From assembly GCA_008477525.1 (NCBI GenBank), contig SPDT01000006.1:3623501-3687500 (forward strand): a stretch of DNA of 64,000 bases. The letters are read 5' to 3'. The notes below the pieces were generated by a model. It did not search any database. It was not told the origin of the DNA and saw only the letters and a program-made list of their open reading frames with translations. Of this stretch, positions 1 to 64,000 are shown piece by piece; the stretch's first letter is position 1; each line of letters begins with the position of its first letter. Position numbers and translations under genes: made by a program. This DNA comes from Hypomyces perniciosus (Eukaryota; Ascomycota; Sordariomycetes; Hypocreales; Hypocreaceae).

Positions 1-1140
1 ATCAGTTAGCAAGGACATTCCAACCTCGAGACGAAAGGGTCGTTCTTCCTTACCTGAGGGAGAAAGCATTGAGCCGACACTATTTCTATTTTGTGAGAGC
101 CCTGTTACCCGGGTTGATACGGAGGAAACTGAGGAGGCATCGGAATCATTGCCTCCTCCAACAAATGATGGGAAGAAACCACTTGCTCTCGTATCTGACT
201 TGTTCTTCTTCGGCAACGCAGACAAGACCCTGCCCGGAAGTTCAGTTCGTAGCCCTTTGTGTAGCTTGCTGAAATCGCCGTATCTCCGACCAACGAAGTG
301 TTCCAATTCCCCCTTTCTCTTTATTCGCAGAATAAACTCGGCATGTTTGTGGTGTCTGATATTCCGCTTGACCGATGTGACTCGGACACCGGCAACGTTG
401 ACGTCCCATCCATTGATATAGTTGCCCTCTGGAAGAGTGTTCATAACACCCCGATCAATAGCACTGCTGTCCACAATTTCGAGTTCGGAGAACTTGATGC
501 GCTCCTCAAACCCTGACGAAGTGCCGATTCCCGAGACCATCATCAATTCAACCAGCTTCTTGGCCTTGATGGCCAGCTTTCTGCGTTTCGTTTCCTCGAG
601 GCGATCTTCAGAAGACGAGATTTGCTTCAGGGCGAATGATTCGAGAAACTGCGAGTTGTGGGTTAGCTGATTCCCATTGCCCACAGTGGGTTGCGCAACA
701 ACGTACAACTTGCAGCTTGTCCTGCCAAAACTCCTTCTCCCTCGCCTTATCCAAAAAAGGGAAATGCCGGACATGGTGGACAAAGATGTATCTCAGAATG
801 GGAAGCTCGGATTCCTGCGGAGAGACTTCGCCGTGGTCTGACTTGAAAGGCGCGCCGAATCGTTGTAAGGCTGTGGGAGAGTTAAGCTCGCTGACTTCCC
901 ACTTGACCTGTTCGGACATGAGCTCCCTTTTCAGGTCTATTTACAATCGTTGGTTAGCTAGTTAGTTCGAGTTGAATCTAGCAGAAACAGTAAGCCAGAC
1001 AAAAGAGAAATAAACTCACAGTGTTCTTGTTTCCCCGTTAGCGAATGTCCCGGTGGCGGAGCAGACCCGGAGCTGTTTGTGCGGACAGGCAGCGAGATCG
1101 CTCCATCGTTATCCGGCTTTACTTCCTTGGTAGTGGCCAT
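1..1140 (-). CDS. PX/PXB-domain protein, LEC1 (YPR097W)-like, 3' end beyond window
   Basis: Three exons are readable: 1140-1020, 936-707 and 648 to beyond base 1. Introns of 83 and 58 nt have GTGAGT and GTACGT donors and end in TAG and CAG; phases join correctly. The N-terminal part reads HYLKRELMSEQVKWEVSEL, then RYIFVHHVRHFPFLDKARE, typical of the PXB (PX-associated) region. The third exon runs into a PX domain with a visible RRYGDFSKLHKGLR phosphoinositide-binding segment, followed by a Ser-rich stretch. The family (yeast YPR097W/Lec1) binds phosphoinositides and is linked to lipid and sterol distribution; that role is family knowledge. The start at 1140 is the first ATG in frame with a good context. 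The C-terminal half lies outside the window. Confidence 0.85.
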
Positions 1141-2601
1141 GGCGAGAGCGATGTTTCTACTCTCCAGAGAATATGACCAGGAAGATGAAAGCGCTCGTGG
1201 AGAGTCGGAATGATGAGGTTTTCGTGTACTGTCGAGGTTGGCTCTCCTGGACCTTAGGTCAGCATTGTAGCAGCCTGACGTACGGAGTACTTTGGCGGGG
1301 TAGCTTGGCGCTGTCTAGCACTCCGTAGCGCAGCTATCGTCTCAACGAACCACTTATAAGAGATCCTCGTCACACTTGCAATCGCGACAAGAGAAAGACG
1401 AAGAAATGGGGAAAGAAAGGGGGTTAAGGACAGCTGAGGAAAGGGAAGGCAAAAGTCTTCTATGTTGAAGAAGATGACCCGTCGGCGATTCAAAAGCCGC
1501 TTGAGAAACCATCAGCTAGAAGAAGCCTCAATCCACCAGCAACCACAGCCGCCTTTGCATGGATGCTATGGGGGGACCCGCGTGGGCGCAGTTCAGATAC
1601 ATCCATACTAATGTATGATGTTAGGTGCATGATCACCGATGATGGCAGCGCGTACTTCGTAGGCGGTGATTTGATTGGCATGACATGGGCTCCAAGCCAC
1701 CTGATGTGACTGGGCTAGAGCCCTTGAATCCAAAGGGAATAACTTCCATGCTAGTAAAGAGACGTCTATGTAAGGGCGTAGCAACAAGGCTGATTCCAAA
1801 TCTCGGCTTTATCATACAACCTATCGGTGATAGAAACCCATGACCAACCTCACTCCCTCCTCGGCCATTGCACCAAAGCCAACCGGCATTTTCTTCTTCT
1901 CCCTTGTTATAGAGATAACAGAGCTGCACCCAACTTCACGACTAACAACATCGTATTGTGGAATTAGAGATACGCGTACTTCGTATGTATTACCAATATT
2001 ACTGTTTCTTGAAAACGGGCCATCATGCTTCGGCCATATCATGCACAATAGCTCCTACACTTGTGAGTCGCTGCTAATGAATACTACCATGAAGAACGGC
2101 CTGCCTTGATCTCGCGATATTAATCGTTACAGATAAATAATATTGCAAGTGGATCTAATTACCTCACCGCTCTATGCGTTCAGCAGGCTGACAATATCCG
2201 GCGCACAGCAAGTTGCATCTATACTCACATAATTCACTCTGAGCCTCGGTTCTGACGTCGTCGTACGCGCCAGCGCTGCACACAAGACTCTTGGCCAAGC
2301 GCTCATATGTAGGTTGCCTTCGATCTTCACCCAAAGGTGTAGCAGAATCCAATAATTAATTGGTATGCCCAGATGAGCAGAAACACGTCTCCATCTCTTG
2401 GCTTTCTTGGCTCCACAGAGCAGTGTGGCTGTGAAGCTGGGCGCAGTTGAGAGTACACTTCCCCAGTGACTTGGCCACCAACAATTATCACTCGGAGATG
2501 CAGACGCCGGTCTTCGGAAAAGCTCCGCGATCTTGTCAGAGGGTTATGCCAAAGGTCGCGTTCACGAGTCATCGAGACTATGCCGATAGCCAGTATCGAT
2601 G
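1141..2601. other. gene-free spacer
   Basis: No open frame here has a convincing start, splice signals or recognisable protein family; all are under 100 codons. One TACGGAGTAC-type element lies near 1277-1287 and a half site near 1318. It holds the promoter of the PX-domain gene and the 3' flank of the coiled-coil membrane protein gene. No RNA gene was recognised. Confidence 0.6.
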
Positions 2602-3705
2602 CTATAATTCGTCAAAAACTCGTAGTCGCTCACCGTCATCCAATGCCGCTGCCCAGACCAACTCTTCGTCGGTTTCACCGTCATCCTTGGCCACATGATG
2701 AGAATGCTTAACTTGGTTGTGTGGCTCGAACTCTGATGTTTCGTTTCTCCGGCCTATGTGGGCCTCTGGATCGCCGCGCACAATGGCTTCAGAACTGTAG
2801 TCGACCGTTATAGAAAGTATGATGACCAGCAAGATCAATATGGACAAAAATGTCCATATAATCCTCAACCTCTTGCGTGTTCTATCCCGCCACGCCTTAT
2901 CTGCCCGTTCCCAGCCTTCCACACGCTCTTGGACGACGTCAACTCGAGTCGCCAGGGCCCCCATCTTCTCCCGGCCATGGTGTATCCGTGCTTGCAAGGC
3001 CTCGATCGTGCTCTGTTGCCCCTCGAACTTTCCGACGGCCCTTAGTTGTTTCGTAATGTCGATTTCGAGCTCCTGAGCAACCCTCTCAAACCCAACCTGA
3101 ATGTCGCGTGACGACTCTGCCAGATCTTTCAGGGCCATGACGGTATTTCGTAGTGCACTCATCTTTTCCAGCACCGCATAGTAGGTCTCGTCCAGACGTT
3201 GAGTTGTAACCGTGGCGAAGGTGTTGAGCTCCTGGAGAGACTGTCTTAGGTCACTATCGAGGATCAGTCAGCACGAGTGGCAATTGCAGGAAGAAACGTC
3301 TCTTGCTTCCTCGACTCACTCTGTGCTAAGAGAGGTCTCCTCCTCTCGTGGGAGCATCTCCTCTTTGTTGGCCCGAGAGTCCGCCTTGTCATCGCCTTCC
3401 CTCTGGACCAAGACACTCGCCCGTCGACTCTGGTCGGGACTCATTATAGGCGTGACCCCCTCAGATCGGGGGTTGTCAAGCGAATAGCGTGCCTGCATCG
3501 ATGAAGAATTGGGCTGGGCTGTCTTGTCATCGTGTTGTTGTTGTTGTTGTTGTTGTTGTTGTCGGTCGCTACGATGGCTGTGGTGACGGTAGAGCTTCGC
3601 CGGCGAGGCCAGCTCTGTGAGTGATCGTTTGACCTGATGACGCCCACCAGACCGAGATGGAGATGTGGTGGGCGACTCCAGCGGGTTTAGTTGTAGGCTC
3701 GACAT
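2602..3705 (-). CDS. coiled-coil, single-pass membrane protein with polyQ tract
   Basis: Two exons, 3705-3320 and 3253-2602, give 345 residues. The intron has a GTGAGT donor, a CTGAC branch site and a TAG end. The N-terminal third is Ser/Pro-rich and disordered and contains nine glutamines encoded by a CAA run. The middle, from about LRQSLQELNTFATVTTQRLD onward, is a long amphipathic coiled coil. One membrane helix follows (IIWTFLSILILLVIILSI), then a short acidic tail, so a tail-anchored-like topology is likely. An in-frame ATG at 3789 would add 28 hydrophobic residues; I prefer 3705 because the sequence from there looks like the usual Ser-rich start. I do not recognise the family and assign no function. 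Confidence 0.7.
3534..3562. repeat. GTT/CAA trinucleotide microsatellite (polyQ)
   Basis: An almost perfect run of GTT on the plus strand (CAA on the coding strand) lies inside the coiled-coil membrane protein gene and encodes nine consecutive glutamines. Such pure runs often vary in length between strains. Confidence 0.9.
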
Positions 3706-4407
3706 GGGCTCTGGTTGGACTGGTTGACCCTCCTTTAAGCAGGCATATCCAATGATGCAGAGGGAAATAGGTAGGAGCGTCGGCAGCATAAGCCGCGGGA
3801 CCCCAGAACCCGGTGTGGGGCATCCAGCCGCCTAATGACGACAGGGCTCACATGCTGAGAGTTGTCTCGCCTCCCCTCGCTTCAATTTCATAGTACGGAG
3901 TACTACTATTTCATTACTCCGACTTCAGGCAATAACATAACGCTACTTGTCGCTTCCATGGGGATGTTTCAGGCCATGTTTTAATATTTTCATTTTTCAT
4001 TTTTGAGTCGTTCAGGAATTCCAAATAGGCACCCTGACGCCACATTTCTTTCCCCTGGATGTTCTGAACCAGGTGACGCAAATATGTGCCAAGTGTACTA
4101 TGTATACATACTCGTACGTGCAGAGATGCAGGTACACATCCGTACGTCGTGTCCAATTCCATTGGTAATTTATGCAATGCGAGATGGCTTAAACAATCTG
4201 CTTATGCCTTCGCGAAAAAGAGTCTCTGATGGCGGTGAGGGGACGTGTCACCACTGCCTTTGTCTTTGAGCCATCATCTTGACGCCTTGCAGCAAGATCG
4301 AAAGCTAGACCACCAATCTGCATAATCCTCGTGTCAATAGCCATGGCGGTGTGTCTTGTGGTAGCGTAATACGAATGTTGTTCATCGAAACGGCAGGCTC
4401 TGCTGCA
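3706..4407. other. gene-free spacer with palindromic element
   Basis: Seven hundred bases without a credible gene. A GTACGGAGTAC element is at 3893-3903. The left part is the probable promoter of the coiled-coil membrane protein gene; the right part is the CGR1 3' flank. Confidence 0.55.
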
Positions 4408-4885
4408 TCAAGAATTCAGCAGCTTGTTCCGCTTCTCTTTGCGCTTCAACCGCTCCACGCGCTTTCGATGCATTTTCTCGGCCAATTTCTCATATCTCTC
4501 ATTCTCCTCCTTCTTGGCTCGCTTTTCTTTAATTGCTTCAATGCGTCGCTGAGGAACTTGTAAGTATGAAATAGAATGTCCGCTCGCAATATGTGTCCGC
4601 CTACCTTGCGCTCCTCCTCTTTCTCTTCCTTCATCTCTTTTTCTTTTGCTTTCATCTGTGCCAAAGCAGCGCGTTCCTTGGTTCTTTGCTCATAAGATGA
4701 CAAGCCCGCTGTCGGGCGAAAAGCTTTCTTCAGCGAATGCCATTGCTTGCCTATGTTGGTGGTCAGTAAATCGAGTATTTCACTGGCTGTTGCGGCGGCG
4801 GCGAGCGCGCACCATTCTTGCGCATTCCAAGAGGCTTTGTTGGCCTCTCAGCTGCCTTTTCGGTCGATGGTTCTGCCGTAGACAT
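4408..4885 (-). CDS. CGR1: rRNA-processing protein Cgr1
   Basis: Three exons, 4885-4813, 4750-4605 and 4548-4408, give a 119-residue protein. It starts [20 protein letters not shown], then [20 protein letters not shown], then a long Lys/Glu-rich helix and a basic end ([12 protein letters not shown]). This order is diagnostic for Cgr1, a small nucleolar protein needed for processing of pre-rRNA and 60S subunit assembly. Length matches the family. Both introns are short (62 and 56 nt) with GTGCGC and GTAGGC donors. The start ATG at 4885 is overlapped in another frame by a longer open frame with a zinc-finger-like motif (see findings). Confidence 0.93.
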
Positions 4886-5118
4886 ATTGCCGGTCCAGCT
4901 CGTGGTGAATCGAATTCTGGAGGCTCGAGAATAGTGAACTTGCACTTGTCGCACTGGTTCACGAATCTAAAATTTTCTGCCGCACAATCAATGCATGGTG
5001 GGGACGATACCAAGGGCGGTGTGGGCTGTGGCTGGTGATGTTCCACATCGACTGTGGCGCAAGTTTCAGGGTCGTGGATCTTCCCCCACTGGAGCGCTTG
5101 ATGAAGCCCGCGGATGGC
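4780..5118 (-). other. open frame with RanBP2-type zinc-finger spacing, overlapping CGR1 start
   Basis: The frame is open from about 5118 to a stop at 4780, overlapping the first CGR1 exon in another frame. It contains no in-frame ATG; the best candidate start is GTG at 5046, or it may be an internal exon, because an AG acceptor is present near 5120. It encodes PPCIDCAAENFRFVNQCDKC, spacing C-x2-C-x3-N-x6-C-x2-C, which is the RanBP2 zinc-finger pattern except that the usual tryptophan before the first cysteine is absent. The part beyond about base 4870 looks non-coding. It could be a separate small gene exon, an upstream open frame in the CGR1 leader, or chance. Confidence 0.3.
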
Positions 5119-8100
5119 TCAGGGAAACGATGCTTTCTAGAATCCGGCGCGTCTATTTGAAGGCACTACTACTTCGTACTTCGTACCTTCTACTGCCTAC
5201 CTAGTAATAGTGTCTATAAACCTTGTCGAGGGCGTTCTTCATCTTACATGATGCTAATAATAATCCTGTGGCCGATCAATGAGGAAGAGCTTGTCGCTTT
5301 TGTTGTTTTCCCCTTGCCAACATGGGGGGATACGAGCTGCTGACAGCGTCAACAAGTATTTCCGCTTGCAACCTATGTGTTCTCTGTACTTCGTATGTGC
5401 AAAAATATGCAGAAAAAACGAGCCTCTGCAGCCTGATTCCTCTGCTCTGTGTTGTCCTTTTGTGAATGGACAGCCTGGATACCTAATGAGGCATTGACAG
5501 CGATATGTACTTGGTAGTACGCATCCATCAGGCAATCGGTGAGTGAGAAGCCAACCCATGCCACGTCAAAGATGCAGGCTGTTGAACCAAAATGCCACGG
5601 ATCCAACCCCTATCGGATCTCATGATGAGTTGTACGAAGTAGTTAGATCGTAGGTATCTATTTCATACGGAAAAAGTAGCACATAGTACTCAACGTACTC
5701 GGTTACTGCAAGCACCCTTGATTCCAGTAATTGTACTCCGGGGCCCGTGTCCGCGATGACGCTTGTTGTCTTGGACATGTTTATTTTTACCGCGCTCTTG
5801 CGGCACAAAAGAGTCCAGAGTTCAGATCCGAATTAAACGTTTTAATTGTCGTACTCGTACTTCATATTTCGGGCAACATAGTTGGTACGCGTACGGAGTA
5901 CTCCGTATGTACATTCAAGGAGACGAGATGCTTGTCGCCATTAAACGAGGCTGAGACCGTTTTAATTGCCACTGGCCCGAGCAAAGATATGTACTCCGTA
6001 CACCGAACGGATAGTCTAATGGAGCCGCCGTATGAAGCGCATGCATGTTGCAATTTGTACGGGTGCATATGCAATTGGAGGTTCATACATGCTATTTGTA
6101 CTTCGTACTTGCTACATGATCTCTACAGGACGGCTGATGACAATCTCATCAGCTCTCATCAACATCCCGAAGAGAAATTGCTCAGTCTCTACGGAGTGCC
6201 TGTGGAGACGGTGAACCTCGATGTTACGACCCCTTGACATGTAGTGGAGACTCCCCAGCAGCTTTGCCCCTTGCAAGTTAACCAGAGTGATGATGACGAA
6301 AACACAACCAAAGGAACCCAGGATGACGCTTTGCACTAGATCGCCGCAACAACGGGCGCTTTATCGTCGGGCTTCGGGAGAATCCAGGATTCCTTGGTTA
6401 AAGCCAGTCAGCAGGACATTGGCGGCCGTCTGCCAATGTTCACTGGGCAGAGACGAGCGCTCGCTCGCGGGAGAGGCGCCGTTGCCCTTTGGCCGCAGAA
6501 CAGAACAAGGACATGAAACATTGAAGGGCCGCCTAGAGCTAGTATCAAAAGGATCCGGCCAATTTACTCGTATTACTGTCGCCACACAAGCCCGGGTTGC
6601 CCGTTGAGCCCATATCCATTTCCCGAACAGGAGCAGATTGCAGCCAAGAAGGGACTCGGATGAGAAGCCCCAAACAAAGCCTCAACCATCTGTGGCTAGA
6701 GCGAGTGCCTTATTAGCCTAGGGGGTTGTGATGCGGGTAGTATTCAAGATGGGGGGACATGTGCTGTATGGAGTATCCATGGATGTAAAAGTGACTTTTG
6801 GTTATTCATAACCCCTGCATCATCTCCACTCTCTCGCGCAGGCGAAAAAGCACTGTGGATGCGATCGCGCTGATTAGTTAGTCCCAAAACCCTGCTTTCG
6901 ACTGCTACAAGTCGTAATCACACTGAGGTTCAATTTGGAGCGAGCGACAACAGGTACACTCCCTAAGGATACGCAGAGTACTCCCCGCGGAGTATCATTG
7001 ACCTTGGTCAGAGGTAAAGACTGAAACAAGAAAGGGAGAGGGGAATTCACCCAGTTAAAATGGTGCTCCATACTCCGTACGCGCCCCATTGGTGCATCGT
7101 GGTTCGTACGACATTCTATCTCAGACCTCATGTCTCTGATGGACTCGTGGGAGGCCGGTCCAAGATTGCGCTAATGATACGGAGCATGTGCAGTACGGAG
7201 TACCTGATGATGCTGTCTTCTTCAAAATTAGTACTATGTACCACATACGAGCACATCTCCAGGCATTATTCACTACTAGTGTCAGTAACCCGCATTGAAG
7301 GCAATTAGAGTGCCGCTGCTGCAGCCAACCAGATCAATGTGACTTCAAATCTGCTTACATCGCGTGCCCGGGCCTCAGTAATACTCCGTAATGCTGCCAA
7401 ATTGTTGTTTACTTGCAAGTTTGTTACCTGTAATACGGAGGACTACTACTCCGTACGAAGTACGAGTATGTACAATAGCTGGATTTGGGTTTTGATCAAT
7501 GCTACGTGGGGGACTGTGCTAGATATTTGCCTAGGTAGGCGTCAAACTACAGGTACGAATCGTTGTTGACCTCCCGGCAATCGTCATTTCTGGCATCCTC
7601 GTCCTTTGTTGCCCCGGCGCCCGCATTGCGAGATGCAGAGCTATGCATGTAGTTGTGTGCGTACCTACATACTCGTACATAGGTACAGAGTATGCACATC
7701 CTGGTCCCTACCAAGTAATCCGCACACTCGTATCGACATCGACGGATGCGCGTGCGAGGGCGGAAATCCAAGTCAGGCCGCCAGGACCTTGGTGTGAGAG
7801 GTTGCGCTTTGCCTTCTCGAGTGTATGCGACCTTTGTGCCAATGTACTCGTACTCCGTACTTCTGTAGGATGTTAGTTGATGCAGGGGGTCCCCAGCCCT
7901 GCATCTCCGCCAATAGCAGCGCCGGGCGAATCAGAAGCCGCCAGCAGGGATGCACCGCCCAGGTCGGCTGCCAGGGACCCAACCCCAACCCAGGGGTTCC
8001 TGGTGCAACCTTACGTTTGTCCGTATCGTCACTAGTGCTTGCAGCACTGTGTGGATGGGGTGCAGTCTCAGTGGTCGTGGCCGCTGCAGGAGACCTGCCG

Positions 8101-8908
8101 GCGTGCTGGTGGTGGCCAACAGAGCGTCACGGCAGCTGTCGCAAAAGGTGTGTTCCTGGCGCCCACAGTGCCTGCGTACCGTCCCCAAGGGCGCAGAGTC
8201 GAGGAAACATTCACTAGCGGAAACCTTCTGCGTTAGTACCCCGTACCTGGCAGGTACACTGCGACAGGCACCACACAACCAGGGCCGCCCCAGCAGTCGC
8301 TCGTTGTCCATACAAAGAGACAGAGCACGGCCTAACACTGGAGGACTCCCACGTACCGGTACTTTGACTCCGTACCCTCCCGACTCTCGTTGCCCTGTTC
8401 TTCGCCTCCGTCCCCCTCTCCTCTTTCTTCTCACTTTCTCTCCTCCATTCCCTCCATCCTCGCCGCCTCAGCGCGTCAACCCGAATCCGCCTCTTGGTGC
8501 GATTCCAGCTGCACTCCTTGACACGAGTCGTCGCTGGTTTTGGCCGTCCACTCATTTGTTTGCCTCAGTTTTGACCCGGCTTGTTCAGCATCGCATTTGC
8601 ATTTCCGTCAACAAGTCCTTCTTCCGCATACGAGCCTTCGTTACCACGTCGGTACGCATCGTCCGAGTTGTCGAGATCCAACCTGCAACAACCTGCTGAT
8701 CGTCGTGCAGACTCAGATTTAATCAAGCAGCATTTTTTCCAATTTACTACCGCGTCGCTATTACCATCGGAGTGAAGCAGCGAATAGCCCAAAGAGATAG
8801 CCAGCGACCGAAAAGCCCTCCATCAAGCCGCCATCTCGTGCCTCCTATGGTCCATCAAACCCTCTAGTTGCCCATCGATTCTGTTGCCGCATCGCGGCTG
8901 GAGGAAAG
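5119..8908. other. long gene-free spacer rich in TACGGAGTAC palindromes
   Basis: Nearly 3.8 kb without a supportable gene. It is dense in palindromic elements: a perfect TACGGAGTACTCCGTA at 5892-5907, and full or half copies near 5994, 6190, 7068, 7193, 7384, 7434, 7454, 7850 and 8368, plus many TACTTCGTA variants. The last 500 bases are pyrimidine-rich and are probably promoter and leader of the gene starting at 8909. An open frame of 249 codons at 7950-8699 lacks coding character. Confidence 0.6.
5892..5907. repeat. perfect 16-bp palindrome TACGGAGTACTCCGTA
   Basis: A perfect inverted repeat and the fullest copy of a motif scattered through the spacers of this window. Partial copies occur near 1277, 3893, 7193, 25231, 31490, 35314, 35326, 52136, 57000, 61676 and 61733. 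Confidence 0.85.
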
Positions 8909-11770
8909 ATGGCAACTGCATTCTACAGCCCCGAGCAGGCCGTGGGTGCCTCATCGATGCAGCGCACTGCAGATTTTCTGGCTTCGTTGGAGAACGCGAA
9001 GCCCGTTTCCTTGGCCCATGGATCTGTCCCTGCCATCGACGCCCTGCCACCACCGAATCCTCACTTCGTGTTCCCCGCGTCGCCATCTTCGCCATCTTCA
9101 ATGACGCCTTCCTTTGCTCCGGCACCAAGGCGGCGTCGTCCCTTGTCAGCTATTGAAACTCACACTAGATCCTTTAGCCTGGCTGTGGAAACCATTGATA
9201 GAATCCCGAGACATGCGGCACTTCCCGACTTCAGCTTTAACCCCGGCGCCTCCCTTCCTCCAGATCCCCATTCGCTTCTAAGTCCTCCAATCACGCCGAA
9301 TTCGCCGCGGGCTATTCTATCCGCTGCCCGACCACTTGGCCATGGACATCGAAGGGGTGGAAGTGAGTTTGTTGGTGGTCGCATTCGCGAGGGAAGTTCT
9401 ATCGCGGTTATGAGCACCAGTCCGACAAAACTAGAAAGTGGCTTTGCATCTCCAATGCTCCAGCCTCCACCTCCACGCAGAGGTCATCGTCGCGGCATAT
9501 CTGGTGCGATTTCTACAAATGACTTGCCAATTATACCTCCGCCTCCACTCGTGGATTTTTTGCCCAAAGGCAACAGTGCTCCGAACAGTCCTACCGGATT
9601 CGAGCGAAACAACGACCTCCTACCGCTAAATTCGGATGAAACCCAGTCTATAATCTCGCTGCCAGAACCGGTGCAACCCTTGGAACCTGAAAAGAACACC
9701 AGCGAGACCGATACTGTTCCAGCAGTGCCTGTTGTCGAGCCAAATGCGAGTCAGACCAGGCCAGTGCCACGAGCCCGTGTTGGATTTTCTGATACCTTGG
9801 AGTTCATACCCAGACCACTCTCGTTAGTCTCCAACGATACTTCCAGCACTACAACGGCACGACCAGGTCACTATGTTTCAGACAGCATCTCCTCTGTTGT
9901 GTCAGCTACATCCCCTGGTGGACGAGATAGCCCTGCTCCATTATCACGTACACCCACGAGCGAGGTTATGGATTCTCGACCAAGTACAGCTGGTGCCATT
10001 TTGGAACGCGCAACGGAGCCTCAGGCCATCAACAGAAAGTCAACTTCACCACGACGTCGGAATTCCCTTTCTACTCTTCTTGATGTCGCTGAAGTACCTC
10101 CTAGTAATCCAGCAACGTCAAGCCCAGCGAAATCATCCAAACGCTGGTCTTTTTTCGGCCTGGATCCCTTCACTGGTTCAGGATCTCCAACCAAAGGACG
10201 CCCAGCGAGCTCCAGCTCATCAGACTCTACCCCAAGAGCTATGGACGCTGGTTCGTGTTCTGACCACGCATCAGTCTCATCGGCCGATGCTTCAGAAGGG
10301 GCCGCGGGGAAAAACAAGAAGAATGGGAAAAAGGACAGCAAGAAGAAGAGGGTCAAAGGTTGGGCAGGTTCCATCTTGCCTCTGAAGCCCAAGGGCCACA
10401 AGAAGCGAGCCAAACCAGGTATTGTGCGCCCCCCAACGCCTCCTGCCTCTGTATCTCATCACGATGATGAAGACGAGGACGAACCTGAACCTTCAGAAAC
10501 CGAGACTGGGGAGTCTGAAGTGACCACACCTGTAGTCACAATTAGTGAATCTCCGACCCCACCAAAACAAACCGAATCATCACGACGATCAGCAGACGAC
10601 ACAGCCTATCCCATGATTGATTTGGACGCCGCTCTCGGTCCTTTCAATACTCCGCTGTCTTATAACCCCGAATGGGAGGCAGCTCAACGGGCTGCCGGCA
10701 ATTCCGGCAAACGACGACTCCACAGCGCACAGGGACTGAAAGGATTCAGTGGCCCAGGCATGCACTATCATCGACGAGCTGAGTCCGCTCCTGACCTACC
10801 ACCCTTCGATCCCGGACGATCTGCCATTCATCGGTTCGGTAGTAGTTCAACTATGGCCGACGTGTTCGAGGAGGATGAGGAAGATGACGAGCAGAAAGAT
10901 GGACGACGTCAATCCAAAGCTGAAGAAGCGGAAGAGTCTGACGGCGAAATTACACCTCCAGCTGTTACTCTACCACCGAGAAATTCTCTTCCCGATACAC
11001 AGGAAATGCCACTTCAGAAAGTCCGACGACGAAGCTCTGGGCTAAGCGACCGAGATCCATCCAGCATTCATTCAATCCGTGCCGAGTCCTCTAAAGCCTC
11101 TCTCCAGGAAGAAGTCATTGCGGAGGAGCCTCCTACAGCAACTTTCCGTGCGCCGAAACTATTCCAAGGTCCCAGAGTCTCGGTTGATTCGGGAGCGCCA
11201 TCCCCCAGACAACCTCCTGGCAACAATGACCTCCCAGTCGTCGAGGATTGCTCATTGAATCCTCCTAACGGGGCTGCGATACCCCTTAGCCCATACTCGA
11301 CCACTCATTCTTCTTCTCACCCGTCCCCGAGATCGCCCATGTCCATGGATGCTCAGCGCATATCTACCGCGCCCTCGTCTGTCACTGATGATAGCTTTCA
11401 GTCACTGCTCATGGGAGAGCCAGGGCCTGAAGTTAGGATCTCGATCGACTATGACATTCCCTCTCTCACATCGAGTACTTCTACAATGACTCGCGAGAGC
11501 TCTTTTGTCCCGATACCTCGCCCCCGTCCGTCAGCTTATCGCGATCAACGTCCTGTATCTGTGTCTTCGGCAGCATTCGGACGTAGGCGATCAAGCTTGG
11601 TAAGCCTCAGTCGGCTCATTAGCAGCGCGCATGGGGAGAGGAGCAAGCTTTCCACGGAAGTAACTCTAGACAGTGAGCCGGAGTCAAGGAGGCCGAAAAG
11701 CAGCAAGACCAAGCGACTCGGTCGAATGATGCAGTTTTGGAAATCGAACAAAGACGGAGCAGCAACCTGA
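8909..11770 (+). CDS. large Ser/Pro-rich, mostly disordered fungal protein
   Basis: A single uninterrupted frame of 953 codons starting MATAFYSPEQAVGASSMQRT. Composition is very rich in Ser, Pro, Thr and Arg, with many SP/TP sites and RR-x-S sites, suggesting a heavily phosphorylated protein. A Lys-rich segment (KKNGKKDSKKKRVKGWAG) lies at about residues 470-490 and acidic patches near 525 and 655. The C-terminus ends in a basic helix with KRLGRMMQFWKSNKDG. No signal peptide, membrane helix or folded domain is evident. Similar ascomycete proteins have been labelled cell wall proline-rich protein, but nothing here shows wall location; a cytoplasmic or cell-cortex role is equally possible. Confidence 0.85.
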   Translation: MATAFYSPEQAVGASSMQRTADFLASLENAKPVSLAHGSVPAIDALPPPNPHFVFPASPSSPSSMTPSFAPAPRRRRPLSAIETHTRSFSLAVETIDRIPRHAALPDFSFNPGASLPPDPHSLLSPPITPNSPRAILSAARPLGHGHRRGGSEFVGGRIREGSSIAVMSTSPTKLESGFASPMLQPPPPRRGHRRGISGAISTNDLPIIPPPPLVDFLPKGNSAPNSPTGFERNNDLLPLNSDETQSIISLPEPVQPLEPEKNTSETDTVPAVPVVEPNASQTRPVPRARVGFSDTLEFIPRPLSLVSNDTSSTTTARPGHYVSDSISSVVSATSPGGRDSPAPLSRTPTSEVMDSRPSTAGAILERATEPQAINRKSTSPRRRNSLSTLLDVAEVPPSNPATSSPAKSSKRWSFFGLDPFTGSGSPTKGRPASSSSSDSTPRAMDAGSCSDHASVSSADASEGAAGKNKKNGKKDSKKKRVKGWAGSILPLKPKGHKKRAKPGIVRPPTPPASVSHHDDEDEDEPEPSETETGESEVTTPVVTISESPTPPKQTESSRRSADDTAYPMIDLDAALGPFNTPLSYNPEWEAAQRAAGNSGKRRLHSAQGLKGFSGPGMHYHRRAESAPDLPPFDPGRSAIHRFGSSSTMADVFEEDEEDDEQKDGRRQSKAEEAEESDGEITPPAVTLPPRNSLPDTQEMPLQKVRRRSSGLSDRDPSSIHSIRAESSKASLQEEVIAEEPPTATFRAPKLFQGPRVSVDSGAPSPRQPPGNNDLPVVEDCSLNPPNGAAIPLSPYSTTHSSSHPSPRSPMSMDAQRISTAPSSVTDDSFQSLLMGEPGPEVRISIDYDIPSLTSSTSTMTRESSFVPIPRPRPSAYRDQRPVSVSSAAFGRRRSSLVSLSRLISSAHGERSKLSTEVTLDSEPESRRPKSSKTKRLGRMMQFWKSNKDGAAT

Positions 11771-12684
11771 GGCCGAAGAACAGGTCCATGGGTACGAAGA
11801 ATTACGAGACAGTGCCCTTGTCTATATTGGGGCTGTATTGACGAACGTATATGGATACTATGTACTGCGCGCTTCATATCTTCTGCCCACGCTTTGAGGA
11901 CACAGGATTTATCAAACTTCTCATAGCTGTGTTGGAGGTTTACTTATTGAGTCTAATCCGGGGAAGATCGAGCAAGTTGATGGGGACAGAGTGGGAGCTT
12001 GCTGCAGTTACTATCTTGCTCGTACATTATTCGGGGCCTTGAGAGGTCCTGCTCGGCTGTTCTGTGGCCTGGAACTCGGCGTTGATGATGGCATGAGCAT
12101 CATTATTTTGTATGATGACGGCATTTTTTTATCGTCCTTGGCTCTTGAAGCTCTAGGTGCGAAGTGGATGTTTTGGTGGCACTACATGGGGGAATATTTG
12201 ACCAAGCTCTCGGGGCCATGGGCACATTTTCAGTGAAGCGGACCTGCAGCGGTGGCACAATGGTGCGCCAATGGTGCGCCAAGCAGGCATTGTTTGTTTG
12301 AATCGCAGGACGGACTCATGGGATTACTATATGTGAAAATGCACACAAGATAGTTAATGAAATTGGATGCTGAAATATGCATATATACACAAGAACCTCG
12401 CCTCATCCTGATGCAGTCTTATTTAATCGTAAAGTCTGCTGATCCAATAACTAAGCTGATTATGTAGATCTAGATGTCTAGTGATAGTCCATGAAACATC
12501 AACTCTCCGCTTGCATTGCTCTTCCTTGGTTCAAGAGGTTTACGAGCTATAAACATGCTGTACATGAGATCCAAACCGATGGGGTGAAAAAAAAGTCGTT
12601 CCAATATCTAAACACAATGCCGCCCAAAAACGCCTCGTTCATAACTACATGTCACATATCGCATACGAGTAAGTCGTCGCCCGG
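11771..12684. other. convergent 3' spacer
   Basis: Lies between two genes that end towards each other. No coding frame is supportable. A short tandem duplication of AATGGTGCGCC occurs at about 12259-12280. AT-rich stretches towards 12400-12500 are likely 3' untranslated sequence. Confidence 0.6.
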
Positions 12685-13421
12685 TTAAGAAAATAACTTG
12701 GAGACTCCCTTGCGGATTCCCTCAACCAGGCCGTCATCCTCACGGCTGTTGTAGTGGTTGGAGCTGCGCTCAAATCGAAGGCCGCCACCACGGGAGGAGC
12801 CGCCATACTCGCCAGCCATGCGGACAGCATCGCCAACGGCGCTGAAGGGATCACCCGTGGCGGCGCGGGAAGCCATGCCAAGCATGCGCTCGATGGAAGG
12901 CGGGATGCGCAGACCGAAGCGGGCGAGGAGCGCGGTGAGGGCGCCGCCGGTGACGAGGGGCACGATGACGAGGAAGAAGACCTTCCAGGGGTGGCGCTTG
13001 GCGTAGTGTTGGAGGTCGCGAAGGAGGCGCTTGAGTTGCTTGAGGCAGCGCTGCATGAAGCCCTCTCGGGGGGAGCGTTTGTAGTACGAGGGGCGGCCTG
13101 GAGACGCAGTGTAAGTAAATACATGGGCATGGATAAGTGGTCCTCAAACGTGCTGTTTCCGAAGAAGCTGGAGCGGCTGGTGTTGCTGCCCAGGCCGAAG
13201 AACGACCCTCGGGAAGAGTTGTGTTTGCGATAGTGGCCGTCGCCACCGAAGATGCTGCCGGCGATGGAGCGGCTGCTGCGGTGGCGGGAGCGCTCACTTG
13301 ATCGAGAGCGCGATCGCGAACGAGAGCGGCGCTTCTTGTGGTGGTGATGGCGATGGCGAGAGGAGCGGCCGCTCTGGCTGACGGTGTCGCCAAGAGAGTC
13401 GAGGAAGCCCGAGGATCCCAT
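12685..13421 (-). CDS. Arg/Ser/His-rich single-pass membrane protein with GC-AG intron
   Basis: Two exons, 13421-13154 and 13097-12685, give 226 residues starting MGSSGFLDSLGDTVSQSGRS. The N-terminal half has a His run and an RS-rich tract (RSRSRSRSRSSERSRHRSS), then Ser/Phe/Gly repeats. The second half contains SRPSYYKRSPREGF, a basic helix, and one hydrophobic helix (VFFLVIVPLVTGGALTALLA) before a disordered tail. The only join that connects the two halves in frame uses a GC donor (A/GCACGT) with a CAG acceptor. The nearby GT donor gives the wrong frame. An upstream in-frame ATG at 13463 only adds low-complexity residues. The type is recurrent in filamentous ascomycetes, function unknown. 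Confidence 0.75.
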
Positions 13422-14620
13422 GATTGTTGTTGTTGTTGCTGTTGTTGTTATTGGAAGAAGCAAGGTGAAGCGAAATGTTTAAGCGAGCGAGATTGTCCCC
13501 GCTATGTCAATGCCAACTTGGTTCTCAACTCGTATATCGCAGTGTTTCGCAGCCAAGACGGCGAGACGAGAAGGGGAAAAAAGAAAAAAATCAGATACGA
13601 GACAGAGAGAGACAGGAAAGCCCGGCTCTCGTGTCCTGCAAGTCAGAAGGGGCCCTGTCTCCTATTTGGTGGTATGTACGTGTTTCTTGCGCGACAAGGC
13701 GAGAGATGCCGATGCAACGATGAGCTGCAGATGCTGTTGCTTCTCAGCTTCTCGTCCGGGTGGAGAGAGTGGGCAGCCCTTCGCCAGAAGGATGCATGTC
13801 TGTAAATTCGAGTGGCTGGGCGTGCTTTTCCACAAGGGCCGTCTGGCTAGGGCCCGTGGGGGATCCGTCAGGGGGTTAACGAGGCCTGAAACGAGCCCGC
13901 TTGTTCGCTCTGGTAAAACACACGAGGTTGGAATTTACAGGGGACTGGATCTACAAAGGAAGAAATCTCCCGGGCTATTCTCCGCAATATGCACTGGCCG
14001 ATCCATACTCCTACTAGTAATACTAGGTATTATCCAGAAGTCAGTCTTTTCTATAAAGCCCAATACCTGTGTTGAACCGACCGTAAGACAAGATTCATCT
14101 ACTACTTCTTACCCGCTGCAACTATCCTCCTTACATTAGGTAGTATACCGAGGAGCACATGAAAAGCGCAATAATTACAGCTTGTATAACTCATACGAAG
14201 TATAATAAAGTCGTTTGTAATACTATGAGCCAGAAATCCTTCTCTTTGCTATTCTCAAAGAGAGATAAGCGGTGTCATTACAATCGTCAGCGTTGTGTAC
14301 TTCGTATGATTAACTCGAGGTTGAGGGCCTGCGTGTCGGACAAGTTACTCGCCACGTTCCGCAGCCATAATGGATAGTGTCAGCCACAGTACATTCATCT
14401 GGCTGCCTGCCTGTCCGCCAGTTGTATCGCCAACGAACATCTCAAAAACTTCAAGCAGTGAAACAAATAAACCACAAACCCGAATATTTTATGAAATTGA
14501 TACACTGGATACCTGAAATCTATTCGCACTTTTTCTAGACTTCATTTGCCACTACACATCCTGTGAGACAACCTTGAGGAGTGTTCCAAAACGAGCACCA
14601 GAAGCCGGTGTGCTGTTGGC
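13422..14620. other. divergent promoter region
   Basis: About 1.2 kb between two genes transcribed away from each other. A (TTG)n/(CAA)n run lies at about 13424-13452, just upstream of the minus-strand start. Several overlapping open frames reach 211 codons but have no family features and mixed composition. No RNA gene was recognised. Confidence 0.55.
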
Positions 14621-15625
14621 ATGGCTTCGTTGCAAAATAACGTCAGCGCGGGCGCCGAGGAGGGCGAAGATGACTACATGAACATGACATTTGAGAGCCC
14701 TGCTCCTGTTACTGAGTCCTCTGTTCAACGCGCAAAGCGTCTCAAGGATGAATCGCGCGCTCGTGGCATAATCAAGTCCAAAGCACAACTTGCGGAGGAG
14801 GAAGCTGCCGCCAGAGAACGGGCCCTGGCAACCTCAATGCTGGATGACCCACGCGCCAAAAAGAGCAAAGGTCTATCTATGATGGCCAAAATGGGCTTCA
14901 AAGGAGGTGGCTTGGGAAAGAAGATGGGGGATGGCGATGCCCCTGGAAGAACAGAACCCATCAGGATCAGCTTGAAGGAAGACCGAGGTGGTATTGGCAT
15001 GGACAGTGAAAAGAAGAGAAAGCTTCAGGAAGCTGCCGAGGAGAGACAGGTCAAGACCACCAAGGTTGACCCTGATGAATATCAAGAAAGGGTCAGGAAG
15101 GAACGAGAGGAAGCGAGACTTGAGAAACAACTCTATTCTGCGCAGCGGACAGCGGAGGGATTGGATGAAGAGAAGGCAAACCCAGGCTCGAAACAACGCT
15201 CCCCGTCGCCTTCAGACGAAGATTCCACAACGAAGCCTCAGCCAATATCATCACGTCCACTGAAATCAATACCCGTTCTTTATCGAGGCTTAGTCCGTCA
15301 CCGTGAGGAAAAGGAACGAGATAGGCGGATGAGATACGACCTGGAACAGTCTCTCTCTCGGTTGCCAACGTACGAAGACAGTCACGAGGATGAAGACGAC
15401 AAAAAGGCGTTGGGCAAAGGTCACATCGTGTATGCCACAGCAGATGACTTGGACGAGGAGGATGAGGAGCTGGAGGAATTCAATGCGCTGGATCTTAGCA
15501 CTCGATTAAGCCGCCTACTCTCATACTTGCGAGAGAACCATACGTATTGCTTCTGGTGTAAAATGGTCTATCCCGACGAGACTATGGAAGGCTGCCCAGG
15601 GTTGACAGAGGAGGACCATGACTGA
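14621..15625 (+). CDS. G-patch protein, GPATCH11 (CCDC75/CENP-Y)-like
   Basis: An intronless frame of 334 codons. An acidic N-terminus is followed by a coiled-coil segment and then a G-patch around residues 87-125 (SMMAKMGFKGGGLGKKMG, then GIGMD). The C-terminal 60 residues contain LRENHTYCFWCKMVYPDE with the DUF4187 cysteine pair, ending GCPGLTEEDHD. This combination of G-patch plus C-terminal DUF4187 defines the GPATCH11 family. G-patch proteins commonly activate DEAH-box RNA helicases; here that is family inference. The last 23 bases of the gene belong to the left copy of a direct repeat found again near 16952. Confidence 0.9.
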   Translation: MASLQNNVSAGAEEGEDDYMNMTFESPAPVTESSVQRAKRLKDESRARGIIKSKAQLAEEEAAARERALATSMLDDPRAKKSKGLSMMAKMGFKGGGLGKKMGDGDAPGRTEPIRISLKEDRGGIGMDSEKKRKLQEAAEERQVKTTKVDPDEYQERVRKEREEARLEKQLYSAQRTAEGLDEEKANPGSKQRSPSPSDEDSTTKPQPISSRPLKSIPVLYRGLVRHREEKERDRRMRYDLEQSLSRLPTYEDSHEDEDDKKALGKGHIVYATADDLDEEDEELEEFNALDLSTRLSRLLSYLRENHTYCFWCKMVYPDETMEGCPGLTEEDHD

Positions 15626-15712
15626 GTCGGGGGAAAGCCATAGCCATCCAGACTACGAAGTACTCATTGCTTAATGTCATGGCCAGACTCATCCACCATC
15701 ACCATCACCCTT
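15602..15712. repeat. direct repeat, left copy
   Basis: Imperfect copy of 16952-17055. It spans the end of the GPATCH11-like gene, the short spacer and a remnant encoding RVMVMVDESGHDIKQ-stop on the minus strand, matching the C-terminus of the AT-hook protein gene at 17007. The two copies differ by substitutions and small gaps only. Confidence 0.85.
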
Positions 15713-15720
15713 ACATTTCG

Positions 15721-16844
15721 CTAAAGCTGTATGAGGCGAACGTATCTTTGGAAATGTGCATCAGTAAGCACAATATCTCCTTCTCCCGAGGCTAAGTCAG
15801 GCTGCCGAAGAAGAAGGTCTTCAAACTCCAGTCCTAGTGGAGTACTAGTCACCACGAATGAGCCTGCGTTGGCCTGAGATGAGCTTGGTGCCCATGCAAT
15901 ATCAACCGTACCAGTCTTCTCAGCGGTGGTAACCGCTTGACTTCTTGCTCGTGTTGTTGTAGCGCCAGGTCGAGTAGCAGGGTGGGCTCCTTTCCATTTC
16001 TCGATTGTGACAGATCTTTGCTCCCAGTTTGCTCGAATAAGTAGAACAAATTTAACCTGAAACTGAGATGCTTCAAACCAAAGACATGCCTTCTGTCGAA
16101 GGCTCGGTCAGCTCTGTGAATAGCCCGCTTCAATTACCAGCGTTGGAAAAATATCGTCGTCTGGACGAGTTGAGATGGGTTGAAAGGTTGAATCGCCTTC
16201 CCTCATTGATCTCAATGTGCCATTCTGGTTAGAGGATGTATAGGTTGTTGCACCGCTATTCTGTAGGTCATCTCCCAGATTCATTGCCACAAGTTCGTCG
16301 TAAATGATGGGAAACAGGCGAGTATGAAGCTTTTCATGCTTATTTGTAGGGCAGACAATAAATAACAGCTCTGAGGCTGCTTCGTAAAGTGATATTCGAA
16401 ATTTACGCCCATGCCGTTCCCTGGCGCGTTGGATTGCAGAGAGTTGTTGTGGAGAAACATTAGAGAATATGACCACTTCTTGTTGATCTTCATCAATCCG
16501 GCACACTAGATTCTTGACATTGATGAATGGGAAGTGCGGCGGCCCTAAATTAATAGATGAATGAGTACCTTATAATATGATATTCGGGTCGGATAACGTC
16601 GGTCTAAGTGTTGGAATTGGTGGAAATTAGGAATGCAAGAGAGTAATTGAGTGGAAATTCAGGTGCCTAGAAAATTCCTTGTTGTTGTGATATGTTCAGA
16701 CTGACTACGCGAACGCGTTCCACGACAATTCAAGATTACACTTGGGGAAGTCACACTATTACCTTCAAAAGCCACTTTGTTGCTTGTGATTGCGGCTGTA
16801 TTGCTTGTGGGAGAAGTTGCGGCAGAAGATGAAAAGGAAGCCAT
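15721..16844 (-). pseudogene. broken copy of a fungal VIEAGYSQS-family gene
   Basis: Exons 16844-16763 and 16544-15721 join in frame to 302 codons (GTAATA donor, TTTAG acceptor), with a single in-frame TGA at 16110-16108 (codon 173). Before the stop the frame reads HFPFINVKNLVCRIDEDQQE and ends PTLVIEAGYSQS. After it the frame continues PSLRQKACLWFEASQFQVKF and later GEGDIVLTDAHFQRYVRLIQL (split by me only in description). The segment on both sides of the TGA matches a multigene family of filamentous fungi in which VIEAGYSQS is followed directly by L-x-x-LR. The function of the family is unknown to me. Either the gene is inactivated by one nonsense change, or the base is a sequencing error, or the stop is tolerated. 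Confidence 0.7.
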
Positions 16845-16951
16845 TCCGGTGATCCGGGAGTGATGAAAACTTTGAAGTTGAAAAGTTCTGACAGATCGAG
16901 TGGGGTTTACGGCGCTTGACCTGCAAATCGGTTTATGCTTTGGCGTCTAGA

Positions 16952-17055
16952 TTGACAGAGGATCATGACTAATTCAAGGAAAAGTGATGCCTATCCAGAC
17001 TCCAACTCATTGCTTAGTGCCATCGCCAGACTCATCCACCGTTACCATCACCCTT
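16952..17055. repeat. direct repeat, right copy
   Basis: Counterpart of 15602-15712. It retains a short frame equivalent to the end of the GPATCH11-like gene (LTEDHD-stop on the plus strand) and overlaps the intact C-terminus of the minus-strand AT-hook gene. This suggests that those two genes were once tail-to-tail neighbours. Confidence 0.85.
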
Positions 17056-18687
17056 GCCTTGCAGAGAACCATCCGAGACTCGAAGTTCTCTCCGTCCGCA
17101 TTTCCCACCTTCTCTAGAGTCGGGGTCATCACCGTGAATTCAACGGCCCCGTCAAACTCTGACACCTCATCCTCCATGCAATTACAGGGTTCCATGCGCT
17201 CGGGATTGTAGACAACACGCCCCTCGTTGTTCTGAGAGACCAGGAAAATGGCCTTTGACTCCAGCATGATGATATGGAGTTGAACGGCCTGACGAAGCAA
17301 TTCTGATATGGGCTTAAGTAATTCATCCGGTTGCGGCTTTGATGTGAAGATTAGCAAGTCCTCCATGATGGAAGCAGCCAGGCTGTCCATCGCCCCAGCA
17401 CTGGTTCCGGCCACCTCATCAATCTCTTGAACTATTCTGGACTTGATTCGGCTGATCATACTGAGGTATTTCAGCTCCCTGTGGCCTTTGTATGTGGAAT
17501 GACGACGTCAGTAGTGTTGGTTGTAAATGATACTTGACAGCTTGTGGAAGAGGCCCAAGGAGGTACTTGCCTTGTGCGTTCAGAATAAATCTAGTCAAGG
17601 AGCTGCCCATTCTCCCAGCCCAAAGACCTTCCCCTCCCATAAAAATCGCCCAATTAATTCTTCTCCAGAAATAATTCTCAAGCATGTATTTTCTGATCCC
17701 CGGTCCTGAGTTGCAACGTTTGGCGAGTTTGATCAAGTCCATATCGCTAGCATCGCGTTTCGGAATTCGGTCCACATCAACAGGGTGAGCTGTCAAGAAC
17801 TCGCCAATGAAGTTGCGGATGTTGTAGGACATTGTCTTCCATTTCTCAACGATTGTTTGGTCTGATATTTTGGTGTATGTTCCGTCGTCCTGGGCTCTCT
17901 CATCCAGAATATCTACCATAGTCGCTTTCAGGTCCGTGCATTTCTCCTCTAGTTTCTGGCACTTCTCTCTCCAGTTGTTGATAGAAGCATTCAGATTGGC
18001 TTCTTTTCTCTCATAGAATTTCTTTTGGCGCTCAATAGTCGATTCATGGGTGCTGATTTGTTCTTGTAGTCTTTGGATTTTAGCCTCGGCCCGCTCAAGT
18101 GCTCTGTCTTTGGCAGTGTATCTCTCTCCCAGTGATTTGAGAGCAAGTTGAAATGCCTTCAAGTCCTCTGAAGGTTTCACACCTTCCGGATGAGTATTCT
18201 TTCGGCCTCGCTTTTTAGCCTTGGGGCTGTCGAGTTCTTCATCATCCCAACTTCGCTTTTTGGGAACAGGATCTTTGCGAGTCGTATCCGGCTTCTTTTC
18301 CAGGGCCTTACGCGGACGACCTCGGCCTCGACCTCGAGTAGCAGCCTGGCTGTCTTTCTTGAATGTTTCATCTCTGGGATCATCAGCCTCTGATGATTCA
18401 CTCGAGGGCGGGTCCTCCGAGTCCGGCAACGTGACCCCGACCTTGCCACTACTTGGCCTGAGACGAATCCGAGTCTTGGTGCCACAATCTGCAGCTTGAT
18501 CTTGCAAATCGGTTTGTAGTTTGGCGTTCGCATAGCTTTCATCTTGGCTTGATTTTGTATTGGGTGATGTTGGAATCAGAGAAAGTGAGTCCGGGATGCT
18601 GGTCTCTCTCATGGTTCTCTCGCTCTCTATTTCGCCTTCAGAGATGTCAATGGCCCCATTCGACGTGCATGCCTGAGACTTCTCCAT
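17007..18687 (-). CDS. AT-hook, coiled-coil nuclear-type protein
   Basis: Two exons, 18687-17534 and 17478-17007, give 541 residues; the intron has a GTATCA donor and ends in CACAG. The first 110 residues are acidic and Ser-rich. An AT-hook core GRGRGRPRK lies near residue 120, followed by basic clusters (KKRGRKN) that look like nuclear localisation signals. A long coiled coil runs from about residue 175 to 255. The C-terminal half is predicted globular, with FWRRINWAIFMGGEGLWAGR and a final region ending VMVTVDESGDGTKQ. This suggests a DNA-binding chromatin-associated protein. I do not recognise a named family. It is divergent from the Hsp70-like gene, sharing a 345-bp promoter region. Confidence 0.8.
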
Positions 18688-19032
18688 GGTAAAAAAAGCT
18701 GTTGAGGTCAGCCTTGATGTTTGGTTCTCACAGCTCGACAGACAACTTTCACTCGAGATGTGATGGGGAGTTGACCAGTTGGCATCTGTTTCGTTGAAGA
18801 AATGGGGAGGGTTTTGCTCACCTGGTCTTCACCTCTGCCAGGTGGCGACAAGTGAATGGTTGAGGGTACGTTGCTTCGACCTCGCACAAATAAGCACACA
18901 AAAACTGACTTGTGGCTCAGAAACTCCTGATCAGCTCCTGCTCTTCCTTTCATTTTCACCCCAATCACAGAAACCAAGCTGTTATCAAACTATTTTCAAC
19001 ACTTCCCATCTATCGATCTATGGGTGATCGCC
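18688..19032. promoter_or_regulatory. shared divergent promoter region
   Basis: A 345-bp interval separates the start codons of the AT-hook gene (minus) and the Hsp70-like gene (plus). It must hold both promoters. No specific factor site is called. Confidence 0.5.
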
Positions 19033-21358
19033 ATGCCTCGCGTAACACGCAGCCAGCTTGAGGCTGCAACAGGGTCAACCCGCTCTCGGGATAAAGACCC
19101 TGCCATCGCCATCGGTATTGACTTTGGAACAACGTATGCCCAGCTATCCGGTGATAGCGAGAGCCTCATGCTGACCTCCCTCACTTAGCTATTCCGGTGT
19201 AGCCTGGGCCAGATCAGGCAAGCCAGAGCAAATCAACATCGTAACCAACTGGAATGCACTCCTCAACAACAACTTTGACAAAGAGAAAGCCCCGAGCGCG
19301 ATAGCTTACAAGTCGAACAACGAGTCCCCGTCGTGGGGCTATAGTATCCCCGTGGACAAAATCCCTCTCAAATGGTTCAAACTCTGCCTTCTTGATGATG
19401 AAGATATCCCTGAGCATATCCGCAACTCCAACCAGATCAGGATGGCAAAGAATTTATTGAGACAATTCAACAGACACGTTGTCGAAGTGATTGGCGACTA
19501 TCTACGGGAGCTCTGGTCGCACAGTATCGAGAGCATTGAACGAGCCATTGGTAAACAGATGATGGGACTGTCCAAGTTCAACATTGTGGTGACTCTCCCT
19601 GCAATCTGGCCAGCCTATGCCCAAGCGAGGATGAGGCAGGCAATCGAGATGGCCGGCATTCTGGACATACGATCTGCTGGTGACACAACCCTTACCTTCA
19701 TCTCTGAACCAGAAGCCGCAGCTTTGGCAACGATAGAGGATATGTCCGACCGGGCAGATGTTAATGTACGATTCTCCTGTGGTGTGGCAATCACAGCTTG
19801 TTACGGTACTAAAGAGTCCATTTAGCCAAACGATCACTTCATTGTCTGCGATGCTGGCGGTGGCACGGTGGTATGTTTTTATCCTCAATTCATCTCAGCA
19901 ATTTCTCACATGATTCCTAGGATATCATCACCTACACAGTGTTGAAGATTGAGCCAATGACTGTTCGAGAGAGTGTAAAGGGAGATGGTAGAACAGAACA
20001 CCGTACCATCCTGGGGTTCCCATAGCTAACACAGGGCACAGGCAAACTCTGCGGAGCGACATTTGTTGACGAGCGCTTTTTACGCCTTCTCAGGAGCACT
20101 CTTCCACGCGACATCTGGGGTAAACTGGGCGAAAGAGGCGTCGCTCGTCTAATGAATGACGAGTGGGAGAACGGTATCAAAACCCAGTTCTGCGGCGATG
20201 GCAGAAAGTGGCAAATACAGATTCCTTTCGGAGGGACAATTCGAGATCACTTTCACCCTCCGGAAATAAACATTGGACGGTACGATCTCTCCTATAAGCA
20301 GTCCATGAATGTTTGCTATTGGACACCTTGAGCAATCAACTGATTGTATCTTAAACAGAGACGACATACTTGAAGTCTTCAGACCAGTAACCACAGATAT
20401 TGTTCAACTGGTCAACGATCAAATCAGTGAAGTCAAGAAGAAATTCAACAAGTCCCCCAAGGTACGCAAAACGGACACCATTGCAATATTTTCCACGCTG
20501 TGCAAATAGTCTAACTTCTCTTCTCAGTTCGTTATTCTGGTCGGTGGATTTGGAAGATCGCAGTACCTGTACACCTGTCTTGAAGAAGCTGTGAAGAACA
20601 AAGTAGAGATACTGCAAGACTCCGGGGCGCGACCGTAAGTATAGAATGAAAATGTTGAGTTTAGGGGCACAATTCTGACTCTTCACGTTCTACAGTTGGA
20701 CAGCCGTTTGTCGAGGGGCAGCCATCAAGGGTCTCAATCGGGGCAGATTCAATAACTCCATGGGAATTTCCGTTAACTCGAGAATCGCCAGAGCCAGTTA
20801 TGGCACGATCTGTAACATCCTCCCCTGGGAAACAAATGTGCATCACATAAGGGACAAGGCATGGTGTCCGATTCAACAGGACTTCCTAGCTGTCGATCAG
20901 ACTAGGTGGTTTCTTCGCATTGTGAGCTAACGTGGCCGAGAGGAGTAAACCTTCCACTAATAGAAAGTCAGGGCGAAACAATTTCCGAAGATGAGCCAAT
21001 CACTCATACATTTTGGCAAGACCTGGAGAACGCAGATGACGAAATCGTAACGGAACTCGTCTATTCGAGGGCTGTTGATCCACCCAAGAGATGTGATGAT
21101 ACCGTGAAAGAGCTGTGCCGAGTGCGGTGGTCCAGTATACCCGACTTCGACAAGCTACCCCCGTGGCAAAATGCCAAGGGCAAGACGTTCAGGCAGATTT
21201 GCTATGAGATCAAGATGGTGGCTAATGGCGTGTCCCTCGACTTTGAGATATTCCATGAGGGCAAGATTGTGGCATCGAAGCATGTTGCCGTGGATTTCAA
21301 GGACAGCCTTGCCACTTTCCGGCAGTCTGAAGACGATTCTGGTGATTATACAGATTGA
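19033..21358 (+). CDS. Hsp70-like ATPase (HSPA12-like fungal family)
   Basis: Nine exons join to 616 codons: 19033-19133, 19189-19765, 19826-19870, 19921-19987, 20042-20279, 20359-20461, 20528-20634, 20696-20921, 20972-21358. The actin-like ATPase fold is visible: phosphate-1 loop AIGIDFGTTYSGVAW at the N-terminus, phosphate-2 loop VCDAGGGTVDIITY, and adenosine-binding loop VILVGGFGRSQYL. The typical Hsp70 substrate-binding domain and EEVD end are absent; the C-terminal segment ends DSLATFRQSEDDSGDYTD. This is the expanded HSPA12-like family of filamentous fungi, whose clients and roles are largely unknown. Every splice phase fits and all catalytic motifs are intact, so the gene looks functional. 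Confidence 0.88.
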
Positions 21359-22257
21359 GCTTGCTATACTTTTTCACCGGTCACTCTCGACGGGTGGCAC
21401 ACTGTTATTTATGCATAGTCCCTGCTAGACTCGAGGGTGTGGGGTTTGCTACTTTTGCACTTGGCTTGGTTCGTTCAAGTTGATGGAGAGAAGAATGCAT
21501 CGGTGGACACTGTTGCACTGAATTACGTAGCACGAAAGACCATACCATTGTCGACATGCTAGATAGGAAAATGCAAGGTTTGAAAGACATCATCAGGTTT
21601 GAATTTTTGCACCTCATCGTAGAAATGACAATTGTCAATTGTCCTTTCGGGGCGAGGTCATGTCATGCTCCACCCGTCTCCGTCTCCGGCTCCGTGTCCC
21701 ACTTCCGGCTTTGATCCCGACCCGGTTGAGAACACCCGATCGGGACGATCTAATAATAGACCATTACGCGCTTTCATAGGCTTCCAGCTCCTCGTGTACA
21801 AAGTTCGGTATTTACCCAATTACCTGCAACGAAGTCGCACAATTCTCTACACATGTGGCAATACCTGGCAGTCAGCTGCTTGCTGAGCCGATGAGACTCA
21901 TGGCAATATATCAATGACTGACACCTCATCAAGGCTGGCGTAACGTGTTAGAGTTATCCCTTTGCTGGGGCCATCACACGAAAATATTTCTATGTGTTGC
22001 AAACATTTACTGACTGCCACGTGGAGCAACCTCGACCTCTAGCCGTGGTCAGCGCCTGGTGCGTCGTTGAAGCAATGACGCTGATGGGCTTGGTTGATCG
22101 TTACACAGGATATTGCAACAACATCGTGACGAGGACAGAGTAGGATTACATTGATCTCTTCACGCCAAAACACCATCACGTCTTCATCATAACTAGCCCA
22201 CACCACTGAAAATCACTTCTCATCAATTCCAAGTCTACATGTCCTATCGTTGCCATC
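21359..22257. other. gene-free spacer
   Basis: No supportable coding frame or RNA gene. The part near 22100-22257 is the promoter of the small membrane protein gene. Confidence 0.6.
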
Positions 22258-23095
22258 ATGGAGCAGCCACCAAAAGTCACAGCTTCTCCCTTCGTCCATG
22301 TTTCTCCCGAAAGCACATGGCAATCTAAGCTCTGCCTGCGACTCTTTTCCTGCGTCATATGTCCCATCATCATCGGTCTCGCCGCGGCACTTTACACCCA
22401 AGCCTTTCCTGACTGCTTTTGGTTCCTCCTGCCACCGGTTCGCCTCCTCTTTTTTCTATCCTGATTACCACTTACTAACAACCAGGTCTTTGGTCTAGTC
22501 CGTCCTCGCTGTCTGTTGGAATGTGGCAGAAATTACCTGCTTGAGTGGTTTGGCTGGTCACAGGGGCATATATCCCACACTCTGTCTCATTGTCGACTTG
22601 TGCCTTTGGAGTGCCTACGTTATCGGCACAGTCGTAGTTGCTCAGACGACCACCTGGCATGAGAACTCTTCTCCCGAAGCGATGGCCATGAGCCAGGGGG
22701 CTTTTGGACCGAGCATTCTCCAAGCGTGGGTTTATCTCTCCGCCGGCTCTCCTCGTTTATGACGCTGAGTGTTGAGCAGGTTCATCCACTTCATTCTATT
22801 CCTCATCGCTTTCCACGAGGCCAAACTGCGTGACAAGGAGCCAGACTATGTCTACCACTCGAGCGTGCCGCCGACTCTAGACACTCAGCCTACACAAATA
22901 CAGCTCCTCGTTTTGAATCCGAATGAGCAAACGGAGACTGATGACGAACCGCCAGAGTATGAGGAGAATGATATCAATCAACATGTTCAGCATCAGCCCA
23001 CGCAGGTGCTCAGAATTCCTCGCCTTGTGCACACTACGGAGCAGAGGACGTTTGAGCGACAGCTTCCGCATGAGCCATATCCTGCTTTCATCTGA
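22258..23095 (+). CDS. small four-helix membrane protein with PPxY motif
   Basis: Three exons, 22258-22437, 22499-22725 and 22780-23095, give 240 residues. Hydrophobic segments are FSCVICPIIIGLAAALY, FWFLLPPSVLAVCWNVAEI, TLCLIVDLCLWSAYVIGTV and FIHFILFLIAFHEA, so about four membrane passes with a cytosolic C-terminal tail of about 90 residues. The tail is Gln/Glu/Pro-rich and contains EPPEYEEND, a PPxY ligand for WW domains such as those of Rsp5-type ubiquitin ligases. The arrangement resembles MARVEL-type fungal membrane proteins, but no family is assigned. The second intron has a GTGGGT donor and ends GAGCAG. Confidence 0.75.
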
Positions 23096-23630
23096 TAAGA
23101 CTGGCTGGCCAGCTGAGGCGAGAGTGATACGGGTGACATGAGCCTGGTGATGATTCCTTTTGCGTGAAGGAAGCTGCCGGCCATGTTGGTTTTGACCAAC
23201 TACAACTCTCCGTCTTGAATAAATATGTCTTTTGAGCTTCCATAGCTCCGCAATTACTGTCTAGCCACAGCAAGACATGCTTCGTAGTGCCCTATATTAT
23301 TCCATGGGAGCTTCCTGTTGTAAACTGTCAGAATACCAGATTCAGCAACCAAGGATCGCCGAATGCCTGACATACATATACTAGGATCATTCAGTTACTG
23401 TGATCTGCATAAGAAAATCCCAACATTGTCATCATGCATTATTCTCAGATTCTTCTCACTGCCGAACTCCTGGTGCCAGCGGCTCTTTCTGGTCCAATAG
23501 GCTCACAGTCCAGAACATCGTCTATTTTCTTTTGAATATCTAACCCACATGAGCATAACCATGCGTTGCGCTCACCATCTCGTTTCCGTTGCGTGTTTAA
23601 CAGTAATCCAAACAACGGTCGAGAGTGCAT
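23096..23630. other. convergent 3' spacer
   Basis: Lies between two genes ending towards each other. No gene or recognisable repeat is visible. Confidence 0.6.
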
Positions 23631-25001
23631 TTACCGCTTCTTTCCCTTGCGCTTGTTCGCCTTGCCTCCTTGCTGAGCGCCGGTCGTCTTCACCTTGTTT
23701 AGCGAATCCAGGCTCCCATCCAGCAGCTCAAAGTCCTCTCCAGCTGAGTCTGAGCTTGGCGTGTGCTGAGGAACATCCGAATCTTCCTCTGCATCAGCCT
23801 GTTCCACATATTCAGCGTCCGTAGTACCCTTGGACAAAAAGCGGCCAACAGTCAGATGGAAGAACCAAATCGGGACTCGGATCACAGCAGTATCCTTCAG
23901 GGTGGGCTGAGCAAGCTCATTGGGCTGGGAAATCATTAGTATCAGAGAGGCTCGAGTGGATTTGTATGTGGTTTGACTTACATCAAGCAGGTATTCATTG
24001 ACGTTGCCATCTTCATCCTGCTCTTCGAGGAAGACGTCTCCCTGCGAATCGACCACAAGAATCTTTCCATTTTCCGCGACAACCCTCTTACGAGCACCGG
24101 CAGGTCCGGCAGACGGCTCTCGCGATGAGTTCTTGGATGAAACCGGAGCCTTGCGGGCCTTCTTTGGCACTGTCTTGCCCTCCTCTTTCCTCGACTCCCG
24201 CTCCTGCATGCGCCTCTGTTTCCGATTCATAGGCTGTGGCGGTCCACCCTCTTCCTCCTCGGGGACTGGGACAGGCGCCGGTGGAGGCGCAGGCGCGGCG
24301 TCAAAACCAGGAATGTTACCACCCCATGCAGTGCTCCTCGCGAACCGGACGTAGCGGTCAACAAACTCGCGCTGCCGCTTCCAGTTCATGTAAAGGATGA
24401 GGTAGTGGAACGCACCACCACCAACAAGAAACAGGCCAACCATGACCGTTCCCAGTCCAGGCCGGTATCTGTTGTAGTAGTAATCCGTGCCCTTCCACAG
24501 CGGGAAGCCATTGGAGAGGAAGTGGTCGTAGCGATCTCGAGACGGGCCACGGAGGATGTTGGCAATGAGGGACAGCCGAGCCTGGCGCTCTGATGCTTCC
24601 TTTACGGCTTTCTGGGTCTCAGACTGGCTTGGGCCCTTGGCGACATGGGGACCTGAGCCCTTCTTGCCGTTGCCCGCCTTGGCCTTGTCCGCCCGGAGCT
24701 TCTGCTTGACCTTGTCGGGATGCAGCGATCGCGACTTCAGGCGGTATGCCTTGTTGACGTCGTCCAGTGAGGCAGACGGGGAGACGCCGAGGATGTCGTA
24801 GAACGTAGCAGCAGGGTCACTTTCGTGGGCAGCGATTTCGTCGCGAATACGAAAGATTTCACGGTCTTTGCCATTGGAAGTCAGCCCATCATATCATATC
24901 TGTCCTCCTCCATGTAGAGCTCTCTCACCTTCTTTGCTCCATGCTGCGGTCAGCGGAGTCAAGAGGGACAGAATCCCAATGGCAAGATATGCGACCTTCA
25001 T
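23631..25001 (-). CDS. ERJ5: ER-membrane J-domain protein Erj5
   Basis: Three exons, 25001-24929, 24865-23982 and 23924-23631, give 416 residues. A cleavable signal sequence (MKVAYLAIGILSLLTPLTAA) is followed by a J domain at about residues 40-105 with FYDILGVSPSASLDDVNKAY and an intact HPD. A membrane helix (GTVMVGLFLVGGGAFHYLIL) lies near residue 155. A Pro/Glu-rich and Lys-rich cytosolic region follows, ending in a KANKRKGKKR tail. This order matches Erj5, an ER co-chaperone whose luminal J domain stimulates the Hsp70 Kar2/BiP in protein folding. Introns are 63 and 57 nt. Confidence 0.9.
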
Positions 25002-25638
25002 GATTGCATCGCACGACTCGCCGACTCCTTGCAAATGGACGGTGTTGTCGTTGCCGAGGTTTTGTGAATGTCGCAAAACCTAGGAAGCCGATCAGACGTC
25101 AACGTATCTTTTTTTATGCGAGAGGCAGACAAGGCCAGGTAACTTAAAACTAACATGGCAGGGGGGCAGCCCACTGCTTTAAGTTGCTTGTGAGGATTGG
25201 GTTAGTACTCCATACTTACTGTATTATAGGTACGGAGTACTTCGTACCTTGAAGGTAACATGCTAGCAGCTCCAAACGTTACCCTAGAGTTTTACCTCTA
25301 GTGACGGCGGCGACGCAGTAACAGTGTAAAATTATAAATAATTGATTTATTTATGATTTACAAAACTATTCTTTTGCCCCTTGTTTTTTTAGTACTATCT
25401 GGCTGAGAGACCATTCATGCGTAGAATAGAGAGACATGGCGATAAAAACTGTGATATCAAGATAGTATTCTTCTGTGCTAGCTTCTAATCCAAAAGGATC
25501 CGGATAAAATCATAATACTATGTGTATGTACTACTAATACTTGAAGGTAAGATGTAACATTAAAACCATATAGCAAAAACCCTACTGCATTTCTATCAAA
25601 ACTGACATAAAAAAAGTGCAAAAAAAGAAAAAAAAGAG
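25002..25638. other. AT-rich spacer with palindromic element
   Basis: Holds the ERJ5 promoter and the downstream flank of the tRNA gene. A TACGGAGTAC copy followed by TTCGTACC is at 25231-25248. No gene seen. Confidence 0.6.
25620..25635 (-). terminator. poly(T) terminator of the tRNA gene
   Basis: On the minus strand, directly after the tRNA 3' end, there is T8, one C, then T7. This is a strong RNA polymerase III terminator and indicates that the whole interrupted tRNA is transcribed as one unit. Confidence 0.8.
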
Positions 25639-25765
25639 TAGCAATTGCACGTTTCGATCGTGCGACTATGAAATTTGTTAGATTGTGCCGTTTCGAAGGG
25701 ATGACCTGAGAGGTGCTTACCCTCCGGGTTATGAGCCCGGCGCGCTTCCACTGCGCCAAATTGCT
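25639..25765 (-). tRNA. initiator tRNA-Met(CAT) interrupted in the variable region by a 55-nt insert
   Basis: Reading the minus strand from 25765, the gene has a 7-bp acceptor stem AGCAATT/AATTGCT, a D arm GCGC-AGTGGAA-GCGC, an anticodon arm CCGGG-CTCATAA-CCCGG, a variable loop AGGTC, a T arm GCACG-ATCGAAA-CGTGC and discriminator A. All stems pair perfectly once 25720-25666 is removed, leaving 72 nt. Initiator hallmarks are all present: A1-T72 pair, three G-C pairs in the anticodon stem, and A54/A60 in the T loop. An A box (TGGCGCAGTGG, 25758-25748) and a B box (GATCGAAAC, 25659-25651) are intact. The insert starts GTAAGC, has CTAAC 11 nt before its end and ends CATAG, like a small mRNA intron. 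Canonical tRNA introns sit after position 37, not here. Confidence 0.85.
25666..25720 (-). other. intron-like insert in initiator tRNA gene
   Basis: 55 nt between AGG and TC of the variable loop. It has the 5' end GTAAGC, a CTAAC branch-like box and a TAG 3' end. It also contains TTCGAAAC (25697-25690) preceded by AGGTC, resembling a decayed T arm. Confidence 0.7.
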
Positions 25766-26108
25766 TTCAGTTGGTTGGTTGGTCTTGGTGGCACATCTTC
25801 TCCTCCATATGTCGTATGCGCTACCTTCCATCCTGAGAACCCGCATCTTTCAAGTACAGAGCATCAAGGCGACACCTATTTGCCTGCCCTGAACATGATC
25901 TGATATAACACCCCCATATCTGAGCACAATACAGGGGCACTCGAGAGAACTAAAAGCACAGTTAACACATATAGATGCTGGTCGGCATGAATGGATCTCG
26001 GAAAGTAACCTTCTGGAGCTCTTAACGAATCTCACGGACATTCACCATCACAGCATAATGCACACTGGTCCCAAAAACTCCAGTATATTATTAACAGAGT
26101 ATATATGT
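25766..26108. other. tRNA upstream and NOP14 3' flank
   Basis: No gene seen. It contains the 5' flank of the tRNA gene and the probable 3' untranslated region of NOP14. Confidence 0.55.
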
Positions 26109-28892
26109 CTACTTGCGGTTCGCTCGCTTCCTGGCCTTTGTTTCCCTCTCGTACGCATTTGCCTCTCGCCCCTCCTCGTTCTGAATCTCTGAAATGAGCC
26201 TCTTGTACTTCTTCTCGTACGCCTCGTCCTTGGCCTTCTTGATACGCAAATTCTCCCTTGCCATGAAATTTGCATCCTTTCTCAGCTCTCTCATAGCACC
26301 CTTGCGCTCCTTCTTGTGCTCGGCCTTCAGCTTGGCCAACTCGGCCCTTTCGCGGTCGGGGTCGTAATGCTTGTCTGGATCGAAGGTTTCTTCGAACTTG
26401 GGTATGTAGGTCTTGATTGCCAGTGGTCGATGGCTGTGTAGCTGCACAGGTCGGCGTGAAAGCTGTGCAATCCTGGACATGCGCTTCAGCTTGTCCTCGA
26501 GCTTCTGTACTCGGTCACTAAGCGCCGAGGGCAGATGTGTTCGACATCCTTGTTTGTTCAAATGACCTAGCACATTAAGAACTTGGTCAAAGGTTTCCAA
26601 AAACGAAGTTTTTCCTGTCCATAAATCTGCAGCTGCGTCGAGGATTTGAACAGAAGTATCCAACAGAGAAACCTTGAGAGCCTTTACTTCCTCTTTCGAT
26701 TCTCTCGGTAAGCAGTCGAAAAAGTTCAAGCGCCTCGGCTCAACCTCCTTAGACTTCTGAGAGCGACTTCCCGCTGGGGGCTCATGCACTGGAAAGTTGC
26801 CTAGTTGTGCCGAGGGCGCCACAGGCGCAAGAGAGCAGAGTGTGTTCAATGTGAAATTCATCACCTCTGGGACATATCTCTTCGACAACTGCTGATACTG
26901 TAGAGAGAGGATCGATAAATAAGCCCCTGTAGCATAGTCTGACAATCCCTGCGGCACTCTCTGGCCAAGGTATCGAGTAATCGTGAGCATCGAGGGAGTG
27001 ACAACCTGGTGGAAATGATCTGATGTTGGGAATATCGTCCCAACTGCTGTAAGAAGGATCAGGTCTGAGGGCTCCAGTGCCACCGGACGCGTCTGGCCCA
27101 TCTCTCCGAGGTGATGACGGAATCTCTTAGCAATTTCAATGGGAAATGTCTTCGAAAGAGAGTGAATATGACGAATGAGACTCTCCAAAACCAAGAATGA
27201 TGGTGATGTCTCGGCATCCCAAGGAGAGGCCACAAAGTCGACCAATGCCATGGAAAAGTTTGCTAGTCTCTCCTTATTCTTGCTATCAAGCCTTGGGTGG
27301 TACAGCACTCGAATTCGCTGAACAATCTTCGGTAGATTCGTGTGAGGATAAGGCTTCGTGATGGATACAAATTCCGTGCATGACTGAGGACAAGGAAACG
27401 TAAACGGTAACCCATGCTCATCATTTTTCTCAAGAGCCGATGCCTTTGCTGAAGAATCTGCTTGGAAGATGGGATTTCTGGCTTCCTCTTCATTTAAGAG
27501 TCCCTTTGTGAATTCGTCGTCGTCGTTGTCTTCCTCCTCTTCGCTTGCTGCATCATCGTCTTCCTCCTCATCAAATTCCTCATCGCTTTCCACGAGTTCC
27601 AAGTCAGATCCGCTGGCTACCAGATCATCCTCTATGATGAAGTCGTCTTCGTCGTCAAAACCCAACTCTGTCGCTGTGGGCCGGGTTTTGATGCCATGGC
27701 CAAGGCCAAAGTCTTCATCATCCTCGGCAGTCTCCATCCCGTCCGGTCTATTGTTGTCCTCCTTGTCCTCTGCTTTATCATCTTCATCGCTGTCTGACAC
27801 TTCCTCGCCCATCATGCGTTTCTGACGCTTCTCTTCCAGCTTTTTAAGCCTATTGGACTCTTCCTCTGCCTTTTCTTCTTCAGTTTTGGTACGATCAGAG
27901 GGTTGCGCCCTTTTGTCCTGAGCTAAGCGCTTGACCTGGACATCGAAATTCTTGTCAAAGGCGTCCCTATCAATGCCTGCGATACTGGGCAATGGAGCAG
28001 CATCACTCTCCTGACGTTTCGAGCCATTGAGTCCCGATGATAGGAGAAGCTGGACGCTTTGGAGCTCTTTATCAAGTTGCACCCGAAGGTCATCGTCATT
28101 CTCCTTAGCCGCCTGTCGCTCATATTTGTGAAGCTTTGACTTTGCAATAATTTCTTCCATCACCTCCTTCTTTGTCTTCTTGCGCTCGGGTTGCCCATCC
28201 TCATCATTGTCGGCTGAAGCGATGGCACGAAGGCGCTTAAGTCGCTGCTGTTCACGCGTAGAAGCGTCGCTATCATAATCCGCCTCAAGATCATCCTCCT
28301 GGAAGTCGTCCACCGGCTCATCATCATCAAATTCCAAAGACCTCCCCATGTGTGTCAAACCTTCCATGGGATCGTCATCCTCCAAGTCGAACATGGAGCT
28401 CTTTTTGTGCGCTCTCTGCTTTTCCATGGCAAATCTTTCCAACATCTTCTCCTCTGGCGTCATAGTGGGGTCGTTTTCACCGAATCGCCGATCTGTAATG
28501 CCTCCAACTTTGTTCCGACGTTGCATATCTACCAGAAGTGTTTGCTTGCGCTATAGGCCGATCATTAGAACGAGCTTAAAGTAACTGGAGAGACGCCATA
28601 CCTTCTCCTCGCTGGCGGCCTTTGCAAGGCCTGGACGGCCCTTGATCGCAGCATTTCCCGTTGGCCGATTGGTCGTCACCTCGAATTTGGGCCCTCGCGC
28701 AGCGTGTTTGAGGTCGAATGGATTGAATTGCTCTCGAATGCCTTCCAAAACCACCCCTCTCTGCAAGCGTTTCTCATTGCGGGCGGGTTCATCTTGCGCC
28801 AACTTGCGTCGCTGTTTCTTGGACTTTTGGGGACCCGTTATACCTTGCTCCCTCAACGATGCTTTTAAGCGCTTGAGCTGGGAACCGGCCAT
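26109..28892 (-). CDS. NOP14: nucleolar 40S assembly factor Nop14
   Basis: Two exons, 28892-28602 and 28550-26109, give 910 residues; the intron has a GTATGG donor and ends TATAG. The start MAGSQLKRLKASLREQGITG is followed by FNPFDLKHAARGPKFEV, then GGITDRRFGENDPTMTPEEK, all diagnostic for Nop14. Long acidic tracts (Asp/Glu-rich, about residues 360-455) precede a helical domain, and the C-terminus is strongly basic (KKYKRLISEIQNEEGREANA, ending KARKRANRK). Nop14 is a component of the U3 small-subunit processome required for 18S rRNA maturation and 40S export. Length matches the family. Confidence 0.93.
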
Positions 28893-29185
28893 AGTGGGCG
28901 ATGTCTGTTGTTTTGACCGGTTCGTGATCAATCGTCGTTGTGTTACTGCTAGTTGAGCATGCCGAAGTTTGGAAATTTTTCGACATATCGTTATCGATAA
29001 GATGCTCCGACTTGTGGAGCTCTGGTTCGCCTAATCCCAATTTAGAGTTCCACGGCGGCGGTGAGAGACGGCAGAACTCTTGGTTGCGTCAGGAGCCTTG
29101 TTGGTCATGAGCTTGAATAGTTCCTCCATATCGGATCTGGGGGGATCAATATGCCTTCAAAATAGAAAAACTCCTATTATGCAAA
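28893..29185. promoter_or_regulatory. bidirectional promoter region NOP14 / armadillo-like gene
   Basis: Only 293 bp separate the two divergent start codons, so both promoters must lie here. No specific site is claimed. Confidence 0.5.
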
Positions 29186-30230
29186 ATGAACTGGACAGGG
29201 AGTTTCCTAACATTTGCGCGCGATGAGCGTGTGATTTTAGTGAGCATTGGGCTTGCCACGTTCAGCGTGGTCAGCACCATGATCACGGCTCTCACCATAA
29301 TTCGCGACGACAATGAGATTCCTCCATCAGAGCCCAAGACGCAATACATTACCCAGGACACCGAAGATGCACTTCAACTAGAGACACTGGAAAAGCTCTT
29401 GGATCATCCGAATTACTCCATCAGAGAAATCGCCATCAAGATCCTTTGCGACCGAGCTATCAACGACCAGGAGACGACTAAGCATCTCCTGTATGGCATC
29501 ACTCGGCCAGAATATGACGGGCGGATGCAGTGCCTTCGAGCCCTAGCTTTGCTAACCGGACAGACTATTGGTAAGCCGACCTCATTTTTTCCAGAGTCAT
29601 ATACTGACCATCAAAGGCCTGGATGGATTGTCGAAATTGCACAACGAGAAGGCCTACTCTGCTCTAGTGAGATCCTTAGAATTGAGCTTGGATGACGTCG
29701 AACGTCCAAAACTTAGCAATAATCACTGGGACGAGTACTACCTTCGTGACATGGCCGAGAGATTCTGTCTCATGTTCATCTTGGAACTAATTAACAAGCA
29801 CGGGGCCAACATGCTCGTTAAGGCCAAGTTTGTTGAGAAATGGCTTGTGAAGCAAGAATGGGGCAAGAATCCGGAAGAGAGGCGCCACAACTTTAAAGCT
29901 TATATGAACCTAAAGAACAACCGAATAGTCGAGATCGTCAACCGCATCAAACACTGCAGACGTGGCCTACGAGCCCTAGAGAAAGCGGGGTTGATCGACA
30001 AGGATAGTTCGAGGCGACGTATCCGAGAGCTCCCTGACCTTATTATGGAAATGGAAGAAGAGATGTTCGGAGAGCAGCCAGTAGAACAACAACAAGCTCG
30101 GAGGACAAGGGAGCATTCTGCTGAGGAGCAAAGGCTTCGACGCCAGCATCGTGAAGCTATGGTTCTAAACGACGGAACACGGCCCCTGGGACGAGAGGAC
30201 ATTATTGAACGGGACACTTCTCCGACCTAG
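29186..30230 (+). CDS. membrane-anchored armadillo-like repeat protein
   Basis: Two exons, 29186-29570 and 29617-30230, give 332 residues; the 46-nt intron has GTAAGC and ends AAAG. The N-terminus MNWTGSFLTFARDERVILVS continues into one hydrophobic helix (VSIGLATFSVVSTMITALTI), giving a probable membrane anchor. The following 200 residues are helical repeats: LETLEKLLDHPNYSIREIAI and CLRALALLTGQTIGLDGLSK are armadillo-like. The C-terminal 60 residues are Arg/Gln/Glu-rich and coiled. It resembles a conserved ascomycete protein of unknown function; no partner can be named from the sequence. Confidence 0.82.
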
Positions 30231-32171
30231 TGGTGAGGAGATGGGATTAATGCGACGTATATCTACGGCAGTCGGGGCTTTCGCCTTAGCACCGACACAA
30301 CGGTGGAACCTCACTCCTCTAAGCATCTCAGTACGAAGTTGTGAGCCGTTGCATCAAGCTCCATATTGCCAGCGAAGAGGATCAGACATTCTAGGCTCGC
30401 TCTATCACGCCATGTCCAATGTACGTCCCCCACCCTTCCAACGCGAAGTAGCATTCAACTGAAGACTTGACGATTAGATGGCAGATTACTGGTGGGAAAC
30501 CGTTCAACTGCCGAATTCAAGCACAAAGTCTGGAAGTAACTCGATTGCGGTCTTTGGTTAGGATTATGTTTGCTGGTTCTGGCAGCGAATATAACTGGAC
30601 CACTCTAGAGACATTCACTGATCACGCGGAGTTACCACTCTGAAACCCGCCACAGCGCAATTACTAGTAGTATCGGCGAATGGGGAGCGGCATTTGTGCA
30701 TTTCTAGGCTCATTGGGCTGTTGAAAGTCTGAGTCATAAGGAGTAGCAGTACATACATGTGCAACTATGGTATGCGTATGTACAAATGAGCATGGACAAT
30801 TATTTCTACTCGTACTCGCTGCGAACTCATAAGGGATGGAGCCATTGGCTTGGCGGAGGGATATTGAATCTGCTATAAAAAAGTGGGTTGATGGAGCATT
30901 ATTGGGGATTGCGGAAGTGGAACATGCAGGATATGTACTGCTACCACCAGGCATACCCCATATTGTCACCCCCGTACATATCGTATGTATGTACGGTTGG
31001 CAACGCAACGGACTGAAACGGGGGATAAAGTAATGAAAGTGTCTTGCTCAACAAATGCGAGTTTTGATCCATGCATCTGAAGGGAACATCCCAGGTTGGT
31101 AAGCTTGCCATGTTGGTGCTACCGGTATTATCCTGGACATTATGAAGCACGGGTGATTCCGATGCAGCCTTGCAGGCGCTCGTAATTTGCTCCGCCGAAG
31201 ATTAATTACTTACTTTGTTGTTGTAAGAGAGTCTCCGGAGGAAAAAGCAAATGCCAACACGGACAGGACAACCGGGGTTGGACTGGGTTGCTGTCAGAGA
31301 CACCGAACGTTTGGATTAAGGTATTTCGCTTTTGAAGAGAGCGTCCAATCAGGCCCTGCACTGCGATACTCGTGCAGGTACGCACAATCAAGTGGTTCAG
31401 GTCGAACAAGCAACATGAGGATCAAATGACGAAAGGAGTGAATAGTGCCTGGATATGTTGATACCCCGGAGTACTCGTACCCGGGCCTGGGAGTACTCCG
31501 TAGTACTAATTAATATCTCGGAGCTCCGGTGACGGAGGATATCCCTCCTCATTCATATTGGCTGTCAGATTCCTGCAAGAACCCTTTTTGCATAGCCTAT
31601 CCCTGCACTCCATACTCCTCCTGATTCTCCGTTGTCAATCCAACGGCTCAAGAGGGGCTCTCGTAACACTACTGACGCACACCAGCATCACCTTACATAC
31701 AAAGCGAACCACAGGCGGCTGCAGCTGCGAGTGCATGCAGACATAGTGCTACTCGGCTTGGGCGGTGACGGCTTCTTGATAGGCTGCCTCAAACAGCTGC
31801 TCAGTGCTTGGTCTGCAGGGCCTGCTGGTAAACAAAAACATTGCGACGTCTTACTTTTTCTACTCGTACTCTTCATCTCTCCTTCCCCCCTCCTCATTTT
31901 GCTAGACCAGCATTCCTCTCTTTTTTTTTGAAATTATTGCCCAAGCCTGCCCATCCACCGTCTGGCAAGCTAGGCTTATTACCATTCCCTTGTCAGGCGC
32001 TGAGCCCACCAGAGGGACAAAAAATATAGGGTACTATTAGCAGGAGGGGGCACCCCCTTACTCGTACTTTTTCGGCCCAGAGCTCATCTGTGGCGTGGGG
32101 TGTAAACAAAGCAGACACGCCTACGCCTTCCCGTTCCCGTTGGCCTGAGCTGGCCAGCGCAAACTGCCGTC
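30231..32171. other. gene-free spacer
   Basis: About 1.9 kb with no supportable coding frame. A CCCGGAGTACTCGTACCCGGG-like region and a GTACTCCGTAGTAC element lie at about 31465-31506. The last 300 bases are pyrimidine-rich and fit the promoter and leader of the CLIP-170-like gene. Confidence 0.6.
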
Positions 32172-34666
32172 ATGTCCATTTCCGCAACATTCACCTCTAC
32201 AACCACTCTTCAGCCGCCTAGGACGAACTTCTCGCGGTCGTTGCGCAAGCCTGCTAATACTGCGTCAACGCCGGATCTGAACTCGCTCTACTCCTCTCAG
32301 TCAAGACTGCTGCTGCGCAAAACTTCTCTGGCCGCATTGACCCCCAGCTCCTTGGCCAGCATCCCGGATGTCAGCGAGAGCTACGCTATAGACTCCGTAC
32401 TGAGCGAGGCCACCGGCAGCATGCCTCCTGCGACGCCTGGGAGGGCCTCTGCGGAGGATCTCTCCGTGGGCGACACTGTCGATGTCCCTGGAGGCATGTA
32501 TGGCACTGTCCGCTTCGTTGGTTCCGTTCAGGGGAAGAAGGGTACTTTTGTCGGCGTGGAGCTGAACCACGAATATGCTACGAAAGGGAAGAACAATGGC
32601 GATGTTGATGGGTAAGAAGACACCTGGAGTCTATTTCCCTTGATGCGGCGGAGTCTAATGTGCCATTGTGTTGCAGTGTCTCCTACTTTACAACTCATGT
32701 TGCCGGCGCTGGCATTTTTGTCCCCACTGGAAAAGTTCTTCGACGCGACTCACCTGGTCTGAGCATCGGTTCATATCCCATGACGCCGACGCCCAACGGC
32801 GCGGGTGGCTTGAGGCTTGGGAACCAGAACTCGACCAACTTCACTCCTCCGACCCCAAGCCTGCCCAAGCTCAGCGCCTCGTTAGGTCCCGGTTTTCGAG
32901 CACCGAGCCCATATGGCAAAAAGCCCATCCGAACATCGCTGCCGCGCCCCGATTCGCCGGTGCGTCGAATCATGACACCTGGTCCGCGGCCATCCATGCC
33001 AACAATACCAGGGGCGGCTACCAAAGTACCCTCGAGATATGGTAGCCCGACGAACCGATTTGCACAAAGCGTACGTGGAACTGCAGGGCATTCTGGAGAC
33101 CCAAGCAAGAAAGGACTGGAAGTGGAGCGGAGGCCTAGCATAGGATCCCGAAGTGCTTCAGCTTTGGGTCCGGACCCGAGTTTTGATGAAGAGCCAACTC
33201 CAATGGGTCCTCCGCACACCAAGACAAATGGTAGCGTGGGGTCGATCTCATCATTTACCATGAAGATACGCCCTGCTTCTCGCACGGCCGCAATCAACGA
33301 AGAGGAGATCGAACGGTTGCGCACTCAAGTCGAGGAACGAGATCGGCAGCTAAAAGAACAGGCAGCTACACTGGCCGAGATGGAGAGCAGTCTAACTGAG
33401 CTTCAGACCCTCATAGAGCATCCAGACGGTCTTCGGATGAGAAGGAATAGTCTTGATGATAAAGACGCAACCCAGCTCCGGCATATGCTAAGAGAAAAGA
33501 ACGAAAAAATCGCTCTACTCACTGCAGAGTTTGATGCTCATCGAGCGGATTTTCGAAGTACTATTGACACGCTCGAAATGGCTAGTACCGAGACAGAGCG
33601 GGTATATGAGAAGCGCATAGAAGACCTCATGGTAGACATTCGAGACCTCGAGTCTAGAAACTTGGACGTTGAGTCCGTGGCGAGTCAGCTGAAACAACTG
33701 GAGGAACTCGTCCAAGAACTTGAAGAGGGTTTGGAAGATGCGCGCAGAGGAGAGGTTGAGGCTCGCGGCGAAGCCGAATTTCTGCGAGGGGAGGTCGAGA
33801 GAACTCGCTCCGAACTGCGTCGTGAACGAGAGAAGACCACATCTACCCCATCCGTGAATGGCGATCACGGTTCCCTATCGAAAGAGCTAGAGCAGAAGGA
33901 AGATGAAATCCGGGGACTGAAGGCAATTATTCATTCTCTGAGCCGAGACTCGGTCCCTGACTCAGAAGGCCGTCCGTCCCAGCGTGGCAGCCCGTTGGGG
34001 GGAGACGCCATTGAGAACAAGCTTGCTCGAGACAGTCTGGAAAGGCAGGTGGCTGAGCTGAAGAAAGTTCTTGAAACGAGAAATAGCCGAGAAGAAGAGC
34101 TGCAGCAGGAGATCGACTCTCTTCGCGCTGGCAGTCTCAGTGCCCACCGGAATTCTGCAACGCGATTATCTCTGAGGGACTCGCGCGATACAGTGGTTCC
34201 TATGAGACCCCATGAGCCACGATCCCCAGAGCACTCACATAAGCGAGCAGGTACTCTGGACACAATGCACGAGAGCGACACTTATTCTTCCGCTACCGAG
34301 AATAGCACTCTTTGGTGCGAAATTTGCGAGACCAGCGGCCACGACATCCTCACCTGCACCAATATGTTCGGTCCTGACGGTGCTAAAAATGGCACCGATA
34401 TGAAGACGGGCCGGGACGTTGTCCGCGAGGGCCTGAAGCCACTCACACCCACAGGCGATGACCCACATCCGGCGCCTCTGTCCTCCGTGAGGTCCAAGGT
34501 ACTACCTGGTCCGCCTGTTCCAGCGGTCAAGATCATCCCCAACCCCTTGGAATCTGGGCCAGTGGCCGGCAAGGAAAGCGGCATCCTGGACCTGGAGAAG
34601 TGGTGTGCTGTGTGTGAGCGAGATGGCCACGATAGTGTTGACTGCCCCTTCGAAGACGCCTTCTAA
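32172..34666 (+). CDS. CLIP-170/Bik1/Tip1-type microtubule plus-end protein
   Basis: Two exons, 32172-32611 and 32677-34666, give 809 residues. A Ser-rich N-terminus is followed by a CAP-Gly domain (about residues 95-165) with GTVRFVGSVQGKKGTFVGVE and the GKNNG variant of the tubulin-tail-binding GKNDG motif. A basic Ser/Pro-rich linker (about 165-370) is followed by a long coiled coil (about 375-690). Two C-terminal zinc knuckles, CEICETSGHDILTC and CAVCERDGHDSVDC, both C-x2-C-x4-H-x4-C, finish the protein. This architecture identifies the CLIP-170 family (yeast Bik1, fission yeast Tip1, Aspergillus ClipA), which tracks growing microtubule ends and links them to dynein and kinesin. The intron lies inside the CAP-Gly domain. 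Confidence 0.93.
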
Positions 34667-36237
34667 GTTGGAGCGGCTTTTCCCCGAGGCGGGTTTGCAT
34701 ACGAAAGGATAGAATTAGAACGGGCATGGTGAACGGACGGCAATGCTTGGAGTACTAATGACGTGACGTTCCGGACGTCTTATGGTTGTTTGCTGTAGTT
34801 TTGACAGGGGCATTGTTTGGCTCGGGCATTCATATTGATACCACACCTGTTGCCGCTTTGTTTATGATAGAGCCTTCGTTGAAGGGCTTAGATATGAGTT
34901 TTGTAATAATAGCATCCGAACCTTTGTACATGATTACGCTAATACTGCATGGGTGCTTTGTGCTCTTTTGGGTTGTGCCTCACATGCACTCAAATGCGTC
35001 CGAGCCCTGCCATGCACTCAGGCTTCATGTCTCTGCATTTCTTGACGAGCTTAACACTACCCAGGTATGTAGATAGATACCAACCTAATTGGCCTTATTC
35101 AGCGGTGGCGATTGCTAGAATGTACGAGTAGGTATTGTTGCTGACTGAAGGCATCATAGATAGTACGGAGTAGAGGGGTTTGAGTGACGTCTTGATAGCA
35201 GAGGTGGACCCTGGTTTCACAAGGAACCGCCTATTTTGGTAGCTAAGTAATGCTTCGTAATAGTAATACGAAGCACTACCAAAATTGTTTGGTGGGCGAA
35301 CATTTGATTTCGCAGTACGGAGTAGGTACGGAGTACTTCGTAGATACTTCGAAGACGCAGCAGGTCATGATCTTTGACAGAACTAAAATTTAAATGCTTC
35401 AATTCCTAGTGTCCAGGAAAGTACCTATAAATATGCGTTGCGCATAGTAGTAATAATATCGGCAGGTCTCAGCCCAGCTGGCGGTCATCAACAGGGCTGG
35501 TGCCGCCGCTGAACGGCGCAAGGTTGGAGGCTGCTCTTTATCGGGCACCGCCACAACATCGACCTTCTTCGATACACTTCCATGAGGCGCACGCAGCCTT
35601 GGGGGTGACCCCTGCGGCCTCCCTTTTTTAATCCTCCAAGGCGGCGCTCCAACACCTGCCTGTCCTCACTGAAGACCAAAGCGCCTTTTCCCTTGACCGA
35701 ATATTCTCCTCCGCATCCCCCGAGATTTGGCTCGTCTTCGCTGCCAAACAGTCGTTTCTCCCTCTTCTCTTCTCTTCTGCCCCTTCGCAGAAAATTCCAA
35801 AAACAAACCCCTCCGATCGTCCCGTATCGACAAGGATTTCTGCCCGCAACAAATTTCTCTCAGCCCCACCGTCATCAGTGTTCCGGGACGCTAGTTTTTT
35901 CCGCTTGATTGCTCAGGTACGATAAAACAATCACAGGCGTTTGTCGCTGGAGGAGGGGGCAAGTCCTTCTTTGATTTCCCCCTCATTTGCAAATATTCTT
36001 TCTCCCCAAGAGCAGACAGGAACCAGTGCTTAGTTGCCTGAGTCGGAGATTTGTTTTGATTGCTCTCGACTGCTAGAAGTTTCCGCGGCTGTGTCGGTCA
36101 TACATCAAACTGACTAATCACCATCTCTACAGAGCCGCTTCTTACAACCAACCGCATCCTCCGCTCCCGCTGTCGGTTTCTCGACTTGTCACACTACCCC
36201 CCGAACTGAAACTTGATTTATTGGGTTATCCGCCATC
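34667..36237. other. spacer and YDJ1 promoter/leader
   Basis: About 1.6 kb without a coding gene. Tandem TACGGAGTA elements lie at 35314-35337 and a half site near 35163. A single GAAAATTC (GAAnnTTC, heat-shock-element half pair) is at 35790-35797, which would suit YDJ1 but is weak alone. The last 320 bases hold a probable leader intron. Confidence 0.55.
35917..36132 (+). other. probable 5'UTR intron of YDJ1
   Basis: CTCAG/GTACGA donor at 35917, CTGACTAATC branch-like sequence, and CTCTACAG acceptor at 36132, just before the YDJ1 start. The signals are good, but no coding frame tests the join. Confidence 0.45.
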
Positions 36238-37676
36238 ATGGTGAAGGAGACAAAGCTCTATGACACCCTGGGTGTAGGTGGCCTCGATCTTTCTTGCGCA
36301 TGCGGCGCCATCACTTGGTGCATCAAGACTAACAATCATTGTTTGCGACAGGTCGCTCCCACAGCCACGGAGCAAGAGTTGAAAAAGGCTTACAAGATCG
36401 GTGCTTTGAAACACCACCCTGGTATGTTTTTGTGGGCTTGCGCCGCTCAGTCACATTGCCTCTGACTCGTATCTATAGACAAGAACGCCCACAACCCCGC
36501 GGCCGAAGAGAAGTTCAAGGAGATTTCCCACGCTTACGAGATTCTGTCCGACCCCCAGAAGCGCCAAGTCTACGACCAGTATGGAGAGGCCGGTCTTGAG
36601 GGCGGCGCCGGAGCCGGCGGCATGGCTGCTGAGGATCTGTTTGCTCAGTTCTTCGGTGGTGGCGGCTTCGGAGGCATGGGCGGCATGTTTGGCGGCATGC
36701 AAAGCCGTGGCCCTCCCAAGGCCCGAACTATTCACCACACCCACAAAGTGTCACTGGAAGACATCTACCGCGGCAAGATCTCCAAGTTGGCTCTGCAGCG
36801 CTCCATCATCTGCCCCAAGTGTGAGGGTCTTGGTGGAAAGGAGGGCGCCGTTAGGAAGTGCACCGGCTGCAATGGCCAGGGTATGAAGACCATGATGCGC
36901 CAGATGGGTCCCATGATCCAGCGATTCCAGACCGTTTGCCCGGACTGTAACGGCGAGGGAGAGATCATCAAGGATAAGGACCGCTGCAAGCAGTGCAACG
37001 GAAAGAAGACCACCGTCGACCGAAAGGTCCTCCACGTCCATGTCGACAGGGGTGTCCAGAGCGGTACCAAGGTGGAGTTCCGCGGTGAGGGTGACCAGGC
37101 ACCAGGTGTGCAGGCCGGTGACGTCGTCTTCGAAATCGAGCAGAAGCCCCACACCCGCTTCACACGAAAGGAGGATGACCTGCTCTACCGGTGTGACATT
37201 GACCTGGTCACTGCCCTGGCGGGTGGTACCATCTACGTAGAGCACTTGGATGATCGATGGCTCAGCATCGAGATCCTCCCCGGCGAGGCCATTGCCCCAG
37301 GTAAGCCCCATTGTAGTTCTTATCATGAGTAGATATGCATTAACAGTTTCTAGAATCTGTCAAGATGGTCCGTGGTCAGGGTATGCCTTCATACAGACAT
37401 CACGACTACGGCAACCTCTACATTCGCTTTGATGTCAAGTTCCCTGACAAGAACTGGACTGATGACGCTTCCGCCTTTGAAGCGCTTCGAAAGCTGCTCC
37501 CTGCCCCTACACTACAGACGTCTCCTCCTGGAGAAGCTATGTCCGAGCCGGCTGACTTGGAAGATCTGGACACCAAGGCTCAGTCGAGGGTCTTTGGTGA
37601 TCCCAATGCCATGGGAGATGACGACGATGAGGATGGCCACCCTGGCGCTGAGCGGGTGCAGTGTGCCTCGCAGTAA
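36238..37676 (+). CDS. YDJ1: type I J-domain co-chaperone Ydj1/Mas5
   Basis: Four exons, 36238-36273, 36352-36421, 36479-37300 and 37354-37676, give 416 residues. The J domain starts MVKETKLYDTLGVAPTATEQ; its HPD motif is rebuilt across the second intron. A Gly/Phe-rich linker (FFGGGGFGGMGGMFGGM) follows. The zinc domain has four repeats: CPKCEGLG, CTGCNGQG, CPDCNGEG and CKQCNGKK. Two beta-barrel substrate-binding domains and the C-terminal CASQ farnesylation box follow. This is cytosolic Ydj1, which delivers unfolded clients to Hsp70 and stimulates its ATPase; the lipid anchors part of it to ER and other membranes. The match extends to the CASQ end of the yeast protein. Confidence 0.96.
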
Positions 37677-38202
37677 ATGACACCATTTTGTCCGTAGGGA
37701 AGCAAGCGGAGGATATACATCGGCGCCAGTGCGCCTGATCACTTCGACAGCGCCTCTCCCGGAGGCGACTAACGTGTCAAATGTGCGGAAGAAGGCTGTG
37801 TGACTTAATCTGAGAAGTGGCATTTGGCCCTTCACTGCCACAGCGTCTAGTTCTTGCGGTCGCATTGATACCAACTGGAGGGGAGAGGGTTGGATGACCC
37901 TCCTCCCTTCCGTGCATTTATGGGTGAGGGCGAAAGTAGGTGTGGAGTTGTAAACAAGTTCGCTTTGCCGTCCGTCATTATGGAATGGAGTGCTTTCCGA
38001 ACTTGTGATTTGGCTGGAAGGCGTTTAGAAGGGCATAGACGATTTGACGAGCTTTTGAGTTGTTGCAGACCTAGACTATGAATACGATGATTAAATGCAG
38101 ATGCTTTGCCTCCATGGTGAATAGGTGAACTACCTAGTATCTACCGGATATATGTGACTCGAAGTTATAATACATCACCGTCCTCGAGGATATCTGGGAC
38201 GA
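37677..38202. other. convergent 3' spacer
   Basis: Lies between YDJ1 and TRM82, which end towards each other. Nothing else recognised. Confidence 0.6.
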
Positions 38203-39960
38203 TCACTCCTGGGCATCGCCAGCTTCTGTGGCAACGTCAGTTTCAGCATCCCCAGCCTCAGTCCCCTGTTCTCCCGTTGACAACTTTCGCAAACTCTCAA
38301 CGGTGTACAAGAGCGAGCGGACTTCCTCCTCGGAGATATCTGTCTCCTCTGCCTCTAGCGCTTCATCCTTGACGGAGGACTCAACATCCACAGCTAGTCG
38401 GCCGTTGGTCATGGTGAGAGAGAATACATGTAGGCTTTTCGCTTGGGTTTCCACGTCGGGATCTATGGCTACGATGATGCTTGGGGCCTTGTTCTCGACC
38501 GAGGAGACGGCAAGGTGTAAAGGCTTGCCGGGCAGTTGGATGACCCCTGGGTGATGCAGTTCATTGTCGTCGGTGAGATGCCAGGAGAAAATAGCTTTGA
38601 TGCTGCAGCAATTTGTTAGTTTTTGTTGTGTACCTACGTCACGGGAGTGGATACTAACTCTTCGCAAATGGCTAACACGTAGGTTAGGTTACCAGTCTCT
38701 GATGGGTAGACTAAAGTATAGAGCCCCGAGACGGCGATCTTAGTGGTGCCTGTGGCGATTTCCTGGGCAAGTGATAAGATGTTTGTCTTTGATAGGAGTT
38801 TGCCGGCTACCCAATCCCAAACAAACAGGTGCTCGTCGCCGCCTCCGGAGATGAGCACATCTCCCTTTGATGGCGGGATGATGAGGTCGTTGATGAACTC
38901 CTTGTGTCCGAAGCAGAAGGTTTCGATAATATGCGCATAGGGCATATATCGCGAAACCCTGATATGTTCATCCCGATCAGCGGTAAGAATATATCTCCGT
39001 CCCTGGATTTCTCCAAGGGTCAAAGAGGTCAGCATGGAGACGTGTCCAAGCAGAAGATGCAGCTCAAAGTTGGGCCCATCGGACTTTTGGCCCTGCTTAT
39101 CCTTTGATTGGCTGTCGAGCTCAGCTTGCTTAATCTGGTTGAGAAGAGCTTGTCGGTTGCCTTTGGAGTGGACAGTTGAAGTGTTCGCAGTAGGTTTGAA
39201 CGCCTTCTTCGCGGGGAGTGGTAGGGATGATAGAGGAGTTGATGGCTTGGAATCAGCATCCGTGATGAGCAAGGGTAGTGCATAGACGTCTCCGAACTTG
39301 TCGGCACAGATGATCTGGGAATCAGGCGCGATGGCGACTGAGCTTGGCCGCTTGGGCATTGTTCTAAGACCTTTAGTATTGCGGATGAGAGAGCTGGCTT
39401 GGATGGACGTACCTTTGACTCAGCTGCTTAAGCTGGCCATTTCCGTCATGTTCAAACACCCAGATGACTTTATCATGTCCAGTTATAGCCAACAAGCAGC
39501 TGCCATCTGCAGTGCTCGTCATATGTGTTATGACAGGACGGTCAGGCACACGAGCGTAACGATGATCATTCGAGTTTTCTTTTCCACCCTTGTTCTTCAA
39601 TTTCTTGCCCCTTCCGTCAACATGGTTTGGTTTGCCTTTCCCGTCTTGCGATCCTGGGGTAGCCGCTTCAGACTCGGGCTTTGTTGAACCAGTCTCATCG
39701 CCGCTGTTCACCAACTTCTGTCGTTTGGCTGGCGGCTCATCTGCTTGAACTTCCTGAGGGGTTTCTGTTTCCGTAGGTCGTTTTTGTTCAGAATCTGCCT
39801 CAGCTATAGCTTTTACGGCATTGGCGACTTTGTCGACATCAGGATGTTTCCATGTTGAAATATGACTGCCATCGGTCAGGCTAAAGGCATGAATGCTTCC
39901 ACCGCGAGCTGCAAAGAGGATTTGCCCTCGGATATGGACCTGATTATAAGGGATTTTCAT
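38203..39960 (-). CDS. TRM82: WD-repeat subunit of tRNA m7G46 methyltransferase, Trm82
   Basis: Three exons, 39960-39413, 39363-38659 and 38602-38203, give 550 residues. The start MKIPYNQVHIRGQILFAARG is followed by WD-type segments such as VITHMTSTADGSCLLAITGH with DKVIWVFEHD. The hallmark KRPSSVAIAPDSQIICADKF-GDVYALPLL, LGHVSMLTSLTL and DRDEHIRVSRYMPYAHIIET segments follow, with HKEFINDLIIPP and LISGGGDEHLFVWDW after them. These identify Trm82 (WDR4), the non-catalytic partner of Trm8 that forms 7-methylguanosine at position 46 of tRNAs. A Lys/Glu-rich insertion (about residues 60-125) and an acidic tail are typical of fungal versions. Divergent from RPP0. Confidence 0.92.
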
Positions 39961-40415
39961 TTTCTTTATGAAAATTAGCAGCTTGTCCAATATTTCCTCT
40001 TACAATTGAAGAGGTAAATGGTATCCAATTGGATAAAAATATGTATGCATGAGCTTAGAGTTGGAGTGGACCTTGTATGGAATCTTTTACATGAGAATTC
40101 CTCAGGCGATGAAAAAAACAGGTACATCGTGTCTGTACTGCCTCCAAGCATCCAATTGGAAATCCAACGGAGGTACGTACCTCTCGCCGCGGCCTCCAAA
40201 GCTCGTTGCAAAGGCCGTCTCTCACCGCTTACCTAAATGCGGTTAGTGGAGCCATGCCCTAGCCAGCCACCCGACACACATTTTGTTACTTCGCTGCAAA
40301 ATCGGAATTTTCTGCTTTGCCTTCCAACTTCCCGCGACAAGACTTCAAGTCCATCAAATCCGCAAATCATATACCCATTTGCCCTTAAACATCCTGCCTT
40401 CATAAAAAAGAAGAT
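39961..40415. promoter_or_regulatory. bidirectional promoter region TRM82 / RPP0
   Basis: 455 bp between divergent start codons. The RPP0 side is pyrimidine-rich just upstream of the ATG, as usual for ribosomal protein genes. No specific binding site is claimed. Confidence 0.5.
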
Positions 40416-41479
40416 ATGGGGGGCAGATCAGCAAACAAGGCCGGCTACTTCGACAAGCTCAAGAGCTTGCTCGAGGAGTACAAGTCCATCTTCATCGTCG
40501 AGATTGACAATGTCTCCTCGCAGCAGATGCACGAGATCCGACACGCCCTGCGTGGCCAGGGAGTTGTCTTGATGGGCAAGAACACCATGGTATGAAGATG
40601 CGCGCGTTGATTTCGCAACTTTCTGCGGCGCGAAGAGAATGCTGACAGATTTTTCTCCTAGGTTCGTCGTGCCCTGAGGACCTTCCTTCTGGACACCCCG
40701 GAGTATGAGCGTCTTCTGCCTTTCGTCAAGGGCAACGTCGGTTTCGTCTTCACCAATGGCGACCTGAAGACCGTCCGTGACCAGCTCCTGTCCAACCGTG
40801 TTGCCGCCCCTGCTCGTGCTGGTGCCGTTGCTCCCGTCGACGTGTGGGTTCCTGCTGGCAACACCGGTATGGAGCCCGGCAAGACCTCTTTCTTCCAGGC
40901 TCTCGGTGTCCCTACCAAGATCGCTCGTGGTACTATTGAAATTACCACCGATCTTAAGCTCATCGATGCTGGCAACAAGGTCGGCCCCTCCGAGGCCTCG
41001 CTGCTCAACTTGTTGAACATCTCGCCCTTCACCTATGGTATGGGCATTTCCCAGGTGTACGACCAGGGCCAGGCTTTCCCTCCCTCGATCCTCGACATCA
41101 GCGAGGAGCAGCTCCTTACCACCCTGACCCAGGCCATCGCCACCGTCGCCACCATCTCTCTGGCCATCAGCTTCCCCACCCTGCCCTCGGTCCTGCACTC
41201 CCTTGTCAACTCCTACAAGAATGTCCTGGCCGTTGCCATCGAGACCGAGTTCAGCTGGCCCGAGATCGAGCAGCTCAAGGACCGCATCGCCAACCCCGAT
41301 GCTTATGCTGCCGCCGCCCCTGTTGCTGCCGCTACTTCCGCTGCTGCCGACTCCAAGCCTGCTGAGGAGGAGAAGGAGGAGTCTGAGGAAGAGGAGGATG
41401 GCGGCTTCGGCGGTCTCTTGTACGTGGCTTCCCCTATTCCCAGCTTGGCTTCAAGACTAACATACTTTACAGCGACTAA
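40416..41479 (+). CDS. RPP0: 60S acidic ribosomal stalk protein P0
   Basis: Three exons, 40416-40589, 40662-41419 and 41473-41479, give 312 residues. It starts [20 protein letters not shown] and contains the L10/P0 rRNA-binding domain ([48 protein letters not shown]), then the helical spine that docks P1/P2 dimers. The end is an Ala-rich hinge, an acidic run, and the tail GGFGGLFD. The tail binds GTPase translation factors. The last coding exon is only 7 nt (C-GAC-TAA), so the final Phe codon is split by the intron. Length matches the family. Confidence 0.96.
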
Positions 41480-41929
41480 ACATTTAAAAACGGTACTGGG
41501 TCGGCTTTCAGGGCTTGTTCGGCTTGTTTCACGGTATATGGATCTAAACATGCGGATACATAGGTCGTTGGTTGGTCAAATAGGACCAATTCGATGACCA
41601 CATGAGACACGAAAAATCAATGAAAGTTGCAAGTCAACTAACTCACTATGTCCTGACCCATTCAACTCGCGACGTGACAATGGCGGTTGAATTATTCCTC
41701 TCCGAGAAAAGGTTAGTTTATTTTTGCTTGCGAATTTTTTTCTTCACACTTTCATATTGGATGATTATAAACTTAATCATGAGCTTTTTAACCCTGAACT
41801 CTCTTGATGACACACTTTTTTAACAACAACACTGTATGACAATATGGCATTTCAATCTTACATGTTTGCTCCTCCAATGCAAGGGTATCTGGCTAACATA
41901 CAAAAGTCCAGGTGATTTCTTACGTCGAA
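41480..41929. other. convergent 3' spacer
   Basis: Between RPP0 and MSH1, which end towards each other. AT-rich; no gene seen. Confidence 0.6.
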
Positions 41930-44900
41930 TCATATCGTACACAAGCTATTTGTGGTTTCATCCAGTTTCGTGCCGCCCATTGGAGCGTCCACGATTCCCT
42001 TCTTCGTCGTAGTGTCCAATACCCTCCTCGCCACATCAATTGCATGTTGAGGCAATCCAGCCAGCTGCGCGACCTTTAGTGCGTGGCTTCGGTGATTAAT
42101 GCCTCGTCGTAATTTATGAATGTAAACAAAACCGCCTTGGCCATCCTCTTCGACGTCAGTGCAGTAGGTTTGGACCGGTCCGGTCTTGGGGTCACAGAAG
42201 CCCTCCGCAGCTGCCATGTCGGCTACGTCGTGGAAATGCGTCGCAAACAGGGTGCGGCACCGGTTAACCGTTACTAGATGGTGTAGACAGGCAAATGAGA
42301 TGGCTGTCCCATCTTCCGGCGTGGTGCCTCGTCCAATTTCGTCCATAATAACGAAGGACCTCGGCGTCGCTTGTCTGAGAATCTGAGCCGTCTCGAGCAT
42401 CTCGACCATAAAGGTGCTTTGGTCATGGTATAAACTGTCTGCCGAACCCACACGGCTAAAGATGGCATCAACGATGCCAATCTCAGCATAGGAGGCTGGG
42501 ACGTAGCATCCAATCTGTGCCAGGACCGTAATGAGAGCGTTTTGGCGGAGGAATGTGCTCTTCCCAGCCATGTTCGGACCAGTGATGAGCCAAAGTAGGC
42601 CATTAAATGGAGATCCCATCAAACAGTCGTTGCGAACGAAGCTCCGCCCCTGTTCTAGTAAACCTCCTTCCACCGTGGGATGCCGGCCGTCAATGATGAT
42701 GTGGCAGGTCGAGTTGTTCAGCTTTGGCCTCACGAGGTTCTGCTCAATAGCAAGTTTCGCAAAAGAGGATGCAATGTCAAGCTCGTCAAGCACGGTTGCA
42801 ATACGTCGTAGTTTGACCAAGTTGAGGACAACATGCTCACGGAGAGACTGAAAGACGCGTTGCTCCTCACGGCGAATCTGAAACCGAGCTTGGTCAAGAC
42901 GTTGGCCGAGGGCAGTCCATTCCGGAAGATGAAATGAACGGGTGGTCCGACTTGATGACAAGGTTCTAATCTCAGGCAGATTCCGGGCATCTTTGCCCTT
43001 GACATGGGCAATATGGCCCAGACCGGGAGTCCAACGAAGGGTCAGACTTGGGGCCCCCAGGCGGTTGCAGAGTGTAGTATTGAGAGCAGACTTCTCGTCC
43101 AGGAGTGATGTGAGTTCGCCATGTAGCTTCTTGAGCACTTTACTAGCAGCCGGCTTCATGATCCAAGTCTCATTATCATCTGCATAATATTCCTTAACAG
43201 AGACGGGCCTCTTTTTCTTCTCCTTGGGCAATACGGAGGCATCATCCTGAGTACCTTCGGAGGCAATGATGTCTTGGGCAAGGGATATCATCTGATTGGC
43301 CTCGGAGTCTTCGACTTCTTGCTGATGAATAATACCATCTTCATCAATTGACTCCTTGATCCGATTTGCAAGCTTGAGTGGCTCGCTGAGATCCATCCGA
43401 GATGCTAGCATAGCGAGAGAGCCTGATGATGAAGGGCCATCTGCTAAAGACGATGCGCGTTTAAGTAGAACGTAAATGTCTTCTGCAGCACGGATCGTGT
43501 TAGCTATCCCCAGGAGATCGTCAGCATCGCCTCTCCCAAAGGCGAACTTCTGAACAAGTCGTTGAGAATCATAAATTCGCCGTAACAGTAGAATAATGGA
43601 ATCACGGAGGTCGCTCGAATCAATAAAACAAGACACGAGATCCTGTCGGGCCTTGATGACATCGAGCGACGTCGATGGGGCACCAAGCCACTCGTTAAGA
43701 AGTCTTGCGCCACTCTTTGTGACGGTCCGCCGTATGGCATGAAGAAGACTACCCCGAAAAAAACCGTCGCGAATAGTCTGCTTGATCTCAAGCGCTCTTA
43801 AGCTGTTTTTGTCAATACTCATAGTCTCCATAGTCTCGTAACGGAGAGGGGGTTGAAGTTTCATGCTCATCCCCTGTAGCCGGTCCTTGACATAGTTGAG
43901 CACCAAATCGCCAGCAATAATCTCTTCGCCAGTAAAATCATTTCGTGTGCTCTTGGGAACTTTTGATTCCAATAGAGGTGTCCAGTCATCAATATTAGCC
44001 GGGCCACCTTGACGCGAAAACGTGATGAGATGCCGATCCTCAGCTAAGATAGAGAAGACATCGTGGTCCTTTTTGAGTTCGAATTCTTGTTCTAGAACAA
44101 TCTCTCGCGGACATATTCGAGACAATGTGGATGAGAGAGAGGCCAGGGTGGCGGATTGTGTGAAGAAATGGCCGGTAGATAGATCAAGCCATGCAAGGCC
44201 GACCGGGGTAGATTTATCGCTGGTCAACAAGGGGGCCTCTGGTTCAACAGAAATGTTGGGTTTGGATTTTTGAATCTGAGGATCCTGGCAAACGTGTATG
44301 GCCATAACATAGTTGTTTGCATATGGATCCATGAAATTCTCATCGATAAGAGTTCCTGGAGTGATGATACGTGCGACTCGTCGATCGTGCATGAGGCCTC
44401 CAGACTTGATCTTGTCTGAAGCACTATTAGGGAACTCTTCAGCAACGGCGACATGGCGGTTTAGATCCTGAACCAGCACCTTGAGGAAACGCTCGAGCTG
44501 GTAAAAGGGGAAGCCAGCCTGTAGCACCATGGTTAGTGTTGTAAACCGGAGTGGCCAAAATTAAGCAGAGAGAGGTAGCTTCACCATAGGAACCGGGCCA
44601 GCACTTGTCTTTTTAGAAGCCAGCTTGAGATTGAGCAATGGCGCATACTCCTCGGCATGTTCAAAGTAGAGCTCATAGAAGCTGCCAACGCGGGTCAATA
44701 AGACACAGGTATCAAACTTCTTCATATTCTGATGTGCCTGAAGCACGACAGTGGGATATGTTGGGCCATCTTGTTCTTCCTCTAGAGGTAGAGGCTCGGC
44801 CTGGATACGCCCTTGTGGTAAATCAGACAGTTTGATGGTTGTCTTTGACTTTTTGCCCCGGGTCTGAACGGCAAAGGTCGCTATGGGGGGTGAGATCAAC

Positions 44901-45016
44901 ACAGTACCAGGATGACGACTTCGCAGAGGCAATGACCTCCTGATTAGGGTCAGGGGACGAGAGCCATGAGAAGAAAGCGATCGGAGACCATGGGTGGCAT
45001 GTGGTCGAAACATCAA
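41930..45016 (-). CDS. MSH1: mitochondrial MutS homologue Msh1
   Basis: Two exons, 45016-44585 and 44518-41930, give 1006 residues (or one fewer from the second ATG at 45013). The first 40 residues are Arg/Ser-rich without acids, a probable mitochondrial presequence. MutS domain I has the mismatch-contact segment VGSFYELYFEHAEEYAPLLN followed by PMAGFPFYQLERFLK, rebuilt across the intron. The ATPase has Walker A GPNMAGKST, FMVEMLETAQILRQAT, Walker B region VIMDEIGRGTTPEDGTA and the FATHFHDVADM switch. Msh1 maintains mitochondrial DNA stability; this is the only organelle-targeted member of the MutS family in fungi. Start codons of MSH1 and AMS1 face away from each other. Confidence 0.94.
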
Positions 45017-46497
45017 GGCCGCTAGATGTGAGTCTCATGGACGCTTCATTGATTGTTTAATCAGACTGAAAAAAAAAATCTGAAGTTGTGAGGACTGCTG
45101 AAGCTTGCACCGATATCTGCGCTGTAACCCCACTGTACGGGCTCGCTATTTTCGGTACCTGCAGCCCACGGCATCACTTCGACTGAAAGGCCCATTGCCA
45201 TTCAGAAAACCGAAAAGTGCTGGCGAAGAATAGTTATCTTGATTGTCTAGTTATCATTCAGTTAAGTGATGAGGGCTGCAACTTGAGACCGGTATACGAC
45301 TGTGCAAGGCAAGGGGTAGGAGTGTGATTAGTGCCAAAGCAGGCACAAGAGACAGAGTGCAATGCAAAATGGTCGAAGCTGCCATGCCTCGTTGTTTTCT
45401 GCATGAAAAGGCAGTCTTATCCCATCCAAACAGCTTATTATTAGAGACAAATAGCTACGTAGTATTATGCGTCATCGCACCGAATCATTCTCCGGTGTCT
45501 TTACCGCCATCTGTCTCATCAACACACTTTCGTGCTCTATCATCAGCCTTTCCTCCCCCATCCTCTCGAGTGCCGCCCTGTTCTGCAAGGTTTGCGGCCG
45601 AGTGAGTGTCCATTGAAGGCATAGTTATTGTTACAGCCGTCTTCCTCTTCTTGATTCTGTTTCTTTTTTGGTGGTTTGAGCTGCATATTCAGTATATCCG
45701 CGCTCTACACTTCGACCCGGACAACTCCGCCCTGATATCTACATATGACCTCCTCCCTACCCAATTCCTCACCCTGTTTTTCTACTCAATATTCCTATTG
45801 GGTTCTTTTGTTCCGTTATTTTATCTGAATATTTTTTTCGACCCTACGAAAACCCAAAAACAGCCAAGATGAGGTGCGTACCTTTTTGCTGCCCTTATTA
45901 CAAAAAGGTTGGAATACATAATCCTACGCCGGTTGGGATCGGCTTCACCTCCCCCCGCACGTCACTTCCGGGGCAACGCCAGCTTGAGCTTTAGCACTGG
46001 CCAGTGGCTTCGGGGGCCTCATCAGCACCTCCACACTTCGGCAACCACTCCCCCAACCACTCCCCCCCCCCCCACCTCCCCCACACCAGTGACACCACCT
46101 TCAGACCATCCCCATACATAACCGCTGTGCTATTGGTACCTCCCCAGTACCTATCATAGCTTCTGTTGTTGTTCTCTCTTCTTGAATTCTCACACCACCC
46201 ACTACTACAGACATAGAGCGTTGCATTCGCATCCGCGTCCGCATCACCATTGCCCCCTCTGTTGTCTCATCTCGTGTCTGACTCTGGTCACTCGACACCG
46301 TCACTTGCTCACTCAATACTCTTGGCAGTCTCCACGACAGTTTAATCGACCATATCCTCCCCGTCTCCCCCGATTGTCCTCGACACAACACTCCCTCGCC
46401 AGCACCTGATCAGCTCAGGCCTCTATCTGGCAAGCTGCGACGCCTCTCCAATCGATCGGCACCCCCTGCTCCCGGACACTCTGTTGACGCTCATACT
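45017..46497. other. divergent spacer MSH1 / AMS1
   Basis: About 1.5 kb. The right half is strongly pyrimidine-rich and contains a run of 12 C at 46062-46073, typical of a fungal core promoter and long leader for AMS1. An open frame at 45606-45872 with hydrophobic content begins only with GTG and is not called. Confidence 0.6.
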
Positions 46498-49400
46498 ATG
46501 GGTGGAGGCGGCGAAACCAGGAGTAACGTCTCCTACCCTCTCTTCGCCCAGAGGCCCGTTGGCGTTCCCAAGTCTAGCATCCTCAAAAGTCGCATCGAAC
46601 CATTCTATAGATCAGGACAGTATGATAAGATCAACTTGCTAGCGTACGCTGTCCCTGGTCCTCTTCCATATGCCACTGATTCCCACCCACTGACACCCAG
46701 ACTTGCAGAAGCCTCTACAACGCCAGATGCTCGGGCAAACCACATGTCCAATTATCTTCCTGGAGCGCCCCGGGCCAAGACCGCCCAACTTTTGAACATG
46801 CCGTGCGCCAAACTTTCAAGGAGACCCATGTTGGCGCCTCCTTCGGTCCATCATGGACAACCCATTGGTTCAAGGTCATCTTGACTGTTCCTGAGAAAAT
46901 CGCCGATGAGGAGCTCCTTGAGCTTCATTGGGACGCTAACAACGAAGGCCTGGTATGGACCGAGGACGGCATGCCGCTTCAAGGCCTGACCGGTGGAGGC
47001 GAAAGAATTGAATGGATCATCCCCCATTCTTTCCGCGACGGAAAGCCACACACCATTTACATCGAGATGGCCTGCAATGGAATGTTTGGAAACGCACCGA
47101 ATGGCAAATCTAGCATTGCGCCACCCGACCCGAACAAATATTTCTCCCTCGGAAAGGCCGATATTGTGGCCATCAATGTCCCTGCTCGCAGGCTGCTCTT
47201 TGATATGTGGGAGCTTGGTGATGCTGCTAGGGAGCTCCCTGAGAACTCGGCCGAACAAAACCGCGCACTTGCCGTTGCCATGAAGATTATTGACACATTT
47301 CAAGTCAACAACCAGGAATCTATTCTCAAGTGCCGGGAAATCGCACAGGAGATTATCGGGCCCGACGTCGACTCTCACCGGGTCTATGAAGTAGGCCCCG
47401 ACCCCACTGTCTTTGGCATTGGCCACTGCCACATCGACTCCTGCTGGTTGTGGCCTTTTGCAGAGACGAGGCGCAAGGTTGCCCGGTCGTGGTCAAGTCA
47501 GTGTGACTTGATGGATCGCTACCCAGAGGCAAACTTTGCCTGTTCACAGGCTCAGCAGTTCAAGTGGCTCAAGCAACTCTACCCCAAAGCTTTCGATCGC
47601 GTCAGGAAGAAGGTAAACGAAGGCCAGTTCCACCCTATCGGCGGCAGTTGGGTTGAGCATGATACAAATATGCCTAGCGGCGAGTCTCTCGTGCGTCAAT
47701 TCTTCTACGGTCAAAGGTTCTTTGAGGCAGAATTCGGGTCTCGCTGCCGTACTTTCTGGCTCCCTGACACATTTGGATACTCAAGCCAGCTGCCTCAGCT
47801 CTGTCGCCTGGCAGGAATGGATCGCTTCATGACGCAAAAGCTCAGCTGGAACAACATCAACAACTTCCCCCATACCACCTTTATGTGGGTGAGTCCCGAT
47901 GGAAGCCAAGTCATCTGTCACATGCCTCCTTCAGAGACTTATACAGCAGAGGCCGACTTTGGTGACCTCAGACGAAGCATTTCTCAGCATAAGACCTTGC
48001 GTGTCGATAATACTTCACTGCTTGTATTTGGCAAGGGTGATGGCGGTGGCGGTCCTACCTGGCAACACTTTGAGAAACTTCGCCGATGTGCTGGTATCAG
48101 TAACACGATTGGCGCCATACCCAAGCTCAAGCTTGGACTTAGCGTAGATGACTTTTTCGATCGTCTGGCACCCAAGGCTAACGATTTGCCCACATGGTAC
48201 GGTGAACTGTACTTTGAACTTCATCGAGGCACCTATACCACACAGGCCAACAACAAATACAACAACCGCAAGGCTGAGGTCCTACTGCGAGATGTTGAGC
48301 AACTCGCAACCATTGCCTCCATCAAGAGCAAGTCATACAAGTATCCTACCGAGGAGATTGATAACATGTGGGAGAACGTGCTTCTCTGCCAATTCCACGA
48401 CTGTCTCCCGGGAAGTTCCATCGAAATGTGCTACAGAGACTCCGACGAGGTGAGAAAATTGAATTTTGACTGAGTAAAGTGACTGGGCTAATTAAGTATT
48501 AGTTGTACAAAGAAGTGTTTGAGACTGGAAAGGTTCTACTAAGGAAGATTTACAAGTCTCTTGGTGCGTCTGATGTGCCATCTGATTGCCTTCATGAGTC
48601 AGTTGTTATCAATACTTTACCTTGGCATCGTAAGGAAATCGTCGAAGTCTCCGATACCGAAGTTGGTGTTGCCTGTGGTGAAGGCCATCTGCTGGCCCTC
48701 CGAACCTTCAAGACCCAAGAGGATACGCCAGCCGTTTCGGTAGCAGAGACTACCACCGGACAGTTTGTCCTTGAGAACGACCAGTTCCGCGTCATTGTTG
48801 AAGATGGCTGCATCACCTCTCTATATGACCGCATCAACGAGCGTGAAACAATCGAGAAGGGTAGCCAAGCCAACAAGTTCGTCATCTTTGACGATATTCC
48901 ACTGTTCTGGGAAGCCTGGGACGTCGAGGTTTATCACCTGGAGACTCGTAGAGAGCTCAAGTACGGCCAGACCAAGGTTCACGAACTCAAGCCCCACCGC
49001 GTCACCCTCGTCACCGACATTTCGATCAGCGCAGAGAGTTCTCTCAAGTCCTACATCAGTGTATCCGCGGCGCTTAAGGGTCAGTCGTCCTGGATTGAGT
49101 GTTGGGCCGAAGTGGACTGGCATGAGAACTCCAAGTTTCTCAAGGTCGAGTTCCCAGTCGATATTGTCAACACGGAGGCCTCATACGAGACTGCTTATAG
49201 CATCACCAAGCGACCAACGCACTACAACACCAGCTGGGACATGGCCAAGTTTGAGGTTTGCTGTCACCGGTTTGCTGACCTGTCGGAGAACAACTATGGC
49301 GTTTCCATTCTTAATGACAGCAAGTATGGATTCGCAACCGCTGGCAAGGTGATGCGATTGTCGCTCCTGCGCTCTCCTAAGGCTCCAGATGAGCATGCAG

Positions 49401-49855
49401 ATATGGGCCATCACTCGATCCGCTGGGCCATCTTTCCGCACAAGGGTGCCCTCTCCTCAGCTACTGTCAGGGCTGCATACGCCTTCAACAACCCTCTGAA
49501 GGCTCTTTCCGCTCCCAGGGCCACCATTGAAAGCTTGGCAAGCGCTCCTATCAAGCTGATCAACACGGATGACTCTACATCATTGTTTTTGGACCATGTC
49601 AAACGAGGCCACGATGATGAAGATGTCAGTCGACGGGAAGGCCTCCGTGTCAACAATGGCCAGAGTATTATTGTCCGTGTGTACGAGGCTTTGGGAGGCC
49701 AGAGCAAGGGCATTATTCAAACATCATTTCATGTTAAGCGAGTCACCAAGGTCAACATTCTTGAGGATGATCTTGAGGAGCTTTCCTTCAAGAACGGCCA
49801 GTTCTCCATCAAGCTTCGACCATTTGAGGTGGCGACGTACAAGCTCCAGCTGTAG
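46498..49855 (+). CDS. AMS1: vacuolar alpha-mannosidase Ams1 (GH38)
   Basis: Three exons, 46498-46643, 46709-48449 and 48503-49855, give 1079 residues. The GH38 catalytic domain has the zinc-binding GHCHIDSCWLWPFAETRRK, the nucleophile region FWLPDTFGYSSQLPQ, and FHDCLPGSSIEMCYRDSDE with a metal-ligand His. A beta-rich C-terminal half includes ENDQFRVIVEDGCITSLYDR. There is no signal peptide, as expected for Ams1, which reaches the vacuole by the Cvt/selective autophagy route as an oligomer. It hydrolyses alpha-mannose from free oligosaccharides and glycoproteins. The first intron join rebuilds NLLASLYNARCSGKPHVQLS. All active-site residues that I can place are present. Confidence 0.95.
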
Positions 49856-50285
49856 GGCAGCGATGACGATGATGACGATTGCATTTGTCCAGGCTCCAGT
49901 ATTCGCATCATACTTGGACTGTAAGACGTTGGACTTGGCAAGAGTTTCATGTGTACCGGAGCAAAGAGAGATGGGACGTGAGAGGAAAGGGCTGATTTTA
50001 TGGGTCTGAAGGTCAAGGAAGTCGAATTGCGAAGTATTGATGGGTTTGGTTTGTATGGATTGACAGACGTTTTGTTACGATGCAAAGCAATTATATGCGT
50101 ACTACAAGCACCGCTTCCCGATTCTCTGTCGCTAACCACGTAGCCGTCCATGAACGCCAACGCCATCGTAAATAAAGATACAGACCATCATCTCGAGGAA
50201 GAAGACGATTCCCAGCCCCATACGAAGTACAAACAACACATATGTGCAAGTACGTATACTATATCCTACCAAACAGCATAATCAA
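49856..50285. other. convergent 3' spacer
   Basis: Between AMS1 and the ENV7-type kinase gene, which end towards each other. A short GATGAC-type run follows the AMS1 stop. Nothing else seen. Confidence 0.6.
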
Positions 50286-51711
50286 TCATGATGAATACGC
50301 ATCATCAGGCAACTCCTCAATAACCTGCTCAACCATAGTAATCAGCTCGGTAATGTCGGGCCGCTCAGCCGGCTCAACCTTGAGACAGGCTCTGACAACG
50401 TTACGGATGGACTCGCTAATGGAAGAGGAGCTGCCACTACCACCGGCGGAGGGATCGGCGCCGCCGTTGGCACTGGCCTTTGCCTTTGCGGCCTGGATGC
50501 TATTTGCGCGCTTGGTTCCTGCGGCAGCGGGATTCTCGTCTGGGAAACGCCAGTCGCCGCCGAGGACGCAGAGGCTGAGAGTGCCGCCGGTCTCGTCGGA
50601 GCGGAGCTCAAAGGGAGATTTGCCGACGAGACAGGCGTACAGGGTACAGCCGAGGGACCAGATATCGGACTTGGTGTCGACGACGGTGCCGGTGCGGACA
50701 TCGAAGAGCTCCGGAGCGCGGTAAGGCATGGTGGAGTGCTCGGCGGCGGTGTCCTGGATTTGCAGGGCGAGGGATTGGGATGTGACGGGGATAGGGGACG
50801 GAGCGACGGAGCCGAGGTCCATGAGGATTGGGATTGAGCCGGAGTCGTCAATCATAATGTTTCCTGATAGTACAGACATTGTGGTTAGAGACGTTTGTCT
50901 GTCGGACTGAATGGCTTACCTGGCTTGATGTCGCGGTGGGCATAAGACTTTATTTTGCCGCCGCCTTCGACTTGGTTCTCCGACTCCATCAGCGGCCGCT
51001 GTTGCTCGCCCTCCTCTTGTTCCTCTGTGCGCTTCCCTCTGGTGCCCATTGTCCTGCCGCCAGCGCTGGAGCTCGCATTCGCATCGTGGTCCTCCTCCCG
51101 GCCCATCTCCATCCTCTCGGTCGGGGCGGGCTGGTACTCGTGCATGGCGCGCAGGGCTTTGCACACGCCGAGGAAGAGCATCATGAGGTGGCGCTCAGGA
51201 AAGCGCCCGTGGTTCACGAGATTGGCGTTGATCATGTCCTGCAGGTTGCCGCGGCGGTAGTAAGGGAGCAGGACGTAGACGGTCTTGCTGGCGTCGTCGC
51301 CGCTGCCGCCGCGGTCCGTTGCGACGCAGTGGTCGACGGCTGAGATGATGGTCGGGACATGATCGAAGAGTCGGTAGGCATCGACTTCGCGCATGGCCTG
51401 CTGGACGGACTCGGCGCCGAAGGGACAGCGGATTTTCTTGAGGGCGAGGTGCTCATGAGTTGAGGTATCTTCAACGAGGTAGACGTATGAGAAGCCGCCC
51501 TGGTAGAGCATCCGGATCAGCCATTGCCCGCATCATGTTGGATGTACTATCATTATATCATGATCTCCATGAGAGGGATTGGGGAATATACCTCGCCAAG
51601 CAGTCGCAGAATCTTGAAGCTGCGGCTGTTGATCTTCAACGTTGGAGACCCCGGGAAGCAATTCAAGCAATTCCCAAAGGAATAAAACAGGTCTGTCAAG
51701 ATTTGCGCCAT
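50286..51711 (-). CDS. NAK-family kinase, Env7/STK16-like
   Basis: Three exons, 51711-51592, 51499-50920 and 50863-50286, give 425 residues. The N-terminus MAQILTDLFYSFGNCLNCFP has a CLNC pair like the palmitoylated N-terminus of Env7/STK16. The kinase domain shows the glycine loop LLGEGGFSYVYLVED rebuilt across intron 1, the ALKKI lysine, the catalytic loop HRDIKPGN split by intron 2, DLGS in place of DFG, and APELFDV. The DLG change is shared by STK16-type kinases. A Glu/Arg-rich insertion lies between the two halves of the catalytic domain (about residues 175-220). Env7 is a vacuole-membrane kinase that restrains membrane fusion in yeast; the same role here is inference. Confidence 0.9.
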
Positions 51712-52734
51712 TGTGCAGCAGCCGCCGTTCCGCCTGGGCCTTTGATCAATTCGTATGGGTTGTACTTTCGTAGCTCGGCCTGCCTCACAACCTCAAGCTG
51801 ACGAGTTCTGGGCGAAGAGGAGGGGGGATTCGATCAGCTTGGATAGGTATAGATAGATAGATAGATAGATAGATAGACGCCGTTCGATCGCGCAAGAGGG
51901 GACGCGTGGCGCGAGAAGATGTGCAATTCGCGCAGGTTCAGCTCATCAAAGAAAAATCAACCTAATAATTCAAGTCCCAAAAAGAACAGCGATAGATGGA
52001 TGAGTTGGGAGAGTCAGCTTTTGATGTTTTCGGTGGATTGACTGACTTGAAGCCACGCCACACAGCTCTGGCCAGTGACCTCAGACGTTGCATGTACTAG
52101 TACATAAAATGTTTAGCTGAGTAAGTGGGGATTAGTACTCCGTAGTGGTAGTAGTATGTATTTTTGGCACAGTGTCTTACGGGTCTTCATTGAAATGTGC
52201 CTTATATGTACTTGAGCACTCGACAGACCTAGGAAAGGTACCTCTATGTACAATACTGCCTACAAGGGCTAGCGCTACTTCGCCCCTTTTGGCTCCGCCC
52301 CCCTCCCCCCCCGGGATGGCTAAAACTGGAGTCTACCAGCCACATCCATCCACAGGCAGGTCATATCATGAATTCATCCAATACCTTATTGAACTTCAAA
52401 GCTTCGTTCGTGTATTTCTTTCCGCGGGTTTGTGTTTGTTTAAAATTACAGTTCTCTATTATGTACACCAGGGCGTCTAGCATCCGGCCCTCCATTTCCA
52501 TTTCCATCATTTCCTTTCCCTTCCTTTCGCAAACATCTAATCCGTGGCCATCCCAAAGTATTTCTCCTCAAATTCATGAGCAAATCCAAGCCAGTATGCG
52601 CCATCCGGAAAGAAACCGAGTGCTGGCTATTGGTGAATCACGACACTAAGGAGGCTCCCAAACGAGGGCCCCCCTCCTATAGATATGATATGTGTATCAA
52701 TCACTACCAGCATCTTGCAACAAACACAAAACGA
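51712..52734. other. spacer with AGAT microsatellite
   Basis: One kilobase between two genes on the same strand. An (AGAT)n run lies at 51849-51877 and a TACTCCGTAGT element at about 52136. A C-rich tract is near 52300-52315. No gene seen; it holds the kinase promoter and SNT2 3' flank. Confidence 0.6.
51849..51877. repeat. AGAT tetranucleotide microsatellite
   Basis: Seven perfect tandem copies of a 4-bp unit, in the probable promoter region of the Env7-like kinase gene. Confidence 0.9.
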
Positions 52735-55700
52735 TCAAGAAAGTAGATTGCGCAAGGAGGGGCTTGCGCTGGCACCTGTGGCTGGCCTGCTGTCTGGAGG
52801 CCGAGGCCCTATCGACCCTGAGGATCCAGGCGGATCACGTGGTGGGGGCAATCCGTTTCTCGAGCCTGGAGGACTGCCGTGTGAGTGTGAGCCCGGATAT
52901 CGTGCCCCCTGTGAGTGTAAACTATGAGGGAAAGCATCAGCTCGCGGCGGCGGAGGTACTCCATTGCTTAAGCCATGTGAAGCCCCGTGCGATGGCGTCC
53001 CATGGCTCACATGCCCCACCCCTCCGTGGTAAGGGGGAATATATGCTGCTGGAGGAGTGGCCCCTGGGAGTCGTCGGGGGGAGGGAGGTAGTCCGTTTCC
53101 GTACACGGGAGAGGTGTGGCCGTGCTGATGGCTAAGCACTGATGCAGCTGGGGGTGGTCCAGTCATAGCAGGAGGTCGGAGTGATGAAAGGTTCGATATC
53201 GGTGGTGGCCCGTTGTGTAGGGGTGGAGGTCCACCGTTCAAGTGGTGCGGAGGCGATCCGTGCTGGCTGCCGGGCCGGTGCCCCCAATCATTGTAAGGTG
53301 ACGTTCTGGCAGGCAGTGTTGCTGGCGGGTATGGGTGTGTCACTGGAGCTGGCCGGTGACTTGCGACGTGAGCTTGTGCATGAGCTGGTGCTTGTACCGG
53401 ATGAGCAGGCTGGTGCGGAAGAGGAGGGACGGCCACCGCTGCCACAGGGTGCGAACCGGGAGGTTGTGGCCAAACAAGAGCATGGTTTGCATGGTTGGCA
53501 TGCCGTCCGTCGCGGTAGTCTGGTAAAGGAGACGGCGGCGAGCCTCGCAACGGTGGTACAGGATTAAGCAAGCCAGTGTCCGGTACTTGAGGGCGAGAAA
53601 TCTCCGTTACTGGAGGTGATGGTGGTCTAGGCAACACCGTTGGCCTTGGGCTAAGCGGCACCTTTCGGGATTTATGGCACTTGTGACACTGGAACTTTCT
53701 CTGCTCCACAAACTTCAGTGCCTCGGATCCAATTGCGCCCTGGTGGCCGTTGGTGAGCTTCCGCTCTTGGGAGTTATCAATTGGCCACCATCGTGGTGTG
53801 ACATCTATGCCACAAGTGATGCACACCTTGTCTCCCGGTTGCTGTGCACTTGATGCTGCGTCAGCTGACTCCCCTATGCGCGTGGGAATCCAGCCACCAT
53901 TCGGAGCCGTCGTGGTTGAGGCCCTGCGGTGTCCGGTTTGAATTGGTGCTCCTGACATTTTAGCTGCTGTCGTCATTAAATTGGCCTTGCGTACTGTGCC
54001 GGTTAATGTGAGATCTGCTTGTTTGAAGTTCTGGACGTAGAGCTGCAGAGCATTCAGGCCTGATTCGTTCACCACATCGTGCATTCGATGCACAATCGCC
54101 TTGGTGGGAGCGTGATCTTTGCACCAAAGCGTTGCGGACATTGTCCCGCTCTCGCCATTGACGGCAACAATGCTGAATTGGTCTCTTCGGGAGCTCTTGA
54201 CAGCTGTAACGTCGAAACCTAAAACATGTCCTTTTTGCCGGGCACATTCAACATGGACTATGATGCCGTTAGCTACCGCCGGTTCAGCCGAGAAACATAA
54301 TGGTAACTTACATGGTGCGCGGCATTGATTGCATGATACACACGCGCCACCCTTTTGGTTACAAGCCTGGCAAGTCTCGTCATAACGCGACCTCAAAATC
54401 GAAGGAATCCCCTCTGAAGGTTCCATGGCTTTTGCGTTCCCAAACTTGACCTCTGGAGTCCACACTGCGCAAGTAACATGAACCCAATTGTTGTCTGCTG
54501 TACGCTTTAACGGTTCGCGTGGGTTGACTGGCCGGTTCATCTCTTCTTGCTTCTTCCGATAGTATTCCGCTGCCTTGCGGGCCTGCTGCACCTCCATCCT
54601 TTCCCGCTCGCGGTCTTTCTCCGACATTTTCTTCTTGTGGTGCGTGAGTTTTGGCTGTTCCACAAAATCATGTTCAGTGTGTTCAACAGGGCACAGGACA
54701 CATTTGTATTGCTGTTGATATGTTAGCAAAAGAGCAACATGCAAACATCGCATGTCAAGTCGACTCACTATCGATACTTGTGGACTCTTATCGTTAGCAC
54801 ACATGTCGCAAACCCATTTTCCTTGTATCTTATGGTCAATAACACCGTAGCAATTACGATGGACTGTAAGGCGACACTCTCGGCATGAAAGGTGCTGGTC
54901 TCCCAAAGGTTCCATCTGACTGCAAATGGCGCAGGGTAGGGTTCGTGGCTTCGGCATCTCGGGGACGGCAGGTGGCGCTTCTGTGACGGCTTTCTCTTTC
55001 TTCTTAGGAGGAGCAGAGCCAGAAGTACTTCCAGCATCTGACGGAGCTGAGTCTGCGTCTTTTTCGGGGGCAGTCTTGAGTTTCTTTCGAGGCGGTTCCT
55101 GAATGTCGTTGGATTGGGGGCCTTTTGCTGGGGTCCCAGCCCGCTGTGGCGTCATAAATCCCATTTCTTCAGCGAGCAGGAGTTCTTTCAGGATATCCTC
55201 ATCTTGTTTGCGTTTCCAAGCACGACCGCCGGCCTGTGCAACCCTCTTCGTCAATTCGTCGAGTGGTTCAAAACGAACAGCATATCGTCGCCATATTTCA
55301 GCACATCGCCGGCACAAGGCAACCACATATTGGCTCCCTCCCTTGTCTTTTCCATTCGCCTTGAGAACTTGGTCGTTCACAAGCCCCGGTGTTGGATTTG
55401 GTGCCCTCCGCCACTGTGGGCAGCTTGTTCTGCTACAGAACTGGCAGATAAAGCCCTGCTTCTTCTCAGTCGCCTTATCTCCATCAAAGGCGGAGTCATC
55501 ATCATCGTCAGCCACGGTGTCAGCGAGTTTTGCAGCGGCTTCTTCTTCAAGTCTGGCCTGCTTCTTGCCCTTTCGCGAGGGGAAATTACCCCGTACTTGC
55601 TGGCCTCGCTCCGTCTTCTTCCAAATGTAGTAATATCGAACAATCTCTCCAGGCGTCATCGTCCTAACGTGCTTCATGACCTGGTGTAGCTCTGAGCTGT

Positions 55701-58399
55701 GCTTGATCATTCCTTCTTCGAACCTCTTTTGCTCAGTCGAAGTCAGGTTGAGCTCCTTAAATTCGGCTCTAGGCTTATGCGTGAGCGCACTGATGGCTTT
55801 CGTTCCATCATACTTTGCACGAAATAGTGTTTCAACCGCAGCGTCACGAAGATTTGTGGAGCGTTCGGGCAAGTCGAGCTTCTTGGCCATCCCCATGGCA
55901 TCGTTGAGGTAGTCCTCCACTTTATCGGCAGAATGGTTTGAGGAGGGTGGTTTCCACAGCAATGTTGCCGTGCAGTTGGGGTCGTCTTCGTCCAAATCTT
56001 CACCACGTGCAACATAGCCTGGGGGCTGGTCTTGGATCCATTTGGGACGCTGTTCCCGTCGGGCCTTTTCGGCCTCTTGGGCAGCCTGCGCCTCCTTGGA
56101 GAGTTTCTGCTCCTTTTTGCCATTCTTCTTGATTTCCGGTGGCTTGATGTACTGAACAGGCTGTCCGGGCCAGGGGCCAACGGGAGCCTGGTGTCTTGGT
56201 CCAATGCGGGTGCTCGCACGGGGATAGATTCGGTCATCATAATCCAAGGCATCCTCAGGCTTACAGTGCATTCCTAGGTAACGCCACGGCCAGAGACTGG
56301 CCTGGTGGATTTGCTCGGCGGTTCCCATGTGGGGCGTCTCATCGTCAGCCGGGCTAGTGCGATCTGTCTCAATGCCTGGGACATCGTCCTCATCCTCGTC
56401 CAAAAGCTCGTCGTCGTCAGCATCGCCAGGATCGGCGGCGGTTGGAGTGTGGCGGGCTTCCAGCTTGCGCTCCTGGGCGCGGCTGCATGCAGCGCAGGAC
56501 CATGCAAAGCCACGTGAGGGCTTCTTGAGTAACGGTGGCTTGACGCAGTTCATATGATATGTGTGTTGACACACGGCGCAATCAACAGAGTCGTTGCTGA
56601 GCGGCGCATTGTCAGCACACGAGTCAAGAGGTATGAAGAAACAGATTCGATACAAATGGTAGCAGTGTTTTGGGTAAGGGTTGAAAAATAATTAGCAGAC
56701 GCTGTGATGGTGATGGTGATGGTGATTGTATGGGCTGCTGTCCTGGCAGTAGCAGCCACCCTTGTCAGGAGCACGACTCCGTACTGCTGAGGGGATTGGC
56801 GGCCTGCCTGCCTGCATGCATGCACATAATAATGGCACTCTGTCGTCGTAGTACCTAGTACTTCGCAGAGTTGGGGGTTCAGGTAGTAATTGGATGGACA
56901 GAGGGGCGCCCAGAGTGCGCCCAGACTTGTCGCGGTACCTGGAGAGAGGCACTGGTCTAGTGGACCGCAGCGAGTCGTGTGGGTGGATGTGCTCCGGATG
57001 TACTCCGTACTCCGTATAGGCATCCGCAACGACAAATGGAAAACAGACAGAAAAAAATGGAAGAGCACAGAGGGCAGGGTCACACCCAAGGTACGTACCT
57101 GGCGCAATAGCCGCTGCATCTCTTGCAGAGCTTAACGGCGCTAGTCAGCTCCTTGCCACGCCCCTGCTCAACTAGGATGTATTTCCAGCGCTCGTCCAGC
57201 ACCTTCTTGACCTTTTCAGGCACGTTGACAATAAGTTGCGTCGGGATCAGATCGTAGTTCTTCTGGATGTATCGGTCATACAGCTTTTCAAACCAGAAGC
57301 TGTCCAGTGTCCGGCGGTACTCGTCCAGGTTGTCGATCTCCACTCGGTGCCGGATCTGGCATTTGCCGCGCAGCGACGTCAGGGGGCTGATGTCGGAGTG
57401 CATTGTCGCAAACACCTGCCGTGTGTCGTTGATCTTGCGCCCAATGTCCTTGGGGCGATAGTACCAATTGACACGCACTGCGTCCACGGGCTTGGCGCCG
57501 TCGTTTTGCGCGTGGAGGAATTCCATGATGCGTCCGAGGTAATAGGGCTCCCCCGGAGGCTCACACACAAGGTATACATGATCTGCGTCACCGGTTAGCC
57601 TGGCTCGCTGTGCTGGAAATTGCCCTCGCATGGGGGTGGATCCCGGTCGTGTTACCATTTGCTTCCAGCACTGTCCCATCGTCAGCCACCATTCGCCCAT
57701 TGTTGTCCGGCAGTCCTTTGCAGTTGTCAAATGTCAGCATATTCGTTTCCGGCCACACCATGCCTTGATTTTGCACTGCGTTGACGCCTTTTCTTGTCGA
57801 CACGACAGCGCCGGCATTTTGGTTGTTGGTCGCCGCCTTGCGTTTCCGCGATGGCTGTGATGTGCTGGATCCCTGGACTGCTGTCGATGCATTGGTGCCA
57901 CCACCTGCATTCTGATCCCGCTGGCCATTCAGGTTTGCTCCGGCTTTGCTGTCGTCTGGTGCATTCTTGCGCGAGCTGCTGTTGCCCCGAGCCGCCTCGC
58001 CATTTCCCGGCCCGTTGGCTTGTCGCGATGACTTCTTGCCGCCATCGCTTTCCTTTTTCTCGGGGTAGTAATCATACATGTCTATTTCAATGTCCTTGTC
58101 CTCAGCGTAGTTGGGGCGGGAATTGCCCGTCCTGTTGCGGGAGCGAGTCCCGTATGGCGCGGCCACATCAGCGGCAGCGTCCTTTTCTGCTGCGCCTGAG
58201 CCAGACGAAGTCTTGGCCATTGGCTCTGACATTGCTTTGCTGTCTGGCTCAGTAGACTTGGAGTCCTGCAGCGAGTGTCAGAGAAGGCTCGCGACGGGAT
58301 ATATGAGGCGGCGCGGTCGAAAATGAAGCGAATCGACCAAATACGGCCTGGCGATTTGCAAAGTCGCATGTGAAAAGGGCTTACATTTTGTTGCGCCAT
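52735..58399 (-). CDS. SNT2: BAH-PHD-ELM2-SANT-GATA chromatin reader Snt2
   Basis: Six exons, 58399-58385, 58265-57656, 57582-57100 (last base 57099), 56596-54769, 54711-54312 and 54257-52735, give 1619 residues. Domains in order: acidic/basic N-terminus; BAH (about 209-340, HVYLVCEPPGEPYYLGRIME); PHD1 (about 363-410, rebuilt as CKRCSGYC then CAVCQHTYHMNC); ELM2 (about 465-510); SANT (about 620-695, ending VRYYYIWKKTERG); GATA-like finger (CQFCSRTSCPQWRR); PHD2 (LPCAICSQMEPLGDQHLSC); extended PHD (YKCVLCP through CNQCRAPFHVECARQKG); a second CITCGIDVTPRWWPI finger; and a 280-residue Pro/His-rich tail. This is Snt2, a histone-tail reader of the Snt2/Lid2-type complex with Ecm5 and Rpd3 deacetylase. 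The first exon codes only MAQQN; a start at 58232 is the alternative. Confidence 0.92.
56705..56726. repeat. TGATGG hexanucleotide microsatellite
   Basis: Nearly four copies of TGATGG inside the 502-nt third intron of SNT2. Confidence 0.85.
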
Positions 58400-61300
58400 G
58401 GCAACGGGAGATTACCTGCGTGGCCGCGAAATGAGGCAAGTCGTCGTGTATGAAGGCATGCCCAGGTAACCAGCTCAGTCAGTGTAGTAGTATGAGTGAG
58501 GAAGTAAGAGGATGAACGTGACCAAGGATGTAAAAGGCGTCTCGAGGCCGGCAATGGTGAAAAGTCTACAGCCGAACAAACGACACGAGGTCGTCAGCAG
58601 GAAAATAAAACGCGGCGACGAGGAAGCTGTCCCGCAAGCACACGGCGTGACAAAGGGTAAGGTCGAAGGAGAGAATGGAAGAAGAGAGTGTAGGTATGAA
58701 TCCCTGGTGCCGAGAGAAGAAGAAACGTCCTGGCGCCCCCGAGGCGGCGGCCCTGGCCTTGGTCGATAACATCGGTGCTGGTACCAATGCATGGGGCAGC
58801 GGCACTAGTGGGTCGTGGTATCTTTAAGTACATACTATCGCACTGTGGCAAACAACCGGCTGTCATCCCCGCCAACGCCGAAGAATCGCGATGTCTGCGA
58901 CTTTATATATACAAAGGGCACCCTTGACAATCAGTACTACCTCAGTCTCCACGCAGGCCCGCCGCTGGTCTCACACCATTGATGAGTGGCCGGATCTCAA
59001 CCCAACTTTCTATGAGGCGTTCATCATCAGCGCCCACCCCCGACGACGCACACGTTTGTGACTGCTGGTACCGCCTTTGTACGCGGCCAAACCAACTCGG
59101 GTTTCTTGAGGCGAATTGCCCGGCACGTTGTTTGGAGATTTGAATATCTAGAACGTCACCGAGAATGTAATCGAAGCAAAAGAGATGGCTTCGCACTCTC
59201 GTGCCTGAGGGCGAGACGCTGCCACATACATGTATGGAGTATGTATGTAGGCCAACAAGCAGGCAGACGCAAACCTTGTACCGCACGCCATGTGCTTTCT
59301 GTAAGTCTACAACGCAGCATGAGTAGTAATAGTACTCGTAGGAGTCTGCCGTTTGCCTCGAGCAAAGCCACACCCCTGTGCTGTCGCCCTCGACGCGCAC
59401 AAATATCCGTGGATGTGCACTCGACTGGAGGGACAATTGCCCACTGCTGCGCTGCGACCCAGAGACGGGGTGGGAAATTCCCCTGCACGGGAGTACATCC
59501 GTCGACAGATGCATACCTTCTAGTATTATATAGAGTAATAATAATGATGCTACTGCTACTACTATGTACGCCTCTCGGGCTCGGGCCCTGCATCAACATG
59601 GCTCAGTCCATCCCGCACCACCGACGTACGCAGATCGCGCCGTCATGTTTTTCTTTCCTGTAAACACATGGCAGCCTGCTTCTGGTCTATACGGAGTGCA
59701 TGCCGCGAATATTTACCCATAGGAGCCTTTTTTTTTCGACTTCGCGGCTACTGTACTCTGTAGAGTTATAGTTTTCCACCCCCAGGCTTAAGTGAGGTCA
59801 TGTTTGCTAAGCAAGCAGCAAATTGACTAGTAGACCCCAGCACATTTCCGATATCCACCCGACCTGGCCAGCAGGACGTCCACCTAACCTGGCCAAAACG
59901 GTCCAATCCATTTCCACGCCTTCTGTTGAGATCGCTGCTCTCTTTTTAAATGAATCGTTGCCCTAATTGATGGTGCGCATCTGTGTCCTCCACACCGACG
60001 TTTGAAACCCTTCTACCATGAGGGTTTCGCACCATGTCCTCAGACTAAAAGGCATCCCTCGCATTGTGGAAATGTCTGTGTAATAGCTACGAGGCGATGT
60101 GTACTCGGCACAGTGCCAGAGCAGGATCGTTGCGTGTTTTCTAAGCATGTCTTTAACTCGATGGTATGTAGTGTGATGAGCCTAGTCTTGCGTCTCAGGT
60201 AGTAGGGTATTGGCATTTCGCATTTGATACTTGTCATGTCTTGGCCACCTCAGTGTTGTCGGCGAGGTTTTGGAACAGCAACCAACGGTTACAGCTTTTT
60301 TTTTTCTTGTACAGATAAAAAGGAAAACATCTGGCAAATTCCCAAAAGATTTCCATGCTGCTCCAAGTCCGTTTTGGGGCACCTTGGTCATCGAAGGAAA
60401 TACCGTCATGATCCCGCAGCCACTACGTCACGACAACAACACAACGAGCCTAGGTGTTTCCCCCAAAAATTCACCGAGGCACTCGAGAAAACTGAGGGAC
60501 TTTCGCAAACTTGGGCATGTTGCGATACCGGACACCGTGTCGGTGGCTGAGATAAACGAGTGCAGCATCCTGGCTGGTCTTGGTAGTCAACTTACGTGGT
60601 TTGGTTTGTGTGCTGTGCAGAAGCAGAAGCAGGTAGATAGGTAGTGTGGCTGCCAGCAGCGGATAGTCGTAAAAAAAAACAAGACCAGCCGGATGGGTCT
60701 CGTGGGGCTGAACTTTGTCAGAGCCGTGAGCTCCGCCATCAGCGCCACCAACAAAAAGGACCTAAAAGGGACCTAAAAAGAAAAATTAAGTGCAGGGCAC
60801 ATTTGCAGCAACGCTAAACTTATAACAACACCAAGGCCGCGAGGAAGGCATCCGGGATCACGACGGAGCACTCCGTAAGTTACCTCTCGAACTAGTAGTT
60901 AGTAGAGGCACATCGCATTGAAGAACAGCTGGCAGACCGATTCAGCCATCATTCCTACTCCGACTAGTACTACTAGCATCGCTACTGCTTCGTCTCGATT
61001 GTGTCTGCGCACACTGTACTGAATACTGTCTGTCAACAGCTGAGAACTTCTTTAATTCGTACTACATACAATACGAGTGCGGTGAATCCTTCGCTGCGCA
61101 CTCCGTAATGGTACAAGACCTCGACGCCCTTCCTCATCCCTTTCTTTGAACCTCCAGGACCCCCCGGGCTATTATGCCCTGGGATCCTCCACAGTATCAA
61201 ATTGTGTCCCGCAAGGCCCGTCCTTCCAGCCAACTGGTTGTGTCCTCGCAAGAACGGAAAGGCGCAGGGTTTCAGTCTTCTGGCCAATGAAGAATCGCGG

Positions 61301-61905
61301 GGCAACACTTCAACAACGCCCTGGAAATCGGGCTGCAGCGTGTGGGTGTGGTGTGTGGGTGGTGTCACTGTCATGTGCCAGGTTCCAGGAACGCCCCGCC
61401 TGCAGTGGTTCTTGTTCTCTCTGGTTGCCCTCAAATAGTATTCGTAGTGAGTTTCGGTCTCCCTACTTGGGCCCTTGGCTACCCGGGACAATGAACAATA
61501 AACGCCATGTCCTTTACGTCATGATGCCTTCTGGACCAATCCCGACATTTATTAGATTCATCCTTGGCGTAATAATTGAGGCGCATGCATCGGCCATTCC
61601 CCCAAGCTGACACAGATCAGTCACATGTAGCATCACGTGAATTCGCGTTTTCCCCTCAACGCGATCGGGGACAATACGGAGTACATGCCTCGTAGTAGTA
61701 CCCCACGCGCACGACATCTCAAGGCATATTAATACTCCGTACTCCGTACTTCGGAATAGGACACAAAACAATAATGCTGAGGGCTTGCATTCCCGCCCAT
61801 TTGATTGCCTGACTACCTAGCATGTTTCCCTTTGCGTTCATCTACAACTAAATGAAGCCCTTTCCTTCGTGTTTATGATGGTGAACTGCCCTCTCACCGC
61901 CCACC
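58400..61905. other. long gene-free spacer
   Basis: About 3.5 kb upstream of both SNT2 and the HELQ-like gene. Open frames up to 201 codons at 58942-59663 overlap on both strands, start with GTG or lack family features, and are not called. TACGGAGT-type elements lie near 59693, 60878, 61103, 61676 and 61733-61750. Homopolymer A/T runs occur at 59727, 60297 and 60671. No RNA gene recognised. Confidence 0.6.
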
Positions 61906-64000
61906 ATGGAGAGCATGAAGGGCATCCTCCACAAAACGAGCATCCAGGCGGCTCAAGAGCGACAGGCGAATTCTGGATCTGCATCCATAGCTGGGCAGAA
62001 GAGGAGCTGGTCGACAAGTGTCGATGACTCAGATAAGAAGGCTTTTCCTTCAGGACTCCGCTCCCTATCTATTCCCACTGCCGCCTCGCAGGGCTCGGTG
62101 CGCTTCCAAAGGGCCATTAATCTTCCTGCCGCTCCTGCACAACTATCTGCCAGCAAGATCATCAATTTCAATGTCTCTAATGATCCCTCCGAGTACTCTC
62201 AGAGGAGGTTGTTTGCAGCCACGCCTTCTTCATCGCGAGACGCTGAACTAGATCTTGCACACCCGATATATGACCTTCCATCCCAACTTATCAATAACTT
62301 TGCTTCTCTCGGCATTAAGCAAATCTACCCTTGGCAGAAAAGCTGCCTTAAAGGCCCTGGCTTGCTCTCTGGGTCCAAGAATTTGGTGTATTGTGCCCCC
62401 ACTGGTGGTGGCAAATCCCTTGTCGCCGACTGTAAGCCATCATGGACTCCTCCATACACAAAGGACATAGCAACTGATGAATGCCCAGTGCTCATGCTAA
62501 AGAGAATCATCGAAGAACCGGCCACCAAAGCCCTACTAATTCTTCCCTACGTCGCTCTCGTCCAGGAGAAAGTCCGCTGGCTACGCAATGTCGTTCAAGG
62601 ATTGCGGACCAGCCCTGACTCTGACGAACTGGAGAAGCAGCGCGCCCAAAGTATATGGAGGCTACGTGCAGACCATGACTCCGTAAAAGTTGTTGGTTTC
62701 TTCGGTGGTGGCAAGATTAAATCTAATTGGCAAGACTTTGATATTGGCATTTGCACGCTGGAGAAGGTTCGCTGTGCCATATATATGCTTAGATGCCTGT
62801 GCTAATTCTTACAACAGGCGAATATGCTTATAAACACAGCTATAGAAGACTGCTCGGTCTCACAATTGCGAGCTGTTGTATTAGATGAGCTGCACATGAT
62901 AGATGATGACCATCGCGGGTATCTACTGGAACTCATCGCCACCAAATTGCTCAGCCTAGAACAGCCTATTCAAATCATAGGCATGAGCGCTACGCTTCCT
63001 GTAGGCTTCGCTGTTTTACGAAATTTGGACTTCTTCTAACGAATCAGAATGCAAATCTTGTGGCGAAGTGGCTCAACGCACATTCATACGAAACCCGATA
63101 TCGACCAGTACCGATTGAGGAACACTTGGTGTGCGAGGGCAATATTTATCATACCGGTTCAAATGGCGTTTTAACTAGGACACAGTTGAAAGCCCAAGAT
63201 CTATCACAAGGTCGAGTAGCTCCCATCAGGCAAATTCAAGGATCTTCCCATAGAGAATTTGTTGACCCAGTTCTGAATGCGGTCGTGTCACTGGCTCATG
63301 AAACCGCGTCCATGGGCTTTGGTGCATTAGTTTTTGCTGGCAGTCGGGGCATGTGCGAATCGGATGCTCGTTTAATCAGCCGAGTCATGCCACAGTCTCA
63401 TGAGCTAGACAGTGAAACTCTGGATAAGAGGATGGACTTGCTGGGAGAGTTGAGAAGTCTTAGTACTGGTGTTGATCCGGTGCTTGAGGAAACAGTCTTA
63501 TATGGTGTTGCGTTTCATCGTGAGTCTTTACCATTTCTCCCTTAGTAATGAGCGGGATACTGATACACCTCAAGATGTGAGTCTAAGCTAGGTAATGCCC
63601 ATTACTTTTACTAACCCAGCAGGCTGGATTAACAAGCGAGGAGAGAGACCTCATTGCTGCCGCGTATGATACCGGTGTCATCCTAGTATGTGTTGCCACA
63701 TGTAGCTTAGCTGCTGGCATCAATCTGTTGGTATTCGTTATCCCATTGCGAAGAAGTCACACTGATAATCACAGTCCCGCACGAAGAGTGATACTTCACA
63801 ATGCCAGGATGGGTCGCGAATTCGTTGGCCCATCCATGCTAAGACAAATGAGAGGTCGTGCCGGGAGACAAGGCAAATCACCCGTGGGAGAGACATACCT
63901 ATGCTGTCGTCAAGACGATCTCGAGCACGTTTTGGACCTAGTATATGCCGATATACCGGAAATCACGAGCTGTCTCAATGCAGAGAATAAACGTATTCAG
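61906..64000 (+). CDS. HELQ/Mus301-Pol theta-type superfamily 2 helicase, 3' end beyond window
   Basis: Exons 61906-62431, 62489-62766, 62818-63000, 63048-63519, 63575-63576, 63623-63726 and 63775 onward keep one frame to the window end. The N-terminal 130 residues are disordered. Then YPWQKSCL, Walker A CAPTGGGKS, LILPYVALVQEK, FFGGGK, Walker B LDELHMIDD, motif III GMSATLP, FHHAGLTSEERDL, SLAAGINLPARRVILHN and motif VI LRQMRGRAGRQG appear in order. This is the Ski2-like helicase core shared by HELQ and DNA polymerase theta, which act in repair of replication-associated breaks and crosslinks. Whether a polymerase domain follows cannot be seen. The fifth exon is only 2 nt (AT), inferred because no other join restores FHHAGLT. 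Confidence 0.88.

Follow-up and report, generated by a model that had tools for sequence, protein, structure and literature searches.

The window analysed here is a stretch of 64,000 nucleotides of the Hypomyces perniciosus genome (contig SPDT01000006.1). On its minus strand lies an initiator tRNA-Met (iMet) gene whose variable loop is interrupted by an insert resembling an mRNA intron, and whose parts, in window coordinates, are as follows:

25765-25639, minus strand: initiator tRNA-Met gene; the exons, once joined, give a perfect 72-nt tRNA
25721-25765, minus strand: 5′ exon with the acceptor 5′ strand, D arm, anticodon arm (CTCATAA) and variable-loop bases AGG, placed from the sequence, Rfam and the joined form
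25748-25758, minus strand: A box TGGCGCAGTGG of the Pol III internal promoter
25666-25720, minus strand: 55-nt mRNA-type intron in the variable loop, at a position common to all five genomic copies found
25715-25720, minus strand: 5′ splice site GTAAGC, invariant in five of five copies
25690-25698, minus strand: degenerate B-box-like CTTCGAAAC within the intron; a strict GTTCGANNC is found here in copies C3b and C5 only
25677-25681, minus strand: branch-site motif CTAAC, with the predicted branch adenosine at 25678, lying 11 nt short of the 3′ end of the intron; invariant in five of five copies
25666-25668, minus strand: 3′ splice site TAG, which is TAG in copy C5 too and CAG in the other three copies
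25639-25665, minus strand: 3′ exon with variable-loop bases TC, the T arm (ATCGAAA), acceptor 3′ strand and discriminator A
25651-25659, minus strand: exon B box GATCGAAAC, 99 nt from the start of the A box (44 in the mature sequence)
25628-25635, minus strand: run of eight T, Pol III terminator-like, just downstream of the gene

Initiator tRNAs are marked out by an A1-T72 pair, three G-C pairs next to the anticodon loop, and adenines at positions 54 and 60. The original prediction, made from the letters of the window, was that excision of 25720-25666 would leave a perfect 72-nt initiator, and this was borne out. In the joined 72-mer, whose length counts the discriminator A, the acceptor, D, anticodon and T stems are Watson-Crick throughout, the first pair is A-T, three G-C pairs adjoin the anticodon loop CTCATAA, and the T loop reads ATCGAAA; A54, A60, the CAT anticodon and the intact stems are those of a cytosolic initiator tRNA-Met. 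The use of A54 as an initiator feature is also described in PMC3978253. ARAGORN names the joined form of all five genomic copies tRNA-Met(CAT). Given the unmodified window it reports no tRNA, and the five unspliced copies are called Ser, Val, Arg, nothing and nothing; the interrupted structure would account for the failure of a standard tRNA finder to detect these genes or to name them correctly. The Rfam tRNA model spans 25639-25765 with a score of 50.2 bits (gathering threshold 29) and is the sole Rfam match at the gathering threshold within the window. In minimum-energy folds the five-pair anticodon stem is absent from the unspliced window RNA and from the joined 72-mer alike; since the joined form also lacks a full cloverleaf, the fold of the unspliced RNA is uninformative.

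In the assembly of 44.0 Mb in 23 contigs, the pattern CNGGGCTCATAACCCNG occurs at five loci:

C3:236566, initiator copy C3a
C3:2821609, initiator copy C3b
C4:5188487, initiator copy C4
C5:140138, initiator copy C5
C23:3649224, the window copy

Across these copies the exons are identical at 71 of 71 bases and at the A that follows. In every copy an insert of 54-55 nt separates the third and fourth of the five variable-loop bases. A second insert, of 55 nt, is present in C3a and C5 after base 25 of the mature sequence, a site that is presumably 26/27 in tRNA numbering, and leaves these two genes with a middle exon of only 20 nt. All five copies are followed within 25 nt by a T run of at least 7 T, and the flanks of the dispersed loci are largely different. 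The variable-loop introns are 75-98% identical in pairwise comparison, so the copies do not stem from one recent duplication, although those of C5 and the window copy differ at a single base. The two-intron state cuts across the paralogue groups: C3a pairs with C4 by its flanks and variable-loop intron and C5 pairs with the window copy by its variable-loop intron, yet intron 1 is common to C3a and C5. We read this distribution as a probable outcome of gene conversion or of repeated intron loss.

The original prediction had raised the questions of whether uninterrupted initiator genes elsewhere carry the function and whether this copy is decaying. Were the five copies decaying or silent, the working initiator would have to be encoded by an intact gene that escaped the searches or is absent from the assembly. 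Assemblies can omit sequence, and the genome tRNA search scored 63 of 2316 candidates, with the window gene itself absent from its list; a search built on such candidates and on patterns could also let a strongly divergent copy escape. Nevertheless, BLAST of the whole window gene against the genome returned only the five loci, and the uninterrupted form, searched for across the genome as a pattern running from anticodon to T arm, gave no match at up to three mismatches. A loose anticodon-arm pattern added to the five just three one-mismatch matches, the surroundings of which, judged by eye, do not have the look of a tRNA. Five of five copies are interrupted, and their exons are identical and their splice signals invariant while the intron interiors have partly diverged, which speaks against decay. 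An intact gene hidden from view is thus very unlikely to be the source of the initiator.

All seven inserts in the five genes have GT...AG ends at exactly the junction that restores the tRNA. The variable-loop inserts start with GTAAGCACC, have the 5′ site GTAAGC, carry CTAAC 10-11 nt before the end, and close with CAG in three copies and TAG in two. Both second inserts start with GTATGT, contain GCTAAC followed by 9 nt, and end in CAG. The 5′ sites (GTAAGC in five, GTATGT in two) and the branch motif CTAAC at 9-11 nt from the end are those of U2-type introns; the GTAAGC start, the CTAAC 11 nt from the end and the TAG end first noted for the window insert are confirmed on the minus strand. In a set of 2022 Fusarium introns the 5′ site is mostly GTANGT, a CTRAY branch is found in 91%, and the 3′ site is Y93A100G100|R59 (PMC5677156). 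The iMet introns are followed by T or C, which by this measure is the rarer situation. Closer to hand, the neighbouring NOP14 gene has an mRNA intron of 51 nt, read by eye as GTATGG...CTAAT...TAG, which resembles the inserts in size and signals.

Such signals seldom arise by chance. When random 55-mers with the pooled base composition of the introns were placed at the window junction, 10 in 2,000,000 satisfied a loose rule that asked for GTRHGY, a CTRAY that stops 5-24 nt short of the end, and YAG, with the register an allowed one. Seven of seven inserts are built in this way, though the copies share ancestry. In the alignment of the five variable-loop introns none of the 13 signal columns varies, against 20 of the 42 remaining ones (Fisher p = 0.001), a conservation measured among paralogues, which may exchange sequence. 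Shared ancestry explains part of it, because 22 of the 42 non-signal columns are invariant too. Among these is AGGTC (25707-25703 in the window), which is no splice signal and which resembles the variable loop before the B box; the U6 introns of this genome have a similar arrangement (TGGTCG...GTTCGAACC). The string AGGTC...TCGAAACG is common to the variable-loop intron and the 3′ exon in some copies. The idea that the introns arose when the T arm of the tRNA itself was duplicated in tandem is not supported: local alignments against 5000 dinucleotide shuffles gave p values from 0.026 to 0.80 for the seven introns.

Canonical introns of nuclear tRNA genes separate bases 37 and 38, just on the 3′ side of the anticodon, and follow no GT-AG rule. 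Those of the present genome, in genes named tRNA-Thr, Val, Ala and Ser by ARAGORN, share with the iMet inserts their setting in nuclear tRNA genes, but they sit at the anticodon and lack GT-AG, whereas the inserts are found in the variable loop and at 26/27. The inserts might still be unusually placed tRNA introns, removed by the Sen endonuclease and joined by the Trl1 ligase, with GT-AG and CTAAC coincidental. Ectopic tRNA introns with a bulge-helix-bulge (BHB) do exist in Cyanidioschyzon, nucleomorphs and archaea; like the iMet inserts they lie off the anticodon, an archaeal one in the variable loop, and many of the nucleomorph examples have no defined BHB (PMC3978253). They are the substrates of a BHB-recognising endonuclease, however, and no convincing BHB was found at the iMet junctions with a simple scorer.

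This scorer is home-made and crude, and its yardstick is six ordinary tRNA introns of the same genome (Thr, Thr, Val, Ala, Ser, Val), which score 9-13 when the highest of eight positions is taken, a position that is not in every case the annotated one. The predicted iMet junctions, neighbouring registers included, score 4-8, values reached by about 16-90% of random position pairs. If the positions are allowed to slide by up to 4 nt, the iMet introns reach 7-10 at the best of nine positions, and two variable-loop introns then score 10, matching some ordinary introns. The totals therefore overlap under sliding, but the outer helix does not, with 0-1 bp in the iMet introns vs 2-5 bp in the six ordinary ones. 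The poor fit to the Sen route that was originally claimed for the window insert is thus upheld by the off-anticodon positions, the short outer helix and the low junction scores. With full spliceosomal signals in all seven inserts, and a chance frequency of 10 in 2,000,000 for a single one, we regard removal by Sen and Trl1 as unlikely. Nor did any group I or group II intron model match in the window at the Rfam gathering threshold. An initiator tRNA gene interrupted by a self-splicing ribozyme appears as a reference title in PMC3978253; that initiator is interrupted likewise, but the iMet inserts, at 54-55 nt, are too short to be ribozymes of this kind.

The introns also alter the spacing of the promoter boxes. 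The A and B boxes of the mature initiator sequence are 44 nt apart, and the distance from the A box to the exon B box is 98-99 nt in the one-intron genes and 153-154 nt in the two-intron genes. Since yeast tRNA genes cover a range of 31-93 nt (PMC5356446, PMC4937561), these exon B boxes lie outside it. In both two-intron copies, C3a and C5, intron 1 contains a strict B box, GTTCGAATC, exactly 44 nt from the A box; in 100,000 shuffles of intron 1 a strict B box arose in 0.27% of trials, and in 0.011% at the exact spacing of 44. Comparison of intron 1 between C3a and C5 gives 3 matches in 10 for bases 7-16 and 38 in 39 for bases 17-55, which suggests either that the B box, branch motif and 3′ splice site were kept while the 5′ part drifted, or that a conversion tract ends there. 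A genome search with the B-box and branch pattern of intron 1 returned the two known copies and two matches with 3 mismatches; as the reversed control also gave 1 match, no further carriers are claimed.

For the variable-loop intron the picture is different. A strict B box is found in only two of five copies (C3b, at a spacing of 60; C5, as a further box at 115), so that it is not generally needed in this intron, and one-intron genes would have to work at the exon A-B distance of 98-99 nt. In C4 and the window copy a U6-type intronic B box at a functional spacing is absent as a sequence feature. The longest T run in any insert is 3, and the inserts are therefore compatible with transcription by Pol III.

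The mRNA-type introns of fungal U6 genes had been put forward as a precedent for introns in Pol III genes, and this can be extended to the same genome, where both U6 genes found (C3:1700161 and C4:5851670; 47 of 2649 candidates scored) have an mRNA-type intron just before ACAGAGA. These introns, of 60 and 58 nt, read GTAAGT...CTGAC or CTAAC...CAG or TAG, and each holds a B box, GTTCGAACC; the A-like TGGT that precedes it by 46-47 nt is at position 16. Because Rfam runs its U6 model into the intron, the U6 5′ exon can readily be put in the wrong place. In fission yeast, U6 is known to have a spliced intron of the mRNA type, thought to derive from reverse splicing (PMC10484740), and a 1990 title cited in the same article places a B-box match within the fission-yeast U6 intron. 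Given both U6 genes with such introns, it is very likely that the spliceosome already handles Pol III transcripts in this fungus.

The iMet inserts are of the same mRNA type as the U6 introns of S. pombe and other fungi, including the two described here, but differ in that the host RNA is a tRNA encoded by five dispersed genes with two intron positions, whereas U6 is itself part of the spliceosome. The spliceosomal introns of fungal U3 snoRNA are a second parallel in a small structured RNA, although U3 is no tRNA. According to a 2017 paper, frequent interruption by an intron was known for no small structured RNAs other than U3 and U6 (PMC5832005). In the present genome there are five U3 matches and one SRP RNA match of full model length; the search for RNase P RNA (RF00009) was negative, as were its controls.

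There is a further possibility, that the introns are spliced in Pol II read-through transcripts of neighbouring genes and have no part in tRNA production. The NOP14 frame does end at 26109, on the same strand and 343 nt upstream of the window copy. Such read-through would have to recur at five dispersed loci with largely different flanks, and there is no reason why an intron in an untranslated region should restore the exact tRNA, as happens in all five copies, each followed by a T run. This makes read-through splicing extremely unlikely.

We consider it highly probable, from the sequence features set out above, that all the initiator genes found carry U2-type GT-AG introns, in the variable loop in five of five and also at 26/27 in two, and that these genes are transcribed by Pol III and their introns excised by the spliceosome. 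We infer, that is, that the iMet precursors are spliced at the RNA level, and by the spliceosome. TFIIIC would bind the A box together with an intronic or exon B box, and Pol III would make a precursor extending to the T run. In the two-intron copies the B box used by TFIIIC would be that of intron 1, at the normal 44-nt distance, much like the intronic B box of U6. U1 and U2 would recognise GTAAGC or GTATGT, and CTAAC, after which the spliceosome would excise the intron or introns as lariats and join the exons; the joined tRNA would then receive its normal end processing.

If iMet precursors are spliced in this way, the supply of initiator tRNA would depend on splicing. More tentatively, it is conceivable that this lineage obtains its initiator only by way of the spliceosome, so that initiation is splicing-dependent, that some of the introns act as portable Pol III promoters, and that they arose by reverse splicing into a spliceosome-associated RNA, as proposed for U6; the odds may lie somewhat against this fuller scheme. 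An association with the endogenous spliceosome has been reported for human initiator tRNA, in contrast to elongator tRNA (PMC8890436), and this offers a lead as to why the initiator in particular might carry introns. The parallel with U6 makes an origin by reverse splicing testable across the Hypocreales.

An essential tRNA of which all known genes are spliceosome-dependent would break the rule that the spliceosome does not splice tRNA. It would also tie translation initiation to splicing capacity, and would mean that Pol III tRNA precursors whose internal exon measures just 20 nt can serve as substrates of the spliceosome. Neither the class of intron nor its occurrence in U6 is new; a tRNA as an obligate substrate would be, as far as the literature searched extends. 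In the open-licence literature that was searched, we found no account of a nuclear tRNA with a spliceosomal intron.

The scan for relatives covered the 5′ exon in viral contigs (53 stretches) and genome contigs (at least 116 stretches), the 5′ splice junction (10 stretches) and the anticodon arm in viral contigs (at least 120 stretches); among the matches listed, of which 170 and 130 were inspected by script, none was a eukaryotic initiator gene by its motifs. Two neighbouring reading frames in the window had no Pfam match above the cut-off. The NOP14 protein shares 78% identity with its Cladobotryum mycophilum counterpart and 73-76% with the Trichoderma proteins among the best matches, which points to a fungus of the Hypocreales, probably of the Hypocreaceae.

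Three further observations came from the genome-wide tRNA matches. On contig C17 they recur at about 75.56 kb, and the tRNAs within the first 17 kb of C8 are spaced in the same way; judging by tRNA positions only, C17 looks like a doubled mitochondrial genome, and the start of C8 may be a mitochondrial insertion or a misjoin. At C2:2701-14391 five equal-scoring tRNA matches follow one another at intervals of about 2,905 nt and may belong to a tandem array that holds a tRNA-like element.
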